This document shows positions 1-64,000 of a stretch of DNA of 64,000 nucleotides, in pieces. The stretch spans positions 62,001 through 126,000 of the forward strand of contig NZ_JAQTLY010000007.1 of assembly GCF_028714655.1 (NCBI RefSeq), in the 5' to 3' direction. The notes beneath the pieces were generated by a model. That model was not told the DNA's origin, searched no databases, and was given only the letters and a program-made list of their open reading frames with translations. Within the stretch, counting starts at the first letter, position 1. Every line of letters starts with the position of its first letter. This DNA is from Sulfurimonas sp. (GTDB lineage Bacteria; Campylobacterota; Campylobacteria; Campylobacterales; Sulfurimonadaceae). The position numbers were made by a program, and so were the translations under genes.

Positions 1-1842
1 ATGCTTTTGTATCTTGAAGTCTCAGGATTGATAATTATCATTTTAGATAAAAATGCAAATGTGGTGAGTGTAAACAATGCAGGAAGCAAACTTCTTGGAC
101 TTAGCAAAGATGAGTTAGTCGGTCTTAACTGGTTTGATAACTTTATTGACAAGCAGATTTGTTCTGAAGTAAAACAAGTTTTTAATGATATGATAAATGA
201 AAAAATAAGTTCAACCTCACATTATATAAATAAAATTTTAGACATCAATAAAAATGAACGCCTAATTTCATGGAACAATGCCAAGTATAAAGATGAAAAC
301 GGCAATATTATCGGTGTTATAGCCATCGGGAACGATATAACGCAAGAGGAGTTTTTAACGGAAGAGCTTAAAATCAGCAACCTCAAATATGAACAAACAT
401 TTAAAACTGCACAAATCGGTATAGCACATGTAGGACTTGACGGTTCTTGGCTTGATGTAAATGATTATCTGTGCAAACTTATCGGATATTCAAAGGACGA
501 GTTGTTAAAACTTACATTTCAGGATATTACTTATGCCGATGATTTGGCTAAAGATTTGGCTTATGTTCGTAAGCTTTTAGAAAATAAACTAGATTCATAT
601 CATATTGAAAAACGATATATCCGTAAAGACGGAAATATCATCTGGGTTAACCTTTCCGTTATCTTACTGCGTGATAGTTCGGATAAGCCTCTCTATTTTA
701 TTTCAATTATTCAAGACATTTCGCAAATCAAACTATTGATGCTTGAACTTGAATCGAAAAAGAATGAGCTTGAAAATGTCATTCGTTTTGCACCTAATCC
801 GATTATGCTTTATGACGAAGAGGGAACGATATTGCTCATAAACGAGGCATTTGAGGAGATAACGGGATATACGATTAAAGAGATGGCTACTATCGAAGCG
901 TGGAATGAGAGAGCACTAGGCACAGGGGAGAGTTTAAATCTTTTAGATGTGGATCAGCTTTTTAAAAATAATATTCGTGTAGACAAGGGTGCAAAAACTA
1001 TCATTACCAAAGGCGGCAAAGAACTTATTTGGATATTTTCTTTAGCGCCGCTTGGAGATGTTTACGGCGGTAAAAGGGTTGTTATTTCTTCTGCAATGGA
1101 TATTACGGAGATTCAAAGAAAAGAGGAATTGATGCTTGCTCAGTCCCGTCAGGCGGCGATGGGAGATATGATAGGAATGATAGCGCATCAATGGCGTCAG
1201 CCTTTGAGCATTATATCTATGGTTGCAAATAATCTAAGAGTAAATTTAGAGCTTAACGAAGAGATTTCATCATTGGAAATTTATAAATTAACGGATGTGT
1301 TAAATGAACAAACGCAGTATTTGAGTCATACTATTGATGATTTTAGAACATTCTTTAAGCCTGAGAAAGCAAAAGAAAAAGTTTCTCTGTGTAAAATTTA
1401 TGAGAAACTTGACAGTATGATGCAAAAAATACTTGAAAACAATCAAATTACTATGATATTTATAAATGATTGCAATATTGAGTTTTACACTTATCCAAAT
1501 GAACTTATACAGGTTATGATTAACTTGGTAAACAATGCCAAAGATGCAATAAAAGAGCGCAATATAAAAGATGCAAAAATTCAAATCAACACTTCTTTTA
1601 AAGAAAATTTGCTTACAATTGCTATCAGTGACAATGCAGGCGGAATCGACAAATCCGTTATCGATAAGTTGGGCGAACCTTATGTTACGACAAAAAGCGC
1701 TAACGGAACAGGGCTTGGAATTTATATGTCATTGATAATTATAGAAAAACATTTCGGCGGAAGTATGAACTGGAAAAATATTAATAACGGAAGTTGTTTT
1801 ACAATTGAATTGCCTATGTCAAACTGTGGAAAAGAGATATAA
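1..1842 (+). CDS. PAS-domain sensor histidine kinase (possibly 5'-partial)
   Basis: Probable soluble sensor kinase; no membrane segment is visible. Three PAS domains follow one another (about residues 1-115, 125-245 and 255-375). The dimerisation box MIAHQWRQPL has the phospho-acceptor His396. A HATPase domain follows, with the N box NLVNNAKDAI, DNAGGI and GTGLGIYMS. The HQWRQPL box is typical of a kinase group abundant in Campylobacterota. The reading frame is open from the first base, so the true start may lie upstream of the window. The stop overlaps the next start by one base (TAATG), so it is translationally coupled to the REC-HD-GYP protein, its probable partner. The signal is unknown. 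Confidence 0.9.
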   Translation: MLLYLEVSGLIIIILDKNANVVSVNNAGSKLLGLSKDELVGLNWFDNFIDKQICSEVKQVFNDMINEKISSTSHYINKILDINKNERLISWNNAKYKDENGNIIGVIAIGNDITQEEFLTEELKISNLKYEQTFKTAQIGIAHVGLDGSWLDVNDYLCKLIGYSKDELLKLTFQDITYADDLAKDLAYVRKLLENKLDSYHIEKRYIRKDGNIIWVNLSVILLRDSSDKPLYFISIIQDISQIKLLMLELESKKNELENVIRFAPNPIMLYDEEGTILLINEAFEEITGYTIKEMATIEAWNERALGTGESLNLLDVDQLFKNNIRVDKGAKTIITKGGKELIWIFSLAPLGDVYGGKRVVISSAMDITEIQRKEELMLAQSRQAAMGDMIGMIAHQWRQPLSIISMVANNLRVNLELNEEISSLEIYKLTDVLNEQTQYLSHTIDDFRTFFKPEKAKEKVSLCKIYEKLDSMMQKILENNQITMIFINDCNIEFYTYPNELIQVMINLVNNAKDAIKERNIKDAKIQINTSFKENLLTIAISDNAGGIDKSVIDKLGEPYVTTKSANGTGLGIYMSLIIIEKHFGGSMNWKNINNGSCFTIELPMSNCGKEI

Positions 1843-3368
1843 TGATTTGTGTTAAAGAACTTAAAGATCTTTGCTCAAAACTTAGTGTTTTATATGTGGA
1901 AGATGACGGCGGACTGCGGGATATGGTCACTGATTATCTTAAAAAACTGTTTTTAAATGTCAAAGCGGCAGAAAACGGGGAGATTGGTTTATGTGAGTTT
2001 AAAAAGAGTTCTTTTGATTTAGTAATTACCGATATACAAATGCCGTGTATGAACGGTATAGAGATGATAGAAGCGATTAAAAATGACTCTCCTGAACAAG
2101 AAATTATAATCCTTACCGCATTCTCCGAATCATCTTACTTTATGGATGCCATCAGACTTGATGTGAGCGGATATATCATAAAACCTATAGATTTTGATAA
2201 AATAAATACTACTCTTTTCCGTGTTACAAATAAAATTATAGCAATGAAAGAAAACAGGCTCTATAAACAAGAATTGGAGAGATTGGTTCAAGAAGAGGTC
2301 AAAAAAAATAAAATTTTAGAAGATGAAAAAATTTACAATTATGAGCAGACACTTATAGCTCTTGTTAAAATGATAGAACGAAGAGACACATATACGGGCG
2401 GACACTCCGAGAGGGTAGCCAAATATTGTAAAGCTATTGCTATGGAGATGGGATGTACACTTGAAGAGTGCGACTTAATATATAGAGCCGGTATCTTGCA
2501 CGATATCGGTAAAATCGTCACTCCCGATACCATTTTGCTAAAGCCGGGAAAGCTTGAAGGAAATGAGTACGGACTAATTCAAGAGCATGTAACGGCGGGA
2601 AAACAGATGTTAGAAAAAATTCCTATGTACAAAGAACTGGCGTCCATCATAGGCTCGCACCATGAAAGATATGACGGAGGCGGTTATCCTGAGAGATTAA
2701 AGGGAGATGAAATCGGGTTTTTATCAAGAATAATGATAATTGCCGATGCATTTGACGCAATGACGACAAACCGCATTTATAAACCTCGTTTGAGTCAGGC
2801 AGAAGCTTTGGCAGAGATTGTCGCAAACAGCGCCAAGCAGTTTGATCCGATAGTAGCAAAGTTTGCCGTAGAGGCTTTAAAAAAGATTGAAGTAGATACA
2901 AACAGTACACAAATGCCGCATGGGAAAATAGAAGAAGAGCGTTTTTCATATTTTTATAAAGATCAAATTACGGGGCTTTACAATCAGACATATTTGGATC
3001 TGGTTTTAGTTCAAAACAGTAACTCTAAAATTTATAAAATAATAAATTTTATCAGTATTCATAATTTTAGCCATTTTAACCAGAGCAACGGGTGGCAGGA
3101 GGGAGATATTTTACTAAATTCCATCGGAGCATATCTTTTACAAAAATTTGGAGATTATTTGATTTTCCGTTTTGAAGGAGACGATTTTATTATTATTTCC
3201 GACAAACAAGTAGGGATAGATATATCAAATATAGAAGAGCTATTACTAAAAGCCCATCCTATACTTAATATATCTTTTGATACTTTTAATATAGAAGCAA
3301 AAGAGATATTTACTTTATCAAAATTTCAAAAAGTGCTTAAACATAGAAATAAAGGTTTATGTAAATAA
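1842..3368 (+). CDS. Response regulator with HD-GYP domain and degenerate GGDEF-like tail
   Basis: The N-terminal receiver domain has the acidic pocket VEDD and phospho-acceptor D64 in DLVITDIQMP. An HD-GYP domain follows at about residues 170-350, with LHDIGKI, SHHERYDGGGYP and ADAFDAMT; this family hydrolyses c-di-GMP. The last 140 residues resemble a GGDEF domain, but the signature reads EGDDF in RFEGDDFII, so cyclase activity is doubtful. The gene overlaps the upstream kinase and downstream flgS by one base each, pointing to a single operon. Inference: the kinase controls c-di-GMP breakdown by phosphorylating this protein. Confidence 0.9.
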   Translation: MICVKELKDLCSKLSVLYVEDDGGLRDMVTDYLKKLFLNVKAAENGEIGLCEFKKSSFDLVITDIQMPCMNGIEMIEAIKNDSPEQEIIILTAFSESSYFMDAIRLDVSGYIIKPIDFDKINTTLFRVTNKIIAMKENRLYKQELERLVQEEVKKNKILEDEKIYNYEQTLIALVKMIERRDTYTGGHSERVAKYCKAIAMEMGCTLEECDLIYRAGILHDIGKIVTPDTILLKPGKLEGNEYGLIQEHVTAGKQMLEKIPMYKELASIIGSHHERYDGGGYPERLKGDEIGFLSRIMIIADAFDAMTTNRIYKPRLSQAEALAEIVANSAKQFDPIVAKFAVEALKKIEVDTNSTQMPHGKIEEERFSYFYKDQITGLYNQTYLDLVLVQNSNSKIYKIINFISIHNFSHFNQSNGWQEGDILLNSIGAYLLQKFGDYLIFRFEGDDFIIISDKQVGIDISNIEELLLKAHPILNISFDTFNIEAKEIFTLSKFQKVLKHRNKGLCK

Positions 3369-4351
3369 TGTCTACTATAACGCCCGATGAATTAAATCTT
3401 TTAATAGAACAGACCTATAAGGTTGAAAAAGAGTTCAATGAACTAAAAGCCTCTTATGCGCATCTGCAAGATACTATAGAGAAAGTTGTGGAATTTCTGC
3501 CAAACGCTATCTGGATTTTGGATGAAGAGGGTAATGTTTTTTTACAAAATTCACAGGCAAAATCATTGGGCAAACTATTTGAACTTTTAAAATCCAAAAA
3601 TAATGATTACGAAGTTGAATTTAACTCTAAATCATATCTTATAAAAAGTTCATCCTATAAAAACAAAGTAATGCTCAGTGCCACGGATATAACCGAACAA
3701 AAAAGAAAAGAAAATCTGGCAACAATGGGGCAGATGGCGGCACATCTCTCTCATGAGATACGAAATCCTATCGGCTCTATCTCGCTTCTTAGTTCAACGC
3801 TTAAAAAAAGAGTTCTTCCCGAAAATGTCGCCATAGTCGAAGAGATACAAAAATCTATTTATAAAATTGAGCGGATTATAAAAGCTACGCTAATGTTCAG
3901 CAAGGGCGTATGCGCCCATAAAACCCCGTTTATGTGGAGTGAGCTTGAGGATGCGCTAAGAATGGTCATAGGCTATTACGGCTATACAAAAGAGATAAAA
4001 TTTATATTCCCACAGCAAAAATTTATACTAAACGGTGATAGAGATTTGCTTGAGATGCTGTTTTCTAACTTTTTAATAAATGCTATCGATGCGATAGAAC
4101 TTGATGAAAATGATGACGGAACGGTTGAGATTGTATATAAAAAAGATGATAAGTTTCATAAATTTTATATCTATGATACGGGTGTTATGATTGAGAATAA
4201 AAAAGAGCTTTTTGAAGCGTTTAAGAGTACAAAAGTCAAAGGGAATGGGCTTGGACTCGTACTCTCAAGGCAGATTGCCGAAGCTCACGGCGGAAGTGTC
4301 GAATTTTTAAGCACAAAAAGAAAAGGTTTTGAGATAAAATTAGCGTCTTAA
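3368..4351 (+). CDS. flgS: FlgS-type sensor histidine kinase of the flagellar sigma-54 cascade
   Basis: This cytoplasmic kinase of 327 residues has a short N-terminal coiled coil, a reduced PAS-like domain at about 40-112, an H box AAHLSHEIRNPIGS with His129, and a compact HATPase domain ending in KGNGLGLVLS. The AAHLxHEIRNPIGSISLL stretch is, from memory, characteristic of Campylobacter and Helicobacter FlgS, which phosphorylates FlgR to switch on sigma-54 flagellar genes. FlgR is not in the window. The start overlaps the stop of the HD-GYP gene (TAATG). The flgS name rests on motif recall, so another soluble kinase of this subfamily remains possible. Confidence 0.75.
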   Translation: MSTITPDELNLLIEQTYKVEKEFNELKASYAHLQDTIEKVVEFLPNAIWILDEEGNVFLQNSQAKSLGKLFELLKSKNNDYEVEFNSKSYLIKSSSYKNKVMLSATDITEQKRKENLATMGQMAAHLSHEIRNPIGSISLLSSTLKKRVLPENVAIVEEIQKSIYKIERIIKATLMFSKGVCAHKTPFMWSELEDALRMVIGYYGYTKEIKFIFPQQKFILNGDRDLLEMLFSNFLINAIDAIELDENDDGTVEIVYKKDDKFHKFYIYDTGVMIENKKELFEAFKSTKVKGNGLGLVLSRQIAEAHGGSVEFLSTKRKGFEIKLAS

Positions 4352-4366
4352 ATAAAAAGGAAAATT

Positions 4367-4654
4367 ATGGAAAAAAAGTTAATAGAAGTTCCAAGAGCAA
4401 CTTTGGATTTTTATACATATGAAGAAAACGGGTTAACTTACTATGAGTACGATGCGACAAAGTGTCAGCCGCCTGAACCGATGGTAAACACTATGGTCGG
4501 ACTGTCTTTGCTTAAGAGTAAAAATGACAGACTTGTCGGTATCTTTTTTCATGAGCCGTTTCCGCTCTATCAGAGAATCCCCTTAACGATATCGCATGAA
4601 GCCGTAGAGCTTGAGAGCGGAGACTTTAGAATTACTTTTAAGTTGGAAGATTAA
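4367..4654 (+). CDS. Small conserved acidic protein, function unknown
   Basis: A 95-residue protein without signal peptide or membrane segment. I do not recognise a family. It begins 15 bp after flgS behind an AAAAGGAAAAT ribosome site, so it is probably the last gene of the flgS operon. The sequence is regular, with short beta-like stretches (GLTYYEYDAT, LVGIFFHEPF) and one cysteine. Its codon use matches the neighbours, which suggests a real resident gene. Confidence 0.7.
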   Translation: MEKKLIEVPRATLDFYTYEENGLTYYEYDATKCQPPEPMVNTMVGLSLLKSKNDRLVGIFFHEPFPLYQRIPLTISHEAVELESGDFRITFKLED

Positions 4655-4693
4655 CCCTTAATTTAGCACACTGTTAGCTAATTTTAACTAAAA

Positions 4694-4715
4694 TATCCTT
4701 TTTAAAATAAGGATA
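4694..4715 (+). promoter_or_regulatory. Hairpin enclosing the ccsBA ribosome-binding site
   Basis: TATCCTT (4694-4700) and AAGGATA (4709-4715) are perfect 7-bp inverted arms around an AT loop. The right arm contains the AAGGA Shine-Dalgarno of ccsBA, four bases before its ATG. The structure could limit translation initiation. It is seen in sequence only. Confidence 0.4.
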
Positions 4716-4718
4716 GGT

Positions 4719-7700
4719 ATGAAACAACTTCTCTCAGTTTTAGGCTCCATGAAGACGATGGCTCTCATGATGCTAATTTTTGCTTTTGCTATAGGTTATG
4801 CCACATTCGTAGAGAATGATTACGGTACGATAACCGCAAAAGCAGAGATATATAACGCGCGTTGGTTTGAGATTTTAATCGCACTCTTAACAATTAATTT
4901 AACCATAAATATTTTTAGATATAAAATGTTTAGCGTAAAAAAAGCTCCTATATTTATCTTTCACCTCTCCTTTTTAATTATCGTTTTAGGTGCGGCAATT
5001 ACCCGTTTCGTGGGCTTTGAGGGAACTATGCATATCCGCGAGGGTGAAGTTGCTACAACTATGCTTAGTTCAGATACCTACTTTAGTGTGAGCGCAAAAG
5101 CAGGCGATAAAATCCAAACAAGCCAGAAGAGTGTTTATTTATCTAAAAAAAGCACTAACTCTCTTTCATCATCTCTAAGCGTAGACGGCAAAAATGTACA
5201 TGTAGAACTTGCTGGGTATATTCCTGATGCAATCGAGAGTTTGGTAGAAGCAAAAGAGGGCGGTTTTGAAGTTATTGAGATGATGGTTGCCACAAGCAGT
5301 TCGAGTGAACCTCTTAAACTTAAAAAAGGCGAGTTTTACGAAAATGAAGATATTGCTATAGATTTTGGTTCGCAAAAGATGTTTTTAAGACCTGTTCTCT
5401 CTTTTTTTAGCGAAAACGGTGAGCTTTTTATGAAGCATGAAATACCGCTTAGGTTCTTAAAAATGGAAGATAACGCTCAAGGCGAAATCAATCCGAGTGA
5501 TAAAACTAAAATTGACGGAAAAACTATTTTTGGAACCGACAGCACTAATTTCGCCGTAAGAAAATTCTATCAACATGCAACCGCAAAAATCATCTCAGAC
5601 CCGAATGCTTCACCTATGAAACCTCAGATGGATGCTATGAAGTTTAACATAAAAGTCGGTGATGTCTCAGAAACCGTTATGATTTTCGCTCAAGCAGGAA
5701 GAGCTGCAAAAGAGCATCATAATGTCATAAACGGAGTGGATGTGCATATTTCGTACGGCTCTAAAAAATTGGAAGTTCCATTTGGTGTAAAACTTGTCGA
5801 TTTTCAGATAGATAGATACCCCGGTTCAATGTCTCCTGCATCTTATGCGAGTGAAGTCGAGCTAATCGACAAAGAGAAAAATATTAATATGCCTTATAGA
5901 ATATTTATGAACCATATTTTAGAGCATCGCGGATATAGATTTTTCCAATCTTCTTACGATCAGGACGAAAAAGGAACGATTTTGTCCGTAAACAACGACC
6001 CCGGAACTCTGCCGTCGTATATAGGTTATTTTCTCTTAGGCTTGGGAATGTTTTGGTCGCTTTTTTCTAAAGAAAACAGATTTGCAAAGCTCTCAAGCAT
6101 AGCAAAAAAAGCCAGCCAAGGCAAAGCCGTAGCACTTCTGCTTTCACTTGGGGTTTTATTTAGCGTAACTCCGTCTTATGCGGATGAGCTGGATCCGTCC
6201 ATAAAAACCATTCTCTCTTTTGACAAAGAGCATGCAAATAGATTCGGTCAGTTGATTATTCAAGACAGCAGCGGAAGAATGAAGCCGCTTGATACGCTCT
6301 CGACTGAAATTTTGGCAAAAATCTATAAAAGCCCATACTTAAGTATCGGTGATGAAAAACTAAATGCAAACCAAGTAATACTGGGAATGATGTCTAAGCC
6401 TGATGCGTATAGAGAGCTAAAAATCATCAGAACAAAAAATGAGGAGATAAACAAAATAATAGGCGCAAAATCTGATGCAAAATATGCATCTTTTGCGCAA
6501 TTTTTTGTGGATCCGCAGAGTTTAAACGGCTATAAACTTGCAGAATATGTAGATAATGCAACCAGAAAAGAGCCAAAACACAGAGACCTCTTTGATAAAG
6601 CAGTCTTAGAAATTGATGAGAGAGTAAATATTTCTTACTCGGTATATTCTGGTGCTTTGATAAAAATTTGGCCAAAACCAAATGATGTAAATAATAAATG
6701 GTATCCGACGGTAGAGGCGCTTGAGACATTTTCGCAAGATAACGCTCTAAAGATTAGAGATATCGCTTTTGAATATTTTACGGCACTGGATGGTGCGGTA
6801 AACGGCGGAAACTGGGCAAGTGCAAACTCTGCAATAGAGAAGATAGTCGAATATCAAAAGTTTTACGGTGCACCGGTTTTGCCTTCGGAGACTAGGATAA
6901 AAGCAGAGATGTTTTACAACTATGCAAATATTTTCGAGAGAATTTATCCTATATATTTTTTAATCGGATTTGTGCTTTTAATAGCAAGTTTTGTAAAAAT
7001 ACTAAAACCGAACTTCAATATTTCTATGTTTTCAAAAATATCTTTGGCGCTGCTAGTAACGCTATTTTTAGTGCATACATTCGGTATAGGGCTTAGATGG
7101 TTCGTAGCGGGTCACGCACCGTGGTCTGATGGGTACGAATCTATGATATACATCAGTTGGGCAACGGTTTTAGCCGGTTTTGTGTTCTCAAAACGCTCAT
7201 CTATGACAATGGCTTCAACTGCTGTTCTAACAGGGCTTATTTTGTTTGTGGCGCATCTAAACTGGATGAATCCGCAAGTTACAAACCTTGTACCCGTTCT
7301 TAACTCGTACTGGTTAAGCATACATGTCGCGGTAATTACCGCAAGTTACGGTTTCTTGGGTCTTGGAGCGCTTTTAGGTTTTATTACGATTCTTCTTTTC
7401 ATACTTAAAAATGAGAAAAACGATATGCACATATCTCTCTCCATAAAAGAGTTAAACTCTATAAATGAGATGAGTTTGATGATAGGTTTGGCGTTTTTAA
7501 CGCTAGGAAACTTCTTGGGCGGCGTTTGGGCAAACGAGAGCTGGGGACGATACTGGGGATGGGATCCAAAAGAGACATGGGCGCTTGTAACCATCTTGAT
7601 TTATGCGGTTGTCGTTCACTTGAGATTTATCAAGCAGATTTACAGCGAATTTAACTACAGTGTCATATCACTTTTATCGTATACATCGGTAATTATGACA

Positions 7701-7844
7701 TACTTCGGGGTTAACTACTATCTTGCAGGAATGCACTCATACGCAAAAGGCGATCCTGTGCCGATTCCTGATTTTGTGCCTATTACTTATGCTATTTTAT
7801 TTGTTCTTATCGCAATTGCGTTTAGAAACAGAAAACTGGCATAA
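4719..7844 (+). CDS. ccsBA: Fused cytochrome c biogenesis protein CcsBA (ResB-ResC)
   Basis: System II cytochrome c synthase, which exports haem and attaches it to CXXCH motifs on the outer side of the inner membrane. The N-terminal half is ResB/CcsB-like, with several membrane helices and a large periplasmic domain. The C-terminal half is CcsA-like, with the haem-binding WWD motif WGRYWGWDPKETW and flanking histidine motifs GLRWFVAGHAPWSDG and YLAGMHSYAKG. The 1041-residue fused form is typical of Campylobacterota. It would mature the pentaheme cytochrome encoded at 60.2 kb among others. The start follows an AAGGATAGG site inside a hairpin. Confidence 0.95.
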   Translation: MKQLLSVLGSMKTMALMMLIFAFAIGYATFVENDYGTITAKAEIYNARWFEILIALLTINLTINIFRYKMFSVKKAPIFIFHLSFLIIVLGAAITRFVGFEGTMHIREGEVATTMLSSDTYFSVSAKAGDKIQTSQKSVYLSKKSTNSLSSSLSVDGKNVHVELAGYIPDAIESLVEAKEGGFEVIEMMVATSSSSEPLKLKKGEFYENEDIAIDFGSQKMFLRPVLSFFSENGELFMKHEIPLRFLKMEDNAQGEINPSDKTKIDGKTIFGTDSTNFAVRKFYQHATAKIISDPNASPMKPQMDAMKFNIKVGDVSETVMIFAQAGRAAKEHHNVINGVDVHISYGSKKLEVPFGVKLVDFQIDRYPGSMSPASYASEVELIDKEKNINMPYRIFMNHILEHRGYRFFQSSYDQDEKGTILSVNNDPGTLPSYIGYFLLGLGMFWSLFSKENRFAKLSSIAKKASQGKAVALLLSLGVLFSVTPSYADELDPSIKTILSFDKEHANRFGQLIIQDSSGRMKPLDTLSTEILAKIYKSPYLSIGDEKLNANQVILGMMSKPDAYRELKIIRTKNEEINKIIGAKSDAKYASFAQFFVDPQSLNGYKLAEYVDNATRKEPKHRDLFDKAVLEIDERVNISYSVYSGALIKIWPKPNDVNNKWYPTVEALETFSQDNALKIRDIAFEYFTALDGAVNGGNWASANSAIEKIVEYQKFYGAPVLPSETRIKAEMFYNYANIFERIYPIYFLIGFVLLIASFVKILKPNFNISMFSKISLALLVTLFLVHTFGIGLRWFVAGHAPWSDGYESMIYISWATVLAGFVFSKRSSMTMASTAVLTGLILFVAHLNWMNPQVTNLVPVLNSYWLSIHVAVITASYGFLGLGALLGFITILLFILKNEKNDMHISLSIKELNSINEMSLMIGLAFLTLGNFLGGVWANESWGRYWGWDPKETWALVTILIYAVVVHLRFIKQIYSEFNYSVISLLSYTSVIMTYFGVNYYLAGMHSYAKGDPVPIPDFVPITYAILFVLIAIAFRNRKLA

Positions 7845-7855
7845 AAGGATTTTTG

Positions 7856-8563
7856 ATGGAGTTTTCAGGTTTTAAAAATGCACTGGAGTTTTTAAAATCC
7901 ATCCGCAAAAATAACAACAAAGAGTGGTTCGAAGCTCATAGAGATGAGTATGAAAAAACTATTCTAAACCCGTCAAAAGCCTTCGTAGTTGAGATGGGCG
8001 AACATCTTTTAGCACTTGAACCGGATATAAATGCAGACCCCAGAATTAACAAATCTCTCTTTAAAATATATAGAGACATCCGCAGGATGGGTGAAAACAA
8101 AGAGCCTATGAAATCTAAAATAGGTGTTATATTTCCTCAGGGCTCATGGAGCGGCTGCAGACTTCAAAAATCATCTTTTTATCTTCATTTTTCACCCGAT
8201 GAACTCTTTGCCGCAGTCGGGGTTAGATGGTTCAACAAGCCTATGCTTGATGCATACCGCGACTATATAAGAGATGAAAAAAGAAGAGCAAACCTTGCTG
8301 AAGTACTAAAAAAGATAAATGCTCTTGGATATAGCACTATAGAAAAAGGGTATAAAAAATATCCGAGAGGTTTTACTTCAGATATGCCGAGTGCAGATTT
8401 GAGTCTATATAAAGGTATGGCGACTTACAAAATTTTAGAGCCAAAACTCATCGAAAACGGGGAGTTGCTCATAGATACGCTCTATAAAACCTATGAAGAT
8501 ATGCTACCATTACAGCGGATAGTATATGAGATAAGTTTAAGGGTTAAAGGAGATAAATTATGA
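7856..8563 (+). CDS. DUF2461 family protein
   Basis: A 235-residue protein of the DUF2461 (TIGR02453) family, recognised by FLKSIRKNNNKEWFEAHRDEYE near the N-terminus and NKSLFKIYRDIRR near residue 65. The biochemical role of the family is not known to me. The ATG at 7856 is preferred over the TTG one codon upstream because it sits at normal distance from AAAAGGAT. It lies 11 bp after ccsBA and overlaps hemH (ATGA), so all three may be cotranscribed. Confidence 0.85.
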   Translation: MEFSGFKNALEFLKSIRKNNNKEWFEAHRDEYEKTILNPSKAFVVEMGEHLLALEPDINADPRINKSLFKIYRDIRRMGENKEPMKSKIGVIFPQGSWSGCRLQKSSFYLHFSPDELFAAVGVRWFNKPMLDAYRDYIRDEKRRANLAEVLKKINALGYSTIEKGYKKYPRGFTSDMPSADLSLYKGMATYKILEPKLIENGELLIDTLYKTYEDMLPLQRIVYEISLRVKGDKL

Positions 8564-9510
8564 AAAAAGAAGCGATAGTTTTACTAAATATGGGCGGACC
8601 AAATAACCTAAACGAGGTTGAAGTTTTTTTGACGAATATGTTTAACGATAAAAATATCATACCTTTAAAGAGTTCGTTTTTGAGAAGTTTTATAGCAAAG
8701 ATGATAACTTTTTCAAGAGTTGAAAAAGCTCAAGAGATATATAAACGAATCGGGGGAAAATCTCCGATTGTCGGGCATACGAGAAAGCTGGTTAAAAAAC
8801 TTCAAGACAGAGTGGGAGAGAATGTCATAGTTGATTTTGCTATGCGTTATACGCCTCCTTTTGCTTCGGAGGTCATAGAGAGGCTTAACAAAGAAAATAT
8901 AGAAAAAATCTATCTTATTCCGCTTTATCCGCAGTTTTCAACAACTACGACAAAATCTTCGCTTGAAGATTTTGAGGAGCAGTACCATTCAAGCGGCGGC
9001 GATGCTATCTTGGTCGAGATAAAACACTTTTTTCAAAACGATACCTACAACAGAGCCGTCATTGAGAGAATCAAAGAGAGAGTAGGTTCTGACGAGTGCA
9101 AAGATTTTGATATTATCTTCTCGGCTCACGGAGTCCCGCAAAGTGTTATATATGCGGGGGATGTTTATCAAAAGCATATAGAAAAACATGTGGTTATTTT
9201 AACGCAGATGCTTGAAAATGAAGGGATGAAGTTTAACGATGTTCATCTTGCATATCAATCAAAAATCGGACCCGTAGAGTGGTTAACGCCCTCTTTAGAA
9301 GATAAGCTAAATGAGATTAAGAGCAGGGGAGTCGTCATTTATCCCATAGCTTTTACTATTGATAACTCCGAGACTGATTATGAACTTGAAATTCAGTATC
9401 GCGATGTTGCGAGTGAACTAGGATTTGAAGAATATAGAGTTTGCAGATGTCCAAACGACAGCGAATCTTTTGTCGAAGCATTGGTAGAAATATATTCAAA
9501 AATGAGATAG
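8560..9510 (+). CDS. hemH: Ferrochelatase
   Basis: Inserts iron into protoporphyrin IX, the last step of haem synthesis. The 316-residue length is normal. Visible family features are the N-terminal VLLNMGGP, the substrate region RYTPPF, LYPQFSTTTT, the metal-site stretch FSAHGVPQ with the conserved histidine, and YQSKIGPVEWL. The ATGA overlap with the DUF2461 gene shows translational coupling. Its position downstream of ccsBA makes functional sense, since CcsBA consumes haem. Confidence 0.95.
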   Translation: MKKEAIVLLNMGGPNNLNEVEVFLTNMFNDKNIIPLKSSFLRSFIAKMITFSRVEKAQEIYKRIGGKSPIVGHTRKLVKKLQDRVGENVIVDFAMRYTPPFASEVIERLNKENIEKIYLIPLYPQFSTTTTKSSLEDFEEQYHSSGGDAILVEIKHFFQNDTYNRAVIERIKERVGSDECKDFDIIFSAHGVPQSVIYAGDVYQKHIEKHVVILTQMLENEGMKFNDVHLAYQSKIGPVEWLTPSLEDKLNEIKSRGVVIYPIAFTIDNSETDYELEIQYRDVASELGFEEYRVCRCPNDSESFVEALVEIYSKMR

Positions 9511-9518
9511 AACAAAAG

Positions 9519-10148
9519 ATGAAAATCGTTATTTTCGATATGGACGGTACTCTGCTTGATTCTAAAAAAGATATAACTATATCCGTAAATCATGTTCGAG
9601 AAGTTCACTACAATCTTGCTCCGCTTAGCGAAGCTTTTATAGTTGAGGCTATAAATATGGAAGTAAGGAATCTATCATGGCTTTTTTATGAAACAGAGGT
9701 GTATCATGAGAAAGATAAAGCATTATTTGAGAGCCATTATGAGCTTCAATGTATAAAAAATGTCTATCTTTACGAGGGTGTAAAGGAGGTGCTTGAGAGT
9801 TTAGTCGCTTCGGATGTAAAGATATCCGTTGCAACAAACGCGCCAACGCAGTTTGCACTCAGGATGTTGGAGCATTTGGGAGTTAAAAATCTTTTTGATC
9901 TCATCATCGGAGCAGATAGCGTAAAAGAGCCAAAACCGAGTCCTTTGATGTTAAATCGTATACTAAACCACTACGGCTTTGATAAAAACAGCCACAAAGC
10001 ATGGATGATAGGGGATAATTCAAAAGATATCTTAAGTGCTAATGCAGCAGGAATAGAGCCTATATTTGCGACTTGGGGATTTACGCCATATAGCAATGCC
10101 AAAGTAGTTGCAAAGAGACCAAAAGAAATCTTGGATATAGTTTTATAA
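9519..10148 (+). CDS. HAD-superfamily phosphatase (Gph-like)
   Basis: A 209-residue HAD hydrolase. Motif I is FDMDGTLLDS at the N-terminus, motif II is SVATNAP, motif III is KPSPL and motif IV is MIGDNSKDI. The helical cap between motifs I and II places it with phosphoglycolate-phosphatase-like enzymes; the substrate cannot be read from sequence. The frame is open into hemH, but the ATG at 9519 gives the correct motif I start and lies just after hemH, so the longer form is rejected. Confidence 0.88.
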   Translation: MKIVIFDMDGTLLDSKKDITISVNHVREVHYNLAPLSEAFIVEAINMEVRNLSWLFYETEVYHEKDKALFESHYELQCIKNVYLYEGVKEVLESLVASDVKISVATNAPTQFALRMLEHLGVKNLFDLIIGADSVKEPKPSPLMLNRILNHYGFDKNSHKAWMIGDNSKDILSANAAGIEPIFATWGFTPYSNAKVVAKRPKEILDIVL

Positions 10149-10201
10149 AATTTTATGATAGAATGGTTATAGATTTTTAGAGCCAATCTAAAGGATATAG
10201 A

Positions 10202-11449
10202 GTGTTTGATATTGATTTATTACTCGCGTTTGTATTTATGGCGTTACTTTTCCTAAGACAGATATCTATATTAAAACAGCCAAACAAGATAAATTACATA
10301 CCGCTTATAGTAGGCATAGGTATCATCAGCGCTCTTCTTCACTTCATCATCAAGCCCGAGACGGCAAATATATTGCTTACCCTAAAAGAGAGTTTTATCC
10401 CGATTTTGGTTTCTCTGCTTTTATATATTGTTATGAATATACTTCATCAAACGCAACAGTCCGAACAGGCAAAAACTCAATACGAGCTTATAAAAGAGTT
10501 GATGGAACAGATAGCAGAGATAAAAGAGTTTAGTTCTGAACTTGAAAAAAAGATGATTTTAAATCAAAATGAAGATAAGCAGTCCCAAGAAGAGTCAAGA
10601 GAGAGATTTAAGCACGATGTAAAAGTGTTAGATATGATTTTGGTAAATCAAAATAAATTTTTAGAAAAGTTTGAACAGATAGAGGGTTGGCATGTCGATG
10701 TTACAAAATCATTTGAAAATTTTACGGAGGTTCAGCTTCCCTCTTTAGACAGTGTGGTGCATAAACATATAGATATACTTAGAGTTACCGAGCAAGACCA
10801 TTTTAACAAAGTAAAAGCAATCCTTGAAAAAGCTCTTGAGAACAAAGGCAGTATAAGAGAAGAGATGGAGGAGTTAAAAGAGAGTTTACAAGCTATCGGT
10901 AGCACTTCTCAAACTATAGCAAAAACGATTATTAAATATACGCTAGAGCAATTAAGCGAAATTATAAAACCGTTTGAAAAAGAGATGCTCTCTCTTAAGT
11001 CACATACACAGAGTGTAAATAGTTCTCTTTATGAGAGTGAAAATAAGCTAGGCGGTATAAAAGAGCAGAGTGAGATGATAATGAAACAGATGATTCTCTC
11101 ATCTAAAAAAATGAGCGAACTGCAAGCTCAAAATAGCTCTTTGCATGATATATATGCATCAATGAGAGATTTGATGAAAGATATAGAGGTTATAAAATCC
11201 GAGTATGTAAAATCGCAATCGCAGTTGAGCATGATTGTAAATGAATTTAGAGAGTCTAAAGAGAGTGAAATAGATAGTATAAAAGAGCAGATGGAATCTT
11301 TAAGAGTTGCACTAACGGCTAAGGTAGATAACTTCATAGAGAGATTAGACGAGTATCAACAGATGCCAAAAGAAGATATATCGCAAAATGTAAAATTTTT
11401 ATCTAAACAAGCTCAGTTAAAAAGCAGTTACTCTGATTTAGATAGTTAA
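10202..11449 (+). CDS. Membrane-anchored coiled-coil protein, function unknown
   Basis: 415 residues. Three hydrophobic segments lie in the first 85 residues, followed by a long polar, glutamate- and lysine-rich coiled coil to the C-terminus. No enzymatic motif is visible. The start is a GTG behind AAAGGATATAG. The stop TAA is the first part of TTAAGATTGCCGCG, the edge of the downstream palindromic repeat, so the end of the protein may have been set by repeat insertion. Possibly a cell-envelope or chromosome-organising scaffold, but this is only a guess. Confidence 0.75.
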   Translation: MFDIDLLLAFVFMALLFLRQISILKQPNKINYIPLIVGIGIISALLHFIIKPETANILLTLKESFIPILVSLLLYIVMNILHQTQQSEQAKTQYELIKELMEQIAEIKEFSSELEKKMILNQNEDKQSQEESRERFKHDVKVLDMILVNQNKFLEKFEQIEGWHVDVTKSFENFTEVQLPSLDSVVHKHIDILRVTEQDHFNKVKAILEKALENKGSIREEMEELKESLQAIGSTSQTIAKTIIKYTLEQLSEIIKPFEKEMLSLKSHTQSVNSSLYESENKLGGIKEQSEMIMKQMILSSKKMSELQAQNSSLHDIYASMRDLMKDIEVIKSEYVKSQSQLSMIVNEFRESKESEIDSIKEQMESLRVALTAKVDNFIERLDEYQQMPKEDISQNVKFLSKQAQLKSSYSDLDS

Positions 11450-11602
11450 GATTGCCGCGCTTGTCATTGAGATTGCCGCGCTTCGCTCGCAATGACAAGC
11501 GCGGCAATCTCTTTTTCTCTCAGACTGCCGCGTCACTTCGTTCCTCGCAGTGACAATGCCACTCTCGTCATTGCGAGGAGCTTGCGACGAAGCAATCTAT
11601 CT
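11447..11602. repeat. GC-rich palindromic repeat cluster (GCCGCG family)
   Basis: Between convergent genes. The strongest unit has 14-bp perfect arms AGATTGCCGCGCTT (11470-11483) and AAGCGCGGCAATCT (11497-11510), followed by CTTTTTCTCT, so it may act as a terminator. Further partial units follow (GACTGCCGCG..., CGTCATTGCGAGGAGC, GAAGCAATCT). Related units occur at 38704-38890 and 49270-49311. Confidence 0.8.
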
Positions 11603-11626
11603 TTGTTAAGAGGGCTATCATATCAG

Positions 11627-12016
11627 TTATATAGCCAGCGCAATAAGAAGAGGATATATTACTAACCCCATGTACGGTAAAAAGCTGTCTATTGGTGCTA
11701 AGAAAATCAGGCTCATCTCGTGAGACAATCTTTTTTTTGTAAAAATCTGCTCTATAAGAAGTATCTTTGTTGCGATATCTGCTGTTTTTAAAAAGAGTAA
11801 AATCATTGCAAATATATTGTAATCACACAGCATCGCAAAGCCGATGGCAAAGTAAAAAGTCGGCTGCATAATCAAGAACAGCAATATGCTCTTTGAGTAA
11901 TATTTGTTCATGCGCACCACCATACCCATGATGCTTGGAGCTTTTTGCCAGCTAATCTCATATAATTCAAGAAAAACAAAAAGAAGTATGTAGTTTAAAA
12001 TTAAATTATCTATCAT
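11627..12016 (-). CDS. Small multi-spanning membrane protein, function unknown
   Basis: 129 residues with about four hydrophobic segments (at roughly 5-18, 42-62, 64-85 and 103-127). No family is recognised with confidence. The frame is clean and the codon use normal. It is convergent with the coiled-coil gene and divergent from the methyltransferase gene. It could be a small transport or integral-membrane assembly protein; nothing in the sequence decides. Confidence 0.65.
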   Translation of the reverse strand: MIDNLILNYILLFVFLELYEISWQKAPSIMGMVVRMNKYYSKSILLFLIMQPTFYFAIGFAMLCDYNIFAMILLFLKTADIATKILLIEQIFTKKRLSHEMSLIFLAPIDSFLPYMGLVIYPLLIALAI

Positions 12017-12093
12017 TTTTGAATTTTACAATAAAAATTTAAAAATAGCCTGTAAGTCGCAAGAGTATTGTAGAAAAATGGTATGATTCTCTG

Positions 12094-12738
12094 ATGAAAA
12101 TATGCAAAATTTGTAACAACGACACGATAGAGACAACGGATCCAAAAACTAAAAAAATATACCATAAGTGCTTGTCTTGCGACTATATTTTTTTAGATGA
12201 AATTTTTTATGTTGATGAAGCGCACGAGAAGAAACACTACGATAAACACCATAACAGTTTTGAATCACTAGGTTATGTAAAGATGTTTGAGGATTTAATA
12301 GATGAGTTTATACCTCCAAATATAAAAACAACACTTGATTTCGGGTGTGGAAGAGGCTTGGTTTTGCCGACACTTTTAGAAAAAGAGGGTTTGGTATGCG
12401 ACAGATATGATCCGTTTTATTTTCCGCAAAAAGTGTATGAAGGTAAAGAGTATGATTTGATTATCTCAACCGAGGTTTTCGAGCACTTGCAAAATCCGCT
12501 TGAAGTTTTTAAAGAGCTTATTTTGCACCTGAAAGATGGCGGTTATGTGCTGCTTATGAGTGCTTTTCATCCGGCGAACGATGAAGAGTTTTTTAAGTGG
12601 TGGTATATCAGGGATGTAACTCATATCGGTTTTTTTAATCTCAAAACATTTGAGCATATCGCAGATGAGCTGGGTTTAAATATTGTTAAACATAACTTTA
12701 AAAATATTACTCTTTTTCAAAAGGGAGCGGTTAGATAA
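12094..12738 (+). CDS. SAM-dependent methyltransferase with N-terminal zinc ribbon
   Basis: 214 residues. A CXXC...CXXC zinc-ribbon-like segment (CKIC, CLSC) in the first 30 residues precedes a class I methyltransferase fold with the SAM-binding motif LDFGCGRG near residue 87 and IISTEVFEHL. The HXXD-like stretch DVTHIGFF is typical of this UbiG/Methyltransf_23-like group. The substrate is unknown. It is a single gene between a divergent membrane protein and a repeat. Confidence 0.85.
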   Translation: MKICKICNNDTIETTDPKTKKIYHKCLSCDYIFLDEIFYVDEAHEKKHYDKHHNSFESLGYVKMFEDLIDEFIPPNIKTTLDFGCGRGLVLPTLLEKEGLVCDRYDPFYFPQKVYEGKEYDLIISTEVFEHLQNPLEVFKELILHLKDGGYVLLMSAFHPANDEEFFKWWYIRDVTHIGFFNLKTFEHIADELGLNIVKHNFKNITLFQKGAVR

Positions 12739-12757
12739 GAAAGAGAAGTTATACTAA

Positions 12758-12876
12758 TAGAGTTCTTGCAGAACTTGGATCCTGAATCAAGTTCAGGATG
12801 ACGAAAGCTCAAACAAAACATCTCGTCATTCCAAACTAGATTTGGAATCTTATTTTTTAGTTTTGCAAGAAGTCTA
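12758..12876. repeat. Cloverleaf-type palindromic repeat, copy A
   Basis: A 119-bp element with terminal inverted repeats TAGAGTTCTTGCA (left) and TGCAAGAAGTCTA (right). Inside are palindrome 1 CCTGAATCAAGTTCAGG, an ATGACG...CGTCAT stem, and palindrome 2 TTCCAAACTAGATTTGGAA. It lies in the gap between the methyltransferase and YceI genes. See the related copies at 13.5, 17.9, 23.9, 33.7, 49.2 and 58.5 kb. Confidence 0.85.
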
Positions 12877-12902
12877 TTCTTAAAATAACCAAAAGGATAA
12901 AA

Positions 12903-13541
12903 ATGAAAAATGTAATTATCTCCGCGCTTATGGTAATGTCTATCGGTTCAAGTTTGTATGCAAGTGCTAAGAGCGGTTGTGAACTGGCTCAAGTCGGAGC
13001 CGTTGAAGTTGGTTGGATTGGTTATAAAACTAATGAAAAAATAGGTGTAGGCGGAAGTTTTGAGAGTGTGGCATATACGCCGATTGTCAAAAGCGGGGAG
13101 AATTTTCGTTCTATCTTGGTAGGTTCAACGGTTGTTATAGATACGGCAAGCGTAAACTCAAAAGATAAAGGTCGTGATGAAAAACTCGCTAAATTTTTCT
13201 TTGGTATGATGAGCAGTAAAAACATTAATGCAAAAATAGTAGATATTAAAGCTGATGAAAAAGTAAAAGATGCCCCAAGAACAGGTGTTGTAAGTGTTGA
13301 GATAGAGATGAACGGCGTTAAAAAAACAGTTCCGATGAAGTATAGTTTTAGCAATGATGTTTTTGAAGCAAAAGGTACAATCGACATTTTAGATTTTGGT
13401 GCAAGCAAAGCACTCTCTTCAATCAGTGAAGTATGTTTTGACCTTCACAAAGGTAAAACTTGGAGTGAAGTCGGCATAAGTTTTAAAACAAAAATAGAGG
13501 CTATTTTGTGTAGTGCTAAGCCGTTAGAATTAACTAAATAG
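12903..13541 (+). CDS. Periplasmic YceI-family protein
   Basis: 212 residues with a signal peptide (MKNVIISALMVMSIGSSLYA). The following domain matches the YceI/lipocalin-like family in layout: VEVGWIGYKTNEKIGVGGSF, then IDTASVNSKDKGRDEKLAKFFF and late strands. Family members bind isoprenoid-type lipids; the ligand here is unknown. The ribosome site is AAAAGGATAAAA. The stop codon TAG (13539-13541) is also the first three bases of the following repeat's terminal inverted repeat, so the C-terminus may have been redefined by insertion. Confidence 0.85.
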   Translation: MKNVIISALMVMSIGSSLYASAKSGCELAQVGAVEVGWIGYKTNEKIGVGGSFESVAYTPIVKSGENFRSILVGSTVVIDTASVNSKDKGRDEKLAKFFFGMMSSKNINAKIVDIKADEKVKDAPRTGVVSVEIEMNGVKKTVPMKYSFSNDVFEAKGTIDILDFGASKALSSISEVCFDLHKGKTWSEVGISFKTKIEAILCSAKPLELTK

Positions 13542-13668
13542 ACTTCTTGCAAACCAAAGATCCTGAATCATACCCAAAGGGCACGCGAGTTCAGGATGAC
13601 GGAAACTCAGAAATCTTGTCATTCCAAACTCGATTTGGAATCTAATCTTTGGTTACGCAAAAAGTCTA
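13539..13668. repeat. Cloverleaf-type palindromic repeat, copy B
   Basis: A 130-bp element with ends TAGACTTCTTGCAAACCAAA and TTTGGTTACGCAAAAAGTCTA. Palindrome 1 is split by an insert of about 17 nt beginning TACCCAAAGGG. Palindrome 2 is TTCCAAACTCGATTTGGAA. The two ends supply the TAG stop codons of the converging yceI-like and pdxA genes. Confidence 0.85.
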
Positions 13669-14595
13669 ATAGATAAAATTTATCGCACTCTTAATCGCAT
13701 TCTCAAAGCTAAGAGTGTTTGCTTTGCCTTTGTAAGCAATGTCAAAGGCGGTTCCGTGATCTACCGAAGTTCTTATTATCGGTAGGTTTAGCGATACATT
13801 TATGCTCTCGTCAAAGTAGAGAGCTTTAAGCGGTGCCAAACCTTGGTCGTGGTACATCGCCACAAAATGCGTAAATGAGGCTCTGAAATGCGGCGTAAAA
13901 GCAATGTCGGGTACGATTGCGCCGACAAACAGCTCTTGCCCTATTGTTTCGTTTGCATCTTCTATGGCCTCTTCTATAACTCTCTCTTCATCTCCTAAGA
14001 CGCCGTTATCTCCCGCATGCGGATTTAACCCTAAAACGGCAAATCTTTTGTTAGGAATTGCTCTGTTTAAATCAAGAAAAAAGCTAAGAAGTCCCTTTTT
14101 TGTTATGTGGCTTGCCACTTCTCTTAACGGAATGTGTTCGGTGTAGAGTGCAACAAACATCTTATCGCATCCAAGCATCATGATGGCATCTTTTTTAAAG
14201 TAGTCGCGAAGCAGGTCGGTGTGTCCTTTGTAGTGCAAACCTGCCAACGACCAAGCCTCTTTATGAATGGGCATAGTTACAACCGCATCGGCTTTTTTAT
14301 CTTCGCAAAGTTTAACGGCACTCATAAATGAGTCATAAGAGTATTTTCCCGCATCCCTGTCTACACAACCCTCTCTTATGTTAAAACTGCCTTCAACTTC
14401 AAATATCTCAAAATCGGATGGAATTTCTATATCCAAAAGTTCGCACGCCTGATGGAGCATATAGGAGTTTATGCAGTAGACGGGTGTGCAAAGAGCAGAA
14501 ATTTTTTTATGGGCTTTTAGAGCAATTTCAATCCCGACACCGTTTAAATCACCGATACTTACGGCTATTCGTTTTTTATCAAAAGAGTTCTGCAT
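13666..14595 (-). CDS. pdxA: 4-hydroxythreonine-4-phosphate dehydrogenase
   Basis: Fourth enzyme of DXP-dependent pyridoxal phosphate synthesis; its product is condensed by PdxJ. 309 residues, with the family motifs GDLNGVGIEI, MPIHKEAW, YKGHTD, LNPHAGDNGVLG and YHDQGLAPLKAL containing the metal-binding histidines. The ATG at 14595 lies inside the end of the upstream toxin gene (17-bp overlap), so pdxA translation is probably coupled to the toxin-antitoxin operon. The stop TAG lies in repeat copy B. Confidence 0.95.
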   Translation of the reverse strand: MQNSFDKKRIAVSIGDLNGVGIEIALKAHKKISALCTPVYCINSYMLHQACELLDIEIPSDFEIFEVEGSFNIREGCVDRDAGKYSYDSFMSAVKLCEDKKADAVVTMPIHKEAWSLAGLHYKGHTDLLRDYFKKDAIMMLGCDKMFVALYTEHIPLREVASHITKKGLLSFFLDLNRAIPNKRFAVLGLNPHAGDNGVLGDEERVIEEAIEDANETIGQELFVGAIVPDIAFTPHFRASFTHFVAMYHDQGLAPLKALYFDESINVSLNLPIIRTSVDHGTAFDIAYKGKANTLSFENAIKSAINFIY

Positions 14596-14848
14596 GGCTT
14601 CCTACTTCAACAAGGGCAAGTTCTAGTATATCTTCATTAATTCTATAAATCAAAAGTAAATCCGGTTTTATATGACACTCCCTGCAATTTTTATAGTTAC
14701 CTATGAGTTGATGGTCTTTGTATTTTGGTTCCAAAATTTCTGCATTTGCCAACTTCTCAATAACTAGCAGTGCCTCTTCTTGTTGTTTTGCAGATAGTTT
14801 TTTGAAACCTTTTTTAAAAGAGGCAGTTCTGAAAATTTCGTATTTCAA
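14579..14848 (-). CDS. Type II toxin, YafQ/RelE family mRNA interferase
   Basis: 89 residues with the RelE-superfamily layout: MKYEIFRTASFKKGFKKL at the N-terminus, KDHQLIGNYKNCRECHI in the middle, and DLLLIYRINEDILELALVEVGSHAELF at the end. The HQL, H, D and terminal SHAELF residues match YafQ-type ribosome-dependent endoribonucleases. The start is TTG, overlapping the antitoxin stop (TTGA). The 3' end overlaps pdxA by 17 bp. Activity is inferred from family membership. Confidence 0.85.
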   Translation of the reverse strand: MKYEIFRTASFKKGFKKLSAKQQEEALLVIEKLANAEILEPKYKDHQLIGNYKNCRECHIKPDLLLIYRINEDILELALVEVGSHAELF

Positions 14849-15096
14849 GAGAGTAGATCTCTTTTTAAATCTTCTATATTTTTAAACTTTTCGCCTTTTT
14901 TTGCTTCTAACTCTTCTAGTGCTATCTTCATTCTCTCTTTTGGAACTTTAAGCTCAAAAGGTATGGAATGTGTTAAGGCGACCTGTTTGCAAAAGAGGTT
15001 AATTCCGTCACTCAAACTTAGTCCATACTGTTTCAAGACTTCTATTGTTATTGCTTTTGCTTCGCTATCTATTCTTATGCTTGTACTGGCTCTCAT
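14845..15096 (-). CDS. Antitoxin, RelB/DinJ family
   Basis: 83 residues. The N-terminal ribbon-helix-helix segment STSIRIDSEAKAITIEVLKQYGLSLSDGINLF is typical of DinJ/RelB antitoxins; the C-terminal half (LKVPKERMKIALEELEAK) would wrap the toxin. It is translated just ahead of the YafQ-like toxin with a 4-bp overlap. A 22-bp operator-like palindrome lies upstream at 15120-15141. Confidence 0.85.
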   Translation of the reverse strand: MRASTSIRIDSEAKAITIEVLKQYGLSLSDGINLFCKQVALTHSIPFELKVPKERMKIALEELEAKKGEKFKNIEDLKRDLLS

Positions 15097-15119
15097 AAAA
15101 ATACCTCAGTTTTTTATAA

Positions 15120-15141
15120 TTGTACCACAGTTGTGGTGCAA
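15120..15141 (-). promoter_or_regulatory. Probable antitoxin operator palindrome
   Basis: TTGTACCACA (15120-15129) and TGTGGTGCAA (15132-15141) are 10-bp inverted arms with one mismatch and a 2-bp centre. The site ends one base before the pdxJ stop and 24 bp upstream of the antitoxin start. This is the expected place for autoregulation by a ribbon-helix-helix antitoxin complex. Confidence 0.6.
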
Positions 15142-15142
15142 T

Positions 15143-15934
15143 TTATCTTGTAGTAAGCCTCTTCATCTCTTTAACCGCTTCTGCTAAGCCGCTAAAGACG
15201 CTTCTCGCAACTATGCTCTGCCCGATATTTAGCTCCGTAATTTCTTTTATTTTCATCATCTCGCCGACATTGTAATAGTTTAGTCCGTGTCCGGCTGCGA
15301 CTTCCAAACCGATTTTTTTGGCATGTTTTGCAGCTTCGGTTATAGCCACAATTGATTTTTCAAGCTTTATTGCCAACTCGTGACGAGGAAGTTGCAGCTC
15401 TTTTACGGAGTGGTTGGAGTGAGATAGAGATGAGTTTAACATAGCGTAAATATTTGCAAAACTTCCAGTATGAAGCTCTACCATCTCTGCTCCTAATTTT
15501 TTTGACTTCTCTACGGCTTCAATGGTCGGGTCAATAAAAAGTGAGACAGGTATGATATAGTCGTGCAAAAGCTCAATCGCATAGGAAATTTCATCTTCAT
15601 AAGCAAAAACATCAAGTCCGCCCTCGGTCGTTACCTCTTCTCTCTTTTCCGGAACCAAAGTGGCACGGTGCGGTTTTAGATCTGTTACTATGTTTAAAAT
15701 AGCTCTGTTTATGGAACACTCTAAGTTTACGGGCAGGGTGGAGTGCTTCATAATGTTATAAGCGTCGATATCTTGAATATGTCGTCTGTCTTCTCTTAAA
15801 TGGATGGTTATCTGGTCTGCACCATTTTGACATGCGACGAAAAGAGCGTTTAAAATATCCGGGTCATTTACTCTTCTTGCCTCTCTTAAAACTGCCACAT
15901 GGTCGATGTTTACGCCGAGTTTCATACTATTCAT
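15143..15934 (-). CDS. pdxJ: Pyridoxine 5'-phosphate synthase
   Basis: Condenses 1-deoxyxylulose 5-phosphate with the PdxA product to make pyridoxine 5'-phosphate. 263 residues, TIM-barrel type, with the hallmark N-terminus LGVNIDHVAVLREARRV, ITIHLREDRRHI, and ELHTGSFAN. The ATG at 15934 follows AGGAAAAAATA, though the ATG three codons later is also possible. It sits 9 bp downstream of the DUF255 gene and upstream of the toxin-antitoxin pair and pdxA, all on the minus strand. Confidence 0.95.
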   Translation of the reverse strand: MNSMKLGVNIDHVAVLREARRVNDPDILNALFVACQNGADQITIHLREDRRHIQDIDAYNIMKHSTLPVNLECSINRAILNIVTDLKPHRATLVPEKREEVTTEGGLDVFAYEDEISYAIELLHDYIIPVSLFIDPTIEAVEKSKKLGAEMVELHTGSFANIYAMLNSSLSHSNHSVKELQLPRHELAIKLEKSIVAITEAAKHAKKIGLEVAAGHGLNYYNVGEMMKIKEITELNIGQSIVARSVFSGLAEAVKEMKRLTTR

Positions 15935-15943
15935 TATTTTTTC

Positions 15944-17878
15944 CTAAAAAGTTTTTTTGATTATATCATTGATTTCATTAGGGTTTTGCGTTGTGGCAAA
16001 GCAGCTCTTGGCTCCGCAAACCATAAAAAATTCATCACTGCTGCTCTTTTTTTGTATAAACGGATACTCAAGCGAGCCAAGTTTTAAACTGTTTTGCTCT
16101 AAGTTCTTTAGGTTTGATTTTATAACTCTGTCGCCCTTTAAATACCTTAGCATCTGGCGTAGCATATAGGGGTAAATGACGGGGCGTCTTGCTAGTTCGT
16201 ATGAGTTGTACTCTAGCGTTTTAAATGCAAAGTGATTATATTTGTCATCTTCAAGCAGTGTGCTAAGCGAGAGCAGAACATCAACCATTATTGCAACCGG
16301 ACTTGCATAGGTATTGTCCGAGATTTCTGCTTTTGTTTCAAACTCTCCGACGCTAAATCTCCATGTTCCTTTGTCGTAAAACTTCTCTAGTGCCATATTT
16401 GCGAAGTGTTGAGCGCGAATAAGGCAGAGTTCCTCTCCTGTGGAGTTAAATGCTTCAATGAGTGCTTGAGATAAAAACGCATAATCTTCTAAAAATGCCT
16501 CTATCTTCGGTGTTTTGTGTATAAGAGTCGTGTGGTAGAGTTTGCCCTCTTGGTACATCGACTCAAGCAGAGCATCAAGGCATTTTATGGCTCTTTGTTT
16601 GTAAGAAGCGTCGATATTTCCAAGCATAAAAAGGGCTTTTATCATCATGCCAGACCATGAGACTTGAACTTTTTTATCAATAAACGGGTAATCTCTTGAA
16701 GCTCTCAACCCTCCAAGCAGAAACTTTATATTTTCAAAATCTTTTGGTGTTTCATCGTTTTGAAATCTGATGATATTTTTACCCTCAAAATTTCCATTTT
16801 CGGTTACGCTTAGTTTTTCTAAAATCTCATCTATTGCTTCGTAGCCGTTTTTACTTAATAGTTCATAAACTTCATCGTAGCTGTAGGTATAGTAAGTTCC
16901 TTCTTCGCCCTCGCTGTCCGCATCGCTTGCACTATACATTAAGTCGTCTTCGCTCATATAGTTATGCCAAAAATCGGCAATCTCTTTGGCGGTTTGTAAA
17001 AAACTCTCATCTTTGTAGGCAAGGTAAGCATTTGTGTAAAGTTCACAGAGCAGGGCATTGTCATAAAGCATCTTTTCAAAGTGCGGAACCGACCAAGCTT
17101 CATCGACGCTGTAACGGCAAAATCCGCCCTCTATCAAATCATACATACCGCCTTTTTTCATATTTTGAAGAGTGTTTAAAACCATCGCTTTTGCAGCTTT
17201 GTCGCCGTAGAGTTTGTCGATGACAAGAAGCGTGCCGAGCGTACTTGCATGCGGAAATTTTGGAGCTGCAGAAAAACCGCCGTTTGTCGTGTCGTAGTTG
17301 TTTTTTGCTTGAAGCATAAAGTTTTTAGTAAAATCCTCTTTTAGAACCGTTGCCTCTTTTGGATGTTCTTTGTGGTTTAAAAAGTTCTCTATCTCGTCGG
17401 CATTTTTAAGTATCTGCTCATCTCTTTGCGATATTTTGTCGGCTATGAGCTTTGTAAGCTCAACAAACCCCATTCCCTCGATGCTTCCCTCACGGGATTG
17501 CGGCGGTATGTAAGTCCCCGCAAAAAAAGGTTTGTTGTCGGGTGTACAAAATATGGAAGTAGGCCATCCGCCGCTTCTGCGGTTTAAAAGCATATATACC
17601 TCTTGATAGTGCTTGTCTATGTCCGGTCGCTCTTCACGGTCGACTTTAATGCAGACAAAGTGAGCATTTAAGATATCTGCACACTCCTTGTTTGTAAAAA
17701 CGGTCTCTTCCATAACATGGCACCAATGGCATGAGCTGTAACCTATGGAGATGAAAATGGCTTTGTTTTCATCTTTGGCTTTTTTAAATGCTTCGTCGCA
17801 CCACGGATACCAATCTACAGGGTTGTCTTTATGCTGTTGCAGGTAAGGCGAATCTTCTAGTTTTAATCTGTTTGACAT
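15944..17878 (-). CDS. DUF255 thioredoxin-fold protein (YyaL/SPATA20-like)
   Basis: 644 residues. The N-terminal thioredoxin-like domain has [10 protein letters not shown] near residue 50 and [12 protein letters not shown]; the C-terminal part is an (alpha/alpha)6 glycosidase-like fold. Members of this family are widespread, but their reaction is not firmly known. I choose the ATG at 17878 ([16 protein letters not shown]) because the upstream TTG at 17905 lies inside a repeat and the family begins at this point. Probably the first gene of the pdxJ-antitoxin-toxin-pdxA operon. Confidence 0.88.
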
Positions 17879-17893
17879 ATTTAATTCTTTGAA

Positions 17894-18033
17894 TAGACTT
17901 TTCAAACCAAGGATCCTGAATCAAGTTCAGGATGACGGAAGCTCAAAAATATCGTCATTCCAAACTTGTACCACAAGGGTATTTTCTTCAGTCATTTGGA
18001 ATCTAATTTTTTAGTTATGTATGAAAAGTCTAA
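17894..18033. repeat. Cloverleaf-type palindromic repeat, copy C, with nested 25-nt insert
   Basis: Ends TAGACTTTTCAAACCAA and GAAAAGTCTA. It contains CCTGAATCAAGTTCAGG, then ATGACG...CGTCAT, then palindrome 2 interrupted after CTTG by a 25-nt insert that starts TACCACAAGGG and ends CAGTC. It lies between divergent genes, 15 bp from the DUF255 start, so it probably forms part of that gene's leader. Confidence 0.85.
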
Positions 18034-18126
18034 TTTAATTTTTTGTAGATTATTTAAATTTCTCTTTTTTTGGGCTTAAAACAAGAGTTATAAGGCTATT
18101 TTAATACTATTGTTATTATTTATGAA

Positions 18127-18132
18127 TATAAT
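18127..18132 (+). promoter_or_regulatory. -10 element of the GGDEF-EAL gene
   Basis: A perfect TATAAT in a strongly AT-rich stretch 34 bp before the ATG at 18166. No good -35 is visible at 17-bp spacing, as is common for sigma-70 promoters in Campylobacterota. Confidence 0.5.
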
Positions 18133-18165
18133 AGTGATAAGAAATAAAAAAAAGATTATATAAAC

Positions 18166-20475
18166 ATGCAATACGGCAAAAAAATAATACTTACTATTTT
18201 AGCAATTCAGACGATTAGCTTTATGATTCTTATGTATCTGGGGCATTATCAGTATGTAACAGTCTTGGATATGACTATTTCTAAAAAAGAGCGAGATACC
18301 GCGCAGCTTATAAACACGATATTTGATCAGATAAAAGAGGAGTATGGAGGATACGGAAGGGGAATTTTATCAAATCCCAAAGTAGCCGAGGCATTTGCGA
18401 AAAGAGATAGGAAAGAGTTGTTAAATTTGACTATGCCTATATATAAAGAGTTAGTTCAGCATAATAAATTTTTATCTGTTATGCACTTTCATACCGTTGA
18501 TAACCATAGCTTTTTACGACTCCATAAACCGGAAATCTTCGGAGATGACTTAGAGAGTATTCGCCCGATTATAGTAAAAACAAATAGTTCAAGAATGGAA
18601 CAATTCGGCTTGGAAGTAGGTAAGTACGGCGTTAGTTACAGGGTTGTATTTCCGGTATTTCATAATGGTGAATATGTAGGTGCGTTTGAACTTGGAGTGG
18701 ATGTTAAGTACATTATCTCAAAACTTGCGATATTAAACGAGTATGTTCCGCTCTTTTTAATATCAAAAGATGCGGCTGTACCTATCTTTAAATACTCTAA
18801 AGATGCCGATGATTATTTGGCGAAATTTTCAGATGACTACCTAATAGTAAAGTATAAATCATCAGCCAAAGATGAAGAGACAGTCTTGGATGTAATCGAT
18901 GAGAGAATCACCGGCGAAGATAACTATTTTAGAAAACAGAACAAAAAAGAGTATCTTGTTTTTAAGAGTTTTATCTTAAAAGATTATAATGAAAAACCTA
19001 TAGGCTATTTTGTTTTTAAAAATGAGATGGATTATTATAAAAATACGATTATGTTTATCAGATGGTTTTCTATAATTACATCTATTTTAATAATTGTCGC
19101 AATTGCTCTGTTGGTAAATGTATTGATAAAAAACTACACGGACAGACTTAACGAACAAAAGGAAATTTTAGATTTTCAAGCTCACCATGACGCGCTTACG
19201 GGACTTCCAAATAGGATTTTATTTAGCGACAGGCTAGAACAGGCCGTTGCCAAAGCTAAACGCCAAAAAACCGAGTTCGCACTTCTTTTTATCGATTTGG
19301 ACAGATTTAAGCAGATTAATGACTCTTTTGGACATATGTTCGGAGATAAAGTTTTAAAAATTATATCAAAAAGATTGCAGGGAATGGTTCGCAAAGAAGA
19401 CTCTTTGTCGCGCTTAGGAGGCGATGAGTTTATACTTCTTATAGAAGATTTAAAACAAGAACTAGATATTTCGGCACTGGCAAAAAAAATAATTTTAGTA
19501 TTATCCGAGCCTATGATTATAGAGAGCAATACGATTTATATTACAACAAGCATAGGTATAAGTATTTTTCCAAAAGATGATACGGATGCCAGCAATCTTT
19601 TAAAGTATGCCGATGCGGCTATGTATAAGGCTAAAGAAGAGGGTAAAAATAATTTTCAATACTACTCTGCAGAGATGACGGAGCTTGCACTCAAAAGAGT
19701 TATTATGGAAGCAAGTTTGAGAAGAGCTTTGGAAAATGAAGAGTTTGTTGTATATTATCAACCGCAAGTAAACGGTAAAACAGGTGAGATAGTCGGTATG
19801 GAAGCGCTGGTTAGATGGAAGCATCCGACGGAAGGACTGATTTATCCAGGCAGTTTTATCCCGTTAGCTCAAGAAACGGGACTGATTATAGCAATTGATA
19901 GATTTGTAATGAAAATGGCTATGAAGCAGGTGGCACAGTGGTATAGCAAAGGTCTAAATCCGGGAGTATTGGCACTAAACCTTGCTATGAAACAGTTAGG
20001 ACAGGATGATTTTTTAGAGATGCTTGTGGCAACAATGAAAGAGAGCGGATTTAAGCCGGAGTGGCTGGAGCTTGAGGTTACGGAGGGTGAGATTATGAAA
20101 AACCCGAAAAATGCTATTGAAGTGCTGAAGAAGATTAGCGATATGGGTATTGAACTTGCCGTTGATGACTTTGGAACGGGTTACTCATCTCTTTCATATC
20201 TGAAGCGGCTTCCTATCGACAAGCTAAAAATCGACAAATCATTTGTAGACGGTGTGCCAAACGATGAAGAAGATGTAAGCATCGCAAGAGCTATTATTGC
20301 TCTTGCTTACAGTTTAAAACTAAGCGTTATTGCAGAGGGTGTCGAGAGCAGAGAACAAAAAGAGTTTTTGATAAAGAACGGATGCAGTCACATCCAAGGT
20401 TACTACTACTCTAAACCTATACCATCTGATGAAATGGAAAATATGTTGAATAATAGAGATGCCAAGTTTAATTGA
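18166..20475 (+). CDS. Membrane-bound GGDEF-EAL protein with dCache-type sensor
   Basis: 769 residues. A transmembrane helix at about 8-25 and another at about 298-320 enclose a periplasmic sensor domain with HFHTVDNHSFLRLHKPE and GLEVGKYGVSYRVVFPV, which resembles the dCache_3 family. The cytoplasmic GGDEF domain is intact (RLGGDEFILL) and the EAL domain has GMEALVRWKHP, DDFGTGYSSLSYL and IDKSFV, so both synthesis and hydrolysis of c-di-GMP are possible. Single gene with its own promoter. Confidence 0.93.
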   Translation: MQYGKKIILTILAIQTISFMILMYLGHYQYVTVLDMTISKKERDTAQLINTIFDQIKEEYGGYGRGILSNPKVAEAFAKRDRKELLNLTMPIYKELVQHNKFLSVMHFHTVDNHSFLRLHKPEIFGDDLESIRPIIVKTNSSRMEQFGLEVGKYGVSYRVVFPVFHNGEYVGAFELGVDVKYIISKLAILNEYVPLFLISKDAAVPIFKYSKDADDYLAKFSDDYLIVKYKSSAKDEETVLDVIDERITGEDNYFRKQNKKEYLVFKSFILKDYNEKPIGYFVFKNEMDYYKNTIMFIRWFSIITSILIIVAIALLVNVLIKNYTDRLNEQKEILDFQAHHDALTGLPNRILFSDRLEQAVAKAKRQKTEFALLFIDLDRFKQINDSFGHMFGDKVLKIISKRLQGMVRKEDSLSRLGGDEFILLIEDLKQELDISALAKKIILVLSEPMIIESNTIYITTSIGISIFPKDDTDASNLLKYADAAMYKAKEEGKNNFQYYSAEMTELALKRVIMEASLRRALENEEFVVYYQPQVNGKTGEIVGMEALVRWKHPTEGLIYPGSFIPLAQETGLIIAIDRFVMKMAMKQVAQWYSKGLNPGVLALNLAMKQLGQDDFLEMLVATMKESGFKPEWLELEVTEGEIMKNPKNAIEVLKKISDMGIELAVDDFGTGYSSLSYLKRLPIDKLKIDKSFVDGVPNDEEDVSIARAIIALAYSLKLSVIAEGVESREQKEFLIKNGCSHIQGYYYSKPIPSDEMENMLNNRDAKFN

Positions 20476-20501
20476 GATAGTCAAAAGAGGAAAGTTAGTG
20501 C

Positions 20502-20507
20502 TATAAT
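20502..20507 (+). promoter_or_regulatory. -10 element of the CZB-GGDEF gene
   Basis: TATAAT within GTGCTATAATATT, 29 bp before the chosen ATG at 20537. This supports the shorter start, since the GTG at 20513 would fall at the expected transcription start. Confidence 0.5.
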
Positions 20508-20536
20508 ATTTTGTGTCTAAAAAATGGAGAGTAAAA

Positions 20537-21817
20537 ATGAAAGTAATACAAAAATATTTTGCGGATATTAAAAAGTGCGTTCGAGATTTTAATATCAATC
20601 TTGAGAGTTTACAGTTTAATAATAGCAATGAACTTCTCTATAGCGGTGTGATAACCGAGTATAAAAAACTGTTTTTAAATCTTTTGCTCTCCACCTCCAA
20701 AGAGGAGATTAAAGAGAATACCGCAGTATTGGTGCACTTTGCAATTGAGAATGATATATCTTATCTATTTGTATACAGTGAATTTATCACCGTCGTTCGT
20801 AAACTGCTCGGCAGTCTTCTTGAAAAAAAAGATTTTGAGCATATAGATGAACTTAATCGATTTTTTACAGAGCATGAGCATCGCATTACCGAGTTGTATC
20901 TGCAAAAATTTTTAAGTCAGCTTATGTTTAAAAATGAACTTCGCCTTTCCCGCATTGATCTTATGCCTGATAAAAAGTTTATGGTGCATTATGAAAACCA
21001 TATCAAGTGGATAATCAACCTTATAAATTATGTTCAAAAAAAAGAGTATGACGATAGTCATCCTGAGCTAAATCCTACTAAATGCGAATTTGGCAAATGG
21101 CTGGGCTGTGCTACGACTTCTTATCTGCTCTCTACGATTCATTTTAGAGTGATAGAAAAGCTACATATAAATCTTCATGACTTGGCTGCAAATGTTATTA
21201 GCTATTGCAAACGAAATGAGTTTCGTCCTGCAACTCTAATTCATTTGATGCAGCGGATTGAATACTATTCGCTTGAGATAGGAAGTGAGATAGCTTTTTT
21301 AAATGAAATAGAAGAGAGTGCTAAAGACCCTCTTACTCATCTGCTGACTAGACGGTTGTTTAACAAGATAATGTTAAATAAGCTTGATATTGCCAAAGCA
21401 ACCGGCAGAGAGTTTGCTTTGATGATGTGTGACTTGGATCATTTTAAATATGTTAATGACACTTATGGTCACAGTGTGGGAGATATAGTTCTTAAGCACT
21501 TTTCCAAAGTGTTGGAAGAGACTCTTAGAAAATCGGATTATATATTTCGTTTCGGAGGTGAAGAGTTTATGATTTTACTGCCTATGACGGATAAAAAAGA
21601 GACTCGTATGCTTGCTCAGAAAATATGCGATGTAACCGCTTCAAAAGAAGTTGTTATCGAGAATATAACCATTCGCTATACCGTAAGCATAGGAACGCTC
21701 TCTGTTTTAGCCGATAATAAAACGGTCGTTGATCAGGACACGATTGACCGCTATATAGCTCAAGTTGATGAAAAACTTTATCTTGCCAAAGAGCGAGGTC
21801 GAAACCGTGTTGAATAG
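20537..21817 (+). CDS. Diguanylate cyclase with CZB-like zinc-binding domain
   Basis: 426 residues, soluble. An N-terminal helical region precedes a CZB-like segment at about 155-230 with H...C..GKWLG and later histidines (IHFRVIEKLHINLHDLA), the layout of the chemoreceptor zinc-binding domain found in E. coli DgcZ. The C-terminal GGDEF domain has the active signature RFGGEEFMIL and DPLTHLLTRRLF at its start. It is inferred to make c-di-GMP in response to zinc or redox state. The ATG at 20537 follows GGAGAGTAAAA and is preferred over the GTG at 20513. Confidence 0.88.
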   Translation: MKVIQKYFADIKKCVRDFNINLESLQFNNSNELLYSGVITEYKKLFLNLLLSTSKEEIKENTAVLVHFAIENDISYLFVYSEFITVVRKLLGSLLEKKDFEHIDELNRFFTEHEHRITELYLQKFLSQLMFKNELRLSRIDLMPDKKFMVHYENHIKWIINLINYVQKKEYDDSHPELNPTKCEFGKWLGCATTSYLLSTIHFRVIEKLHINLHDLAANVISYCKRNEFRPATLIHLMQRIEYYSLEIGSEIAFLNEIEESAKDPLTHLLTRRLFNKIMLNKLDIAKATGREFALMMCDLDHFKYVNDTYGHSVGDIVLKHFSKVLEETLRKSDYIFRFGGEEFMILLPMTDKKETRMLAQKICDVTASKEVVIENITIRYTVSIGTLSVLADNKTVVDQDTIDRYIAQVDEKLYLAKERGRNRVE

Positions 21818-21849
21818 TTTTTGCCTCTATCTTTAATTGTTTGTTTTGT

Positions 21850-22497
21850 TTATACTTTTTTACTAAGCGCTTCGATGTTATTGCTGTTGCCTAAAACAAC
21901 CAAAATATCGCCTGTTTCAAGAATGTCATCATTTTCAAAGGAGGTGTGCCATTCGCCTTGATGTTTGTATGCAATAGGCTTAACTTCAAATTCATCTTTA
22001 AATAGCGGAGAGAGTATTGAAGTTCCGACCCAAAATGACGGAACGGTCATTTTTGCAAGTTTCATCGTGATGGAGAGGTCAATGGTTTCATAGTGCATAT
22101 TTTTAACCATTTTTTTAACCAGTTTTTTTGCAGATTCCATCTCCGGATAGATTACTTTTGCGGCACCTAGTTTTGAGAGAATCTGACCGTGAACCTGCGT
22201 TATGGCTTTTGCAAATACCGTCTCTATTCCTAGCTCTTTTAGTGCCATAACGGTAAGTATGCTTGCTTCAAGGTTCTCACCTATGCTGACAATTGCTACT
22301 TCTGCATCGGCAATACCCGCTTCACTAAGCGCTTTTGGGTCGGACGAGTCGAGAACTATGGCGTCTTGAACAAATTCACTGATATCTCTTATCTTCTCTT
22401 CGTCATTATCGATAGCGATAACCGTTTCTCCTTGTTGTGCCAACCCTTTGGCTACATGGTATCCGAACTTTCCTAGTCCAATAACAACATATGTCAT
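21850..22497 (-). CDS. Potassium channel regulatory subunit (KtrA/TrkA, RCK domains)
   Basis: 215 residues. The N-terminal Rossmann RCK_N domain has VIGLGKFGYHVAKGL and the acidic end of strand 2 (VIAIDNDEEKI), and binds nucleotides. An RCK_C domain occupies about 135-215. It forms the cytoplasmic gating ring of a Ktr-type K+ transporter. It overlaps the upstream membrane subunit gene by 4 bp (ATGA), as usual for ktrBA-like pairs. Confidence 0.92.
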   Translation of the reverse strand: MTYVVIGLGKFGYHVAKGLAQQGETVIAIDNDEEKIRDISEFVQDAIVLDSSDPKALSEAGIADAEVAIVSIGENLEASILTVMALKELGIETVFAKAITQVHGQILSKLGAAKVIYPEMESAKKLVKKMVKNMHYETIDLSITMKLAKMTVPSFWVGTSILSPLFKDEFEVKPIAYKHQGEWHTSFENDDILETGDILVVLGNSNNIEALSKKV

Positions 22498-23861
22498 ATA
22501 ATCACCTTTCCTTCTGCATATTTAATACGGGTTTGCACCGCTTTGCCCACTATGACGATAGTAAATGCAAAAACGCCGATTCTACCCATTAACATTAATA
22601 AAATAATATTAAATTTTCCTAAGTCGCTAAATAGCGCGCTATAGCTTAGTACACCGCCATTTCCGGTAGATACTCCTACAGTACCGAATGCCGAACAGGT
22701 TTCAAAGAGAGTTCTGACAAAGTGAAGGTTTTCGCTCTCATTTAAAATAATTGTTGAAATCATTATATAAAATGATGCAACAAAGATAATCGCGTATGCT
22801 TTGTTGATTTGATACGGAACTAAACTTCTGTTGAAGATATGCGGGTTGTTTTGACCGCGAAGAGTAAACCAAACCCCTATGACGGCAAGTGCCAGAACCG
22901 TGGTTTTAATACCGCCCGCAGTTCCTCCCGGACTGCCTCCGGTTATCATAAAAACAGTTCCGAAAAAGAGATCCGAGTCGTTAAATGTAGAAAAATCGAT
23001 GGTGTTAAATCCTGCAGTTCGGTAGTTCACCGACGCAAACCAAGCAGCCATAATCTTTTCCCAATTGCTCATATTGCCTAATGATTCAGGGTTGTTCCAC
23101 TCTAAAGAGAGGATAATAGCCATCCCTGCGACAACCAGGATGCCGCTTGACCATAGAACCAACTTAGTGTGAGTAGAGATTCTCGTAAGCGATTTTTTAC
23201 GATAGTTGTAGAGTTCTAAAAGTACAAGATATCCCAACCCGCCAATGATAACCAAAAGAGGGATGGTGATATTGATAACCAGATCATTTCGAAATCCCAT
23301 CATATTGTCGCTAAAGAGAGAAAATCCGGCATTGTTAAATGCAGAGATAGAGTGAAAAAGTCCAAACCACACTGCATCGCCAAGCGGCATATCAACCCAA
23401 AAACGCAAAGACAAGATTAGCGCACCGCTAAGTTCAACGATGATTATGCTGGCAAAAACGATTTTCAAAAAACGAAAAATTCCGCTCATTCCCGGATAGT
23501 TTAGCGACTCTTTTAGTATAAGACGATCGCGGTATCCAAGTTTTTTACGACGCATAATTGCCAAAAAAGTAACTGCCGTCATATAACCCAAACCGCCGAT
23601 TTGAATCAAAGAGAGGATTATTATATGCCCAAAACTTGTAAAATCGACAGGAGTGTCTTTTACTATAAGTCCGGTTACGCATGCGGCAGAAGTGGCAGTG
23701 AAGAGAGCATCTATGATAGTCAGTTCGCCGTTATGTGCAAAAGGAAGCATTAGCAAAAAAGCGCCGACTCCGATAAGAATAACAAAACTCATAAAAACAA
23801 TTTTTACATCTTGCGTTTGCGTAGGGAATCCTTGAAAAATAGATAAAAAAACAATGTGCAA
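22494..23861 (-). CDS. Potassium transporter membrane subunit (KtrB/TrkH family)
   Basis: 455 residues with four membrane-pore-membrane repeats. The filter motifs are visible: TSAACVTGLIV, FNNAGFSL, NYRTAGFNTID and CSAFGTVGVSTG. With the adjacent RCK protein it forms a Ktr-type K+ uptake system. The start is uncertain. The frame begins with TTG at 23861, which lies only one base after a TATAAT (23863-23868), so either this -10 is fortuitous or translation starts further in; the next ATG is at 23792, but residues just before it still look like family sequence. Confidence 0.92.
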   Translation of the reverse strand: MHIVFLSIFQGFPTQTQDVKIVFMSFVILIGVGAFLLMLPFAHNGELTIIDALFTATSAACVTGLIVKDTPVDFTSFGHIIILSLIQIGGLGYMTAVTFLAIMRRKKLGYRDRLILKESLNYPGMSGIFRFLKIVFASIIIVELSGALILSLRFWVDMPLGDAVWFGLFHSISAFNNAGFSLFSDNMMGFRNDLVINITIPLLVIIGGLGYLVLLELYNYRKKSLTRISTHTKLVLWSSGILVVAGMAIILSLEWNNPESLGNMSNWEKIMAAWFASVNYRTAGFNTIDFSTFNDSDLFFGTVFMITGGSPGGTAGGIKTTVLALAVIGVWFTLRGQNNPHIFNRSLVPYQINKAYAIIFVASFYIMISTIILNESENLHFVRTLFETCSAFGTVGVSTGNGGVLSYSALFSDLGKFNIILLMLMGRIGVFAFTIVIVGKAVQTRIKYAEGKVII

Positions 23862-23881
23862 AATTATACTGCAAGTTTATA

Positions 23882-24023
23882 AATAGAGTTCTTTCAAACC
23901 AAAAATCCTGAATCAAGTTCAGGATGACGGAAACTCAGAAGTATCGTCATTCCAAAACTTATACCACAAGGGTACTTCCTTTGGTCATTTGGAATCTTAT
24001 TTTTTAGCTCCGCAAGAACTATA
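23882..24023. repeat. Cloverleaf-type palindromic repeat, copy D, with nested 25-nt insert
   Basis: Ends ATAGAGTTCTTTCAAACC and CCGCAAGAACTATA. Palindrome 1 is CCTGAATCAAGTTCAGG. Palindrome 2 is interrupted by a 25-nt insert starting TACCACAAGGG and ending TTTGGTC, at the same loop position as copy C. It separates the ktr operon from cheB. Confidence 0.85.
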
Positions 24024-24033
24024 ATAATAAAAT

Positions 24034-25059
24034 TTAACTTAGCAGCGAAAGTATACCGTCGGCTACCTTATTTAAAGGCAGCTGTTTTTCGACAGCTCCG
24101 ATGTCATAAGCGACTTTTGGCATACCGTAAACGACGCAGCTTGCTTCATCTTGTCCTATTGTGTCGGCTCCTGCATTTCTCATGGCTAAAAGCCCCTTTG
24201 CCCCGTCGCCGCCCATTCCCGTCAAAATTACGCCTATTGCGTTTGAACCGGCAATTTTAGCAACCGAGTTAAACAAAACATCGGCAGAGGGTCTGTGTCC
24301 GGAGACTTTTTCCCCGTTGCCTATCTCAACATAGTATCTGGCCCCAGAGCGTCTGACAACCATATGATAATCCCCCGGAGCAATTAGTGCAACCCCCGGA
24401 ATAATCGAGTCTCCGTTTTTTGCTTCTCTAATCTCCATTGCGCATAGCGTATTTAGTCTTTGTGCAAACAAAGCGGTAAAGTTTGCGGGCATATGCTGAA
24501 CTATAACGGTTCCCGGTGCATTTCTGGGAAGTGCCATCAGTACATCTTTTAGTGCTTCTGTTCCGCCCGTGGATGCGCCGATAGCTACTATTTTATTTGT
24601 TGTTTGTGCCAGTGAGGTTTGATTTGCTACCTGTGGAGCAGAGAGTGTTTTTTTAAATACTTTTGCTTTTGAAGCAGCTTTAACCTTGGCGATAAGCTCG
24701 TCACGCATTTCGTCTTTTCCGTCATAGATATGCGAGTGAGGCTTAGGTACAAAATCAACCGCTCCGGCTTCCAAGGCTTCAAGCGTTGTTTTGGCTCCGC
24801 TTTGAGTAAGAGAAGAGACCATAACAACGGGCAGGGGCATATAATGCATAAGCTTTTTTAAAAATGTAATCCCGTCCATTCTTGGCATCTCTACATCAAG
24901 ACACACCACATCGGGGCGAAGCTCTACTATCTTATCTCTTGCGATATAAGCATCTGAAGCGGTGCCTACAACTTCTATGGAAGAGTCCGAACTTAAGATG
25001 TCGCTCAGCACGGCTCTGGCAGTTGCGCTGTCGTCTATGATTAATACTTTAATCGGCAT
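24034..25059 (-). CDS. cheB: Chemotaxis methylesterase/glutamine deamidase CheB
   Basis: 341 residues. The receiver domain (about 1-120) has VLIIDDSATAR and the phospho-acceptor in DVVCLDVEMP. A linker leads to the methylesterase domain with GASTGGTEAL (catalytic Ser), VQHMPANFTALFAQRLN (catalytic His) and GMGGDGAKGL (catalytic Asp). It removes methyl groups from chemoreceptors. It is the last gene of the minus-strand chemosensory cluster, directly after cheD. Confidence 0.96.
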   Translation of the reverse strand: MPIKVLIIDDSATARAVLSDILSSDSSIEVVGTASDAYIARDKIVELRPDVVCLDVEMPRMDGITFLKKLMHYMPLPVVMVSSLTQSGAKTTLEALEAGAVDFVPKPHSHIYDGKDEMRDELIAKVKAASKAKVFKKTLSAPQVANQTSLAQTTNKIVAIGASTGGTEALKDVLMALPRNAPGTVIVQHMPANFTALFAQRLNTLCAMEIREAKNGDSIIPGVALIAPGDYHMVVRRSGARYYVEIGNGEKVSGHRPSADVLFNSVAKIAGSNAIGVILTGMGGDGAKGLLAMRNAGADTIGQDEASCVVYGMPKVAYDIGAVEKQLPLNKVADGILSLLS

Positions 25060-25539
25060 TTACATATCTCCAAAATTTGATTTAGCGGTATATTTCAACA
25101 GTACTTTGCCTTGTTCCAAATTGAACTGAATCTTTCTGCCGTTGTTCCCGCCGACATCTTCGGCAACTATCTTTATCTTGTAATCGTTTAAAATCTCTCT
25201 TGCTACCAAAATATTTTTCTCTCCAACCATCATAGTTTGACAAGATGAGAAGTTTATAGATGCACCGCCGAATATTTTTGCTTCCAGCGTGTTGCAGGTT
25301 GCACCTTTGTCAATCATACTTTCTATCAGTTTTGGAATCGAGATATTGCCGAATTTTAAAGATTGTAAGCCATTGCCGTTCCAAAACGGAAGCAGATAGT
25401 GGTTCATACCGCCGATGCAGAGTCTCTTGTCGTACAGACAGACGGCTATGCACGAGCCTAAAACGGTAGATATCAATATCGGTTTGGTATCGACATGGAT
25501 TTGACCGACATGTATAAAGTTAGAGCCTGTTTTTATCAT
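25060..25539 (-). CDS. cheD: Chemoreceptor glutamine deamidase CheD
   Basis: 159 residues. The catalytic cysteine is C30 in VLGSCIAVCLYD and the histidine H47 is in GGMNHYLLP, both family hallmarks; GGAS...NILVAREIL and KIVAEDVGGNNGRKI complete the pattern. CheD deamidates receptor glutamines and in some systems interacts with CheC or CheB. It overlaps the upstream kinase-like gene by one base and abuts cheB. Confidence 0.95.
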   Translation of the reverse strand: MIKTGSNFIHVGQIHVDTKPILISTVLGSCIAVCLYDKRLCIGGMNHYLLPFWNGNGLQSLKFGNISIPKLIESMIDKGATCNTLEAKIFGGASINFSSCQTMMVGEKNILVAREILNDYKIKIVAEDVGGNNGRKIQFNLEQGKVLLKYTAKSNFGDM

Positions 25540-26357
25540 TAGAGTTCTATAGCATCGTCAAATGAGTCAAATAAAAATTCGTTAGAGCCGCATGCCTGAA
25601 AATCCTGCATAGCTTCATCTAGCGGTAATTTAACTTTAAAGGTTACAAAGTTGTTATCTATGTCATACTCTACGCTTCCGCCTAAACTTTCGCAGAGTTC
25701 GCGAACAATGCTGAGTCCTATGCCAAGACCGTGGCGACTGTCGATTTTTTCACTAAAGCGGGTAAATATTTTAGGTATCTCTTTAAGTCTAGGTTCACTG
25801 CTCTCATTTTTTATGAGCAGTGTAAGTATGGAGTCATCTATGCTTAAGATAATATCTACAATCCCGTTTTGCGGGCAATGCATACAAGCGTTTGAGAGTA
25901 GATTTTTTATGATAATATAAATCTTTTTTGGGTCTGTTACAATTTTCTTTTCAACCGAATTTTTTATATTTAGTTTGATACTCTTTTCTTTGATTATATA
26001 TTTTAGGCTTTTGACTGCTTCGTCAATAATCTCTTTTATATCAATCAATGCGTGGGAATTGTCTATATTTCCGCTCTCTATCTCGGCTACCGTTATAAGA
26101 TTTTGGATTTTAAAATCAAGATCCGATGCTTCTTGGCAAATAGTTGAAAAAATATTCTCGTTGCCGTCTTGAATTTTTAAGTGAGGCAACATCCCTAAAA
26201 CAGCTGTCATCGGGTCGTTTAGTTTGTTGGCAACAAGAGATAAAAATAGTGTTTTTGCTCTTTGGCTATCTATGAGTTTTTTATTTAGCTCTAAAATTTT
26301 TTTGCTTAAAAACTCTACTTCGTTTTCAAGAATCTCTATTTTGTATAAATTTTGCAC
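25539..26357 (-). CDS. Histidine-kinase-like ATPase lacking the phospho-acceptor histidine
   Basis: 272 residues: an N-terminal coiled coil (about 5-35), a HisKA-like helix pair, and a HATPase domain with NLLSNACMH and HGLGIGLSIVRELCESLGG. In the H box the usual SHELRTP is ANKLNDP, with Asn44 where histidine is expected, so it cannot autophosphorylate in the normal way. A C-terminal acidic tail of about 25 residues follows. The start is GTG overlapping the previous stop (TAGTG). Inference: an accessory ATP-binding protein of the chemosensory complex. Confidence 0.8.
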   Translation of the reverse strand: MQNLYKIEILENEVEFLSKKILELNKKLIDSQRAKTLFLSLVANKLNDPMTAVLGMLPHLKIQDGNENIFSTICQEASDLDFKIQNLITVAEIESGNIDNSHALIDIKEIIDEAVKSLKYIIKEKSIKLNIKNSVEKKIVTDPKKIYIIIKNLLSNACMHCPQNGIVDIILSIDDSILTLLIKNESSEPRLKEIPKIFTRFSEKIDSRHGLGIGLSIVRELCESLGGSVEYDIDNNFVTFKVKLPLDEAMQDFQACGSNEFLFDSFDDAIEL

Positions 26358-27727
26358 TATTTCATACTCCGTATTTTTATCTCTAACTTTATTAACATCT
26401 CTGTAATCTCTTTTGAATTTTCTACTAGTTTCGAATTTTCAATATAAAAACTTTCGCTCATACTATTTACTAAAGATATCTCTTGTGTTGTTTGTGCAAT
26501 TAACTCTTTTAGTTGTAAAAATATTTTGCCAAAACCAAGAGAATCATCATTATGTCTTGCCGATTCAATTATTCCATAAACCTGAACATAGCCCAAATAC
26601 ATTATTTGTTGCTCAAGCTCATCTAAACAAGTTAAGGTTTTTCTAATAGATTTGTTCATTGATAGCGGTAATAGGGCTAACTTTTCATGGTTTATTTTTA
26701 CTAATTCAAAGAGAGTTTGGATATTTTTGTTTAACTCTAGGGTATAAACTTTAGTTTTATTATCAATTTGTTCTTGAATAAAAAAAGTTACCATTTCCAT
26801 CTGCAGACTTATGGATGAAACTAGAAAAATAGTCTCGTTTAAAAATTCCGACAAAGATTGAGAAAGGTTATATATGTTTCCTATAAGAATATCATTCTCT
26901 TTGGAGTTGCTGCGGATATCGCTTGCCAATACGCTAAATGTTTCTCCTCCGTCATCTTTAAGCTTATAAGATGCGATTGAAGCATTTAGAGATAGCAACA
27001 CAATATCTCTTGCAAGAGCATTTAATGTCAAACTTTTTTCTTCAAACATAGATTTTATTTTGTTAAATGTATCGATTTTTTCAAACCATTTGCCGTATTG
27101 ATCAAGCAATGTTTTGCTGGAAGTAAAAATAGATTTCATACAAAGACCAAACTCAGAGGTTTCAAAATCAAGCTCTTTTATATATGATTTGTTAAGTAAA
27201 AGCAGTTTTTTTCTCTCAAGCAGTTCGCCCAAGAGAGCTTCATTCATAAAATGAGTGTAATCTCTGTAACCAAATTTGTTTAAAAGCTCTAGCAACAACG
27301 CTTCACTTTGAGGCATCTCAAGCTTACTCTCAGCCATAAGCAGTCTAAAATAGATCTCTTTAACGGATGTAAACAATGCGCTGCTCGGCTTAAATCTGAT
27401 GGAGACATATCTATCTTCAAGAGGAAAAACTGCTGCAATAACCCAGTAGTATCCCCCATTTTTTGTTCTGTTTTTAACATAAGCTACAATAGGTTTGTCG
27501 GCCCTTAGGTAATCCCAAAAAGTTTTAAATACTATGCGGGGCATATCTTGATGGCGTACAATATTGTGAAATTGACCTACAAGCTCATCTTTTGAATAGC
27601 CGCTAATGCGCACAAAAGTTTCATTTCCTGAAACTATGGTACTTTGGCTATCCGTGATTGAGAAAAATAGTTCATGCATATCAAACCTTGCTTCTTGTTC
27701 CGTTGAATTATTTTTTATACTTTGCAA
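26357..27727 (-). CDS. Soluble PAS protein with receptor-like helical domain (Aer-like)
   Basis: 456 residues, no transmembrane segment. The PAS domain (about 15-120) has the Aer-like pattern YSKDELVGQFHNIVRHQDMP and NGGYYWVIAAVFPL. The rest is helical; about 265-300 (LSLNASIASYKLKDDGGETF SVLASDIR) resembles the chemoreceptor tip [14 protein letters not shown] but has lost most of its residues. The start is TTG behind TATAGGAAAAACAG. It sits between cheR and the histidine-less kinase, so it is probably a redox or energy sensor of this cluster. Confidence 0.8.
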   Translation of the reverse strand: MQSIKNNSTEQEARFDMHELFFSITDSQSTIVSGNETFVRISGYSKDELVGQFHNIVRHQDMPRIVFKTFWDYLRADKPIVAYVKNRTKNGGYYWVIAAVFPLEDRYVSIRFKPSSALFTSVKEIYFRLLMAESKLEMPQSEALLLELLNKFGYRDYTHFMNEALLGELLERKKLLLLNKSYIKELDFETSEFGLCMKSIFTSSKTLLDQYGKWFEKIDTFNKIKSMFEEKSLTLNALARDIVLLSLNASIASYKLKDDGGETFSVLASDIRSNSKENDILIGNIYNLSQSLSEFLNETIFLVSSISLQMEMVTFFIQEQIDNKTKVYTLELNKNIQTLFELVKINHEKLALLPLSMNKSIRKTLTCLDELEQQIMYLGYVQVYGIIESARHNDDSLGFGKIFLQLKELIAQTTQEISLVNSMSESFYIENSKLVENSKEITEMLIKLEIKIRSMK

Positions 27728-27736
27728 CTGTTTTTC

Positions 27737-28573
27737 CTATAATTTTTTATAAATCGAAGAACCGGAGAGTTTTAGTGTCTCTTTGTGTGTCGTCAAAGAT
27801 TCCGAACTTCCTAAAAACAAGGGAGACCCTTTTGGCAGAAGCTGTGCAAATCGTCCTATTAGCTGATGTCTTGTTTCATTATCAAAATAAATCATTACAT
27901 TTCTGCAAAAAATCATATCAAATTTGTTCTTGAAAAAGAACTCATCCGTAACCAAGTTGTATAGTCTAAATGTCACCTTGTCTCTTAGAAACGGTTTTAT
28001 CTGATATTTGATCTCATTATTATTTTTTATTTTTTCAAAAGATTGCATAACTATATTTTTGGGCAGCTGTTCTATCTGTTTTGGTTCATAGCAGCCTGCA
28101 ACCGCATGGGTGAGAACTTTTGACGAGATGTCCGTTGCCAAAATCTTGATATCCCAACTCTCAAAGTCCGGCAAATGGTTTTGCAGAAACATCAAAATAG
28201 TATATGGCTCTTCTCCGCTTGAACATCCTGCCGACCAGATTCTGATTTTTTTATCTCTCTTTGTAGATATCAACTCAGGCAGATGCTCCTGCAGCCATCT
28301 CCATTGCGCCTCTTCTCTAAAAAACGATGTTACATTCGTGGATATGGCGTTTACAAAAAAGAGCAGCTCTTCACCGCTTAAATCACTGATTAGATAGTCG
28401 TAATAATCTCTAAACGATTGCAGATTTAAATCACGCAACCGTCGATTTAAACGGCTTTTTACCAGTGAGCTTTTTTGCTCGGAGAGAGAGATGCCGACTC
28501 TCTCATAGATGTAGGTACGAAAAAGTTTAAACTCAGACGGGCTTAGTTCAATATCATACATGGGAGATTTCAC
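27737..28573 (-). CDS. cheR: Chemoreceptor methyltransferase CheR
   Basis: 278 residues. An N-terminal helical domain (LSPSEFKLFRTYIYERVGISL) is followed by the SAM-binding domain with IWSAGCSSGEEPYTI, ILATDISSKVL, and FDMIFCRNVMIYFD. It methylates receptor glutamates using S-adenosylmethionine. Translation may start at the GTG at 28573 or the ATG at 28561; both overlap the 3' end of cheA, showing tight coupling. Confidence 0.95.
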   Translation of the reverse strand: MKSPMYDIELSPSEFKLFRTYIYERVGISLSEQKSSLVKSRLNRRLRDLNLQSFRDYYDYLISDLSGEELLFFVNAISTNVTSFFREEAQWRWLQEHLPELISTKRDKKIRIWSAGCSSGEEPYTILMFLQNHLPDFESWDIKILATDISSKVLTHAVAGCYEPKQIEQLPKNIVMQSFEKIKNNNEIKYQIKPFLRDKVTFRLYNLVTDEFFFKNKFDMIFCRNVMIYFDNETRHQLIGRFAQLLPKGSPLFLGSSESLTTHKETLKLSGSSIYKKL

Positions 28574-30668
28574 TAAGCGGACGCAACTCGTCTACATTTA
28601 AAATGAGTGCGATATCGCCGTTGCCGAGTATCGCGCCGCCTGATATCTCTTTGAGTTTTGAGAACGACTTGCCTAAAGTCTTGATTACAACCTGTTGACG
28701 CCCTAAAAGCTCGTCTACCAAAACGGCTATTCTGCCTGTTTCAGTTTCTACGCAAACCAAAATAGCATCCCAAGCCTCTGCTTTTTTTGCATTCAAATCA
28801 AAAACATCACTCAGTCTGATTATTGGGATATACTCTCCGCGCAGGTTTACAAATTCGCCTTTGCCTTTAAAAAGATGTACAATCTCCCTTTGCGGGCGAA
28901 ATGACTCTACGACGCTAAGAGTAGGAATTATATATATTTCATCGGCAGTTTGTACAAGCATCCCGTCGATTATGGCTAATGTCAGAGGTAAAATTATAGA
29001 AAATGTCGTACCTTGACCCTCTTTGGAGTCTATCTCTATCTTGCCGCGAAGTTTTTCTATGGAGGTTTTTACGACATCCAAACCGACACCGCGTCCTGAT
29101 AGATCACTGATAACTTCTGCCGTTGAAAACCCCGGTTGCATAATAAGAGCAAATATTTGCGAGTCCGTTAGATTTTCGTTTTCGCTTACAACACCTCTTT
29201 CTATCGCTTTTTTCAACACCCTCTCTTTATTTATCCCTCTGCCGTCGTCGCTTACGCTTATAACGATGTTGCCGCTTTTGTGAAATGCTTTTAAAGTGAT
29301 AACTCCCTCTGCGCTCTTGCCGGCACTGACTCTCTCATCACCGCAAGACTCCAAGCCGTGGTCTATCGCATTGCGAATGATATGTATGAGCGGGTCGGAG
29401 AGGTTGTCTATCATAGTTTTGTCAATCTCGGTTTCTTCACCGCAAATGATAAGATGAATCTCTTTGCCGGTTTTTTTAGATGTGTCACGGACAACCCGTT
29501 TCATCTTCTCAAAGGTGTCTTTGATTGCAACCATGCGAAGACTCATAACTCTGTCTTGAATCTTTTTCGTGATTTTTGAGAGGGTCTCTATGGTGCGGCT
29601 AATAGATTCATCTTCTATTGAGCGTATCTTTTCGCTTTGAGCTATAAAATTTTGCGCTATTACCAACTCCCCTACGGAGTCAAACAGCTCGTCAACTTTA
29701 AATGTGTCTATGCGTATGGTCGATTTTGGCGTGTTTTGATTTGAAGAAGTTGCCGATGTTTTTGAAGTTGTGCTTTCTACTGCTTCCGATGTCTTGCATG
29801 AGGAGTCGCTCTTTACCTCGGCTTGCGTTTCTTTCTCTACAACAAACGGCGTTATCAAAGTGATATGATATTCGTGATCAAATAAAAATTCAAAAACCTC
29901 TTCGACTTCCGTATAAACCAAAGGCGTTAAGACGACAATAGTTACTTTGGTTATACCGTTTTCATCGCTTTTAAACTCATCTAGCGTTTTAATATTTCGC
30001 ATATCAAAAAAGCTCTCCAAATGAGTTGTTCTCTCGCCCAATATTTTTAGAAAAACAAAATAGTCAAATCCCCGTTTGTAAGAATCGCTATCTAGCGTTA
30101 AATCAATTTTATACAGATTTAACCCGTCACTCTGCATACTTTGATAAGATTTGACGCTTTTTTCTACCTCTTCGCTTTGCTCCTCTTTTTGCTCTTCTAA
30201 AGTGTCCAAAGCAAATTCAAAAGCCAAATCGTTTAAGGTCTCTTCGCTCTTTTGTTCTATAACAAGCTTAGGTCTGTTTTTCTTGATATCAAGTAATATT
30301 TTTATTTTTTCCAAACACTCGAAGTAGCTTTTAGGCAGCTCTTCTATGGAATCTAGTTCGCATCTCATTACCTCATTTACTACATCCACGCTCTCTACAA
30401 ACAGTTCTAAATTATTTGCCTCTATGCTCTCTTTGGTTGAACGATAGTAATCAAGCAAATCTTCAAAATGGTGAACAAACTCGCCGAGTCTTGTAAATCC
30501 AAAAGCGTTGGAATTGCCTTTTAGCGTATGAACACCGCGAAATATCTCGTTTAGCAGCTCTAAATCATCTGAATTCTCTTCAAAACGAATAATATCGACA
30601 TTTAGTTTTTCAACTATTTCGCCGGCTTCTTCTATAAAAATTGCTTTTAGCTCTTCTTGTTTAGTCAT
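28554..30668 (-). CDS. cheA: Chemotaxis histidine kinase CheA
   Basis: 704 residues. The P1 domain has the phospho-acceptor in GVHTLKGNSNAFGF; a P2-like region lies at about 185-275, P3 dimerisation begins near DELFDSVGELVIAQNF, the P4 kinase has IRNAIDHGLE, VSDDGRGI and GRGVGLDVVK, and the CheW-like P5 follows to the C-terminus. Central kinase of the cluster. It overlaps the small upstream orphan gene by 8 bp and cheR at its end. Confidence 0.96.
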   Translation of the reverse strand: MTKQEELKAIFIEEAGEIVEKLNVDIIRFEENSDDLELLNEIFRGVHTLKGNSNAFGFTRLGEFVHHFEDLLDYYRSTKESIEANNLELFVESVDVVNEVMRCELDSIEELPKSYFECLEKIKILLDIKKNRPKLVIEQKSEETLNDLAFEFALDTLEEQKEEQSEEVEKSVKSYQSMQSDGLNLYKIDLTLDSDSYKRGFDYFVFLKILGERTTHLESFFDMRNIKTLDEFKSDENGITKVTIVVLTPLVYTEVEEVFEFLFDHEYHITLITPFVVEKETQAEVKSDSSCKTSEAVESTTSKTSATSSNQNTPKSTIRIDTFKVDELFDSVGELVIAQNFIAQSEKIRSIEDESISRTIETLSKITKKIQDRVMSLRMVAIKDTFEKMKRVVRDTSKKTGKEIHLIICGEETEIDKTMIDNLSDPLIHIIRNAIDHGLESCGDERVSAGKSAEGVITLKAFHKSGNIVISVSDDGRGINKERVLKKAIERGVVSENENLTDSQIFALIMQPGFSTAEVISDLSGRGVGLDVVKTSIEKLRGKIEIDSKEGQGTTFSIILPLTLAIIDGMLVQTADEIYIIPTLSVVESFRPQREIVHLFKGKGEFVNLRGEYIPIIRLSDVFDLNAKKAEAWDAILVCVETETGRIAVLVDELLGRQQVVIKTLGKSFSKLKEISGGAILGNGDIALILNVDELRPLSEISHV

Positions 30669-30924
30669 GATATGTCCAATGCAGCGTTCCGCAAGCAGGA
30701 GATGTTGAGGCTCCTTTTTCTAAAAAAGGTATCTCTATCTCCGGACGAGTTCTCTTTATGCTAACTAAAAGAGAGAGCAGTGCGCCCGATGTAAGTGTAG
30801 AGTTCTCTTCTGCCTCAATTTTTTCGATATATTCGATTCTAGGACGAATAAACTCTTCAAAATTTATAACTTCGTCCATAGACATATTTAAGTCTATGGT
30901 AATTTCATCACCGTTGATTTGCAT
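30661..30924 (-). CDS. Small protein between chemoreceptor and cheA, function unknown
   Basis: 87 residues, acidic N-terminal half (ITIDLNMSMDEVINFEEFI), a short helical middle (LTSGALLSLLVSIKR) and a cysteine-containing tail. I do not recognise a family; its place in chemosensory operons recalls small STAS-type proteins, but no STAS motif is clear. It starts one base after the receptor stop and overlaps cheA by 8 bp, so it is translated together with cheA. Confidence 0.7.
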   Translation of the reverse strand: MQINGDEITIDLNMSMDEVINFEEFIRPRIEYIEKIEAEENSTLTSGALLSLLVSIKRTRPEIEIPFLEKGASTSPACGTLHWTYHD

Positions 30925-30925
30925 T

Positions 30926-32569
30926 TTAAAATTCTTTTAAATCGTCTTCGTGCAGAGGAAAAATCTCTTCGGCTTTGTTCGGTATTACTCTTTTTGGAGC
31001 AACTTTGGCTGTTTTATGCATCATTTGCGGAGTTTTGATGTCCGGTTGATGAACGAAATCCCTTTTTGTTTTAACTACCGCAACATCGGTATCCATTCCG
31101 ACCATTTTTGCTAAAATGTAAACAGCTTCCATCATAGAAGTTGCCTGTGCATTTAGTTCCTCTGCGGCAGCGGCAGCTTCTTCAGAGTTAGCGGCAACTT
31201 GCTGGGTTACCTGATCTACTTGTCCCATTGCTTGATTGATCTGTACCATTCCCTCGCTTTGTTCTTTACCGGCAATAGAAATTTCACCGATAAGATCAGA
31301 TACTTTTTTAGATTGTTCGACTATCTCTTTAAAAGATGTGTGCGTTGCGTGAGCAATTTGATTTCCCTCTTTTATCTGTCCTAGTACCTCTTCGATTATC
31401 ACTGCCGTCTCTTTTGCCGCCAAAGCCGCTCTTTGAGCAAGGTTTCTAACCTCATCGGCTACTACTGCAAATCCAAGTCCGTGTTCACCCGCACGCGCTG
31501 CTTCTACTGCCGCATTTAGAGCCAAAAGGTTTGTTTGAAATGCTATCTGGTCAATTGCTTTGATAATTCCTGAAATCCTCGTAGCAGATTCCGTGATAGC
31601 TTGCATAGAGTGGGAGAGATGTTCGCCTTTTTCATAACCTGCACGAGCAGAGTCATTTGCATTTTTTGCCAAAATATCGGCTTGACGCGCATTGTCCGTG
31701 TTTTGAGTGTTTATTGCAGTGCTTTGTTCAAGCGTCGCGCTTACCTCTTCTACGCTAGCTGCTTGTTCGCTTGCCCCTTGAGCTAAAGAGGATGATGAAG
31801 AGGCAACTTGAGAGCTAGCAGATGTGATTTGGGTTGCACCGTCTCTGATGGAAGTTACACTCATAGTGATTGAACGCGTAATAGAGCGGATAACTATCGC
31901 TGCCAGTCCAATTGATAACATCACTGATATTATAATAACCATCATAGAGAGTTCTCTATATGAAGTGGACTGCTCTTCTGCTCGCTTAGTTGTCTTAGCC
32001 ATATTATCTTTGTTAATGGTGTATAGCTTTTGTAAATTATCCTCCATGCTTACACGCAAAGCGGTAATGTTTTTAAGATGTTCGCCTATTTTGCCAAAGA
32101 GTATTTCGGCTTGTTCAGGATCACTGCTCTTAGATAACCCCTCAATTACATCCGATTTGTAAACTTCATTTCTTTTTCGCCACTGCTCATAGTCCGCGAC
32201 AAACTTTTGCCATGCAACCGCTTCTTCGCCCACGGGCATAACTTTTTTATAGCTATTTAATCCTTCATCGATTCTCTCAAATGCTTTTTGCATAAGTTCC
32301 GATACATTTTGCATCTTTGTTTTTATCTCAGGATCGCCTTTTAGTCCCGTAGAGCGGTTTACCTGAATGGCAAAGAGTAAAACACCGTAACGGATGGTAC
32401 CGACACTGACAAGTGAATTTGCACGAACCTCTCCAAGTTCTTTAACATCAGCTTCCCAAGCATTAACAGCTTTGTACCCTAAAAATCCTATCACTGCCAA
32501 TGCAATCATCAAGACTGCAGTCAGCAACATTAACTTACTTCTTAGTAACATATTTTCTAACCAACCCAT
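30926..32569 (-). CDS. Methyl-accepting chemotaxis protein (4HB type)
   Basis: 547 residues. Transmembrane helices at about 10-32 and 210-230 enclose a helical periplasmic ligand domain of the four-helix-bundle type. A HAMP region and the signalling domain follow; the tip reads [26 protein letters not shown]. Alanine- and glutamate/glutamine-rich methylation helices flank the tip. The C-terminus has a flexible tail ending in HEDDLKEF. It is the dedicated receptor of the cluster. Confidence 0.95.
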
Positions 32570-32593
32570 TTTAAACCCCTTCTTTTATATTAA

Positions 32594-32750
32594 TTTAAAA
32601 CGCCAAAGGAAGTAATTCCTTCGGCTACGCTTGCCGCTGTGGCACTAAAGCTTGATGCTTAATGCATCAGAAAATTTAAAACGCCAAAGGAAGTAATTCC
32701 TTCGGCTACGCTTGCTGCACGGGTACTAAAGCTTGATGCATTAAGCATCA
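32594..32750. repeat. Tandem pair of about 75-bp palindromic repeats
   Basis: Two direct copies (about 32594-32670 and 32673-32751). Each has TTTAAAACGCCAAAGGAAG, a CCAAAGGAA/TTCCTTCGG palindrome, CGGCTACGCTTGC, then ACTAAAGCTTGATGC and a TGATGC/GCATCA hairpin. The loop of the last hairpin is TTAAT in copy 1 and ATTAA in copy 2. Copy 2 runs into the end of cheW and includes its TAA stop. Confidence 0.75.
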
Positions 32751-33235
32751 GATGTATTATTTTGTATTTGTTCCAAATCTATGATTTCATCGGCTTCAAA
32801 AAGCTTGATAACATCTAAAATCATAACGACACTCTCTCCAATTTGCGCAACTGCCGAGATAAAATCGGTATCGATATAGCTTCCGAATTTTGGCGGTTCG
32901 CTAAGGCTTGCTTTATCGATTGAGGCCACCTCTTCAACCCTGTCTACGATAAAACCGATATTTACTTTTTCGACTTCTATGATAATGATGGCGGTATGCA
33001 TATCTGCCTCTCTGGTCTCCATCGCAAAACGCAGTCTGGTATCCACTACGGGTATGATTGAACCGCGCAGATTGATAACCCCTCTCATAAATTTAGGTAT
33101 CTTAGGCACACCGGTAATCTTCATCATAGCGATAATCTCTTTGATTTGCTCTATAGCAATTCCGTACTGCTCATCTCCTAAAAAAAAGGTGAGATAGCGC
33201 TCCTTTTTGGATTGTGGTAAATGATGGGGTTTCAT
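32741..33235 (-). CDS. cheW: Chemotaxis coupling protein CheW
   Basis: 164 residues with the CheW fold pattern: YLTFFLGDEQYGIAIEQIKEII, VPKIPKFMRGVINLRGSIIPVVDTR-type core, and VGFIVDRVEEV-like stretch (here NIGFIVDRVEEVASI). It bridges receptors to CheA. The last residues and the stop codon are encoded inside repeat copy 2, so the tail may be altered relative to relatives. It starts 2 bp after the cheY-like gene. Confidence 0.93.
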   Translation of the reverse strand: MKPHHLPQSKKERYLTFFLGDEQYGIAIEQIKEIIAMMKITGVPKIPKFMRGVINLRGSIIPVVDTRLRFAMETREADMHTAIIIIEVEKVNIGFIVDRVEEVASIDKASLSEPPKFGSYIDTDFISAVAQIGESVVMILDVIKLFEADEIIDLEQIQNNTSDA

Positions 33236-33237
33236 AC

Positions 33238-33624
33238 TTATACTCCCAATACCATTTTGATTGATTTTACAAGCTTCTCATCGCTGAAAGGTTTTACCAT
33301 CCATCCGGTTACGCCTATCTCTTTACCCGCCATTTTTATTTCGTTTGAACTTTCCGTCGTTAAGATAATAATTGGTTTGGTTTTGTATCTGTTGTTTGAT
33401 TTTATAGCCTTTGCCAACTCCAATCCGTTGATTTCGGGCATATTTATATCGCTTATAAGCAGATCAAAATTTTCACTCTCATTTTGAAGCGCATCTAGGA
33501 GCTTTAGCGGGTTTAAGTATGATTTAAACTCTATCGCACCGCTTTTAATCATCTCATCCAACGCCAATTCTGCCATTGCTACTACCGCTTTTGAATCATC
33601 AACGATTATTACTGTTTTTGCCAT
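33238..33624 (-). CDS. CheY-like single-domain response regulator
   Basis: 128 residues, receiver domain only: VIIVDDSKAVV at the N-terminus with the acidic pair, phospho-acceptor in LLISDINMPEI, the conserved threonine in ILTTESS and the lysine in WMVKPFS. It is probably the output or phosphate-sink regulator for the CheA of this cluster. It sits directly upstream of cheW and after a palindromic repeat. Confidence 0.93.
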   Translation of the reverse strand: MAKTVIIVDDSKAVVAMAELALDEMIKSGAIEFKSYLNPLKLLDALQNESENFDLLISDINMPEINGLELAKAIKSNNRYKTKPIIILTTESSNEIKMAGKEIGVTGWMVKPFSDEKLVKSIKMVLGV

Positions 33625-33655
33625 CTTCTTCTCCTTGTATTTATTTTATTACAAA

Positions 33656-33763
33656 AGATCCTGAATCAAGTTCAGGATGACGAAAGATTGAGAATATCGT
33701 CATTCCAAACTTGATTTGGAATCTAATTTTAAGTTTAAAAATCCTGAATCAAGTTCAGGATGA
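33656..33763. repeat. Cloverleaf-type palindromic repeat, copy E, plus an extra half unit
   Basis: Uninterrupted inner parts: CCTGAATCAAGTTCAGG, ATGACG...CGTCAT, TTCCAAACTTGATTTGGAA. A second CCTGAATCAAGTTCAGG follows at about 33743-33759, close to the stop of the REC protein. The outer inverted repeats seen in other copies are weak here. Confidence 0.75.
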
Positions 33764-33767
33764 TATA

Positions 33768-35159
33768 TTAAAAAAATTCCATATCATTGTCATCGTCAAC
33801 ATCTATCTCCTTGTTGCTCATTATACCCTCTATCTGCATACAAGAGCTAAAAAATGAACTGTCGAGATAGTGAATATCCAGTGTGTCTTGAAGTTCAAAA
33901 ATATGTTTTCTCCAAGCTACGAGATCATATCCCAAGTTTTCCAGCAGCATAATAAGCGTTTTTATTTTAGCAGGGTCTTGCACGACCATATGGGCTTTTT
34001 CTTTTAAGAAGATTCCCAGCGAAGTCAAAGCGTATGCAAGTGCGGTAAATTCAAAGAGAGAGTTAATCGTATGTGCATAAACATCGAGGACTCCGTTTGC
34101 AAATTTTTTGAGATTATCATCGCTTGGTATCTCTTCAAATGTCGTAAGCCTCTCTCTCCACTCTTCATCTAAACTTGCCAAATCAAGAATCTCATCCACT
34201 ATATCTCCGCCTATATCGGATACATAATCGGCTGCACAGGTTTTTTGGGTAAAACTTTGTCTTAAAAGTTCTCTCTCTTTGGATGGGGCGGTGTGAATCT
34301 CTTTGACAATCTTTAGTTCGACTATCTCTTGAATTGTCTCCTCTGTTAAAGTTGTTCTCTCTGCTTCAAAATTTGAATTTTTTTCTTCGATATATTTTTT
34401 TAGCTTAGCGCAGAGTATATTTTTTTGAACTATAAATTCCGATTCAAATGCGTTAAGTATATCAACCATTCTCGGCTCTAAGACAATTATATTTTCAAAT
34501 TTAATCGTTATGTAAATCTCTTCATAGCTCTCTTCTACTATGATGCTTAAGTTTTCTTGATTTTTCATTCCCTGACGCATAAGTTTATAAAACAGCTCTA
34601 CGATTAAATCAAGCCTGCCGCATGCCACTACATCCTTATCGGCACACTGATCAAAGAGCCACATACCAAAATCCATCATCGACTCGGTATCGGTGATATC
34701 AAAAATAATTCTAAAAGAACGGATATCGCTGTTAAACGGATTTAGCGCATTTTTTTTCGATAGTGTTTTAAATTGTCCCTGTTTTAAACGAATAGATGCG
34801 CCTATGCTTTGGAGTTTAAATAAAATCAGCTCTTTGTCAATCGGTTTATGTATGTAGGTATCAACTCCGATTTCGCTCATATTTTTTTGCATATTCGGAT
34901 CTGTCACCGCAGTTACTACGATGATAACGGTTTGCGGATATAGATTTTTTATGATTTTTGATGCCTCATAACCGTCCATTTTAGGCATCATAACATCCAT
35001 CAGTATAATGTCGGGAAGCCAATCTTGCGTTATTTCTACGGCTTCAAGACCATCTTCTGCCTCTTTTATCTCAAAGTTTTCCAATTTTTTGCATATAGCC
35101 CTTAAAACCAAACGATTATCTTCTACATCGTCAACTATAAGAAGTTTTAACTTACCCAT
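33768..35159 (-). CDS. Response regulator with large C-terminal domain of unknown function
   Basis: 463 residues. The N-terminal receiver (about 1-120) has LLIVDDVEDN, phospho-acceptor in DIILMDVMMPKMDGYEA, TAV and HKPID. About 340 residues follow with no recognised catalytic motif; they are mainly helical and acidic, with a DDDNDMEFF tail. The helical C-terminal part could be an Hpt-like or scaffold module, but no clear histidine box is visible. It lies 16 bp after the PAS kinase and is its likely partner. Confidence 0.82.
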   Translation of the reverse strand: MGKLKLLIVDDVEDNRLVLRAICKKLENFEIKEAEDGLEAVEITQDWLPDIILMDVMMPKMDGYEASKIIKNLYPQTVIIVVTAVTDPNMQKNMSEIGVDTYIHKPIDKELILFKLQSIGASIRLKQGQFKTLSKKNALNPFNSDIRSFRIIFDITDTESMMDFGMWLFDQCADKDVVACGRLDLIVELFYKLMRQGMKNQENLSIIVEESYEEIYITIKFENIIVLEPRMVDILNAFESEFIVQKNILCAKLKKYIEEKNSNFEAERTTLTEETIQEIVELKIVKEIHTAPSKERELLRQSFTQKTCAADYVSDIGGDIVDEILDLASLDEEWRERLTTFEEIPSDDNLKKFANGVLDVYAHTINSLFEFTALAYALTSLGIFLKEKAHMVVQDPAKIKTLIMLLENLGYDLVAWRKHIFELQDTLDIHYLDSSFFSSCMQIEGIMSNKEIDVDDDNDMEFF

Positions 35160-35175
35160 CTTTATTACTCTTTTG

Positions 35176-36744
35176 TTATAATTTTTTTAGTTTTAGCTTA
35201 AAACAGCTGCCTGCACCCTCGGATGAGGTTACGGATAAAGCTATATTCATTGCATTTGCATACTCTCTTACTATACTTAGCCCCAAACCGGTGCCGATAT
35301 CATCGCTTCTGGCCTGCTCAAAAGGTTCAAAAATGCGCGATAATTTTCCATTCGGTATACCGACTCCGCTATCTTCAACCTCAACTAAGTACTCATCCCC
35401 GACTTCGCTTAGATGGATTGATACAAACCCCTTTTGCGTAAATTTAAAAGCGTTCGAAATCAAGTTTATTAAAATTTGATTGAATTTAAAGTTATCGCAT
35501 TTTATTAAGCCTGAAATAAAATCTATTTTTAATCTATAATCTACACTCCCTTTTGTATTTAAGCTTGAACAGCTTTCATAACTCTCTTTGACAAGTTTTG
35601 CAACATCATGTATGCCGATGTTAAAATGCTCCTTTGTAGATTTAAGTTTTGAGAGATCCAACAGAGAGTTGATAAGATTTAAAAGATTTTTAGAGTTTTT
35701 ATGCGCTCTTTGCAGATACAACTCAATCATCTCTTTGCTATCTTCATCATTTGAATTTTCGCTATATGCCTCAAGTGCCAAATCCGTAAAATTTATAATC
35801 GCATTTAGAGGAGTTCTAAGCTCATGTGACACTTTGTCAAAAAACTTACTCTTTGCTTCAAGAGCTTGCACGGCTTCTTCTTTGGCTTTTACCGTCTCAG
35901 TGATTTCATTTTGAATAATAAGATACTCTATATGTTCGCCAAGCCGGTTTTTAATCGGAACTATAGTCGTGTTAAAAAAATGCTTCTCCCTCTCTTTGTC
36001 TATATTTTCGATGATGCCTTTGTAAACATCTCCGTTTTCTATAGTTTGGATAATAGAACTGTAGTGTTTGTAGATTTCATTTGAATTACAAAGAATTTTG
36101 ATATTTTGACCTATCAGCTCCTCTTTTGTATGTTTTAGGGTTTTGCAAAATGCATCGTTGGCATAAATAATATTTCCGATAGTGTTTACTTTTAAGACTA
36201 GATTGGATATATCTACGGCGCGATTATATTGGTTTAGTAAAAATTCGGTCTCTTCTTTATTTTTAGAAACGGATCTTAAGTTGTACTCTAAAGTGTTTTT
36301 ATACCCCATTATCTCCGTAATGTCTGTCATAATAACGATAAAAATATTTTTGGATAGTTCAAATTGTTTAATCGAGATGTTAAACTCATGAAGTCTGTTT
36401 GCTCCGATTATGCCTACGCGATAATAATCTTTCTCTTTTTTATGAATATGCTCAAACCATCTTTTGTTTTGGTAACCGTCGTAAATATAACCGTATTTAT
36501 CTATCTTTTGAAAAACAGACGGGAGAAGAAAATTGGAGCCAAAAACATCGATATTTTGAGTAGCAAAAAAATCAATAAATGCTTTATTTGCATCGATAAC
36601 CGTGTCGCCGTCGGTTATGGCTACGAGATTTTCGGTGATATTAAATAACGATTTGTAGTATCTAAAATCAGGATTGTCTTTTTTTATATTTTGTTTAAGT
36701 CGTTCTTTTGGAGTAAGTAAAATTTCAAGGTCGTTTTCTTGCAT
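35176..36744 (-). CDS. Two-PAS sensor histidine kinase
   Basis: 522 residues, cytoplasmic. PAS-like domains lie at about 30-155 and 170-285, followed by the H box DKVSHELRTPLNAIINF with the phospho-acceptor histidine near residue 306, N box NLISNAFKF, and VEDSGVGIP plus DIGTGLGLSIVREY. All catalytic boxes are intact. First gene of the minus-strand chemosensory cluster. It is inferred to phosphorylate the adjacent REC protein. Confidence 0.92.
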   Translation of the reverse strand: MQENDLEILLTPKERLKQNIKKDNPDFRYYKSLFNITENLVAITDGDTVIDANKAFIDFFATQNIDVFGSNFLLPSVFQKIDKYGYIYDGYQNKRWFEHIHKKEKDYYRVGIIGANRLHEFNISIKQFELSKNIFIVIMTDITEIMGYKNTLEYNLRSVSKNKEETEFLLNQYNRAVDISNLVLKVNTIGNIIYANDAFCKTLKHTKEELIGQNIKILCNSNEIYKHYSSIIQTIENGDVYKGIIENIDKEREKHFFNTTIVPIKNRLGEHIEYLIIQNEITETVKAKEEAVQALEAKSKFFDKVSHELRTPLNAIINFTDLALEAYSENSNDEDSKEMIELYLQRAHKNSKNLLNLINSLLDLSKLKSTKEHFNIGIHDVAKLVKESYESCSSLNTKGSVDYRLKIDFISGLIKCDNFKFNQILINLISNAFKFTQKGFVSIHLSEVGDEYLVEVEDSGVGIPNGKLSRIFEPFEQARSDDIGTGLGLSIVREYANAMNIALSVTSSEGAGSCFKLKLKKL

Positions 36745-36880
36745 TTTTTGACTTTATCGTATTATCTTAACTTATGTTACTGCAAAAAAATTAGAATTGA
36801 ATAGCTGTTAAATAAAATTATTTGAAAAATATCTCAAAAGTAACTTTAAGTAACTAGCTAACCTTAAACGCTTTTTTTGT

Positions 36881-36886
36881 TATAAT
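36881..36886 (+). promoter_or_regulatory. -10 element of dsbD
   Basis: TTGTTATAATTTTG contains a perfect TATAAT, 34 bp before the dsbD ATG, in the divergent gap from the PAS kinase. Confidence 0.5.
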
Positions 36887-36919
36887 TTTGTCACATATAA
36901 AAATCGGGATATATACTCA

Positions 36920-38695
36920 ATGAAAAAACTTATCTTATTTCTATTCTCATCTATTTTACTATTTGCGGCACAGCCGAAGTTTTTGATGCCTGAGGAAGCG
37001 TTTAAACCATCCGCTAAAGTAAATGAAAAAATGCAGATTGAGGCAACGGTTGAGATAGCAAAAGATATATACCTCTATGTAAATGCTCTCAAGTTAAATA
37101 TAAAAGAGGGTTCAGGCATAGCTGTTAAAAGCATAGACGCTCCAAAAAGTGTTGAGCATCATGATGAACAAGTCTATCTTGAGTCGCCGAAATTTGTCGT
37201 ACATCTAAAAAAAGAGCCAAATGCCGCAGGAGTTAAAAAAATAGAGTTTGAACTCTCTTACCAAGGGTGTTCGGAGCAGGGGCTTTGTTATGAGCCGGAG
37301 ACGAAAGTTTACGAGTTTGATGTAGATACTTCAAAGCTTGAGGGCGGTGAAGCGTTAGCCAAAATAGAAAATAAGACAGAGAGCAAAACAGAAGTAAAAG
37401 AGGAAAAAAAAGAGCTTTCCGAGAGTGATTCCATAGCCTATACGATTAAGCATAGCAGCCTCGGTTTGGTTCTTCTTACCTTTTTGGGCTTTGGACTCTT
37501 GCTCTCTCTTACTCCGTGCGTATTTCCGATGATTCCTATCATTTCAGGCATTATTATCTCTCAAGGCGAGGGTCTGACGACCAAAAGAGCATTTATGCTA
37601 TCCGTAGTCTATGTACTTGCTATGGCGGTCGCTTACACGATTGCCGGAGTTTTGGCAGGACTGTTCGGTTCAAACCTGCAAGCAGCGCTTCAAACCCCAT
37701 GGGTCATCTACTCATTTTCTGCTGTCTTTGTCGCACTTGCACTTAGTATGTTTGGTTTTTATGAGCTTAAACTTCCCGACTCTTTTGTTGCAAAAATAAG
37801 CTCAAACCATCACTCAAGCCGCGGCGGTTATATCGGCGTAGCTATAATGGGCTTTTTATCCGCTCTTATAGTCGGTCCTTGCGTTGCGGCTCCTCTTGCA
37901 GGCGCTTTGGTCTACATCGGTCAAACCGGTGATGCTTTTCTTGGCGGAATGGCTCTTTTTTCTATGAGTATAGGAATGGGTTTCCCGCTTATTTTAGTCG
38001 GTGTAAGCGCCGGTAAATTTATGCCTAAACCGGGCGCGTGGATGACTATGATTAGTGCGGTGTTCGGTGTAATGATGCTTGGAGTTGCTATTTGGATGCT
38101 TGAGAGGGTAGTGGAGAGTTATGTCATTATGCTTCTTTACTCGATGTTGGGAATCGGTTTTGGACTCTACTTGGGAGCATTTGTAAATGAGGCTCATATA
38201 TTTAGGAAAAGTGCGGGGATGATTATATTTATCTACTCTACACTTCTTTTTATCGGTGTTATGGGCGGCTCAAGCAGTATGACCAAACCGTTGGAGTTTT
38301 TAAAACCAACCGTAACAACAGCGTCTGCAGTAGAAAAATCTTCACATCCGAAATTTCAAAAAGTAACCACTATAAAAGAGTTAGATGAACTGCTTAGCGC
38401 AAACAAAGGCAAAAAGATAATGCTTGATTTTAGTGCACAGTGGTGCGCCGTATGTAAAGAGCTTGATGAAAAAACATTCTCAAATGAAGCCGTAAAAGCT
38501 AAAATGAGCGAGTTTGTTCTTATTCAGGCAGATGTTACGCAAAACACTCAAGAGCAAAAAGAGCTAAGCAAAAAGTACGGTGTTTTCGGACCTCCTGTTA
38601 TCATCTTCTTTGATAAAAATTTAGAGGTTATAAAATCCAAAACTATTGTCGGGTTTATTCCGCCTGATGAGTTTTTAAAACATTTGGATAAATAA
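36920..38695 (+). CDS. dsbD: Thiol:disulfide interchange protein DsbD
   Basis: 591 residues, moving reducing power from cytoplasmic thioredoxin to the periplasm. A signal peptide (about 1-17) is followed by the N-terminal domain with the reactive pair in CSEQGLCYEP, an eight-helix membrane domain with LTPCVFPMIPI and VGPCVAAPLAG carrying the redox cysteines, and a C-terminal thioredoxin domain with SAQWCAVCKELDEKTF. All three cysteine pairs are present. It would keep cytochrome CXXCH motifs reduced for CcsBA. Confidence 0.96.
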   Translation: MKKLILFLFSSILLFAAQPKFLMPEEAFKPSAKVNEKMQIEATVEIAKDIYLYVNALKLNIKEGSGIAVKSIDAPKSVEHHDEQVYLESPKFVVHLKKEPNAAGVKKIEFELSYQGCSEQGLCYEPETKVYEFDVDTSKLEGGEALAKIENKTESKTEVKEEKKELSESDSIAYTIKHSSLGLVLLTFLGFGLLLSLTPCVFPMIPIISGIIISQGEGLTTKRAFMLSVVYVLAMAVAYTIAGVLAGLFGSNLQAALQTPWVIYSFSAVFVALALSMFGFYELKLPDSFVAKISSNHHSSRGGYIGVAIMGFLSALIVGPCVAAPLAGALVYIGQTGDAFLGGMALFSMSIGMGFPLILVGVSAGKFMPKPGAWMTMISAVFGVMMLGVAIWMLERVVESYVIMLLYSMLGIGFGLYLGAFVNEAHIFRKSAGMIIFIYSTLLFIGVMGGSSSMTKPLEFLKPTVTTASAVEKSSHPKFQKVTTIKELDELLSANKGKKIMLDFSAQWCAVCKELDEKTFSNEAVKAKMSEFVLIQADVTQNTQEQKELSKKYGVFGPPVIIFFDKNLEVIKSKTIVGFIPPDEFLKHLDK

Positions 38696-38703
38696 AACCA
38701 GAC

Positions 38704-38940
38704 TAGACTGCCGCGCTTCGCTCGCAGTGACGGAACTTTGTCATTGCGAGGCTTCAGCCGCGGCAATTTAAATAACAAGCGCGGCAGTCTTAATGATAAA
38801 GTCCCGTCACTTGCGAGAAGTGAAGCAACGAAGTAATCTTAATGACAAAGTCCAGTCACTGCGAGCGAAGCGCGGCAGTCTTAATGACAAAATTTATGAG
38901 TTTCCGTCACCCTGAACTTGATTCAGGGTCTAGTTTTGCA
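38704..38940. repeat. Composite palindromic repeat block (GCCGCG family plus CCTGAAC family)
   Basis: Several head-to-head units: AGACTGCCGCGCTTCGCTC, TCATTGCGAGGCTTC, AAGCGCGGCAGTCTTAATGA and GAGCGAAGCGCGGCAGTCTT, ending with CACCCTGAACTTGATTCAGG. The block fills the gap between dsbD and rmuC and looks like repeated insertion of one palindrome type into another. Confidence 0.8.
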
Positions 38941-38962
38941 AATCCCAAAATAAAGGTAAATA

Positions 38963-40360
38963 ATGGAACCTCTTAGCATCGTAAGCATAGTTGCTATCTC
39001 AACCGTTGCTTTAGGCTTGATATATTGGCTTAAAAAAAGTTTGGAAGCGGGCGATGCTATGCGCCAAGAGGTTGGGGCATTGCCTTTTTTACATCGGCAG
39101 ATAAGCGAGCTAAAAGAAAATGCACTACTGCTTAATCAAGAACTTTTAAAAAAAAATGAGACGATAGAGACACTTAGGGAAAAGTATGCACTCGTAAGAG
39201 AAAAAAATTCCGAACTTCAAGCAAACCTATATGCACAACAAGCAAATAATATAAAACTGCAAACGGAGTTTAACGAGCAGGGCAAGAAACTGGAACTTAA
39301 ACTTAATGAAATCATGCAAAACTCTCTTGAAGGCAAACTCAAAAAATTTGATGAAACTTCTCTAAAATCACTAGATACTATTTTAAAACCGTTTAAGGAA
39401 AACATCGACTCTTTTAAGAAAAAGATTGAAGAAGCAGAAGTCAGCAGCATAAAAAAATTTGCAGAGCTATCCAAAGAGATTGAGCAAGTTACAAAAGCGG
39501 GTATGAATATCAGCCAAGAGGCGCAAAATCTCACAACCGCTCTAAAGGGCAAAAAGCAGACGCAGGGAAGCTGGGGCGAGATGATACTTGAGAGTGTTTT
39601 GGAGTATTCGGGTCTTTTAAAAAATGTTCATTATCAAACCCAAGAGAGTTACAAAGATGAGCAGGGCAAAACCAAACGACCCGATGTTATTATCAAACTC
39701 CCGCAAGAGAGAACGATGATAATCGACTCAAAAGTCTCTTTAGTCGATTATGACAACTATATCAGAGCGCAGAGCGAAGAAGAGCGCGTTATAGCCGTTG
39801 AGGGCATCATAACCGCTTTTAAAAATCATATAGATATACTTGACTCTAAAGATTATGCACACTACAAAATAGGAACTCTGCAATATGTCTTTATGTTTAT
39901 CCCGATTGAGGGAGCGTTTGCGCTAGCCGTTCAAAAAGATCCGACCCTTTACGAATATGCTCTTAAAAAACATATAGCCATTGTAAATCCCTCCACCCTC
40001 ATCGTCTCTTTGCGAACCATATATCTTTACTGGCAGAGTGAAAAGTCAAACTCTCTGAGCATCAAACTCTTTGATGAAGCAGGAAAACTTTACGATAAAA
40101 TGGTAGGGTTTGCGGATAATTTTCACAGAATGGGAAATCAGATAAAGACGCTAAGTTTAACTTACGAAAATTCTCAAAAACAGCTAAGCGAGGGAAGCGG
40201 CAACATACTGGGAAGAGTTGAAAACCTAAAAAAACTCGGTGCAAGAGCTTCAAAAACACTTAAAGATTCTAAAATAGAGTTTAGCGAGTTCGACGAAGAG
40301 AGCCTTGATATTTTCGTAGCAGAAAATGAGATTGAACTTTTAGAAGAGCAAAAGTTATAA
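38963..40360 (+). CDS. rmuC: DNA recombination protein RmuC
   Basis: 465 residues. An N-terminal membrane helix (about 5-23) leads to a long coiled coil (about 35-190) and then the RmuC domain, a restriction-endonuclease-like fold, with KGKKQTQGSWGEMILE, RPDVIIKLPQERTMIIDSKVSL and FMFIPIEGAFA. The family limits inversions and recombination at repeats; its position beside a dense repeat block is notable, though no link is shown. It starts with ATG after AAAGGTAAATA. Confidence 0.93.
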   Translation: MEPLSIVSIVAISTVALGLIYWLKKSLEAGDAMRQEVGALPFLHRQISELKENALLLNQELLKKNETIETLREKYALVREKNSELQANLYAQQANNIKLQTEFNEQGKKLELKLNEIMQNSLEGKLKKFDETSLKSLDTILKPFKENIDSFKKKIEEAEVSSIKKFAELSKEIEQVTKAGMNISQEAQNLTTALKGKKQTQGSWGEMILESVLEYSGLLKNVHYQTQESYKDEQGKTKRPDVIIKLPQERTMIIDSKVSLVDYDNYIRAQSEEERVIAVEGIITAFKNHIDILDSKDYAHYKIGTLQYVFMFIPIEGAFALAVQKDPTLYEYALKKHIAIVNPSTLIVSLRTIYLYWQSEKSNSLSIKLFDEAGKLYDKMVGFADNFHRMGNQIKTLSLTYENSQKQLSEGSGNILGRVENLKKLGARASKTLKDSKIEFSEFDEESLDIFVAENEIELLEEQKL

Positions 40361-40378
40361 AAAGATGAGGATAATAAA

Positions 40379-40777
40379 GTGCAGATAAGAGTCTATTACG
40401 AAGATACTGATGCAGGCGGGATAGTTTATCACTCAAATTATCTAAATTTTTGCGAGAGAGCTAGGAGTGAACTGTTTTTTAAAAAAGGACTTTCGCCAGT
40501 TTTAAAAAACGGTCATTTTGTAGCAAAAAAAATAGAAGCAGATTATATCAGCAGTGCAAAGTTGGGTGACGAATTGTATGTAGAAACAGAGCTAATCGGG
40601 ATGAGGGCAGCTTCATTTGAGCTTTTGCAAACTATTTTCAAGGATGAAGGTTCGTCTTTGGGGCATAAGAAGATATTTGAGTTAAAAATATTGCTTGTTT
40701 ATACCACTTTTGACGGCAGACCTCAAAAAATCACGCAAGATGTAAAAGAGCTTCTTTCTCTACTCTTCATCGCTTAA
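40379..40777 (+). CDS. ybgC: Acyl-CoA thioesterase YbgC
   Basis: 132-residue hot-dog-fold thioesterase. The N-terminus VYYEDTDAGGIVYHSNYLNFCERARSE contains the catalytic aspartate and the conserved histidine. The family acts on acyl-CoA or acyl-ACP and is linked to the Tol-Pal and phospholipid context in many proteobacteria. The start is GTG behind GAGGATAATAAA. Its 3' end overlaps the convergent minus-strand gene by 18 bp. Confidence 0.92.
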   Translation: MQIRVYYEDTDAGGIVYHSNYLNFCERARSELFFKKGLSPVLKNGHFVAKKIEADYISSAKLGDELYVETELIGMRAASFELLQTIFKDEGSSLGHKKIFELKILLVYTTFDGRPQKITQDVKELLSLLFIA

Positions 40778-42154
40778 CCCGTATGGGACAAAGCTTGAGA
40801 GAGAAGGCTTTGTCAATACTATAGGGTATATAATCTGGTTATTTTGCATCTCTATATTATACTCCCTATTTTCGCCGCTTATAAGGTGAGTAAAATAGTC
40901 TACGCCGACGGTTGTAGTATAGTTGATCCACTCATAAACTATATCGTTTGATAAAAAAGAGTTTATTTCTATAAGAACATCTTTGTTTTGAGTAATCGAA
41001 TTTGCTATTATCATCTTTTTTCTATCTTGATACTGTGTCATAGATAGCAGCAACGGATTATAGTTTGTTTGGGTAGATAAAACATTCATTGCATTCGTAT
41101 CGTAAAGTGTCAGCTGAGATATAATCATCCCGCTTTTTACTATCGGAGTATTTATAAAAAACGACCCACCGCTTATTCTTGAATTATCATTTAGCTGACT
41201 TTCCAGATTTGTTACTTTCTGAGGAATAGAGTATTTTATGACGGTCGGATTTCTGCCCTCTGAATTTTTATTTTTAAACGCAGATTCCTGATAGCCGGAG
41301 AGTTGTTTGCCTATTTCGGATTCGTCATAAAATATAACAAGCGGTGATGCTGATTTGCTTAGAAGCAGATCGCTTTGTGCGCGATAGTCAATTCCGCCGT
41401 AGTAGAAAAATTTAGAGTTAGAATGAGCGTCTTTTTTATTGATGGTAGGGAAAAATATATTGATTTGAGGATTGATTTGTGAGATTACACTCTCACCGTC
41501 TTGAGTTAACGGAGCTATAATATAATTGAAACCGTCTTCTTGAATTTTTTTAACCGCACTAGATATCTCTTTGTTGCTTTCATCTTCTATTTTATAGCTT
41601 TTTAGCTCAAAAGGGGATTTTTTCGACATTAAATACGCAAATGAAGCGTTTGTCGTAGATGCTGCATATCTGGTAATTTTTTTATACGGAAGAAGCAAGG
41701 CGATACGAATCTTTTCTTGAGAAGTTATTTTAGAGACAGGTTGATAAGTGGCTTCATAAGCAGCTTCGGAAGATGCTTGAGAAGATGCTTGAGAAGATGC
41801 TTGAGAAGATGCTTGAGAAGATGCTTGAGAAGATGCTTGAGAAGATGCTTGAGAAGATGCTCGAGAAGATGACTGCGAAGCAACCTGAGCAGTGGCAGTC
41901 TGTTTGACATTAAACATAGCCAAATACTTATCTTTCAATTTTCCTATTTCTACATCTTGAAACTTAGTATCGGTATTAGATAAAAATGAGAATAAAAAAC
42001 CTTCTTTAAGGTATTTTTGCATGCATTTTTCATTACACGCAAAAGGGTCTAAATTGAGTACGGCTATTTTTGGGAGGGGTACGCTTGAAATCAAATAACT
42101 CTTTGCAAATAGAGAAATCGGAAATAGCAACGCTAAAAAATATAGTTTTTTCAT
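40760..42154 (-). CDS. Exported periplasmic-binding-fold protein with SSQA tandem repeat
   Basis: 464 residues. A signal peptide (MKKLYFLALLFPISLFA) is followed by a conserved N-terminal part, a low-complexity SSQA repeat (about residues 97-129) and a C-terminal region with IRIALLLPYKKITRYA and FNYIIAPLTQDG, which resembles type 1 periplasmic-binding or LpoA/LppC-like folds. Function unknown; a role in cell-wall synthesis control is only a guess from fold. The ATG at 42154 overlaps the previous stop (ATGA), so the TTG two codons upstream is rejected. Confidence 0.75.
   Translation of the reverse strand: MKKLYFLALLFPISLFAKSYLISSVPLPKIAVLNLDPFACNEKCMQKYLKEGFLFSFLSNTDTKFQDVEIGKLKDKYLAMFNVKQTATAQVASQSSSRASSQASSQASSQASSQASSQASSQASSQASSEAAYEATYQPVSKITSQEKIRIALLLPYKKITRYAASTTNASFAYLMSKKSPFELKSYKIEDESNKEISSAVKKIQEDGFNYIIAPLTQDGESVISQINPQINIFFPTINKKDAHSNSKFFYYGGIDYRAQSDLLLSKSASPLVIFYDESEIGKQLSGYQESAFKNKNSEGRNPTVIKYSIPQKVTNLESQLNDNSRISGGSFFINTPIVKSGMIISQLTLYDTNAMNVLSTQTNYNPLLLSMTQYQDRKKMIIANSITQNKDVLIEINSFLSNDIVYEWINYTTTVGVDYFTHLISGENREYNIEMQNNQIIYPIVLTKPSLSSFVPYGLSDEE
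41769..41864 (-). repeat. 12-bp tandem repeat coding (SSQA)n
   Basis: Seven perfect copies of GAAGATGCTTGA (41769-41852) and an eighth with one change (41853-41864), followed by a degenerate unit. In-frame, so copy-number change would alter linker length without a frameshift. Confidence 0.92.
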
Positions 42155-42807
42155 ATACAACTCTTTATAGTTTTTAAATCATTAAATGTTACTTTTTTAT
42201 CATCGGGATTTCTAAGCAGATGATTTGGATGATAAATCGGTATCAGCTTATAATCTTTAAAACTCACGACATGTCCTCTTACGCTTTGAAAATTTTCATT
42301 TTCTGCCGTAACTTTAGCATAAGCTTCTTTACCTAAGGTAACAACTACTTTTGGTTTTACAAACTCTATCTGCGAAAATAGATAATTTTTGCAAGAATCC
42401 CACTCAGAACTTGACGGTGTGTTCGAGTTTAAAGGTTTGCATTTGACAGCATGTGTAAAATATATATCTTCAATCTTTAGACCTAAAACATTCTCTATCA
42501 TACTTTTTAGCATTTCACCGCTTCTGCCGCAGTAGTATGAGTTTGTACTGTCTTCACTTAGCGAAACTGTGTAGTCGATTATCATAACATCTGCATTTGG
42601 ATTTCCGTAACCGCTCATACTTTGAGACCTTGATTTGCTAAGGTCGCATAGGTGACAGGTGGATATATCTCGTTTTATTTCATCAAGATTATGAGGTTTT
42701 TCATTTGAACTTTTTTGATTTACAGAGAACGAATCACTATATTCAAAACCGAGAGCTTTTAATCTATAAAGATTTTGAAGAAGAATCAGGTTCTGAAAAG
42801 AGTCCAA
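42151..42807 (-). CDS. Uracil-DNA glycosylase family protein (type 4/5-like), divergent
   Basis: 218 residues. Four cysteines of an iron-sulfur cluster are present: C51 and C54 in STCHLCDLS, then VKCKPLN and DSCKNYL. Motif B is intact (PIYHPNHLLRNP). The usual motif A, GEAPGxxED, is replaced by IDYTVSLSED, so uracil excision may be weakened or changed. I choose a TTG at 42807 because TAAGG lies six bases upstream, while the longer frame runs into an att-like repeat. The gene overlaps the next one by 4 bp. Confidence 0.8.
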   Translation of the reverse strand: MDSFQNLILLQNLYRLKALGFEYSDSFSVNQKSSNEKPHNLDEIKRDISTCHLCDLSKSRSQSMSGYGNPNADVMIIDYTVSLSEDSTNSYYCGRSGEMLKSMIENVLGLKIEDIYFTHAVKCKPLNSNTPSSSEWDSCKNYLFSQIEFVKPKVVVTLGKEAYAKVTAENENFQSVRGHVVSFKDYKLIPIYHPNHLLRNPDDKKVTFNDLKTIKSCI

Positions 42808-42842
42808 TTGTAACCTTATTTGAGTTGAAATAGTGATGAGAG

Positions 42843-42860
42843 TATATTTAAAGTGTGGTT
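42843..42860. repeat. Left 18-bp direct repeat of the island (attL-like)
   Basis: TATATTTAAAGTGTGGTT, identical and in the same orientation to 44883-44900. It lies 35 bp upstream of the uracil-DNA glycosylase start. Confidence 0.7.
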
Positions 42861-43101
42861 GATATTGGCTTAAAGTTTTGCAGTAGATTTGCAATAAAAC
42901 AAGGAAAAATAGCACCTCTATAAATCTGTTTTCTTAACAGGTAGTAGTTATATCGAAAATTTTAATTATTTGAAAGATAGCTAACAAAACATAGAAAATT
43001 ACGCCCCTGAAAAACAAATCTCCACTATTTAAAACTTAAATGCATCTCCATTTACCTATTTTTCACTTCTAAAAAATATAAAATATTTTCTATAAAAATT
43101 T

Positions 43102-43115
43102 AAAAAATCGTAACA
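43102..43115 (+). promoter_or_regulatory. Upstream copy of island operator-like repeat
   Basis: AAAAAATCGTAACA, followed by TAAATTTG. The second copy at 43217-43230 is followed by CTTATTTG. The two are 115 bp apart and occur only here among sequences I inspected. Confidence 0.4.
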
Positions 43116-43207
43116 TAAATTTGTATAATATATATAAATAATATACAGTATAATTGTCATAATATAGGTAGATAAGGCAGTAATATACATTTAAAATATT
43201 TTTTTGC

Positions 43208-43230
43208 TATAATAACAAAAAATCGTAACA
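43208..43230 (+). promoter_or_regulatory. Promoter -10 and operator-like repeat of the island operon
   Basis: TATAAT at 43208-43213 is followed directly by AAAAAATCGTAACA at 43217-43230, which would cover the transcription start. The N-terminal winged helix of the first gene is a candidate to bind it. Inference only. Confidence 0.45.
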
Positions 43231-43259
43231 CTTATTTGCAAATATAAAGGCTCATACAA

Positions 43260-43880
43260 GTGACAAAATCAGAACAAATTAAAAAATTTATAAAAAAGCT
43301 CCCTTTACATGAGGATTTTACTTTTAAATATGTTCGTGAAAATTTACCTGATTTCTCTACTGACATTATACGAGTCAATCTTCATAGACTTCATGATAAT
43401 GGAACAATAACTATTAAGGACAAGGGTACTTTTTCTCGAGAGGATGAATACTTTGAGGTCTATCTTTTTGTCTATGGAACGCTAAAAAAAGGATTTGAGA
43501 ATGAACATTTTCTTAATAAAGCTAAATATATTTCAAAAGCATCCACTGTTAGAAAGTTCGCAATGTACACAGCAAAGGGAGGAGAATATCCATATCTATT
43601 AAAAGATAAACCTTTACATAATATAGAAGGTGAGCTATACAAAATTGCACGAAGAGATTTATTAAAAAAAATAGATCTCTTTGAGGGAAGTCCTGACTAC
43701 TATACTCGAGAGTCGATAGAAGTTAAGAGTAGAAGTTTCGATACCAATAAAAGAGCATTTACTTATTTTTATGTGAATAAAAAAGAGCATAAAAAGAAAG
43801 AACCCATTACGGAGTGGAAAAAGCCGAAGCTCTTTGATATGGATGCTTATCATAAGTTAATTATGGACAGAGATATTTAA
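43260..43880 (+). CDS. Winged-helix / gamma-glutamylcyclotransferase (AIG2-like) fusion protein
   Basis: 206 residues. About 1-62 looks like a winged helix (LPLHEDFTFKYVRENL, VNLHRLHDNGTITI). About 66-170 is an AIG2/GGCT-like domain: VYGTLKKG (Y72-L75), GEYPYLL, GELYKI and IDLFEGSPDYYTR with E142 as candidate catalytic acid. The family releases 5-oxoproline from gamma-glutamyl amines. The basic tail is about 30 residues. The start is GTG after AAAGG. It overlaps the amidoligase ATG by one base, so the pair is co-translated. It is inferred to undo or complete a gamma-glutamyl linkage made by its partner. Confidence 0.8.
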   Translation: MTKSEQIKKFIKKLPLHEDFTFKYVRENLPDFSTDIIRVNLHRLHDNGTITIKDKGTFSREDEYFEVYLFVYGTLKKGFENEHFLNKAKYISKASTVRKFAMYTAKGGEYPYLLKDKPLHNIEGELYKIARRDLLKKIDLFEGSPDYYTRESIEVKSRSFDTNKRAFTYFYVNKKEHKKKEPITEWKKPKLFDMDAYHKLIMDRDI

Positions 43881-44617
43881 TGGCATATAGCGACTTAAAG
43901 TTTGGCTGTGAATTTGAATTTTATCCGAATGGAATGATAGAAGATGAAATAATTGATGCTCTTAAGGATATTCTAAAAGAAGGAATTGAGCTAAAGAAAA
44001 ACCTCCAAAGTAATGATGACAATAATATGAACTATAAAAATGAACCATCCCTAAGTGCTATGGGAGGTAAAGAGATTACTACACCTATTTGTACATATGA
44101 AGATTTAAAACAATATATTAGTAAAATCGCAAAAATCATTGATCAAAATGGCTCAACAGATGAAAATACAGGATTTCATATTCATATTTCAACCATCGAT
44201 GAAAATATAGAAGTAGATTTTTATAAATTTATGCTCTTGTGCAGTGAAGCTTCACTGCTTCACAATTGGGGAGATAGAAATGCTTTTTGCTTAAATGTTA
44301 TGGATGTGTTGACTGTTCTTAATATAAAAGAAGCAAACAAACTTAAGAGCAAAAAGGGAAGAGTTTGGAATCTCGAGAAAAGAAGAGAGCATAACAAAAC
44401 AAATCATGTTGAAATACGAACAATAGGCGGTACAAATTATCAACGAAAAGTTGAACAAATATTAAGTGAGCTTAATCAATTTATTGAGATATTTAATCGC
44501 TCTATCAAAAATCAAAATAGAGATGAAGCATACAAATCTATTTTGCAAGAACATATGGAAATTTTAAAATCTGCTTCAGAAGAGAGAAAAGAAAAGTTTT
44601 TACAACTTATTAGGTGA
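43880..44617 (+). CDS. Amidoligase (COOH-NH2 ligase, glutamine-synthetase-like fold)
   Basis: 245 residues, matching the Amidoligase_2 pattern: G9CEFEFY with E11 and E13, EPSLS then GGKEITTP (E65), TGFHIHIS (H100, H102) and NHVEIRTIGG (E177, R179). These residues bind ATP-Mg and activate a carboxylate in the glutamine synthetase/GCS superfamily. The substrate is unknown; a glutamyl or peptide carboxylate is typical. It ends at TGA 44615-44617, beyond which the same frame continues as an integrase remnant, so the C-terminus may be trimmed. Partner of the AIG2-like gene. Confidence 0.82.
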   Translation: MAYSDLKFGCEFEFYPNGMIEDEIIDALKDILKEGIELKKNLQSNDDNNMNYKNEPSLSAMGGKEITTPICTYEDLKQYISKIAKIIDQNGSTDENTGFHIHISTIDENIEVDFYKFMLLCSEASLLHNWGDRNAFCLNVMDVLTVLNIKEANKLKSKKGRVWNLEKRREHNKTNHVEIRTIGGTNYQRKVEQILSELNQFIEIFNRSIKNQNRDEAYKSILQEHMEILKSASEERKEKFLQLIR

Positions 44618-44863
44618 TATTCGTATTATAAAAGTATTTTAATGAAGCTAAATATTGAAACAAGAACATTGCACAATACCAGACATACTTTTGCAAGCAT
44701 GATGTTAAATAATGGAATAGACCCAATGTGGGTATCAAATACTTTAGGTCATGAGAACCTAGATATTACACTCAGAGTTTATGCACATTTTATGCCTAAA
44801 AAAGAAAAAATGGTCATAGGCTTTTTAGAAAAGCGGTACAAAAACGGTACAAGCTACATCTAA
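44618..44863 (+). pseudogene. C-terminal relic of a phage-type tyrosine recombinase
   Basis: About 81 codons, open from directly after the amidoligase stop; the first ATG is at 44642. It has HNTRHTFASMML (the HxxR motif), WVSNTLGHENLD (the second histidine) and RVYAHF with the nucleophile tyrosine. The N-terminal DNA-binding part and the first catalytic arginine are missing. The end is 19 bp from the right 18-bp direct repeat, the usual position of an integrase next to its att site. It is inferred to be what is left of the enzyme that inserted the island. Confidence 0.85.
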
Positions 44864-44882
44864 CCTCCCTGTATAGGAACCA

Positions 44883-44900
44883 TATATTTAAAGTGTGGTT
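44883..44900. repeat. Right 18-bp direct repeat of the island (attR-like)
   Basis: TATATTTAAAGTGTGGTT, an exact copy of 42843-42860. It occupies the expected -35 zone of the downstream GH17 gene, whose TAAAAT -10 is at 44919-44924. Confidence 0.7.
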
Positions 44901-44968
44901 AAAATTTACTTTTTTGGATAAAATTCCGTAATAAAAATCAAGAGTTTTGCATTAAAAGGGAAAAAACA

Positions 44969-46924
44969 GTGACAAAAAAAATATCGGTAATTTTAGCAAG
45001 TATTGGCATAGTAGCGCTGTTTTGGTATCTAGTGGGAGAGGTGTTTATCTTAAAAGATAACAAAAACTCTTTTTCAAAACTAGAGTGCGTCTCTTATGCG
45101 CCTTTTTCAAAAGATCAATCTCCGTTTTCTTTTGCAGACGGAATGGTTGTCTCGGAGGATTTGGTAAGAAATGATTTGGCTCTGCTTGCAAAATATACTG
45201 ATTGTATCCGAACATATTCAACCGTCGGACTGGAGATGATTCCTCGTATTGCTAGAGAAAACGGTCTTAAAATGTATATGGGTGCGTGGGTGAGCAGCGA
45301 CAAGGCGATGACGCAAAAAGAGATTAATACGCTTATTAAGCTGGCAAAAGAGAATCAAGATATAGTCAAAGCCGTTATTGTAGGAAATGAAGTTCTGCTC
45401 CGAGGCGATGCAACGGAGACTGTGCTTGCAAACTATATAAAACAGGTAAAAGCCGCGCTTCCCGATATTCAGGTTACATATGCCGATGTTTGGGAATTTT
45501 GGGTAAAACATCCAAAAATAAAAGAAGTTACGGATTTTGTAACGATTCATATATTGCCGTACTGGGAAGATGACCCGATGAATATAAATAAATCTATAGG
45601 TCATTTGGCGGATGTAAGAGGCGAGGTTGAAGCCGTTTTAAAAGATAAAAATATTTTAATAGGCGAAACCGGTTGGCCATCAGAGGGCAGGGCGCGAGAA
45701 GACGCCGTCCCGAGCAAGATAAATCAGGCAGTTTTTGTTAGAGAGTTTGTAAAATTAGCCCAAAAAGAGGGGTGGAACTATAATATCATAGAAGCGTTTG
45801 ACCAACCGTGGAAAAGGGTAAGCGAGGGAGCTGTAGGCGGTTTTTGGGGACTTTTTGATAAAAACAGAGTCGATAAAAAAGTTTTTGACGGCGATGTTTC
45901 AAATTTTCCAAACTACAAGCCGTTGGCGTTCGGTTCTATCGTTCTTGTGGTACTCTTTTCGTTTTTGCTAAAAAATTCGCAAATCAGAACAAGAGAAATA
46001 CTCCTTTTTGGCACGCTAAATACTCTTTTTGCTATCTTGTTTATGCTTCAAATTGAGCAGTATGGCGTTACTGCAAGAACTATGGGGGAATTTGCATGGG
46101 CATTTTTGGTCATATTTGTGCATATCTTAATATACTATTTCCTGCTTGCCAATATTGCATATGGCAGAAAACCTCAGATATTGTCGCTTAAGGAAATTTT
46201 TGCCAAAAAGCTAAAAGGTCCCGACTCATCTCTTATGATACTTTTTTACGCTTCGTTTGTTTTTGTAACTATTTTAAATATTTCTCTTGCCTTTGACGGA
46301 AGATACAGAAACTTTGAAATCTATATTTTTGCCGTGTCGATTATTTCATTTCTGTGGCTTTACAGAGGAGAGTATCAGAATCTAATTTTTGGCAAATTTG
46401 AAAAAGCATCTTTTTTAATTCTTGCATTAACATCAATCGCTGTTTTTATAAACGAAACATATCTCAATCTCTTCTCAAATATATGGGTTTTAATCTCGCT
46501 TGGATTTACCTGTATTTTATATAGCGGAAGTAAAAAAACGGCATACGGCGAACTTAAAAATTTTGGGTTGTATATGGCGGTGTTTTTGGCGATTTTTACC
46601 TATTTAAAATACGGTTTTTTGACAAATAGCGATTTCGCGGCAGAGTGTGGCAACTCATCAGGCTCTTTTTTATGTGATGCAAGAGCTTGGCTTGCACTGT
46701 TTTTGTATCTTGGGAAGTTAGGAATTGCAGCAGTGATTATTGCAACGGTTTCATTTTTTGTAAATAATAGATATCTGACTTTTTTTGCACTGTTTATCAG
46801 TGTCGGAGCCGTTTTGATGAATAATACCTTTTTAGGTGCCGCGGCGTTTATTTTATCGATATTTCTTATTTTAAAAAATTCAAATAACATTATTGAACAT
46901 AGCGATAAAAAAAGGGTTTTGTAA
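44969..46924 (+). CDS. Membrane-bound glycoside hydrolase family 17 protein
   Basis: 651 residues. A membrane helix (about 5-26) precedes a GH17 beta-1,3-glucanase-like domain with the acid/base E141 in IVGNEVLLRG and the nucleophile E233 in IGETGWPSEG. From about residue 310 to the end there are roughly nine to ten hydrophobic helices. This architecture recalls bacterial GH17 beta-1,3-glucan glucanosyltransferases, but the substrate here is unknown. The start is a GTG after AAAAGGG. It was probably divergent from the uracil-DNA glycosylase gene before the island inserted. Confidence 0.83.
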   Translation: MTKKISVILASIGIVALFWYLVGEVFILKDNKNSFSKLECVSYAPFSKDQSPFSFADGMVVSEDLVRNDLALLAKYTDCIRTYSTVGLEMIPRIARENGLKMYMGAWVSSDKAMTQKEINTLIKLAKENQDIVKAVIVGNEVLLRGDATETVLANYIKQVKAALPDIQVTYADVWEFWVKHPKIKEVTDFVTIHILPYWEDDPMNINKSIGHLADVRGEVEAVLKDKNILIGETGWPSEGRAREDAVPSKINQAVFVREFVKLAQKEGWNYNIIEAFDQPWKRVSEGAVGGFWGLFDKNRVDKKVFDGDVSNFPNYKPLAFGSIVLVVLFSFLLKNSQIRTREILLFGTLNTLFAILFMLQIEQYGVTARTMGEFAWAFLVIFVHILIYYFLLANIAYGRKPQILSLKEIFAKKLKGPDSSLMILFYASFVFVTILNISLAFDGRYRNFEIYIFAVSIISFLWLYRGEYQNLIFGKFEKASFLILALTSIAVFINETYLNLFSNIWVLISLGFTCILYSGSKKTAYGELKNFGLYMAVFLAIFTYLKYGFLTNSDFAAECGNSSGSFLCDARAWLALFLYLGKLGIAAVIIATVSFFVNNRYLTFFALFISVGAVLMNNTFLGAAAFILSIFLILKNSNNIIEHSDKKRVL

Positions 46925-47027
46925 AAAAAATCAAATTTATCAAATATCGGTTTTTTAAATATAAATATGGTGTAAAATCTTTTTACATATGTTAAAATAA
47001 AAAATCGAGAAAAAAGAGGGAGTTTGA

Positions 47028-49193
47028 ATGTTTAACAACATGTCGATTAGGTTAAAAATGGCACTAATGGTTTTTGTGCCCGTGATTGTAATTTTTATTA
47101 CGCTTGGGATAAGCAGTTATAAAAATTATCAGGAAGTCCAAGCTTTAAAAAGTATAAGTCTGATGGTTTCTTTTGCTACAAAAGCAAGTGAGTTGGTACA
47201 TAATCTTCAAAAAGAGAGAGGCGCATCGGCTGGATTTATAAGTTCAAAAGGTGCAAAATTTTCATCCGAACTTCAAGCAATCAGAAAAGATACTGATAAA
47301 GCTTTAGCGGAAGCTGCAAAAAATTATAAAGAAGATTTGGATGTAGGACATCTCTCAAAGGATTTACAGGCAAAAATTGCAAAAGCATTTGACAGCTTGT
47401 CAAAAATCGGGTCAATTAGAAGCGGAGTGGACTCTCTAGGTGTTGCTGTAAGCGTTCCTGTTAGCTATTACACGGACTTAAACAATGATTTTATCATATC
47501 AATTGAAGAGATGGTAAAAATGAGTTCAAATGCAGAGATGAATAATCTAATCAATGCTTTTGTAAATTTTTTATCTGCCAAAGAGAGATCAGGGATAGAG
47601 CGGGCAGTCCTATCATCTACTTTTTCTCAAGATAAGTTTGCTCCCGGATTTTATGAGAAGTTTATAGGGCTGCTTAACGGTCAAGAGATTTTTACAAATA
47701 AGTTTCTGTTTTTAGCGCCTGCAGAGATTAAAAATTTTTATGAAGAGAGTATGAAGTCAAAAGAGGTGTCGGAAGTTGAGCGAATGAGAAAAGTTGCTCT
47801 TGAACATCCAAACGGCGGTTTTGAGATAGATGCAACTTATTGGTTTGCTACTATAACCGGTAAAATTAATTTGCTAAAAAATGTTGAAGATGCAATCGCT
47901 AAAAAAATAGAGCAGCAAGTCTCAAACTTAAAAGATACAGCATTTAACTTTATGTTAATAGAACTGACTATTAATGCTGTAGTGATATTTTTAATACTTG
48001 TTTTTACTTTTATTATCTCAAATACATTGACAAAAAGAGTAAACAGATTTAAAAATGAGATAGACGATATCGTCTCGTCAAAAGATTTTTCTAAAAAAAT
48101 TACAAATTGCGCAACCGATGAGATAGGTTTCATACAGCAATCCGCAAATCATCTCTCAAGCGTTGCCCATAGAGCGTTAGAGGAAGCAAAAGAGAGTTTA
48201 GAGAAATCAAACAAGCATTTTGCAGAAAGCCAAAAGCAGTTAGAGGCAAATATGCTTACGCTTTCGTTAACTGCACTTTTAAATGAAGGCGCATCAAGCG
48301 GAGTAGGGAGCGTTCAGGTAGGTCTAGCGCACAATATGGAATCTTTAAAAGTCATAAATGATAAAAATGCTCAAACTGAGACTATAGTAGAGGAAGTGAA
48401 GAGTTCTACCCGTGAGATGGAAGAGTCTTTAAACAGTATTTCAATTAAAATGCATGAAAGCCGAGAGAATTCCGATCAATTAAACAACAGTGTTAATGAA
48501 ATTACAAATGTTATATCTCTTATAAAAGATATAAGCGATCAGACAAACCTGCTGGCACTCAATGCTGCTATTGAAGCTGCAAGAGCAGGTGAGCATGGCA
48601 GAGGATTTGCCGTTGTTGCCGACGAAGTAAGAAAACTTGCAGAGAGAACACAAAGAGCGACAAGTGAAGTTGAAGTAAATATAAATCTGCTAAAACAAAA
48701 CAGTTCGTCGATGCAGGAATTTTCAGAGCATATGGATAGAGAAGTTTCATCGTCTTTAGAAAAACTTGAAGTGTTCAATGATAGTTTACACTCTTTGGTA
48801 GACGGTGCAAAAGATATTCAGCTTTCAAACAAAATGATTTCAAATGAGCTTTTCATAACTCTTGCAAAACTAGATCATATAGCATTTAAACTTAGCGGAT
48901 ATAGCGCCGTATTTAAGGATGATCATAACTTTAAATTTTCGGATCACACTAGTTGCAGATTCGGTAAATGGTACCTTGGCGATGCAAAAGTATCGTTTGG
49001 AGCGACGGCTTCATATAGTAAAATCGATCCTATTCATAAAACGGTGCATGACAAGGTTAGAACAATACCCGAGTATATCAAAAATGATGCAATTAAAAAC
49101 TCAGATAATATCATCAAAGCGTTTAGTGCCGCAGAGAGTGCTTCAAAAGAACTTTTTGTTACTTTAGACAGTATGGCAAACGAAATAAAGTAA
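47028..49193 (+). CDS. Chemoreceptor with NIT sensor and CZB zinc-binding domain
   Basis: 721 residues. Helices at about 10-28 and 308-332 bracket a NIT domain (nitrate/nitrite-sensing family) recognised by [24 protein letters not shown] follows, then the signalling tip [26 protein letters not shown], and a C-terminal CZB domain with [17 protein letters not shown] and IHKTVHDKV carrying the zinc ligands. It is probably a sensor of nitrate-type or redox signals feeding the flagellar chemotaxis system. Its own promoter is AT-rich; the ribosome site is GAGGGAG. Confidence 0.92.
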
Positions 49194-49210
49194 GTTTTTA
49201 CCGTATGATG

Positions 49211-49311
49211 CCGGATCCTGAATCAAGTTCAGGATGACCGAAACTCCTCCGTCATTCCAAACTTCTCTCAATGACCGTCACTGCGAGGCTTTTTAAAGCC
49301 GCGGCAGTCTA
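49211..49311. repeat. Chimeric palindromic repeat, copy F
   Basis: Begins with CCTGAATCAAGTTCAGGATG, then CGTCATTCCAAACTT, after which it changes into the GCCGCG family (GTCACTGCGAGGC, AAAGCCGCGGCAGTCTA). The last TAG (minus strand) is the stop codon of the superoxide reductase gene. Confidence 0.75.
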
Positions 49312-49695
49312 ATTAGTTACTTCCACAACTTTTGGCGTTGATTCCCAAATGCCGTGTTTTGTGCAGTATGCTTGAGCGGTAAGTTTTAGTTTGTTTCCGG
49401 TCGGGATAATGTTAAAAGTAACCGTTGCATGAGCTTTCATATTTCCTAAAGTTCCGGCTAGAAAATCAGCACGCGCCAAAAGGGTTTCACCGTTGTAAAG
49501 CGACATATTTGCTATGTAGTGGTCAAAATCGTCGGGATGAGCATACTCGTTTCCCATTTTAACGGTTATGCTAAACATCTCGCCCTCCTTTGCGCTGTCT
49601 TGGCAGTGGATAAACGGTGAGTGACGGTCAATATAATCTTTTTTGCTTTCTCTCTCTATAGTGTCTATATCTACATAACGATTGATTGTAGGCAT
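49309..49695 (-). CDS. Superoxide reductase (neelaredoxin/desulfoferrodoxin family)
   Basis: 128 residues. The iron ligands of the SOR centre are visible: H25 in DRHSPF, H53 in YAHPDD, H59 in DFDHYI, C111 and H114 in YCTKHGIWE. The N-terminal rubredoxin-like domain of desulfoferrodoxin is absent. The usual EKHVP loop reads DRHSP, so the catalytic lysine is arginine here. It reduces superoxide to peroxide without making oxygen. The stop codon lies in a palindromic repeat. Confidence 0.85.
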   Translation of the reverse strand: MPTINRYVDIDTIERESKKDYIDRHSPFIHCQDSAKEGEMFSITVKMGNEYAHPDDFDHYIANMSLYNGETLLARADFLAGTLGNMKAHATVTFNIIPTGNKLKLTAQAYCTKHGIWESTPKVVEVTN

Positions 49696-49847
49696 ATTAA
49701 TTCCTTTTGTTTTTTTTGTTTGAAATGCTATTTTAGCTCTAATCTCATTTAGATAAAACGATAATCATAGTTTATTTCTGCTGATTAAGATTTGTTTAAT
49801 TTATAAGTATTTAACAAAAATATAGATAAAATCGCGACTTATAATTT

Positions 49848-49873
49848 AACTTCTTGCAAAATTGCAAAAAGTT
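49848..49873. repeat. Solo inverted repeat resembling joined ends of the cloverleaf family
   Basis: AACTTCTTGCAA (49848-49859), two A bases, then TTGCAAAAAGTT (49862-49873): a 26-bp palindrome with one mismatch that matches the terminal inverted repeats of copies A and B without the interior. It lies in the leader of glyS. Confidence 0.6.
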
Positions 49874-49974
49874 TTCCGGCTCGCATGAGGCAAGACTAAA
49901 GTGCCAAAGCGGCTAGCGTAATAAAATGGGTTTTGCTCATTTTATATGTAAATCTTAATAAAAAGAGTCTATTT

Positions 49975-51996
49975 ATGATAAAACCATTACTGATTGAGAT
50001 TGGCGTAGAAGAGCTTCCGGCTATACCGCTTTTAAAAGAGTTAAAAAATATTGAGAAAAAATATGCCGATATTTTAGAAAAAAATTCCCTTTTGTGTGAG
50101 TTTGAGTTTTACTATACTCCTCGTCGTTTGGTTATTTGGCACAGAGAGTTTAAAACTAGACAAGATGACTCTACGGAGGAGTTTTTCGGCGCACCTTTGG
50201 AAGTTGCTTATAAAGACGGCAAACCAACGCCTGCTGCAGAGTGATTTGCTAAAAAATGCGGTGTAACTATGGATGAAATCGGTTCTGCACAAAAAGGCGG
50301 CAAAGAAGTTCTTTACTATAAAAAAGAAGTCGCAGGAAAGCCGTCGATTGAGCTAATCGGTGATATTGTCGACACATGGATAAAATCTTTGGATTTCGGC
50401 AAATCTATGAGATGGGGAAGTTTAAGCGAGAGTTTTATCCGTCCTATTCGCTGGGTGAATATACTTTTTGGCGATGAGTCCGTAGATGTAGAACTCTTTG
50501 GCGTAAAATCGGCAAAAAAGACTTTTGTACACCGTATCAGCAATTTTAATTCAGTTTCAATTAACGGGGCAAAAGAGTATTTTGAAGTTTTAAAAGCAGG
50601 CGGAGTAACACTTTTCCCGGAACTTAGACGAGAAAGTATTTTAAACAACTTCTCCATGCTTGAAAAAGAGGGCGGTATCAAGGTAGAAATAGATGAAGAT
50701 CTGCTTGATGAAGTTGTAGCCATTACCGAAAATCCTACTGCGGTTTTAGGCTCGTTCGACGAAGAGTTTTTAAAACTTCCTCCAGAAGTTATCATTACTT
50801 CCATGAAAGAGCATCAAAGATATTTTCCGGTTTTTAAAGACAGCAAGCTGATAAACAAGTTTGTCGTGGTTTCAAATGCTCTGACGGATGATTTTTCCAA
50901 AGTTATTGAAGGCAATGAGAGGGTTTTGCGCCCTCGTTTGGCAGATGCGCTTTTCTTTTACAACAACGATTTGAAAAAGGGGCTTAGTACAGAGGGACTT
51001 GGAAAAGTCGTATTTATGAACGGTCTTGGAACGGTTGCAGACAAAATAGAGCGAGAGAGAAAAATTGCAAATACTCTTTTTGATATGTACAAACCAAAAG
51101 AGTCAAGCAAAGAGATGCTAAACCGTGCCGTATCTCTTGCAAAAGCAGACTTAATGAGCGAGATGGTCTATGAGTTTACGGAGCTTCAAGGTCTTATGGG
51201 CTGTTACTATGCAAAAGCACTCGGGGAGAGCGATGAAGTCGCAACTGCGATAAAAGAGCAGTATTTGCCCGACGGTGAAGACAGTGCGCTTCCCTCAACT
51301 GCTATGAGTGCAATTGTAGCTATGAGTTTAAAACTGGACACTCTTATAGGACTCTTTAGCGTAAATCAGATTCCTACCGGTTCACGCGATCCGTTTGCGC
51401 TTCGCCGTGCCGTCAACGGACTTATAAGAATAACAAAAGAGCATAATTTGGAGTTTAACATAGTTGAAACTTTAACCCTGCTTAGCAAAGATTATGCAGA
51501 GTTTGATATCTCAAAACTCGAAGCGTTCTTTTTAGAGAGATTAAGACAATATTTTAAAGTAAATCCGTCTATCGTAGAAGCCGTGCTTGCTTCCGGCGAG
51601 AGAGAACTGCTCAGTATCGGTAAAAAGATAGATGCGTTAGAGGCTATGGTGAAGAGCGAAGGTTTTAGCGAATCTTTTTCAACATTTAAAAGGGTTGCAA
51701 ACATTACTAAAGATATCGATATGTCAAACGAGTTTAGAGTCGATGTTAAGCTATTTGAAGCAAAAGCGGAAGAAGCTTTGTTTGCCAGATATAGCGAAGT
51801 CTCGTCAGCTAAGTATGACTCCTATGAAGAGGAGCTTGATGCTCTTTTAGGTCTTAAACCGCAGCTTGACAAGTTTTTTGATGATGTAATGGTAAATGCC
51901 GAGGATGAAAAGGTTAGAAATAACAGAAAATCTCTAGTTGCTTCCATATACAAAAGTATCCTAAAAATTGCAGATATTAAAGAAGTGAGTATTTAA
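49975..51996 (+). pseudogene. glyS: Glycyl-tRNA synthetase beta subunit, interrupted by in-frame TGA
   Basis: Charges tRNA-Gly together with GlyQ, which is not in the window. The two parts (codons 1-89, and 91 to the end, 674 codons in all) are in the same frame and join into one normal GlyS: IGVEELPAIPL at the start, then FAKKCGVTMDE, SMRWGSLSESFIRPIRW, TGSRDPFALRRA and an anticodon-binding C-terminus. Codon 90 (50242-50244) is TGA where E. coli GlyS has glycine in AAEGWA (from memory), so GGA to TGA is the simplest change. The ATG at 49975 begins the family sequence; an upstream start is rejected. Either a real nonsense mutation, a sequencing error or readthrough. Confidence 0.85.
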
Positions 51997-52093
51997 GTAG
52001 ATTTTTTGAATTAAATTTTGATACAATAAATAAATTGGAGAGATTTCAAGCGTTTTTGCGGCTTTCCAATTTTATTACAAAATAGGAGTTACC

Positions 52094-52525
52094 ATGTTAT
52101 CAAAACTTATTATCGTCACGGATTTACAGCGTTACAAACTATTTACAAATAAACAAGATCCATTAGGAAGGGAGTCGGTTGAACTTCTTGAAAGTGCCGA
52201 TAGTTTAGATGTTCATCAAAGATTGAGTGAAAAAGTAACTGATAGAAAGGGTAATTTTCAAAGTTCTCGCGGCAGCGGTTCTGGTGAAGATCACAATCTT
52301 GCTCTTGAAGAGGAACGCAGACGCATTAAAGAGATTGCAAAACAGATTTCTCAGACACTTCATAGCCATAGTTGTAAATCTTGGTATCTTGCAGCGCCAA
52401 AAGCAATTAACAATAAATTAGTAGAACTTCTTGAGCCTGCTCTTAAAGATAAATTGGAGATAAATCTTCATGCCGATTTGACAAAAATCCCCGATAGCGA
52501 GTTGTTAGAACATTTTAGCAAGTAA
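52094..52525 (+). CDS. Host-attachment family (baeRF-like) small protein
   Basis: 143 residues. The pattern KLIIVTDLQRYKLF at the N-terminus, LAAPKAINNKLVELL in the middle and HADLTKIPDSELLEHF at the end fits the family named protein required for attachment to host cells, related to release-factor-like folds. The name comes from plant bacteria and need not apply here. The ribosome site is AATAGGAGTTACC. It is followed by a strong hairpin terminator. Confidence 0.78.
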   Translation: MLSKLIIVTDLQRYKLFTNKQDPLGRESVELLESADSLDVHQRLSEKVTDRKGNFQSSRGSGSGEDHNLALEEERRRIKEIAKQISQTLHSHSCKSWYLAAPKAINNKLVELLEPALKDKLEINLHADLTKIPDSELLEHFSK

Positions 52526-52538
52526 AAGTAGTTTAAGA

Positions 52539-52563
52539 AGAGCCTCAAAAAAAGAGGCTCTCT
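52539..52563 (+). terminator. Hairpin terminator after the host-attachment-like gene
   Basis: AGAGCCTC (52539-52546), seven A bases, then GAGGCTCT (52554-52561): 8-bp perfect arms. Placed between convergent genes, so it may serve both. Confidence 0.7.
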
Positions 52564-52575
52564 TATAAAACAAAC

Positions 52576-53310
52576 TTAGTTTGTTTTTATAATTGACGGC
52601 GGATAGGTTGAGAAAGCCTTTTTAAAAGCGTTTGCTCTTACATCTCTATATTTTCCGGTCGCAAGCGGCGGCAGGAAATATGCCAGCTCCAAGCTCTCTT
52701 TCGCATCACAATTGTTATCATACATATATGCTACTTCTTTTCCAAGTTTTACGGCTTGTGCAGCAAGATTTCTTGCATAGGCGATAATATTTTTATGATG
52801 TTTGTCAAACTTATTTCCCGAACCGAAAAATACAAATTTGCCGCTTAGGCGAATATTTAAGTAGTCGAGATAGTTAAGCCCTTTATCGTATCTTGTGAGT
52901 TGATTGCTTGTGTATTTATCCAAATCGGCATCAAACTCTTCAAGTACGGTAGTCGGTTCTATGTCAGGTCTATTTAAACCGAAAAGATATTTTACCTCTA
53001 TGAGTTTGCCTCTGTAGCCGTCTTTGATGGCTGAAGAAAATAGGTTGCAGTAGTTGTCGAAATTCAGTTCGCAAAATTTACCGTCAAATATATAGCCCTG
53101 AGAAGCGAGTTTTGTGTTGCAGTTATATCCTATCGGAGAGATAGTCGGATTATATAAAAATATAGTTCCTGCAACGGTTTTACGCCTGTTGTCAAGCATT
53201 TTTTGCAGCTGCTCTATATCTATGATTTCATTGCTCTCTTGTATATAAATATATTGCTCCGTGAGATATTCCATATCAAAGCTTGTCGAGAATTTTCCAA
53301 ATGCTTGCAA
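52576..53310 (-). CDS. Hypothetical protein
   Basis: 244 residues, no signal peptide or membrane helix. I do not recognise the family. It is evenly composed, with tyrosine-rich stretches (YLTEQYIYIQES, YLFGLNRPDI) and LSGKFVFFGSGNKFDKHHKNIIAYARNL, which may be a nucleotide-binding-like strand and helix, though no known motif is complete. The start is TTG behind TTTTAGGATTTAAT. It is convergent with the host-attachment-like gene and divergent from the 7TM-GGDEF gene. Confidence 0.7.
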   Translation of the reverse strand: MQAFGKFSTSFDMEYLTEQYIYIQESNEIIDIEQLQKMLDNRRKTVAGTIFLYNPTISPIGYNCNTKLASQGYIFDGKFCELNFDNYCNLFSSAIKDGYRGKLIEVKYLFGLNRPDIEPTTVLEEFDADLDKYTSNQLTRYDKGLNYLDYLNIRLSGKFVFFGSGNKFDKHHKNIIAYARNLAAQAVKLGKEVAYMYDNNCDAKESLELAYFLPPLATGKYRDVRANAFKKAFSTYPPSIIKTN

Positions 53311-53410
53311 ATTAAATCCTAAAATTATTTTATGGAATTATACTATACAAAAAAGAAAACTTTTTGCTTTGTTTGTATAAGATATAAATTATAGACGAAG
53401 AGGGATTTTA

Positions 53411-55228
53411 ATGTATAACGATTTTAGACGCGCTGTTTTATTTTTTGTTTTTTTTGTATTTGCCGTACAGATCAATGCGATGGAAGTTATCAAAGTCAAT
53501 GATAAGACACAAAAGATTGGTTTATCTGAGTACTCTGAACTCTTTTTTGATGCACAAAACCATTTTTCATATGAAGATGTATCAAAAGATCTGTTTAATG
53601 ATAATTTTAAATCGGTAAAATCAGAATCGTCTTATGTCGGCTATACGAATGATACTGCTTGGATGCGTTTTAGTATATTAAACGACGCTCATGAGCTTTT
53701 TGAGGGTAAAATTGAAATACCTGTGTCGTGGATGAGTGGTGTGTCTTTTTATATAAAAAAAGGTGAAGAATTAAATGTAACAAATTTAAGTCCGGCTTTT
53801 TCGTCTAAAGTCGGGGAAGTTTATGCAAAATCTCTTTTTCTTCCGATAACCATAGAACCTTCGCAAAATGCTATAGTTTATATAAAAGTAAAAAGCAAGG
53901 GCGCTTTAACGCTTGCTCCGCAACTTTATTCACAAAAAAAAGCAATAGAGCGTTTGACATATATCAATATACTAAACGGTGCATTAATCGGTATAGTGTT
54001 TATTATGCTTTTATATAATGTGAATAATTATTTAAGATTTAAAGATAAAAATTATTTATATTTTGTACTTTATTTGGTGAGTTTATTCTTTTTAATGGGT
54101 GTTTATTACGGATACGGCATTTACCCTTTTTCTAAAAACGGCTCTACATATAATGAAAATGTCTCTTTAGCGATGTCGGCATTTACTTTTTTTACAGGTC
54201 TGTTGTTTACTAAAAGTTTTTTAAATGTAGATAGATATCTTCCAAGCAGTGAGCGTTACTTTTTTACTTTACTTTTGTTCTCTGCGCTCATTGGCTGTTT
54301 TGGTTTTATAATGGGTGATAGTTTGATTTCACTTTATATCGTTATGCTTTTTTCATTAATATCTTTTTTATTTTTGATATTTGTATCTGCTTTTTCACTG
54401 CATAAAAAGATTTCAGGAAGTATTTACTTGTTGCTGGCATGGTTATCACTGGCATTAGGAACATTGTTATCATTGATGTCGGTTCTGGGTTTTATACACT
54501 ATTATGATCATATATATAATTTTTATGCTTTTTCGGTTATATTAAATATCATAATGATTTCTTTTGCATTGACCTCTCGAGTTGAAGACATTGAGATGCA
54601 ATTTGAACTTGAGGTGAAAAAAGAGCATGAAGTAGCCGATAGACTAAATTTATCAAAAAAAGAGTTAAGAGAGCTAAATGAAAAGCTAGAACGCAAAATT
54701 CAAAGTCAAGAGAGAGAACTTTTAGCAAAAAACAAAGAGAACGAGAAATTTTCTGTAAAGGATGAAGTAACACAGCTATACAACAAGGCAAAACTTGAAG
54801 AAGTACTGACAAATGAGCTTCACAGATCAAAAAGATATTTATATAAATTTAGTGTAATAGTAATTAATATTGACGGCATGAAAGCCATAAACGACACTCA
54901 CGGTTATCAAGTCGGAAATTCAGTGATGAAAGAGATGGCTGATTTGATTATGCGCAATATCCGTTATTTAGATACCATCGGTCGCTGGAGCGAGAGCGAA
55001 TATCTAGTAATTTGTCCGGAAATCGATGCTGAGAACGGGGTCATAGTTGCACAGCATCTCCAAAAACTGATAGAAAAAAGCAAGTTCTTTTTTGTCGGCA
55101 GAGCTACTGCTTGTTTTGGAGTAACCGGCTATCATGTCGATGATACTATGCAGGATATAATGAAAAGAGGCTATGAAGCGCTTGCAATTGCTAAAGAGGG
55201 CGGCAGAAACAGAGTAGAGATGCTCTGA
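53411..55228 (+). CDS. 7TM-DISM receptor with degenerate GGDEF domain
   Basis: 605 residues. Signal peptide, then an extracellular beta domain of the 7TMR-DISMED2 type (about 25-180), seven membrane helices (about 188-395), a coiled coil (about 400-445) and a GGDEF-like domain with KDEVTQLYNKAKLEEVL. The signature GGDEF reads SESEY (GRWSESEYLVI), so it is probably not an active cyclase but may bind or relay. The ribosome site is AGAGGGATTTTA. Confidence 0.88.
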   Translation: MYNDFRRAVLFFVFFVFAVQINAMEVIKVNDKTQKIGLSEYSELFFDAQNHFSYEDVSKDLFNDNFKSVKSESSYVGYTNDTAWMRFSILNDAHELFEGKIEIPVSWMSGVSFYIKKGEELNVTNLSPAFSSKVGEVYAKSLFLPITIEPSQNAIVYIKVKSKGALTLAPQLYSQKKAIERLTYINILNGALIGIVFIMLLYNVNNYLRFKDKNYLYFVLYLVSLFFLMGVYYGYGIYPFSKNGSTYNENVSLAMSAFTFFTGLLFTKSFLNVDRYLPSSERYFFTLLLFSALIGCFGFIMGDSLISLYIVMLFSLISFLFLIFVSAFSLHKKISGSIYLLLAWLSLALGTLLSLMSVLGFIHYYDHIYNFYAFSVILNIIMISFALTSRVEDIEMQFELEVKKEHEVADRLNLSKKELRELNEKLERKIQSQERELLAKNKENEKFSVKDEVTQLYNKAKLEEVLTNELHRSKRYLYKFSVIVINIDGMKAINDTHGYQVGNSVMKEMADLIMRNIRYLDTIGRWSESEYLVICPEIDAENGVIVAQHLQKLIEKSKFFFVGRATACFGVTGYHVDDTMQDIMKRGYEALAIAKEGGRNRVEML

Positions 55229-55235
55229 GCAAACA

Positions 55236-55946
55236 TCAGTATTTGATTTTACTCAAATACAAACCGTTGCTTGTTGCAGGTTTTATCTTGTGTCTTTTTT
55301 TACACTCCAGCTGCTCTCTTATCTCGTTGGCATCAAGAGTTAAAAGAGCGCCAACCATTAATCTGATTTGACTTCTTAAAAATCCGTTTGCCTCAAAGTT
55401 TAGGATTATAAACCCTTTGTGTTTATACGCGAAAGCTCTGTATATAACTCTAGTCGTACTTTTTATATCGCTTCCGCTTTTCATAAACTGCTTAAAATCA
55501 AATTCACCGCAAAAAAGTTTTATATTTTTCTCTATTTTCGCAAAATCAACGCTATCTAAAAAAGTAACATAATTAGATTCAAAAGGGTTGCTTTGACCCT
55601 CTTTTATGATGTATCTGTAAACTCTTTTTTTTGCGCTGTATCTTGCATGAAAATCATCGGCTGCCGCTTTTATGCTTTTTATGCGTATAGAAGAGGGTAG
55701 CATATCGTTTAAAACTTTTTTGAGCTTTGTCAGATCGCTCCAAAATTCAGGTAAATCAATATGACAAACTTGTCCTGTAGCATGAACGCCTCTATCGGTT
55801 CTTCCGCTCGGAGTTGTTTTTGAGTCTATGTTTAATTGCCCCAAAGCACTTTGCACTCTTCCAAATATAGTATTTGGTGAACTCTCTTGTGTTTGAGACC
55901 CTAGAAAATTTGTGCCGTCATAGGCAAGAGTCACGGCGCATTTCAT
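55236..55946 (-). CDS. truA: tRNA pseudouridine(38-40) synthase
   Basis: Makes pseudouridine at tRNA positions 38-40. 236 residues, with AYDGTNFLGSQ at the N-terminus, the catalytic aspartate in SGRTDRGVHATGQV, and NGFLRSQIRLMVGALL near the C-terminus. It begins immediately after the lptF stop, so it belongs to the coaBC-independent operon uppS-pilD-lptF-truA. Confidence 0.95.
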   Translation of the reverse strand: MKCAVTLAYDGTNFLGSQTQESSPNTIFGRVQSALGQLNIDSKTTPSGRTDRGVHATGQVCHIDLPEFWSDLTKLKKVLNDMLPSSIRIKSIKAAADDFHARYSAKKRVYRYIIKEGQSNPFESNYVTFLDSVDFAKIEKNIKLFCGEFDFKQFMKSGSDIKSTTRVIYRAFAYKHKGFIILNFEANGFLRSQIRLMVGALLTLDANEIREQLECKKRHKIKPATSNGLYLSKIKY

Positions 55947-56966
55947 CTAAAACTTGGCAACTATGGTTTTTTTATAGATTATATATGTAGCTATAAGCCA
56001 TCCAAAAATCAAAGCCGGTACGGCATAAGCACCAATAAGAAGCTGAAGCGATATAGCAAGAGTATGGTAGATTATAATTCCTGCAAATAAAAATAGATAA
56101 ACTTTTCCTTTTTGATGCCTTGCATGAATAATACCGATACTGGCAACGGCAAATAGGCCAAGGAGTGGAAAAATACTAAGCAAAATATTTGTTATTAACT
56201 TTTTTTCCATTTTAGAAGGTTGATTTTTAGGAAACCAATACTCTAACGGTGTTTGATACTCATCTAATTCTGTTTTCATGGTATCGTTTATAAACATAAA
56301 TTCAAAATTTATTTGTGTAAATTTTTCTTTTGAATAACTATATCCCTCTCCGGAGGTAAGCTTAAGTCTTAAAATTCCGGAATCATTTATGATTTGGGCT
56401 TTTTTTGCTCCTACTACAACCTCTTCATTTTGTTTTTTGTTGAACAAAATTACATCAGAGTATGTTTCATCGAGATTATCTTTTCCGATGTAAAGTAGCC
56501 ATTCACCGAACTTATGTCCAAATTCAGAAGCTGATAGATTGAATTTTGCTTCACTTTTTTTGTATGATAAAAAATTATATGAGAGTACTTTTGCATGTGG
56601 AAACAGTACGAAAAAATTAAAAAGAAGTATTGCGGATAAAAATAGGGCAGGAACAAAGAGTGTTTTTAAAATAAATTTAGGCTTGATGCCCAAAGCAAAT
56701 AGAACGATTATTTCATTATCGTTTGAAAGCTTAAAGAGGGTAAGCGTAGCTGCTACAAAGAATGATATCGGAAGTGTGTAAAAGAGAAGTTCCGGTAACA
56801 TAAAGAAAAAGAGCTTGCTCATCTCAAAGAGAGATAGTTTGATTACTGCCGTATATGTAGCCATCTTTATCAAAAAAACTATAGATGCAATGGAGAAAAG
56901 CGGTAAAAATATCGATAAAAATAGAATAAAGAGAGACTGCTTTATATAATTTTGTAATATTTTCAT
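55947..56966 (-). CDS. lptF: LPS export ABC transporter permease (LptF/LptG family)
   Basis: 339 residues with six predicted membrane helices, three on each side of a periplasmic beta-jellyroll domain (about 145-255), the LptF/G layout. The N-terminus NYIKQSLFILFLSIFLPL is typical. It carries LPS from the inner membrane with LptB. The choice between LptF and LptG rests on resemblance only. It overlaps pilD by 4 bp (ATGA). Confidence 0.85.
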   Translation of the reverse strand: MKILQNYIKQSLFILFLSIFLPLFSIASIVFLIKMATYTAVIKLSLFEMSKLFFFMLPELLFYTLPISFFVAATLTLFKLSNDNEIIVLFALGIKPKFILKTLFVPALFLSAILLFNFFVLFPHAKVLSYNFLSYKKSEAKFNLSASEFGHKFGEWLLYIGKDNLDETYSDVILFNKKQNEEVVVGAKKAQIINDSGILRLKLTSGEGYSYSKEKFTQINFEFMFINDTMKTELDEYQTPLEYWFPKNQPSKMEKKLITNILLSIFPLLGLFAVASIGIIHARHQKGKVYLFLFAGIIIYHTLAISLQLLIGAYAVPALIFGWLIATYIIYKKTIVAKF

Positions 56967-57781
56967 CAGTAATTTGCCTCAATATATCTTAAAATAGGGC
57001 TGTCAAATATATATACTATAAATGTAGCCATTGCCAAAAACGGCACAAAAGGGACTCTTTGCTCTTCTTTTGATCTCTTCATTACAAAGAGCATAACGGG
57101 GAGTGACAAAAGAGCCGATAAAAATATAGCAACAAGAGTGAGTTTAACTCCAAGAAGCGCTCCCATAGTAGCAGCAACCATTATATCTCCCTCACCCATA
57201 GCTTCTATAAACGGGTAGGTATGATAGTTTTTCGTCCAAGGCGTTATAGTTTTTTTTGCATGTCTGTGAGCAGAGGAAGTCAGTACATAAGAGATGGCAA
57301 ATCTCAGCAGAGTAAATCCGCCGGCAAAGAGCAGGGCATTTTGAAAGTTCGCAGCAATTCCGCTTAGATTCCATGCTCCAAATATCGCAAAGAGCAAAGC
57401 CAAAAGATTTAGCGAGTCAGGAATCATTTTGTACTTAAAATCTATCATAGAAAGTGCCAGTAGAGTTAAAAAACTAAACCCGATCAAAAGAGCGGGAAAG
57501 CTAAGTCCAAACTTGTTTGCCAAAACTAAAAAAATCAAACCTGAAGCAAGCTCTATGAGCGGATACTGAAGTGAAATTTTAGTGTTGCAAAATGAGCATC
57601 TTCCTCGTAAAAAAATCCAAGAGAAGAGAGGTATGTTATGCCAAGGTTTAAGAGGATTTTTACATGTCTGGCAGTGAGAAGCGTCAAAGACGATGCTCTC
57701 ATCTTTTGGAAGCCGTAAGATAACTACATTTAAAAATGAACCAAAAAGGGTTCCTAAGATAAAAGCCAATGCTAGTTCCAC
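56966..57781 (-). CDS. pilD: Prepilin peptidase / N-methyltransferase
   Basis: 271 residues. The N-terminal domain has two CXXC pairs (CQTCKNP and CSFCNTK) and GSFLNVVILRLPKDE. The aspartyl protease motifs are SMIDFKYKMIPD and GEGDIMVAATMGALLG. It processes type IV pilin or type II pseudopilin leaders. The start is GTG overlapping the uppS stop (TAGTG) behind GGAGGATTAAAATA. Confidence 0.93.
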   Translation of the reverse strand: MELALAFILGTLFGSFLNVVILRLPKDESIVFDASHCQTCKNPLKPWHNIPLFSWIFLRGRCSFCNTKISLQYPLIELASGLIFLVLANKFGLSFPALLIGFSFLTLLALSMIDFKYKMIPDSLNLLALLFAIFGAWNLSGIAANFQNALLFAGGFTLLRFAISYVLTSSAHRHAKKTITPWTKNYHTYPFIEAMGEGDIMVAATMGALLGVKLTLVAIFLSALLSLPVMLFVMKRSKEEQRVPFVPFLAMATFIVYIFDSPILRYIEANY

Positions 57782-58458
57782 TATTTTAATCCTCCGAATC
57801 TTCTCTCAATTTTTGTAAAATCTTTTATGATTTTCTCTAACTCGTTAGTTGTAAAATCAGGCCAGAGCGTGTCGGTAAAAAACAGTTCTGCATAAGCCGC
57901 CTGCCATAATAAAAAATTAGAGAGTCTATGATCTCCGCCTGTGCGGATAATCAAATCAACATCATGTTTGCAATCAAGCGCATTTTTAAGCATCGCTTCG
58001 GTTATGTCGTTTTCATAACTTTTTATTCTGTTTACGGCTCTGATTATCTCGTCTTGCGCACCGTAGTTAAGTGCAAGCGACTGAACCAAACCGTCACAGT
58101 GAACGGTTTTTTCTTGAACATTTTTAATCGTTTGCTGTAGGGATTTTGAAAAAGCTCTAATGTCGCCTATTGCTTCAAATCTAATATTGTTTTGCAGATA
58201 GTTTTCTAGTTCGCTATCTAAATATTTTTTTAAAAGTTTCATTAGATATTCGACTTCCAAGCGGGGTCTTTTCCAATTTTCGGTTGAAAAAGCATAAAGC
58301 GTCAAACTCTCGATATCGTCATTTTTTGAACAAAACTCCGTTATTTCTCTGACTATTTTTGCACCGACTTCATGACCCTCGGCTCTTTTTTTCCCTTTAA
58401 GTTCCGCCCAACGACCGTTGCCGTCCATAATAATTGCTATATGTCTTGCTTTATTCAT
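57781..58458 (-). CDS. uppS: Undecaprenyl diphosphate synthase
   Basis: Makes the C55 lipid carrier for peptidoglycan and O-antigen. 225 residues; IIMDGNGRWAELKGKKRAEGHEVG with the catalytic aspartate, LTLYAFSTENWKRP and IIRTGGDHRLSNFLLWQAAYAE are all present. First gene of the uppS-pilD-lptF-truA operon. Confidence 0.96.
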   Translation of the reverse strand: MNKARHIAIIMDGNGRWAELKGKKRAEGHEVGAKIVREITEFCSKNDDIESLTLYAFSTENWKRPRLEVEYLMKLLKKYLDSELENYLQNNIRFEAIGDIRAFSKSLQQTIKNVQEKTVHCDGLVQSLALNYGAQDEIIRAVNRIKSYENDITEAMLKNALDCKHDVDLIIRTGGDHRLSNFLLWQAAYAELFFTDTLWPDFTTNELEKIIKDFTKIERRFGGLK

Positions 58459-58517
58459 ATGTTTTCGTCCAAAAATTGTTTAATATTTATTGAATACTCT
58501 GATTAAATCATAAACTA

Positions 58518-58604
58518 GATTCCAAGTCAAGCTTGGAATGACGACGAACTACCCGTCACCCTGAACTTGTACCGCAAGGGTATTTCCTTTGGTCATTCAG
58601 GGTC
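58518..58604. repeat. Cloverleaf-type palindromic repeat, copy G, inverted, with nested 25-nt insert
   Basis: TTCCAAGTCAAGCTTGGAA, ATGACG...CGTCAC, then CCTGAACTTG, a 25-nt insert that starts TACCGCAAGGG and ends TTTGGTC, then ATTCAGG. The insert has the same position (after CTTG) as in copies C and D, but lies in the other palindrome type. It lies between uppS and coaBC. Confidence 0.8.
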
Positions 58605-58667
58605 TAATTCAATAATTGTTCAGAGGTTTCAATTATTCAGAGAAGTATATTGTAATTGTATCTTTTT

Positions 58668-59939
58668 TTACGAGATCTTCTTCGCATGTTCTAAAATCTC
58701 AAATGCAACGGTTAGTTTATCTGCCGTTTCAATAGACTCTGATTTATCTGAAGTTATAAAATCGACTTTATTTGTATCGCTTCCAAAACTAGAGGAATTT
58801 TTTAGTATATTTAGACAAACAGCGTCTAAATTTTTGCTTTGAAGCATTTTTAAAGCATTTTGTTGTGCATTTTTTTCATCCATCTCTGCCTTAAAACCGA
58901 CGGTCGTAATGCCGTTTTTGTCAATAGCGTTTAAAATATCGACATTTTGTTTCAGTTTCAAATCCCAATCGCTGCCCAGAGCCTCTTTTTTTAGTTTTCC
59001 GGTTTGCGCATACGCCGCTACATAGTCGCTAACCGCTGCTGCCATAAATAGGTACGGTTTTTTTTGAATCAGATGAATCTGCTCATCTCTCATAAGCGTT
59101 GCTTTTGATAGTTTGCCTTTTTTGGCGATGCGAATAGAGTCGGTTAGATATTCCAGCATCTCATTTGAATTCTCTATCTCTATAGTGTATAGCTCCAGCG
59201 GCAAATCTTTGTCGAATTTACTTGAGATCAGGTTTACATCCGCACCTTTGCAGTAGAGTGCGGCAGCCAAAGCAGAAGCCATTTTCCCGCTTGAAAAATT
59301 TGATATAAAACGAACTTCATCTATCTTCTCAATAGTTCCGCCGCCAGTTACGATTACTCTTCTGTCTGCCCAAAACTCATCTTTAAGCAGAGCTTTTGCA
59401 GAGTGCCAAAAAATCTCTATCGGTTCAGCCATAGCGCCGTTTCCTACGCTTTTGCATGCAAGCTCTTTTGTTTGCGTATCTGCTATCTCATAGTTTGCGA
59501 TACCCAGCATTTTAAGATTTGCTTTTGTAAAAGGGTTTTCCAGCATATTCGTATTTGCAGAGGGTGCGATTATTTTTAGGTGCGGATATGCAAGTGCGGT
59601 TTGCAAAAGCATATTGTCGGCTATGGCATTTGCCAATTTTGCAATGGTATTTGCGGTTGCGGGAGCTATGACAAACAAATCCGCCCATTCGCCTGCCTTT
59701 ATGTGGTTGTGGTTGGTTACCCATGACTCATTAGTATCGTCCAATACTTGATTGCCCGAGAGAGTCTCAAAAGTAAGAGGCGTTACAAATTTTTTAGCGG
59801 CTTCGCTCATCACGACTTTAACCTCTGCGCCTGCTTTGGTAAAAAGTCTTACGAGATCTAGTGATTTATAAACGGCAATGGAACCGGTTACTCCAAGAAG
59901 TATTTTTTTACCGCTTAATAAATTTGACGGAATAAGCAT
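58668..59939 (-). CDS. coaBC: Bifunctional phosphopantothenoylcysteine decarboxylase/synthetase
   Basis: Two steps of coenzyme A synthesis. 423 residues. The CoaC part (about 1-190) has LGVTGSIAVYKSLDLVRLF, the active-site NHIKAGEWAD and PATANTIAKLANAIADN. The CoaB part has GGTIEKIDEVRFISNFSSGKM and AAAVSDYVA. The ATG at 59939 starts the flavin-binding strand at the normal place. Confidence 0.95.
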   Translation of the reverse strand: MLIPSNLLSGKKILLGVTGSIAVYKSLDLVRLFTKAGAEVKVVMSEAAKKFVTPLTFETLSGNQVLDDTNESWVTNHNHIKAGEWADLFVIAPATANTIAKLANAIADNMLLQTALAYPHLKIIAPSANTNMLENPFTKANLKMLGIANYEIADTQTKELACKSVGNGAMAEPIEIFWHSAKALLKDEFWADRRVIVTGGGTIEKIDEVRFISNFSSGKMASALAAALYCKGADVNLISSKFDKDLPLELYTIEIENSNEMLEYLTDSIRIAKKGKLSKATLMRDEQIHLIQKKPYLFMAAAVSDYVAAYAQTGKLKKEALGSDWDLKLKQNVDILNAIDKNGITTVGFKAEMDEKNAQQNALKMLQSKNLDAVCLNILKNSSSFGSDTNKVDFITSDKSESIETADKLTVAFEILEHAKKIS

Positions 59940-59953
59940 TTTCTACCTTTTTA

Positions 59954-60065
59954 ACTGATGTTACGCACTAAAGTCCCTTGCGACCCCCTAAAGCTACGAA
60001 AAAACAAGTTTTTCGAGATTTTCAAGGTATTTTATGAACTTTTTGCGAAAGTGCGCAAAGTCAGT
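59954..60065. repeat. Possible 112-bp MITE-like inverted repeat
   Basis: The ends are ACTGATGTTACGCACT and AGTGCGCAAAGTCAGT, an imperfect inverted repeat; a CGAAAAA/TTTTTCG hairpin lies inside. It is in the gap between coaBC and the cytochrome gene. A different family from the cloverleaf repeats. Confidence 0.5.
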
Positions 60066-60100
60066 TTTTAATTTATTTTGTATTTTAACACGAAAAGTTG

Positions 60101-60114
60101 TTGATATAAATCAA
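60101..60114 (+). promoter_or_regulatory. Perfect FNR/CRP-type box
   Basis: TTGATATAAATCAA, a perfect TTGAT-N4-ATCAA palindrome. The -10 candidate TAGAAT (60136-60141) would place the box near -41, the class II activator position. This points to anaerobic or nitrogen-oxide control of the pentaheme cytochrome. Confidence 0.7.
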
Positions 60115-60173
60115 GTATCATATTTTAATGTATGATAGAATTTTAACTTATAATAATTAAAAGGATAGTTAAT

Positions 60174-61280
60174 ATGAATAAGATACTATTGCTAGCAGTA
60201 GCATTATCATCGTTGCTTATTGCTAAATCGGAGTTGGAGACATGTGTAAAGTGTCATCCGGCAATCGTTGAAGAGTTTCAAGGTTCAATGCATAAAAACT
60301 CGACATTTTATGATGATGAAGTACATAAAGCCGTTTGGGACAAGCATCCGTTAAAAGCAAAGGGTGATTACAATTGTGCAGGCTGTCACGCTCCAAAAGC
60401 TAAATCCGAAGAGGAATATAAACAAGGTATAACATGTACGACTTGTCATACTATCAAGGATGTTGAAGAGCATAAGGTTATAAATAAAAATGTGTACGGC
60501 GAAGATAATAAAACATTTTATTCGGCTGAAGCAGGAAGAGAGAATGAGAAGGTAGTTTATAAAAAAGAGAGTTCATGGTTTGGTATGAACAAAACTACAG
60601 TCGGTTCACCGTACCATAACATTGACTACACGAATGAAAAATTTTATACCGGTCAAGTTTGTATGGGATGCCATTCTCATAGAGAAAATTCACATGAATT
60701 TATGCTTTGTGAAACAGGCAAAGAGGGCGCAAAGGATAAGAAAGAGAACTGTATAACTTGTCATATGCCAAAAGTAGAAGGCAGTGCGACTACGATTAGA
60801 CAAAGTCAAAAACACGCTTTTCACGGTTTTGCGGGTGCAAGAAAACATCCTGAGATGTTGACTCAATATGTTGAGTTTGATTTCAAAAAAACAAGCAGCG
60901 GTTTTGATGTAATCGTTGAAAACAAGGCTCCTCATAATTTTATGCTGCATCCGCTTAGAGTTGCAGAGCTTAGAGTAAATATCATAAGAAATTCTAAAGC
61001 TATACCGTTAAAAACGGAAACTTTCGTTAAAGTAATCGGTAACGACGAGGGACCGTCAATGCCGTGGTTGGCAAACAAAGTCGTACAAGATACGATGCTT
61101 AAAGCTAAAGAGAAAAAGAGTGTAAGTTACAGCGACGCAGTTCAAAAAGGCGATAAAATCGAAGTGCAGCTCGGATATTACATTGTAAATCCAAAAGCAC
61201 TTAAAAACTTAAGTCTTGACGGAAACAAAGAGCTGGAAAAATTTACTATCCTCAAACAGAAGTATTTTACCGTAGAGTAG
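60174..61280 (+). CDS. Periplasmic pentaheme cytochrome c
   Basis: 368 residues, signal peptide of about 17. Five CXXCH motifs start at C24 (CVKCH), C68 (CAGCH), C88 (CTTCH), C163 (CMGCH) and C193 (CITCH). The spacing resembles cytochrome c554-type or related multiheme families. The C-terminal third is heme-free and beta-like. A perfect FNR box stands upstream, so it is likely expressed anaerobically in respiration; the electron acceptor is unknown. Confidence 0.88.
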   Translation: MNKILLLAVALSSLLIAKSELETCVKCHPAIVEEFQGSMHKNSTFYDDEVHKAVWDKHPLKAKGDYNCAGCHAPKAKSEEEYKQGITCTTCHTIKDVEEHKVINKNVYGEDNKTFYSAEAGRENEKVVYKKESSWFGMNKTTVGSPYHNIDYTNEKFYTGQVCMGCHSHRENSHEFMLCETGKEGAKDKKENCITCHMPKVEGSATTIRQSQKHAFHGFAGARKHPEMLTQYVEFDFKKTSSGFDVIVENKAPHNFMLHPLRVAELRVNIIRNSKAIPLKTETFVKVIGNDEGPSMPWLANKVVQDTMLKAKEKKSVSYSDAVQKGDKIEVQLGYYIVNPKALKNLSLDGNKELEKFTILKQKYFTVE

Positions 61281-61303
61281 CCAAAAGCTGCTCTACAACT
61301 TTT

Positions 61304-61579
61304 TTACAGCGCAACACCTTTGCCGATATCTTCATCGCCATATATACTGTGAGTTCCGTCACAAAAAGGAAAATTTTTGCTTGTCTTGCATAAGCAGATA
61401 TGATACTGTTTCGTTTTTTCAACTATTACCTTTTTTGGCAAACATGCCGTTCCATCATGCTTTCCGTCGCAAAAAACACCCCCTTTGCTTTTTCCGCATG
61501 TACAAATATAGTACTCAATCCTCGCTTCAAGCGTCACACCTTCAGGTTTGTTGGAAAATACGATAGCATCTTTACACAT
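61304..61579 (-). CDS. Dual CDGSH iron-sulfur domain protein
   Basis: 91 residues with two CDGSH-type 2Fe-2S centres: C26, C28, C37 and H41 in CTCGKSKGGVFCDGKH, and C62, C64, C73 and H77 in CLCKTSKNFPFCDGTH. Each has the three-cysteine, one-histidine ligand set. No signal peptide, so it acts in the cytoplasm. The role of bacterial members is unclear. It is convergent with the cytochrome gene and divergent from the tolC-like gene. Confidence 0.92.
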   Translation of the reverse strand: MCKDAIVFSNKPEGVTLEARIEYYICTCGKSKGGVFCDGKHDGTACLPKKVIVEKTKQYHICLCKTSKNFPFCDGTHSIYGDEDIGKGVAL

Positions 61580-61670
61580 GAGTCATCCTTTGGTTTGTTT
61601 AAACTATTATAATGAGAGATTAAGTATGTTGTCAAGGGTTTGTGTTTAGAAGCACCATTTATAAATTTTC

Positions 61671-61687
61671 AATAATAAATTATTATT
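61671..61687 (+). promoter_or_regulatory. AT-only palindrome in the divergent promoter
   Basis: AATAATAA-A-TTATTATT, perfect 8-bp arms, between the CDGSH and TolC-like genes. It may be an operator, or just AT-rich promoter DNA. Confidence 0.3.
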
Positions 61688-61739
61688 TTTTATGATACAA
61701 TTATTATCAATTATGTCTAAATATATAGGAAATATAAAA

Positions 61740-63062
61740 GTGAAAAAAAGTATTTTTTTAATTCTCTCTCTTCATCTGCTTCTTGATGCTTCTACGCTTG
61801 AGACGACGATTGATGAAACGCTTGCAACAAACCCGATAGTTTTAGAAAAACTAAAAAAATACAATGCGACAAAACAAGATATTGTAATTGCTAAATCCGG
61901 TTACTATCCAAAACTTGATTTATCCGTTGGTGTTGGTTCAGAAAATACACAAAGAACTCAACCTGATAAGTCTTTTGATTTTAGTGTTTATCAAAATTCA
62001 TTGACTCTAACCCAAAATGTTTTTAAAGGTTTTGAAACAATTCATAAAGTTGCACAAGAAGAGTATAAAAACGCTTCGACAGCCTACAGTTATATAGAGC
62101 AGGTAAATAATATCTCTTTTGAAATCGTAAATGCTTATATACAGATAATAAAAAATAGAGAATTATTGGAAAATGCTCAAGAGAATATCAAAGTCAATCA
62201 AGAAATTTTTGCAAAAGTTCAAAAGCTTTATAATTCAGGACTGACAACTCTCTCCGAGGTAAATAAGGTAGAAGCATCTTTAGCCCTTGCAAAAGCAAAC
62301 TATGTCGTTCAAGAAAATACATTGCTTGATCATGAATATAAGTTTGAAAAGCTATTTGGAAAAAAAATCAATACGCAAGATCTGCAGATACCGACACTAA
62401 ATGCGACTCTGCCTAGCTCTTTGGAAGAAGCAACGCAGTATGCCTTGCAAAACAACCCGTCTATTTTAGTAAGCGACTACAATATAAAACTTGCGCGAGC
62501 CTCATACAATGAAAAAAAATCTCCTTATTATCCGAAAGTAGATATTGAAGTAGCAGAGCTTATGAACAAAAACTTAAGCGGTGTAGAAGGAAAAGATGAT
62601 CGTTTCAGAGCAATGGTATATCTCAGATACAACTTCTTTAACGGTTTTGCAGATCAGGCAGCGTTACAAAAAAGCATAAGTGAAATGCATAAAGAAAATG
62701 AGATACAAAACTCGCTTAAAAGAAATGTCACGGAGCAGATAGGTCTTGCTTGGGCTTCAAATGAAAAGGTATCGCAGCAGCTTGCACATCTTCAAACATA
62801 TCAAAATTTTGCTTCAAAGACATTGGCACTTTACATCAAAGAGTATGATTTGGGTCGTCGCTCGCTTTTAGATCTTTTATCTGCTCAAAATGACTTTATA
62901 GGTGCAAAATCACAAATTATTAATGCAAAATATACTATGCTTTTTGCCAAGTACAGAATTTTAGACTCTATGGGAACGCTTGTGTCTACAGTTTTAGGCG
63001 AAAAAGAAAAAACATACTCAAAAGCAGCGCTCAACAGCAAAGAAGATATATTGCCGTTTTGA
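61740..63062 (+). CDS. TolC-family outer-membrane protein of a type I secretion system
   Basis: 440 residues with a signal peptide (KKSIFLILSLHLLLDAS). Two OEP repeats are visible: LSVGVGSENTQRTQ... with LTLTQNVFKGFETIHK, and a second containing MVYLRYNFFNGFADQAAL. Coiled-coil helices line the tunnel. The GTG at 61740 follows AGGAAATATAAAA, so the longer frame from 61692 is rejected. The ABC transporter gene lies 79 bp downstream, so they form a type I secretion operon. Confidence 0.88.
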   Translation: MKKSIFLILSLHLLLDASTLETTIDETLATNPIVLEKLKKYNATKQDIVIAKSGYYPKLDLSVGVGSENTQRTQPDKSFDFSVYQNSLTLTQNVFKGFETIHKVAQEEYKNASTAYSYIEQVNNISFEIVNAYIQIIKNRELLENAQENIKVNQEIFAKVQKLYNSGLTTLSEVNKVEASLALAKANYVVQENTLLDHEYKFEKLFGKKINTQDLQIPTLNATLPSSLEEATQYALQNNPSILVSDYNIKLARASYNEKKSPYYPKVDIEVAELMNKNLSGVEGKDDRFRAMVYLRYNFFNGFADQAALQKSISEMHKENEIQNSLKRNVTEQIGLAWASNEKVSQQLAHLQTYQNFASKTLALYIKEYDLGRRSLLDLLSAQNDFIGAKSQIINAKYTMLFAKYRILDSMGTLVSTVLGEKEKTYSKAALNSKEDILPF

Positions 63063-63141
63063 TAGAGATGATTGACAAAATATACTCAAATGAGCTTAAA
63101 GAATTGCAAAAAAATATTAAAATAGTTCAAAGAGGCAATAT

Positions 63142-64000
63142 ATGCTAAGTGCAGATACCGATTATTTAAGAATGGATGCATTGCTTGATGCGCTTGTTCT
63201 TTTTACAAAACTCTACCATAAACCGTTTTCCGCAGAGGCTCTTACTGCAGGACTGCCCATTGAACCCGGTGCTCATTCTCCGGAACTCTTTTCAATCAAT
63301 AATGCAAAAGGGCTTTTTTCTCGTGCGGCTGAGAGAGCCGGTCTAAAATCAAGTATAGTAAAAAGACCTCTATCGCAAATCTCACACTTGCAGCTTCCTA
63401 TGATTATTCTTATATCAAATCAAGGCGCATGTATCGTTGATAGATTTAACGAGGACAGAACTAAAGTAAAAGTCGTTATGCCTAGTGAAGAGCCTATTGA
63501 GATGTGGATTGATGTGCAAGACTTAGAAGATGAGTATATCGGTTATGGTTTTATGATCAAAAAGGCATTTGAGTACTCTGAAGACAATTCAAGAACACTC
63601 AATATAAATCAAAAACATTGGTTTTGGAGCACACTCAAACTCTCGGTTTCAATATATAAAGATGTTTTATACGCATCGCTGCTTATAAATCTTTTTGTGC
63701 TTGCATCACCTCTTTTTACTATGAATGTTTATGACAGAGTTGTTCCAAATAACGCTATAGAAACCCTTTGGGTATTTGCCATTGGGGTAACAATTATCTA
63801 TATTATTGATACATTTTTAAAATTTAGCAGAACTTATCTCCTTGAAATTGCTGCCAAAAAGAGCGATATTATTATGTCTTCTATTATTTTTGAAAAAGTA
63901 TTAAATCTAAAAATGGCACACCATCCTGCTTCTGTCGGGTCGTTTGCAAACAATATAAAAGATTTTGACAGTATCAGAAGTTTTTTAACAAACGCAACGA
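63142..64000 (+). CDS. Type I secretion system ABC transporter (LapB/RTX type), 3'-partial
   Basis: 286 codons to the window end. The N-terminal 130 residues look like a C39-peptidase-like domain without an obvious catalytic cysteine at its start, as in RTX and adhesin exporters of the LapB kind. The membrane domain begins near ASLLINLFVLASPLFTMNVYDRVVPN, a hallmark of this family. The start ATG follows AAAGAGGCAATAT. The ATPase lies beyond the window. The cargo is not visible. Confidence 0.85.
   Translation, partial: MLSADTDYLRMDALLDALVLFTKLYHKPFSAEALTAGLPIEPGAHSPELFSINNAKGLFSRAAERAGLKSSIVKRPLSQISHLQLPMIILISNQGACIVDRFNEDRTKVKVVMPSEEPIEMWIDVQDLEDEYIGYGFMIKKAFEYSEDNSRTLNINQKHWFWSTLKLSVSIYKDVLYASLLINLFVLASPLFTMNVYDRVVPNNAIETLWVFAIGVTIIYIIDTFLKFSRTYLLEIAAKKSDIIMSSIIFEKVLNLKMAHHPASVGSFANNIKDFDSIRSFLTNAT

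Follow-up and report, generated by a model that had tools for sequence, protein, structure and literature searches.

The window analysed here is a 64,000-nucleotide stretch of a Sulfurimonas sp. draft genome (contig NZ_JAQTLY010000007.1, positions 62,001 to 126,000), in which the segment at 42843-44900 holds two overlapping genes, the 3′ end of a third and a pair of direct repeats. The first gene (43260..43880, GTG start) encodes a 206-aa protein predicted to join a winged helix to a GGACT-type cyclotransferase domain, and the second (43880..44617) encodes a 245-aa predicted amidoligase of the glutamine-synthetase fold. Together with the promoter/operator region upstream, the two genes form a cargo cassette (43077..44617), which is followed by the 3′-end remnant of an integrase gene (44627..44882, with a 73-aa ORF at 44642-44863). 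The segment is bounded by 18-bp att repeats at 42843..42860 and 44883..44900, and the left repeat is followed by the left end of the integrated element (42861..42936). All of these features are given on the forward strand except the left end, which has no strand assigned. Repeats of other kinds occur elsewhere in the window: 8.6 copies of the 12-bp unit GAAGATGCTTGA at 41769-41871, encoding ASSQ repeats within a 466-aa ORF (40760-42160), and two tandem copies of an 81-bp unit at 32592-32752.

The two att repeats, TATATTTAAAGTGTGGTT, are identical and have no other exact copy in the 2.19-Mb draft genome. At the corresponding site of a relative (G021:C14:16368-16397, AGTATATTTAAAGTGTGGTTAAAATTTACT), a single copy of the repeat is present and the left and right flanks of the segment are exactly joined, the right flank running on past 44900 as it does there. 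This empty site lies between a uracil-DNA glycosylase gene and the next gene (L031 ~5367-5396), and the same site is also empty in L099, L101, L102, L106 and L107. In addition, related elements occupy the site in G499 (L097) and G493 (L098), with DNA identities to window positions 42843-42936 of 100% and 94%, respectively. Both marks of an integrative element, att sites in direct repeat and relatives with an empty attB, were found, and at the sequence level 42843-44900 is confirmed as an integrated element in Sulfurimonas, of the tyrosine-recombinase kind. The first-pass annotation had described the exact 18-bp repeat, proposed mobility through it as an att-like repeat and predicted an empty site with one copy, and each of these points holds. 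The contrary case, relatives in which the pair is stably resident here and lacks repeats, was sought and not found; in relatives the locus is either empty or holds a related integrase element with other cargo. A tRNA as the integration target of the window element is ruled out, as the window contains no tRNA.

Of 135 Sulfurimonas genomes, 72 keep the attB 30-mer, AGTATATTTAAANNGTGGTTAAAATNTACT, almost always once per genome, and it lies directly upstream of a family-4 uracil-DNA glycosylase gene at every locus inspected. It has a palindrome-like 12-6-12 layout, occurs once in most matching genomes and lies close to mid-chromosome in most single-contig genomes, and was therefore suspected to be the chromosome dimer-resolution site (dif). 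This identity is ruled out: the canonical dif occurs once as a distinct site, where the GC skew switches or close to it, 133 kb from attB in G012 and 115 kb in G009. Where both sites are on one contig, they are 17-250 kb apart in most genomes, with attB mostly oriented towards dif. A copy of the att repeat with two mismatches is found on contig C4 of G000 (141627-141644; L003 ~1496-1521), where it is part of the perfect inverted repeat AATATTTAAA-CTACAC-TTTAAATATT directly upstream of an AAA-type-ATPase-like gene. In G021 (L031), G488 (L096) and G499 (L097), the att site and the GH17 gene are separated by a GGDEF-EAL-like gene, which is missing from the window genome and G493 (L098).

The 73-aa ORF matches the PF00589 integrase profile (E 6.8e-11) at profile positions 122-168 of 172, and the remnant is 94-96% identical in DNA to the full-length integrase genes of G493 (L098) and G488 (L096). 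The window copy thus retains the last 73 amino acids of a gene that is complete in those two relatives. In G493, an 8.9-kb element lies between the same repeats at the same chromosomal site (L098 3645-12517). Its genes include one for a 93-aa helix-turn-helix (xis-like) protein and one for a 359-aa integrase, the C-terminus of which is almost identical to the window fragment. The same integrase and xis-like genes are present in G488, at a contig end, and in G499 a remnant of 1.2 kb is left, its integrase broken. Because an integrase fragment is found here and a full-length sister element is found at the same site, the segment is an integrase-truncated derivative of a larger element. This revises the first-pass view of a pair that sits alone in a "mini-element": the truncated recombinase C-terminus is there as well, and the term overstates as a natural unit what has been shortened from a larger element by truncation of its integrase gene. 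Homology to the integrase starts at 44627, ten bases past the amidoligase stop, and homology to the cassette of Sulfurimonas sp. STC_53, the closest named relative, spans 43077-44613. We infer that the cassette displaced the xis gene and the larger part of the integrase, and that self-excision was thereby lost; with its integrase cut to the last 73 codons, the window copy would be unable to move by itself.

The sister elements also bear on the history and cargo of this family. The window and G499 elements are 100% identical over their first 94 bases and 95.7% identical over the integrase remnant, whereas the flanking chromosomal genes have only 81% and 76% identity. With element ends 96-100% identical and chromosomal flanks just 76-81% identical, the comparison shows horizontal transfer of the element between lineages after their divergence. 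Among the genes of the G493 element are those for a retron type II-A reverse transcriptase (E 1.9e-100), its NDT partner (E 2.5e-24) and the candidate defence protein PDC-S21 (E 4.5e-102). With this cargo, the element family bears anti-phage genes at least once. Two further large proteins of the G493 element (376 and 438 aa) have no PADLOC or Pfam match and are possible defence cargo.

The first protein of the window pair is laid out as a winged helix (residues 1-62) followed by a GGACT domain (residues 69-187; PF06094, E 2.5e-25). The closest solved relatives of the latter are mouse and human gamma-glutamylamine cyclotransferase (GGACT), an enzyme whose catalytic site comprises Y7, G8, T9, L10, I50, E82, Y88, Y115 and Y143 (PMC2954230). 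In the alignment, clear counterparts are Y72, G73, T74 and L75 for Y7-L10, E142 for E82 and Y148 for Y88, and the residue opposite E142 is E in 3jub and Q in 3jud. Among 11 homologues none of these residues varies, save for T/S at 74, and all 11 match PF06094 with the catalytic Y-G-[TS]-L, Glu and Tyr present. The domain is, by its sequence, a GGACT-type cyclotransferase with catalytic residues intact. The N-terminal region, common to 11 of 11 homologues, is predicted to form helices at 3-12, 22-28 and 34-46 and strands at 50-54 and 57-60, as in a winged helix. Structure models of both proteins were built on three sequences, and the GGACT half of the first model is of low confidence; over residues 1-50 the pLDDT is about 64-77. 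The winged-helix model matches solved winged helices with Z up to 10.2, including that of DpnI (Z 10.0, 1.6 A over 60 residues), and residues 1-62 are thus predicted to be a winged helix fused to the cyclotransferase. In a comparison with one AbiEi antitoxin sequence, no convincing relation was found (hhalign probability 0.4).

The second protein matches Amidoligase_2 (PF12224) above the curated cut-off (25.8 bits against 22; E 1.2e-5) over residues 58-108 only, a stretch of 51 residues, and the profile is matched in just 3 of 10 members (E 0.01). A sequence search found no solved relative. In structure comparisons, the best 50 matches of its model are all glutamine synthetase or GmaS chains, and against the glutamine-synthetase family the model, itself of modest confidence (pLDDT 60.7), reaches Z 8.0-9.3 over 157-186 aligned residues at 10-17% identity. 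An E-x-E strand (E11, E13) and a G-x-H-x-H-x-S motif (H100, H102) are kept among homologues with minor changes, E11/E13 and H100/H102 being invariant. These motifs are also those of glutamine synthetase. There is modest support from the model for a glutamine-synthetase catalytic fold in this ligase, and the evidence from the fold is better than that from the profile. The one-base overlap of the genes, the two family assignments (AIG2 and amidoligase) and the fused winged helix had all been put forward in the first-pass annotation, and coordinates, profiles and model, respectively, bear them out.

The two genes also travel together. Across 1548 alignment columns the cassette has 75% DNA identity to that of STC_53 (L030 4195-5728), which lies at a different locus, and the encoded proteins are 80% and 69% identical. 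The pair is found in the same gene order in STC_53, G026, G085, G316, G422, G154, G285, two Aliarcobacter butzleri plasmids and the viral contig L040, so that, as judged by homology, the two genes recur together in Campylobacterota islands, on plasmids and on a Mu-like viral contig. In the phage and plasmid collections, the Aliarcobacter butzleri plasmids are the only close relatives of the fused form; the ligase has a single weak match in a huge phage, and 108 phage records match the cyclotransferase part only. The distance matrices of the two proteins are correlated (r 0.95, 0 of 5000 permutations; 0.89 minus the window and its nearest relative), indicating that the genes are co-inherited. 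All ten complete ligases found adjoin an intact winged-helix eraser. Decayed pairs occur in G019, where an IS21-type insertion interrupts the ligase gene, in G241, where the eraser lacks a start codon and the ligase is gone, and in G404, where the ligase lacks its N-terminus. Such decay, together with the truncated integrase, could suggest that the window element is a relic without present function. We consider this very unlikely, as both window genes are intact, their catalytic residues are kept and the proteins have 80% and 69% identity to those of STC_53.

The promoter region suggests how the pair may be controlled. In 8 of 11 upstream regions, an inverted repeat, ATCGTGACA-N25/26-TGTCACGAT, spans the promoter with 0-2 mismatches in all, and a repeat as good was found in 0 of 500 shuffles per sequence; a -10-like box lies between its halves. 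G026 has the downstream half only. In the window, the best inverted pair does not surpass shuffled sequence; instead, the window and STC_53 each carry AAAAAATCGTAACAC(T)NATTTG twice in direct orientation, at a spacing of 114-115 bp, with the second copy directly downstream of TATAAT. In the window, the putative operator copies are AAAAAATCGTAACATAAATTTG (43102..43123) and AAAAAATCGTAACACTTATTTG (43217..43238), in the same two-copy layout as in L030, and the putative -10 box TATAAT is at 43208..43213, the homologues having the same GCTATAAT within the inverted repeat. The second copy includes the half-site TCGTRACA common to the homologues' inverted repeat, and the window and its closest relative bear a diverged direct-repeat version of the putative operator. 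Because this half-site adjoins the promoter of a gene whose product starts with a winged helix, autorepression is the natural reading, and the winged helix likely represses its own operon. Self-regulation had been proposed as likely from the fusion itself, and the operator-like repeats at the promoter of the pair are consistent with it.

The neighbours of the pair differ among genomes. G316 and G422 share its position, on the downstream side of a tRNA-Ser/Cys/Leu/Gly cluster, with differing defence genes adjoining: AbiE and PDC-M33 in the former, and Vsr, a cytosine methylase and an SNF2 helicase in the latter. TIR and HNH proteins are near the pair in G154, an AbiEii toxin in G019, and prophage repressor and transposase genes in the viral contig L040. 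The neighbours seen are an indication, and only that, that the pair often sits beside defence genes. In G085 (L059 9404-13608), the pair adjoins two large genes, one for a PLD-like protein that weakly matches ZacB and one for a 513-aa protein without a match, which possibly form an undescribed system.

Other contexts point elsewhere. In STC_53 the pair is within a polysaccharide locus, and in the Mu-like viral contig L040 it is next to the prophage repressor/transposase end. Amidoligase-GGCT pairs are, in addition, known from phages and prophages, and a surface role for the amidoligases of phage phiEco32 was proposed by Iyer et al. 2009, as reported in PMC11318856 and PMC11253131. Accordingly, the ligase might add a peptide or an amine to the cell wall or a surface polymer, and the cyclotransferase would trim this modification, with adsorption of other phages being blocked. 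We regard this as rather unlikely, given that the island copies are without surface-polymer genes, that inspection revealed a signal peptide in neither protein, and that an eraser joined to a DNA-binding domain fits dosage control better than a biosynthetic step. The pair could also be a metabolic module that forms and breaks gamma-glutamyl amines (polyamines or alkylamines) in the manner of PuuA/GmaS-type ligases, with the winged helix sensing the amine. The glutamine-synthetase fold, the GmaS chains among the structure matches and the GGACT type of the eraser agree with such chemistry; the lack of an amine transporter or oxidase nearby, the patchy distribution (10 of 399 genomes) and the mobile and defence contexts make it distinctly improbable.

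The reading we favour, which we hold with about even confidence, is that the element is an integrase-truncated carrier of a single cargo, a self-regulated writer-eraser pair likely to serve in conflict with phages or mobile elements. The ligase would use ATP to link the gamma-carboxylate of glutamate to an amine on its target, and the GGACT domain would take the glutamyl tag off as 5-oxoproline; the conserved catalytic residues of both proteins fit a pair able to make and remove a gamma-glutamyl tag. The winged helix would dimerise on the operator and repress the operon, and the eraser would therefore also set the level of the writer. Because relatives of the same mobile element bear anti-virus genes, the pair probably belongs to conflict between bacteria and their parasites. 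We count against this the polysaccharide locus of STC_53, the direct-copy operator of the window, the single operator half of G026, the short Amidoligase_2 match present in so few members, the AbiEi comparison, and the three-sequence basis of the models together with the low confidence of the GGACT half. In the simplest conflict role, the ligase would be a harmful effector and the winged-helix eraser its neutraliser, which is the weakest step of the proposal. A toxin-antitoxin-like role is plausible. The gene order, with the regulator first, and the putative operator would fit that layout, with the operator of the window differing from that of other members. It is an attractive reading because the eraser would be the regulator too and a complete ligase was never found without it. 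Its specific form, a system of this type with new chemistry, is possible, if doubtful: the ligase would act as a poison of the cell or an invading phage through gamma-glutamylation of an essential target that bears an amine, tag removal and repression of the operon would both fall to the fused protein, and depletion of the eraser would turn expression on and end protection simultaneously.

In DarTG-type toxin-antitoxin systems, the antitoxin enzymatically reverses the modification made by the toxin. By analogy, the window pair would resemble them as two coupled genes on mobile DNA that possibly write and erase a modification, although the chemistry differs. Closer in chemistry is butirosin biosynthesis, an antibiotic pathway in which the ATP-grasp ligase BtrJ adds a gamma-glutamyl group and the GGCT-fold enzyme BtrG removes it; adding and removing this group is what the window pair would share with a system that has no winged helix. 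Human and mouse GGACT (A2LD1; PDB 3jub, 3juc, 3jud, 1vkb, 2kl2) are the best solved relatives of the eraser and have the Y-G-T-L, E82 and Y88 positions in common with it, but possess neither a DNA-binding domain nor a coupled ligase gene. Similarly, the ligase is modelled with the catalytic fold of glutamine synthetase and GmaS, but is about half their length, at 10-17% identity.

Amidoligases and AIG2/GGCT proteins have been described together on mobile DNA, in C. difficile Tn6164 (PMC3485107), Arthrobacter cluster AL phages (PMC5513430) and C. clostridioforme and Terrisporobacter prophages (PMC11318856, PMC11253131), and LUZ24-like phages encode the same enzyme families (PMC3890496). In these phage and island pairs, the ligase and cyclotransferase are likewise adjacent or near one another, but the cyclotransferases are described as stand-alone proteins, whereas here the domain is fused to a predicted winged helix, its gene opens the operon and a conserved putative operator precedes it. 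Neither the winged-helix fusion nor its operator was found described in the literature and collections searched, in keeping with the initial suggestion that neighbourhoods of these families are known and the fused regulator form perhaps not. While amidoligase-GGCT pairs are already known, the eraser fused to a predicted DNA-binding domain, with its putative operator, is a new form of them. Ligase-cyclotransferase pairs have been reported on phages and islands for more than a decade, with roles so far only proposed. The variant described here is compact, two-gene and probably self-regulated; its operator is predicted, its catalytic residues can be named and relatives of its element carry known anti-phage systems, and it therefore makes a role for reversible gamma-glutamylation in bacterial conflict directly testable.
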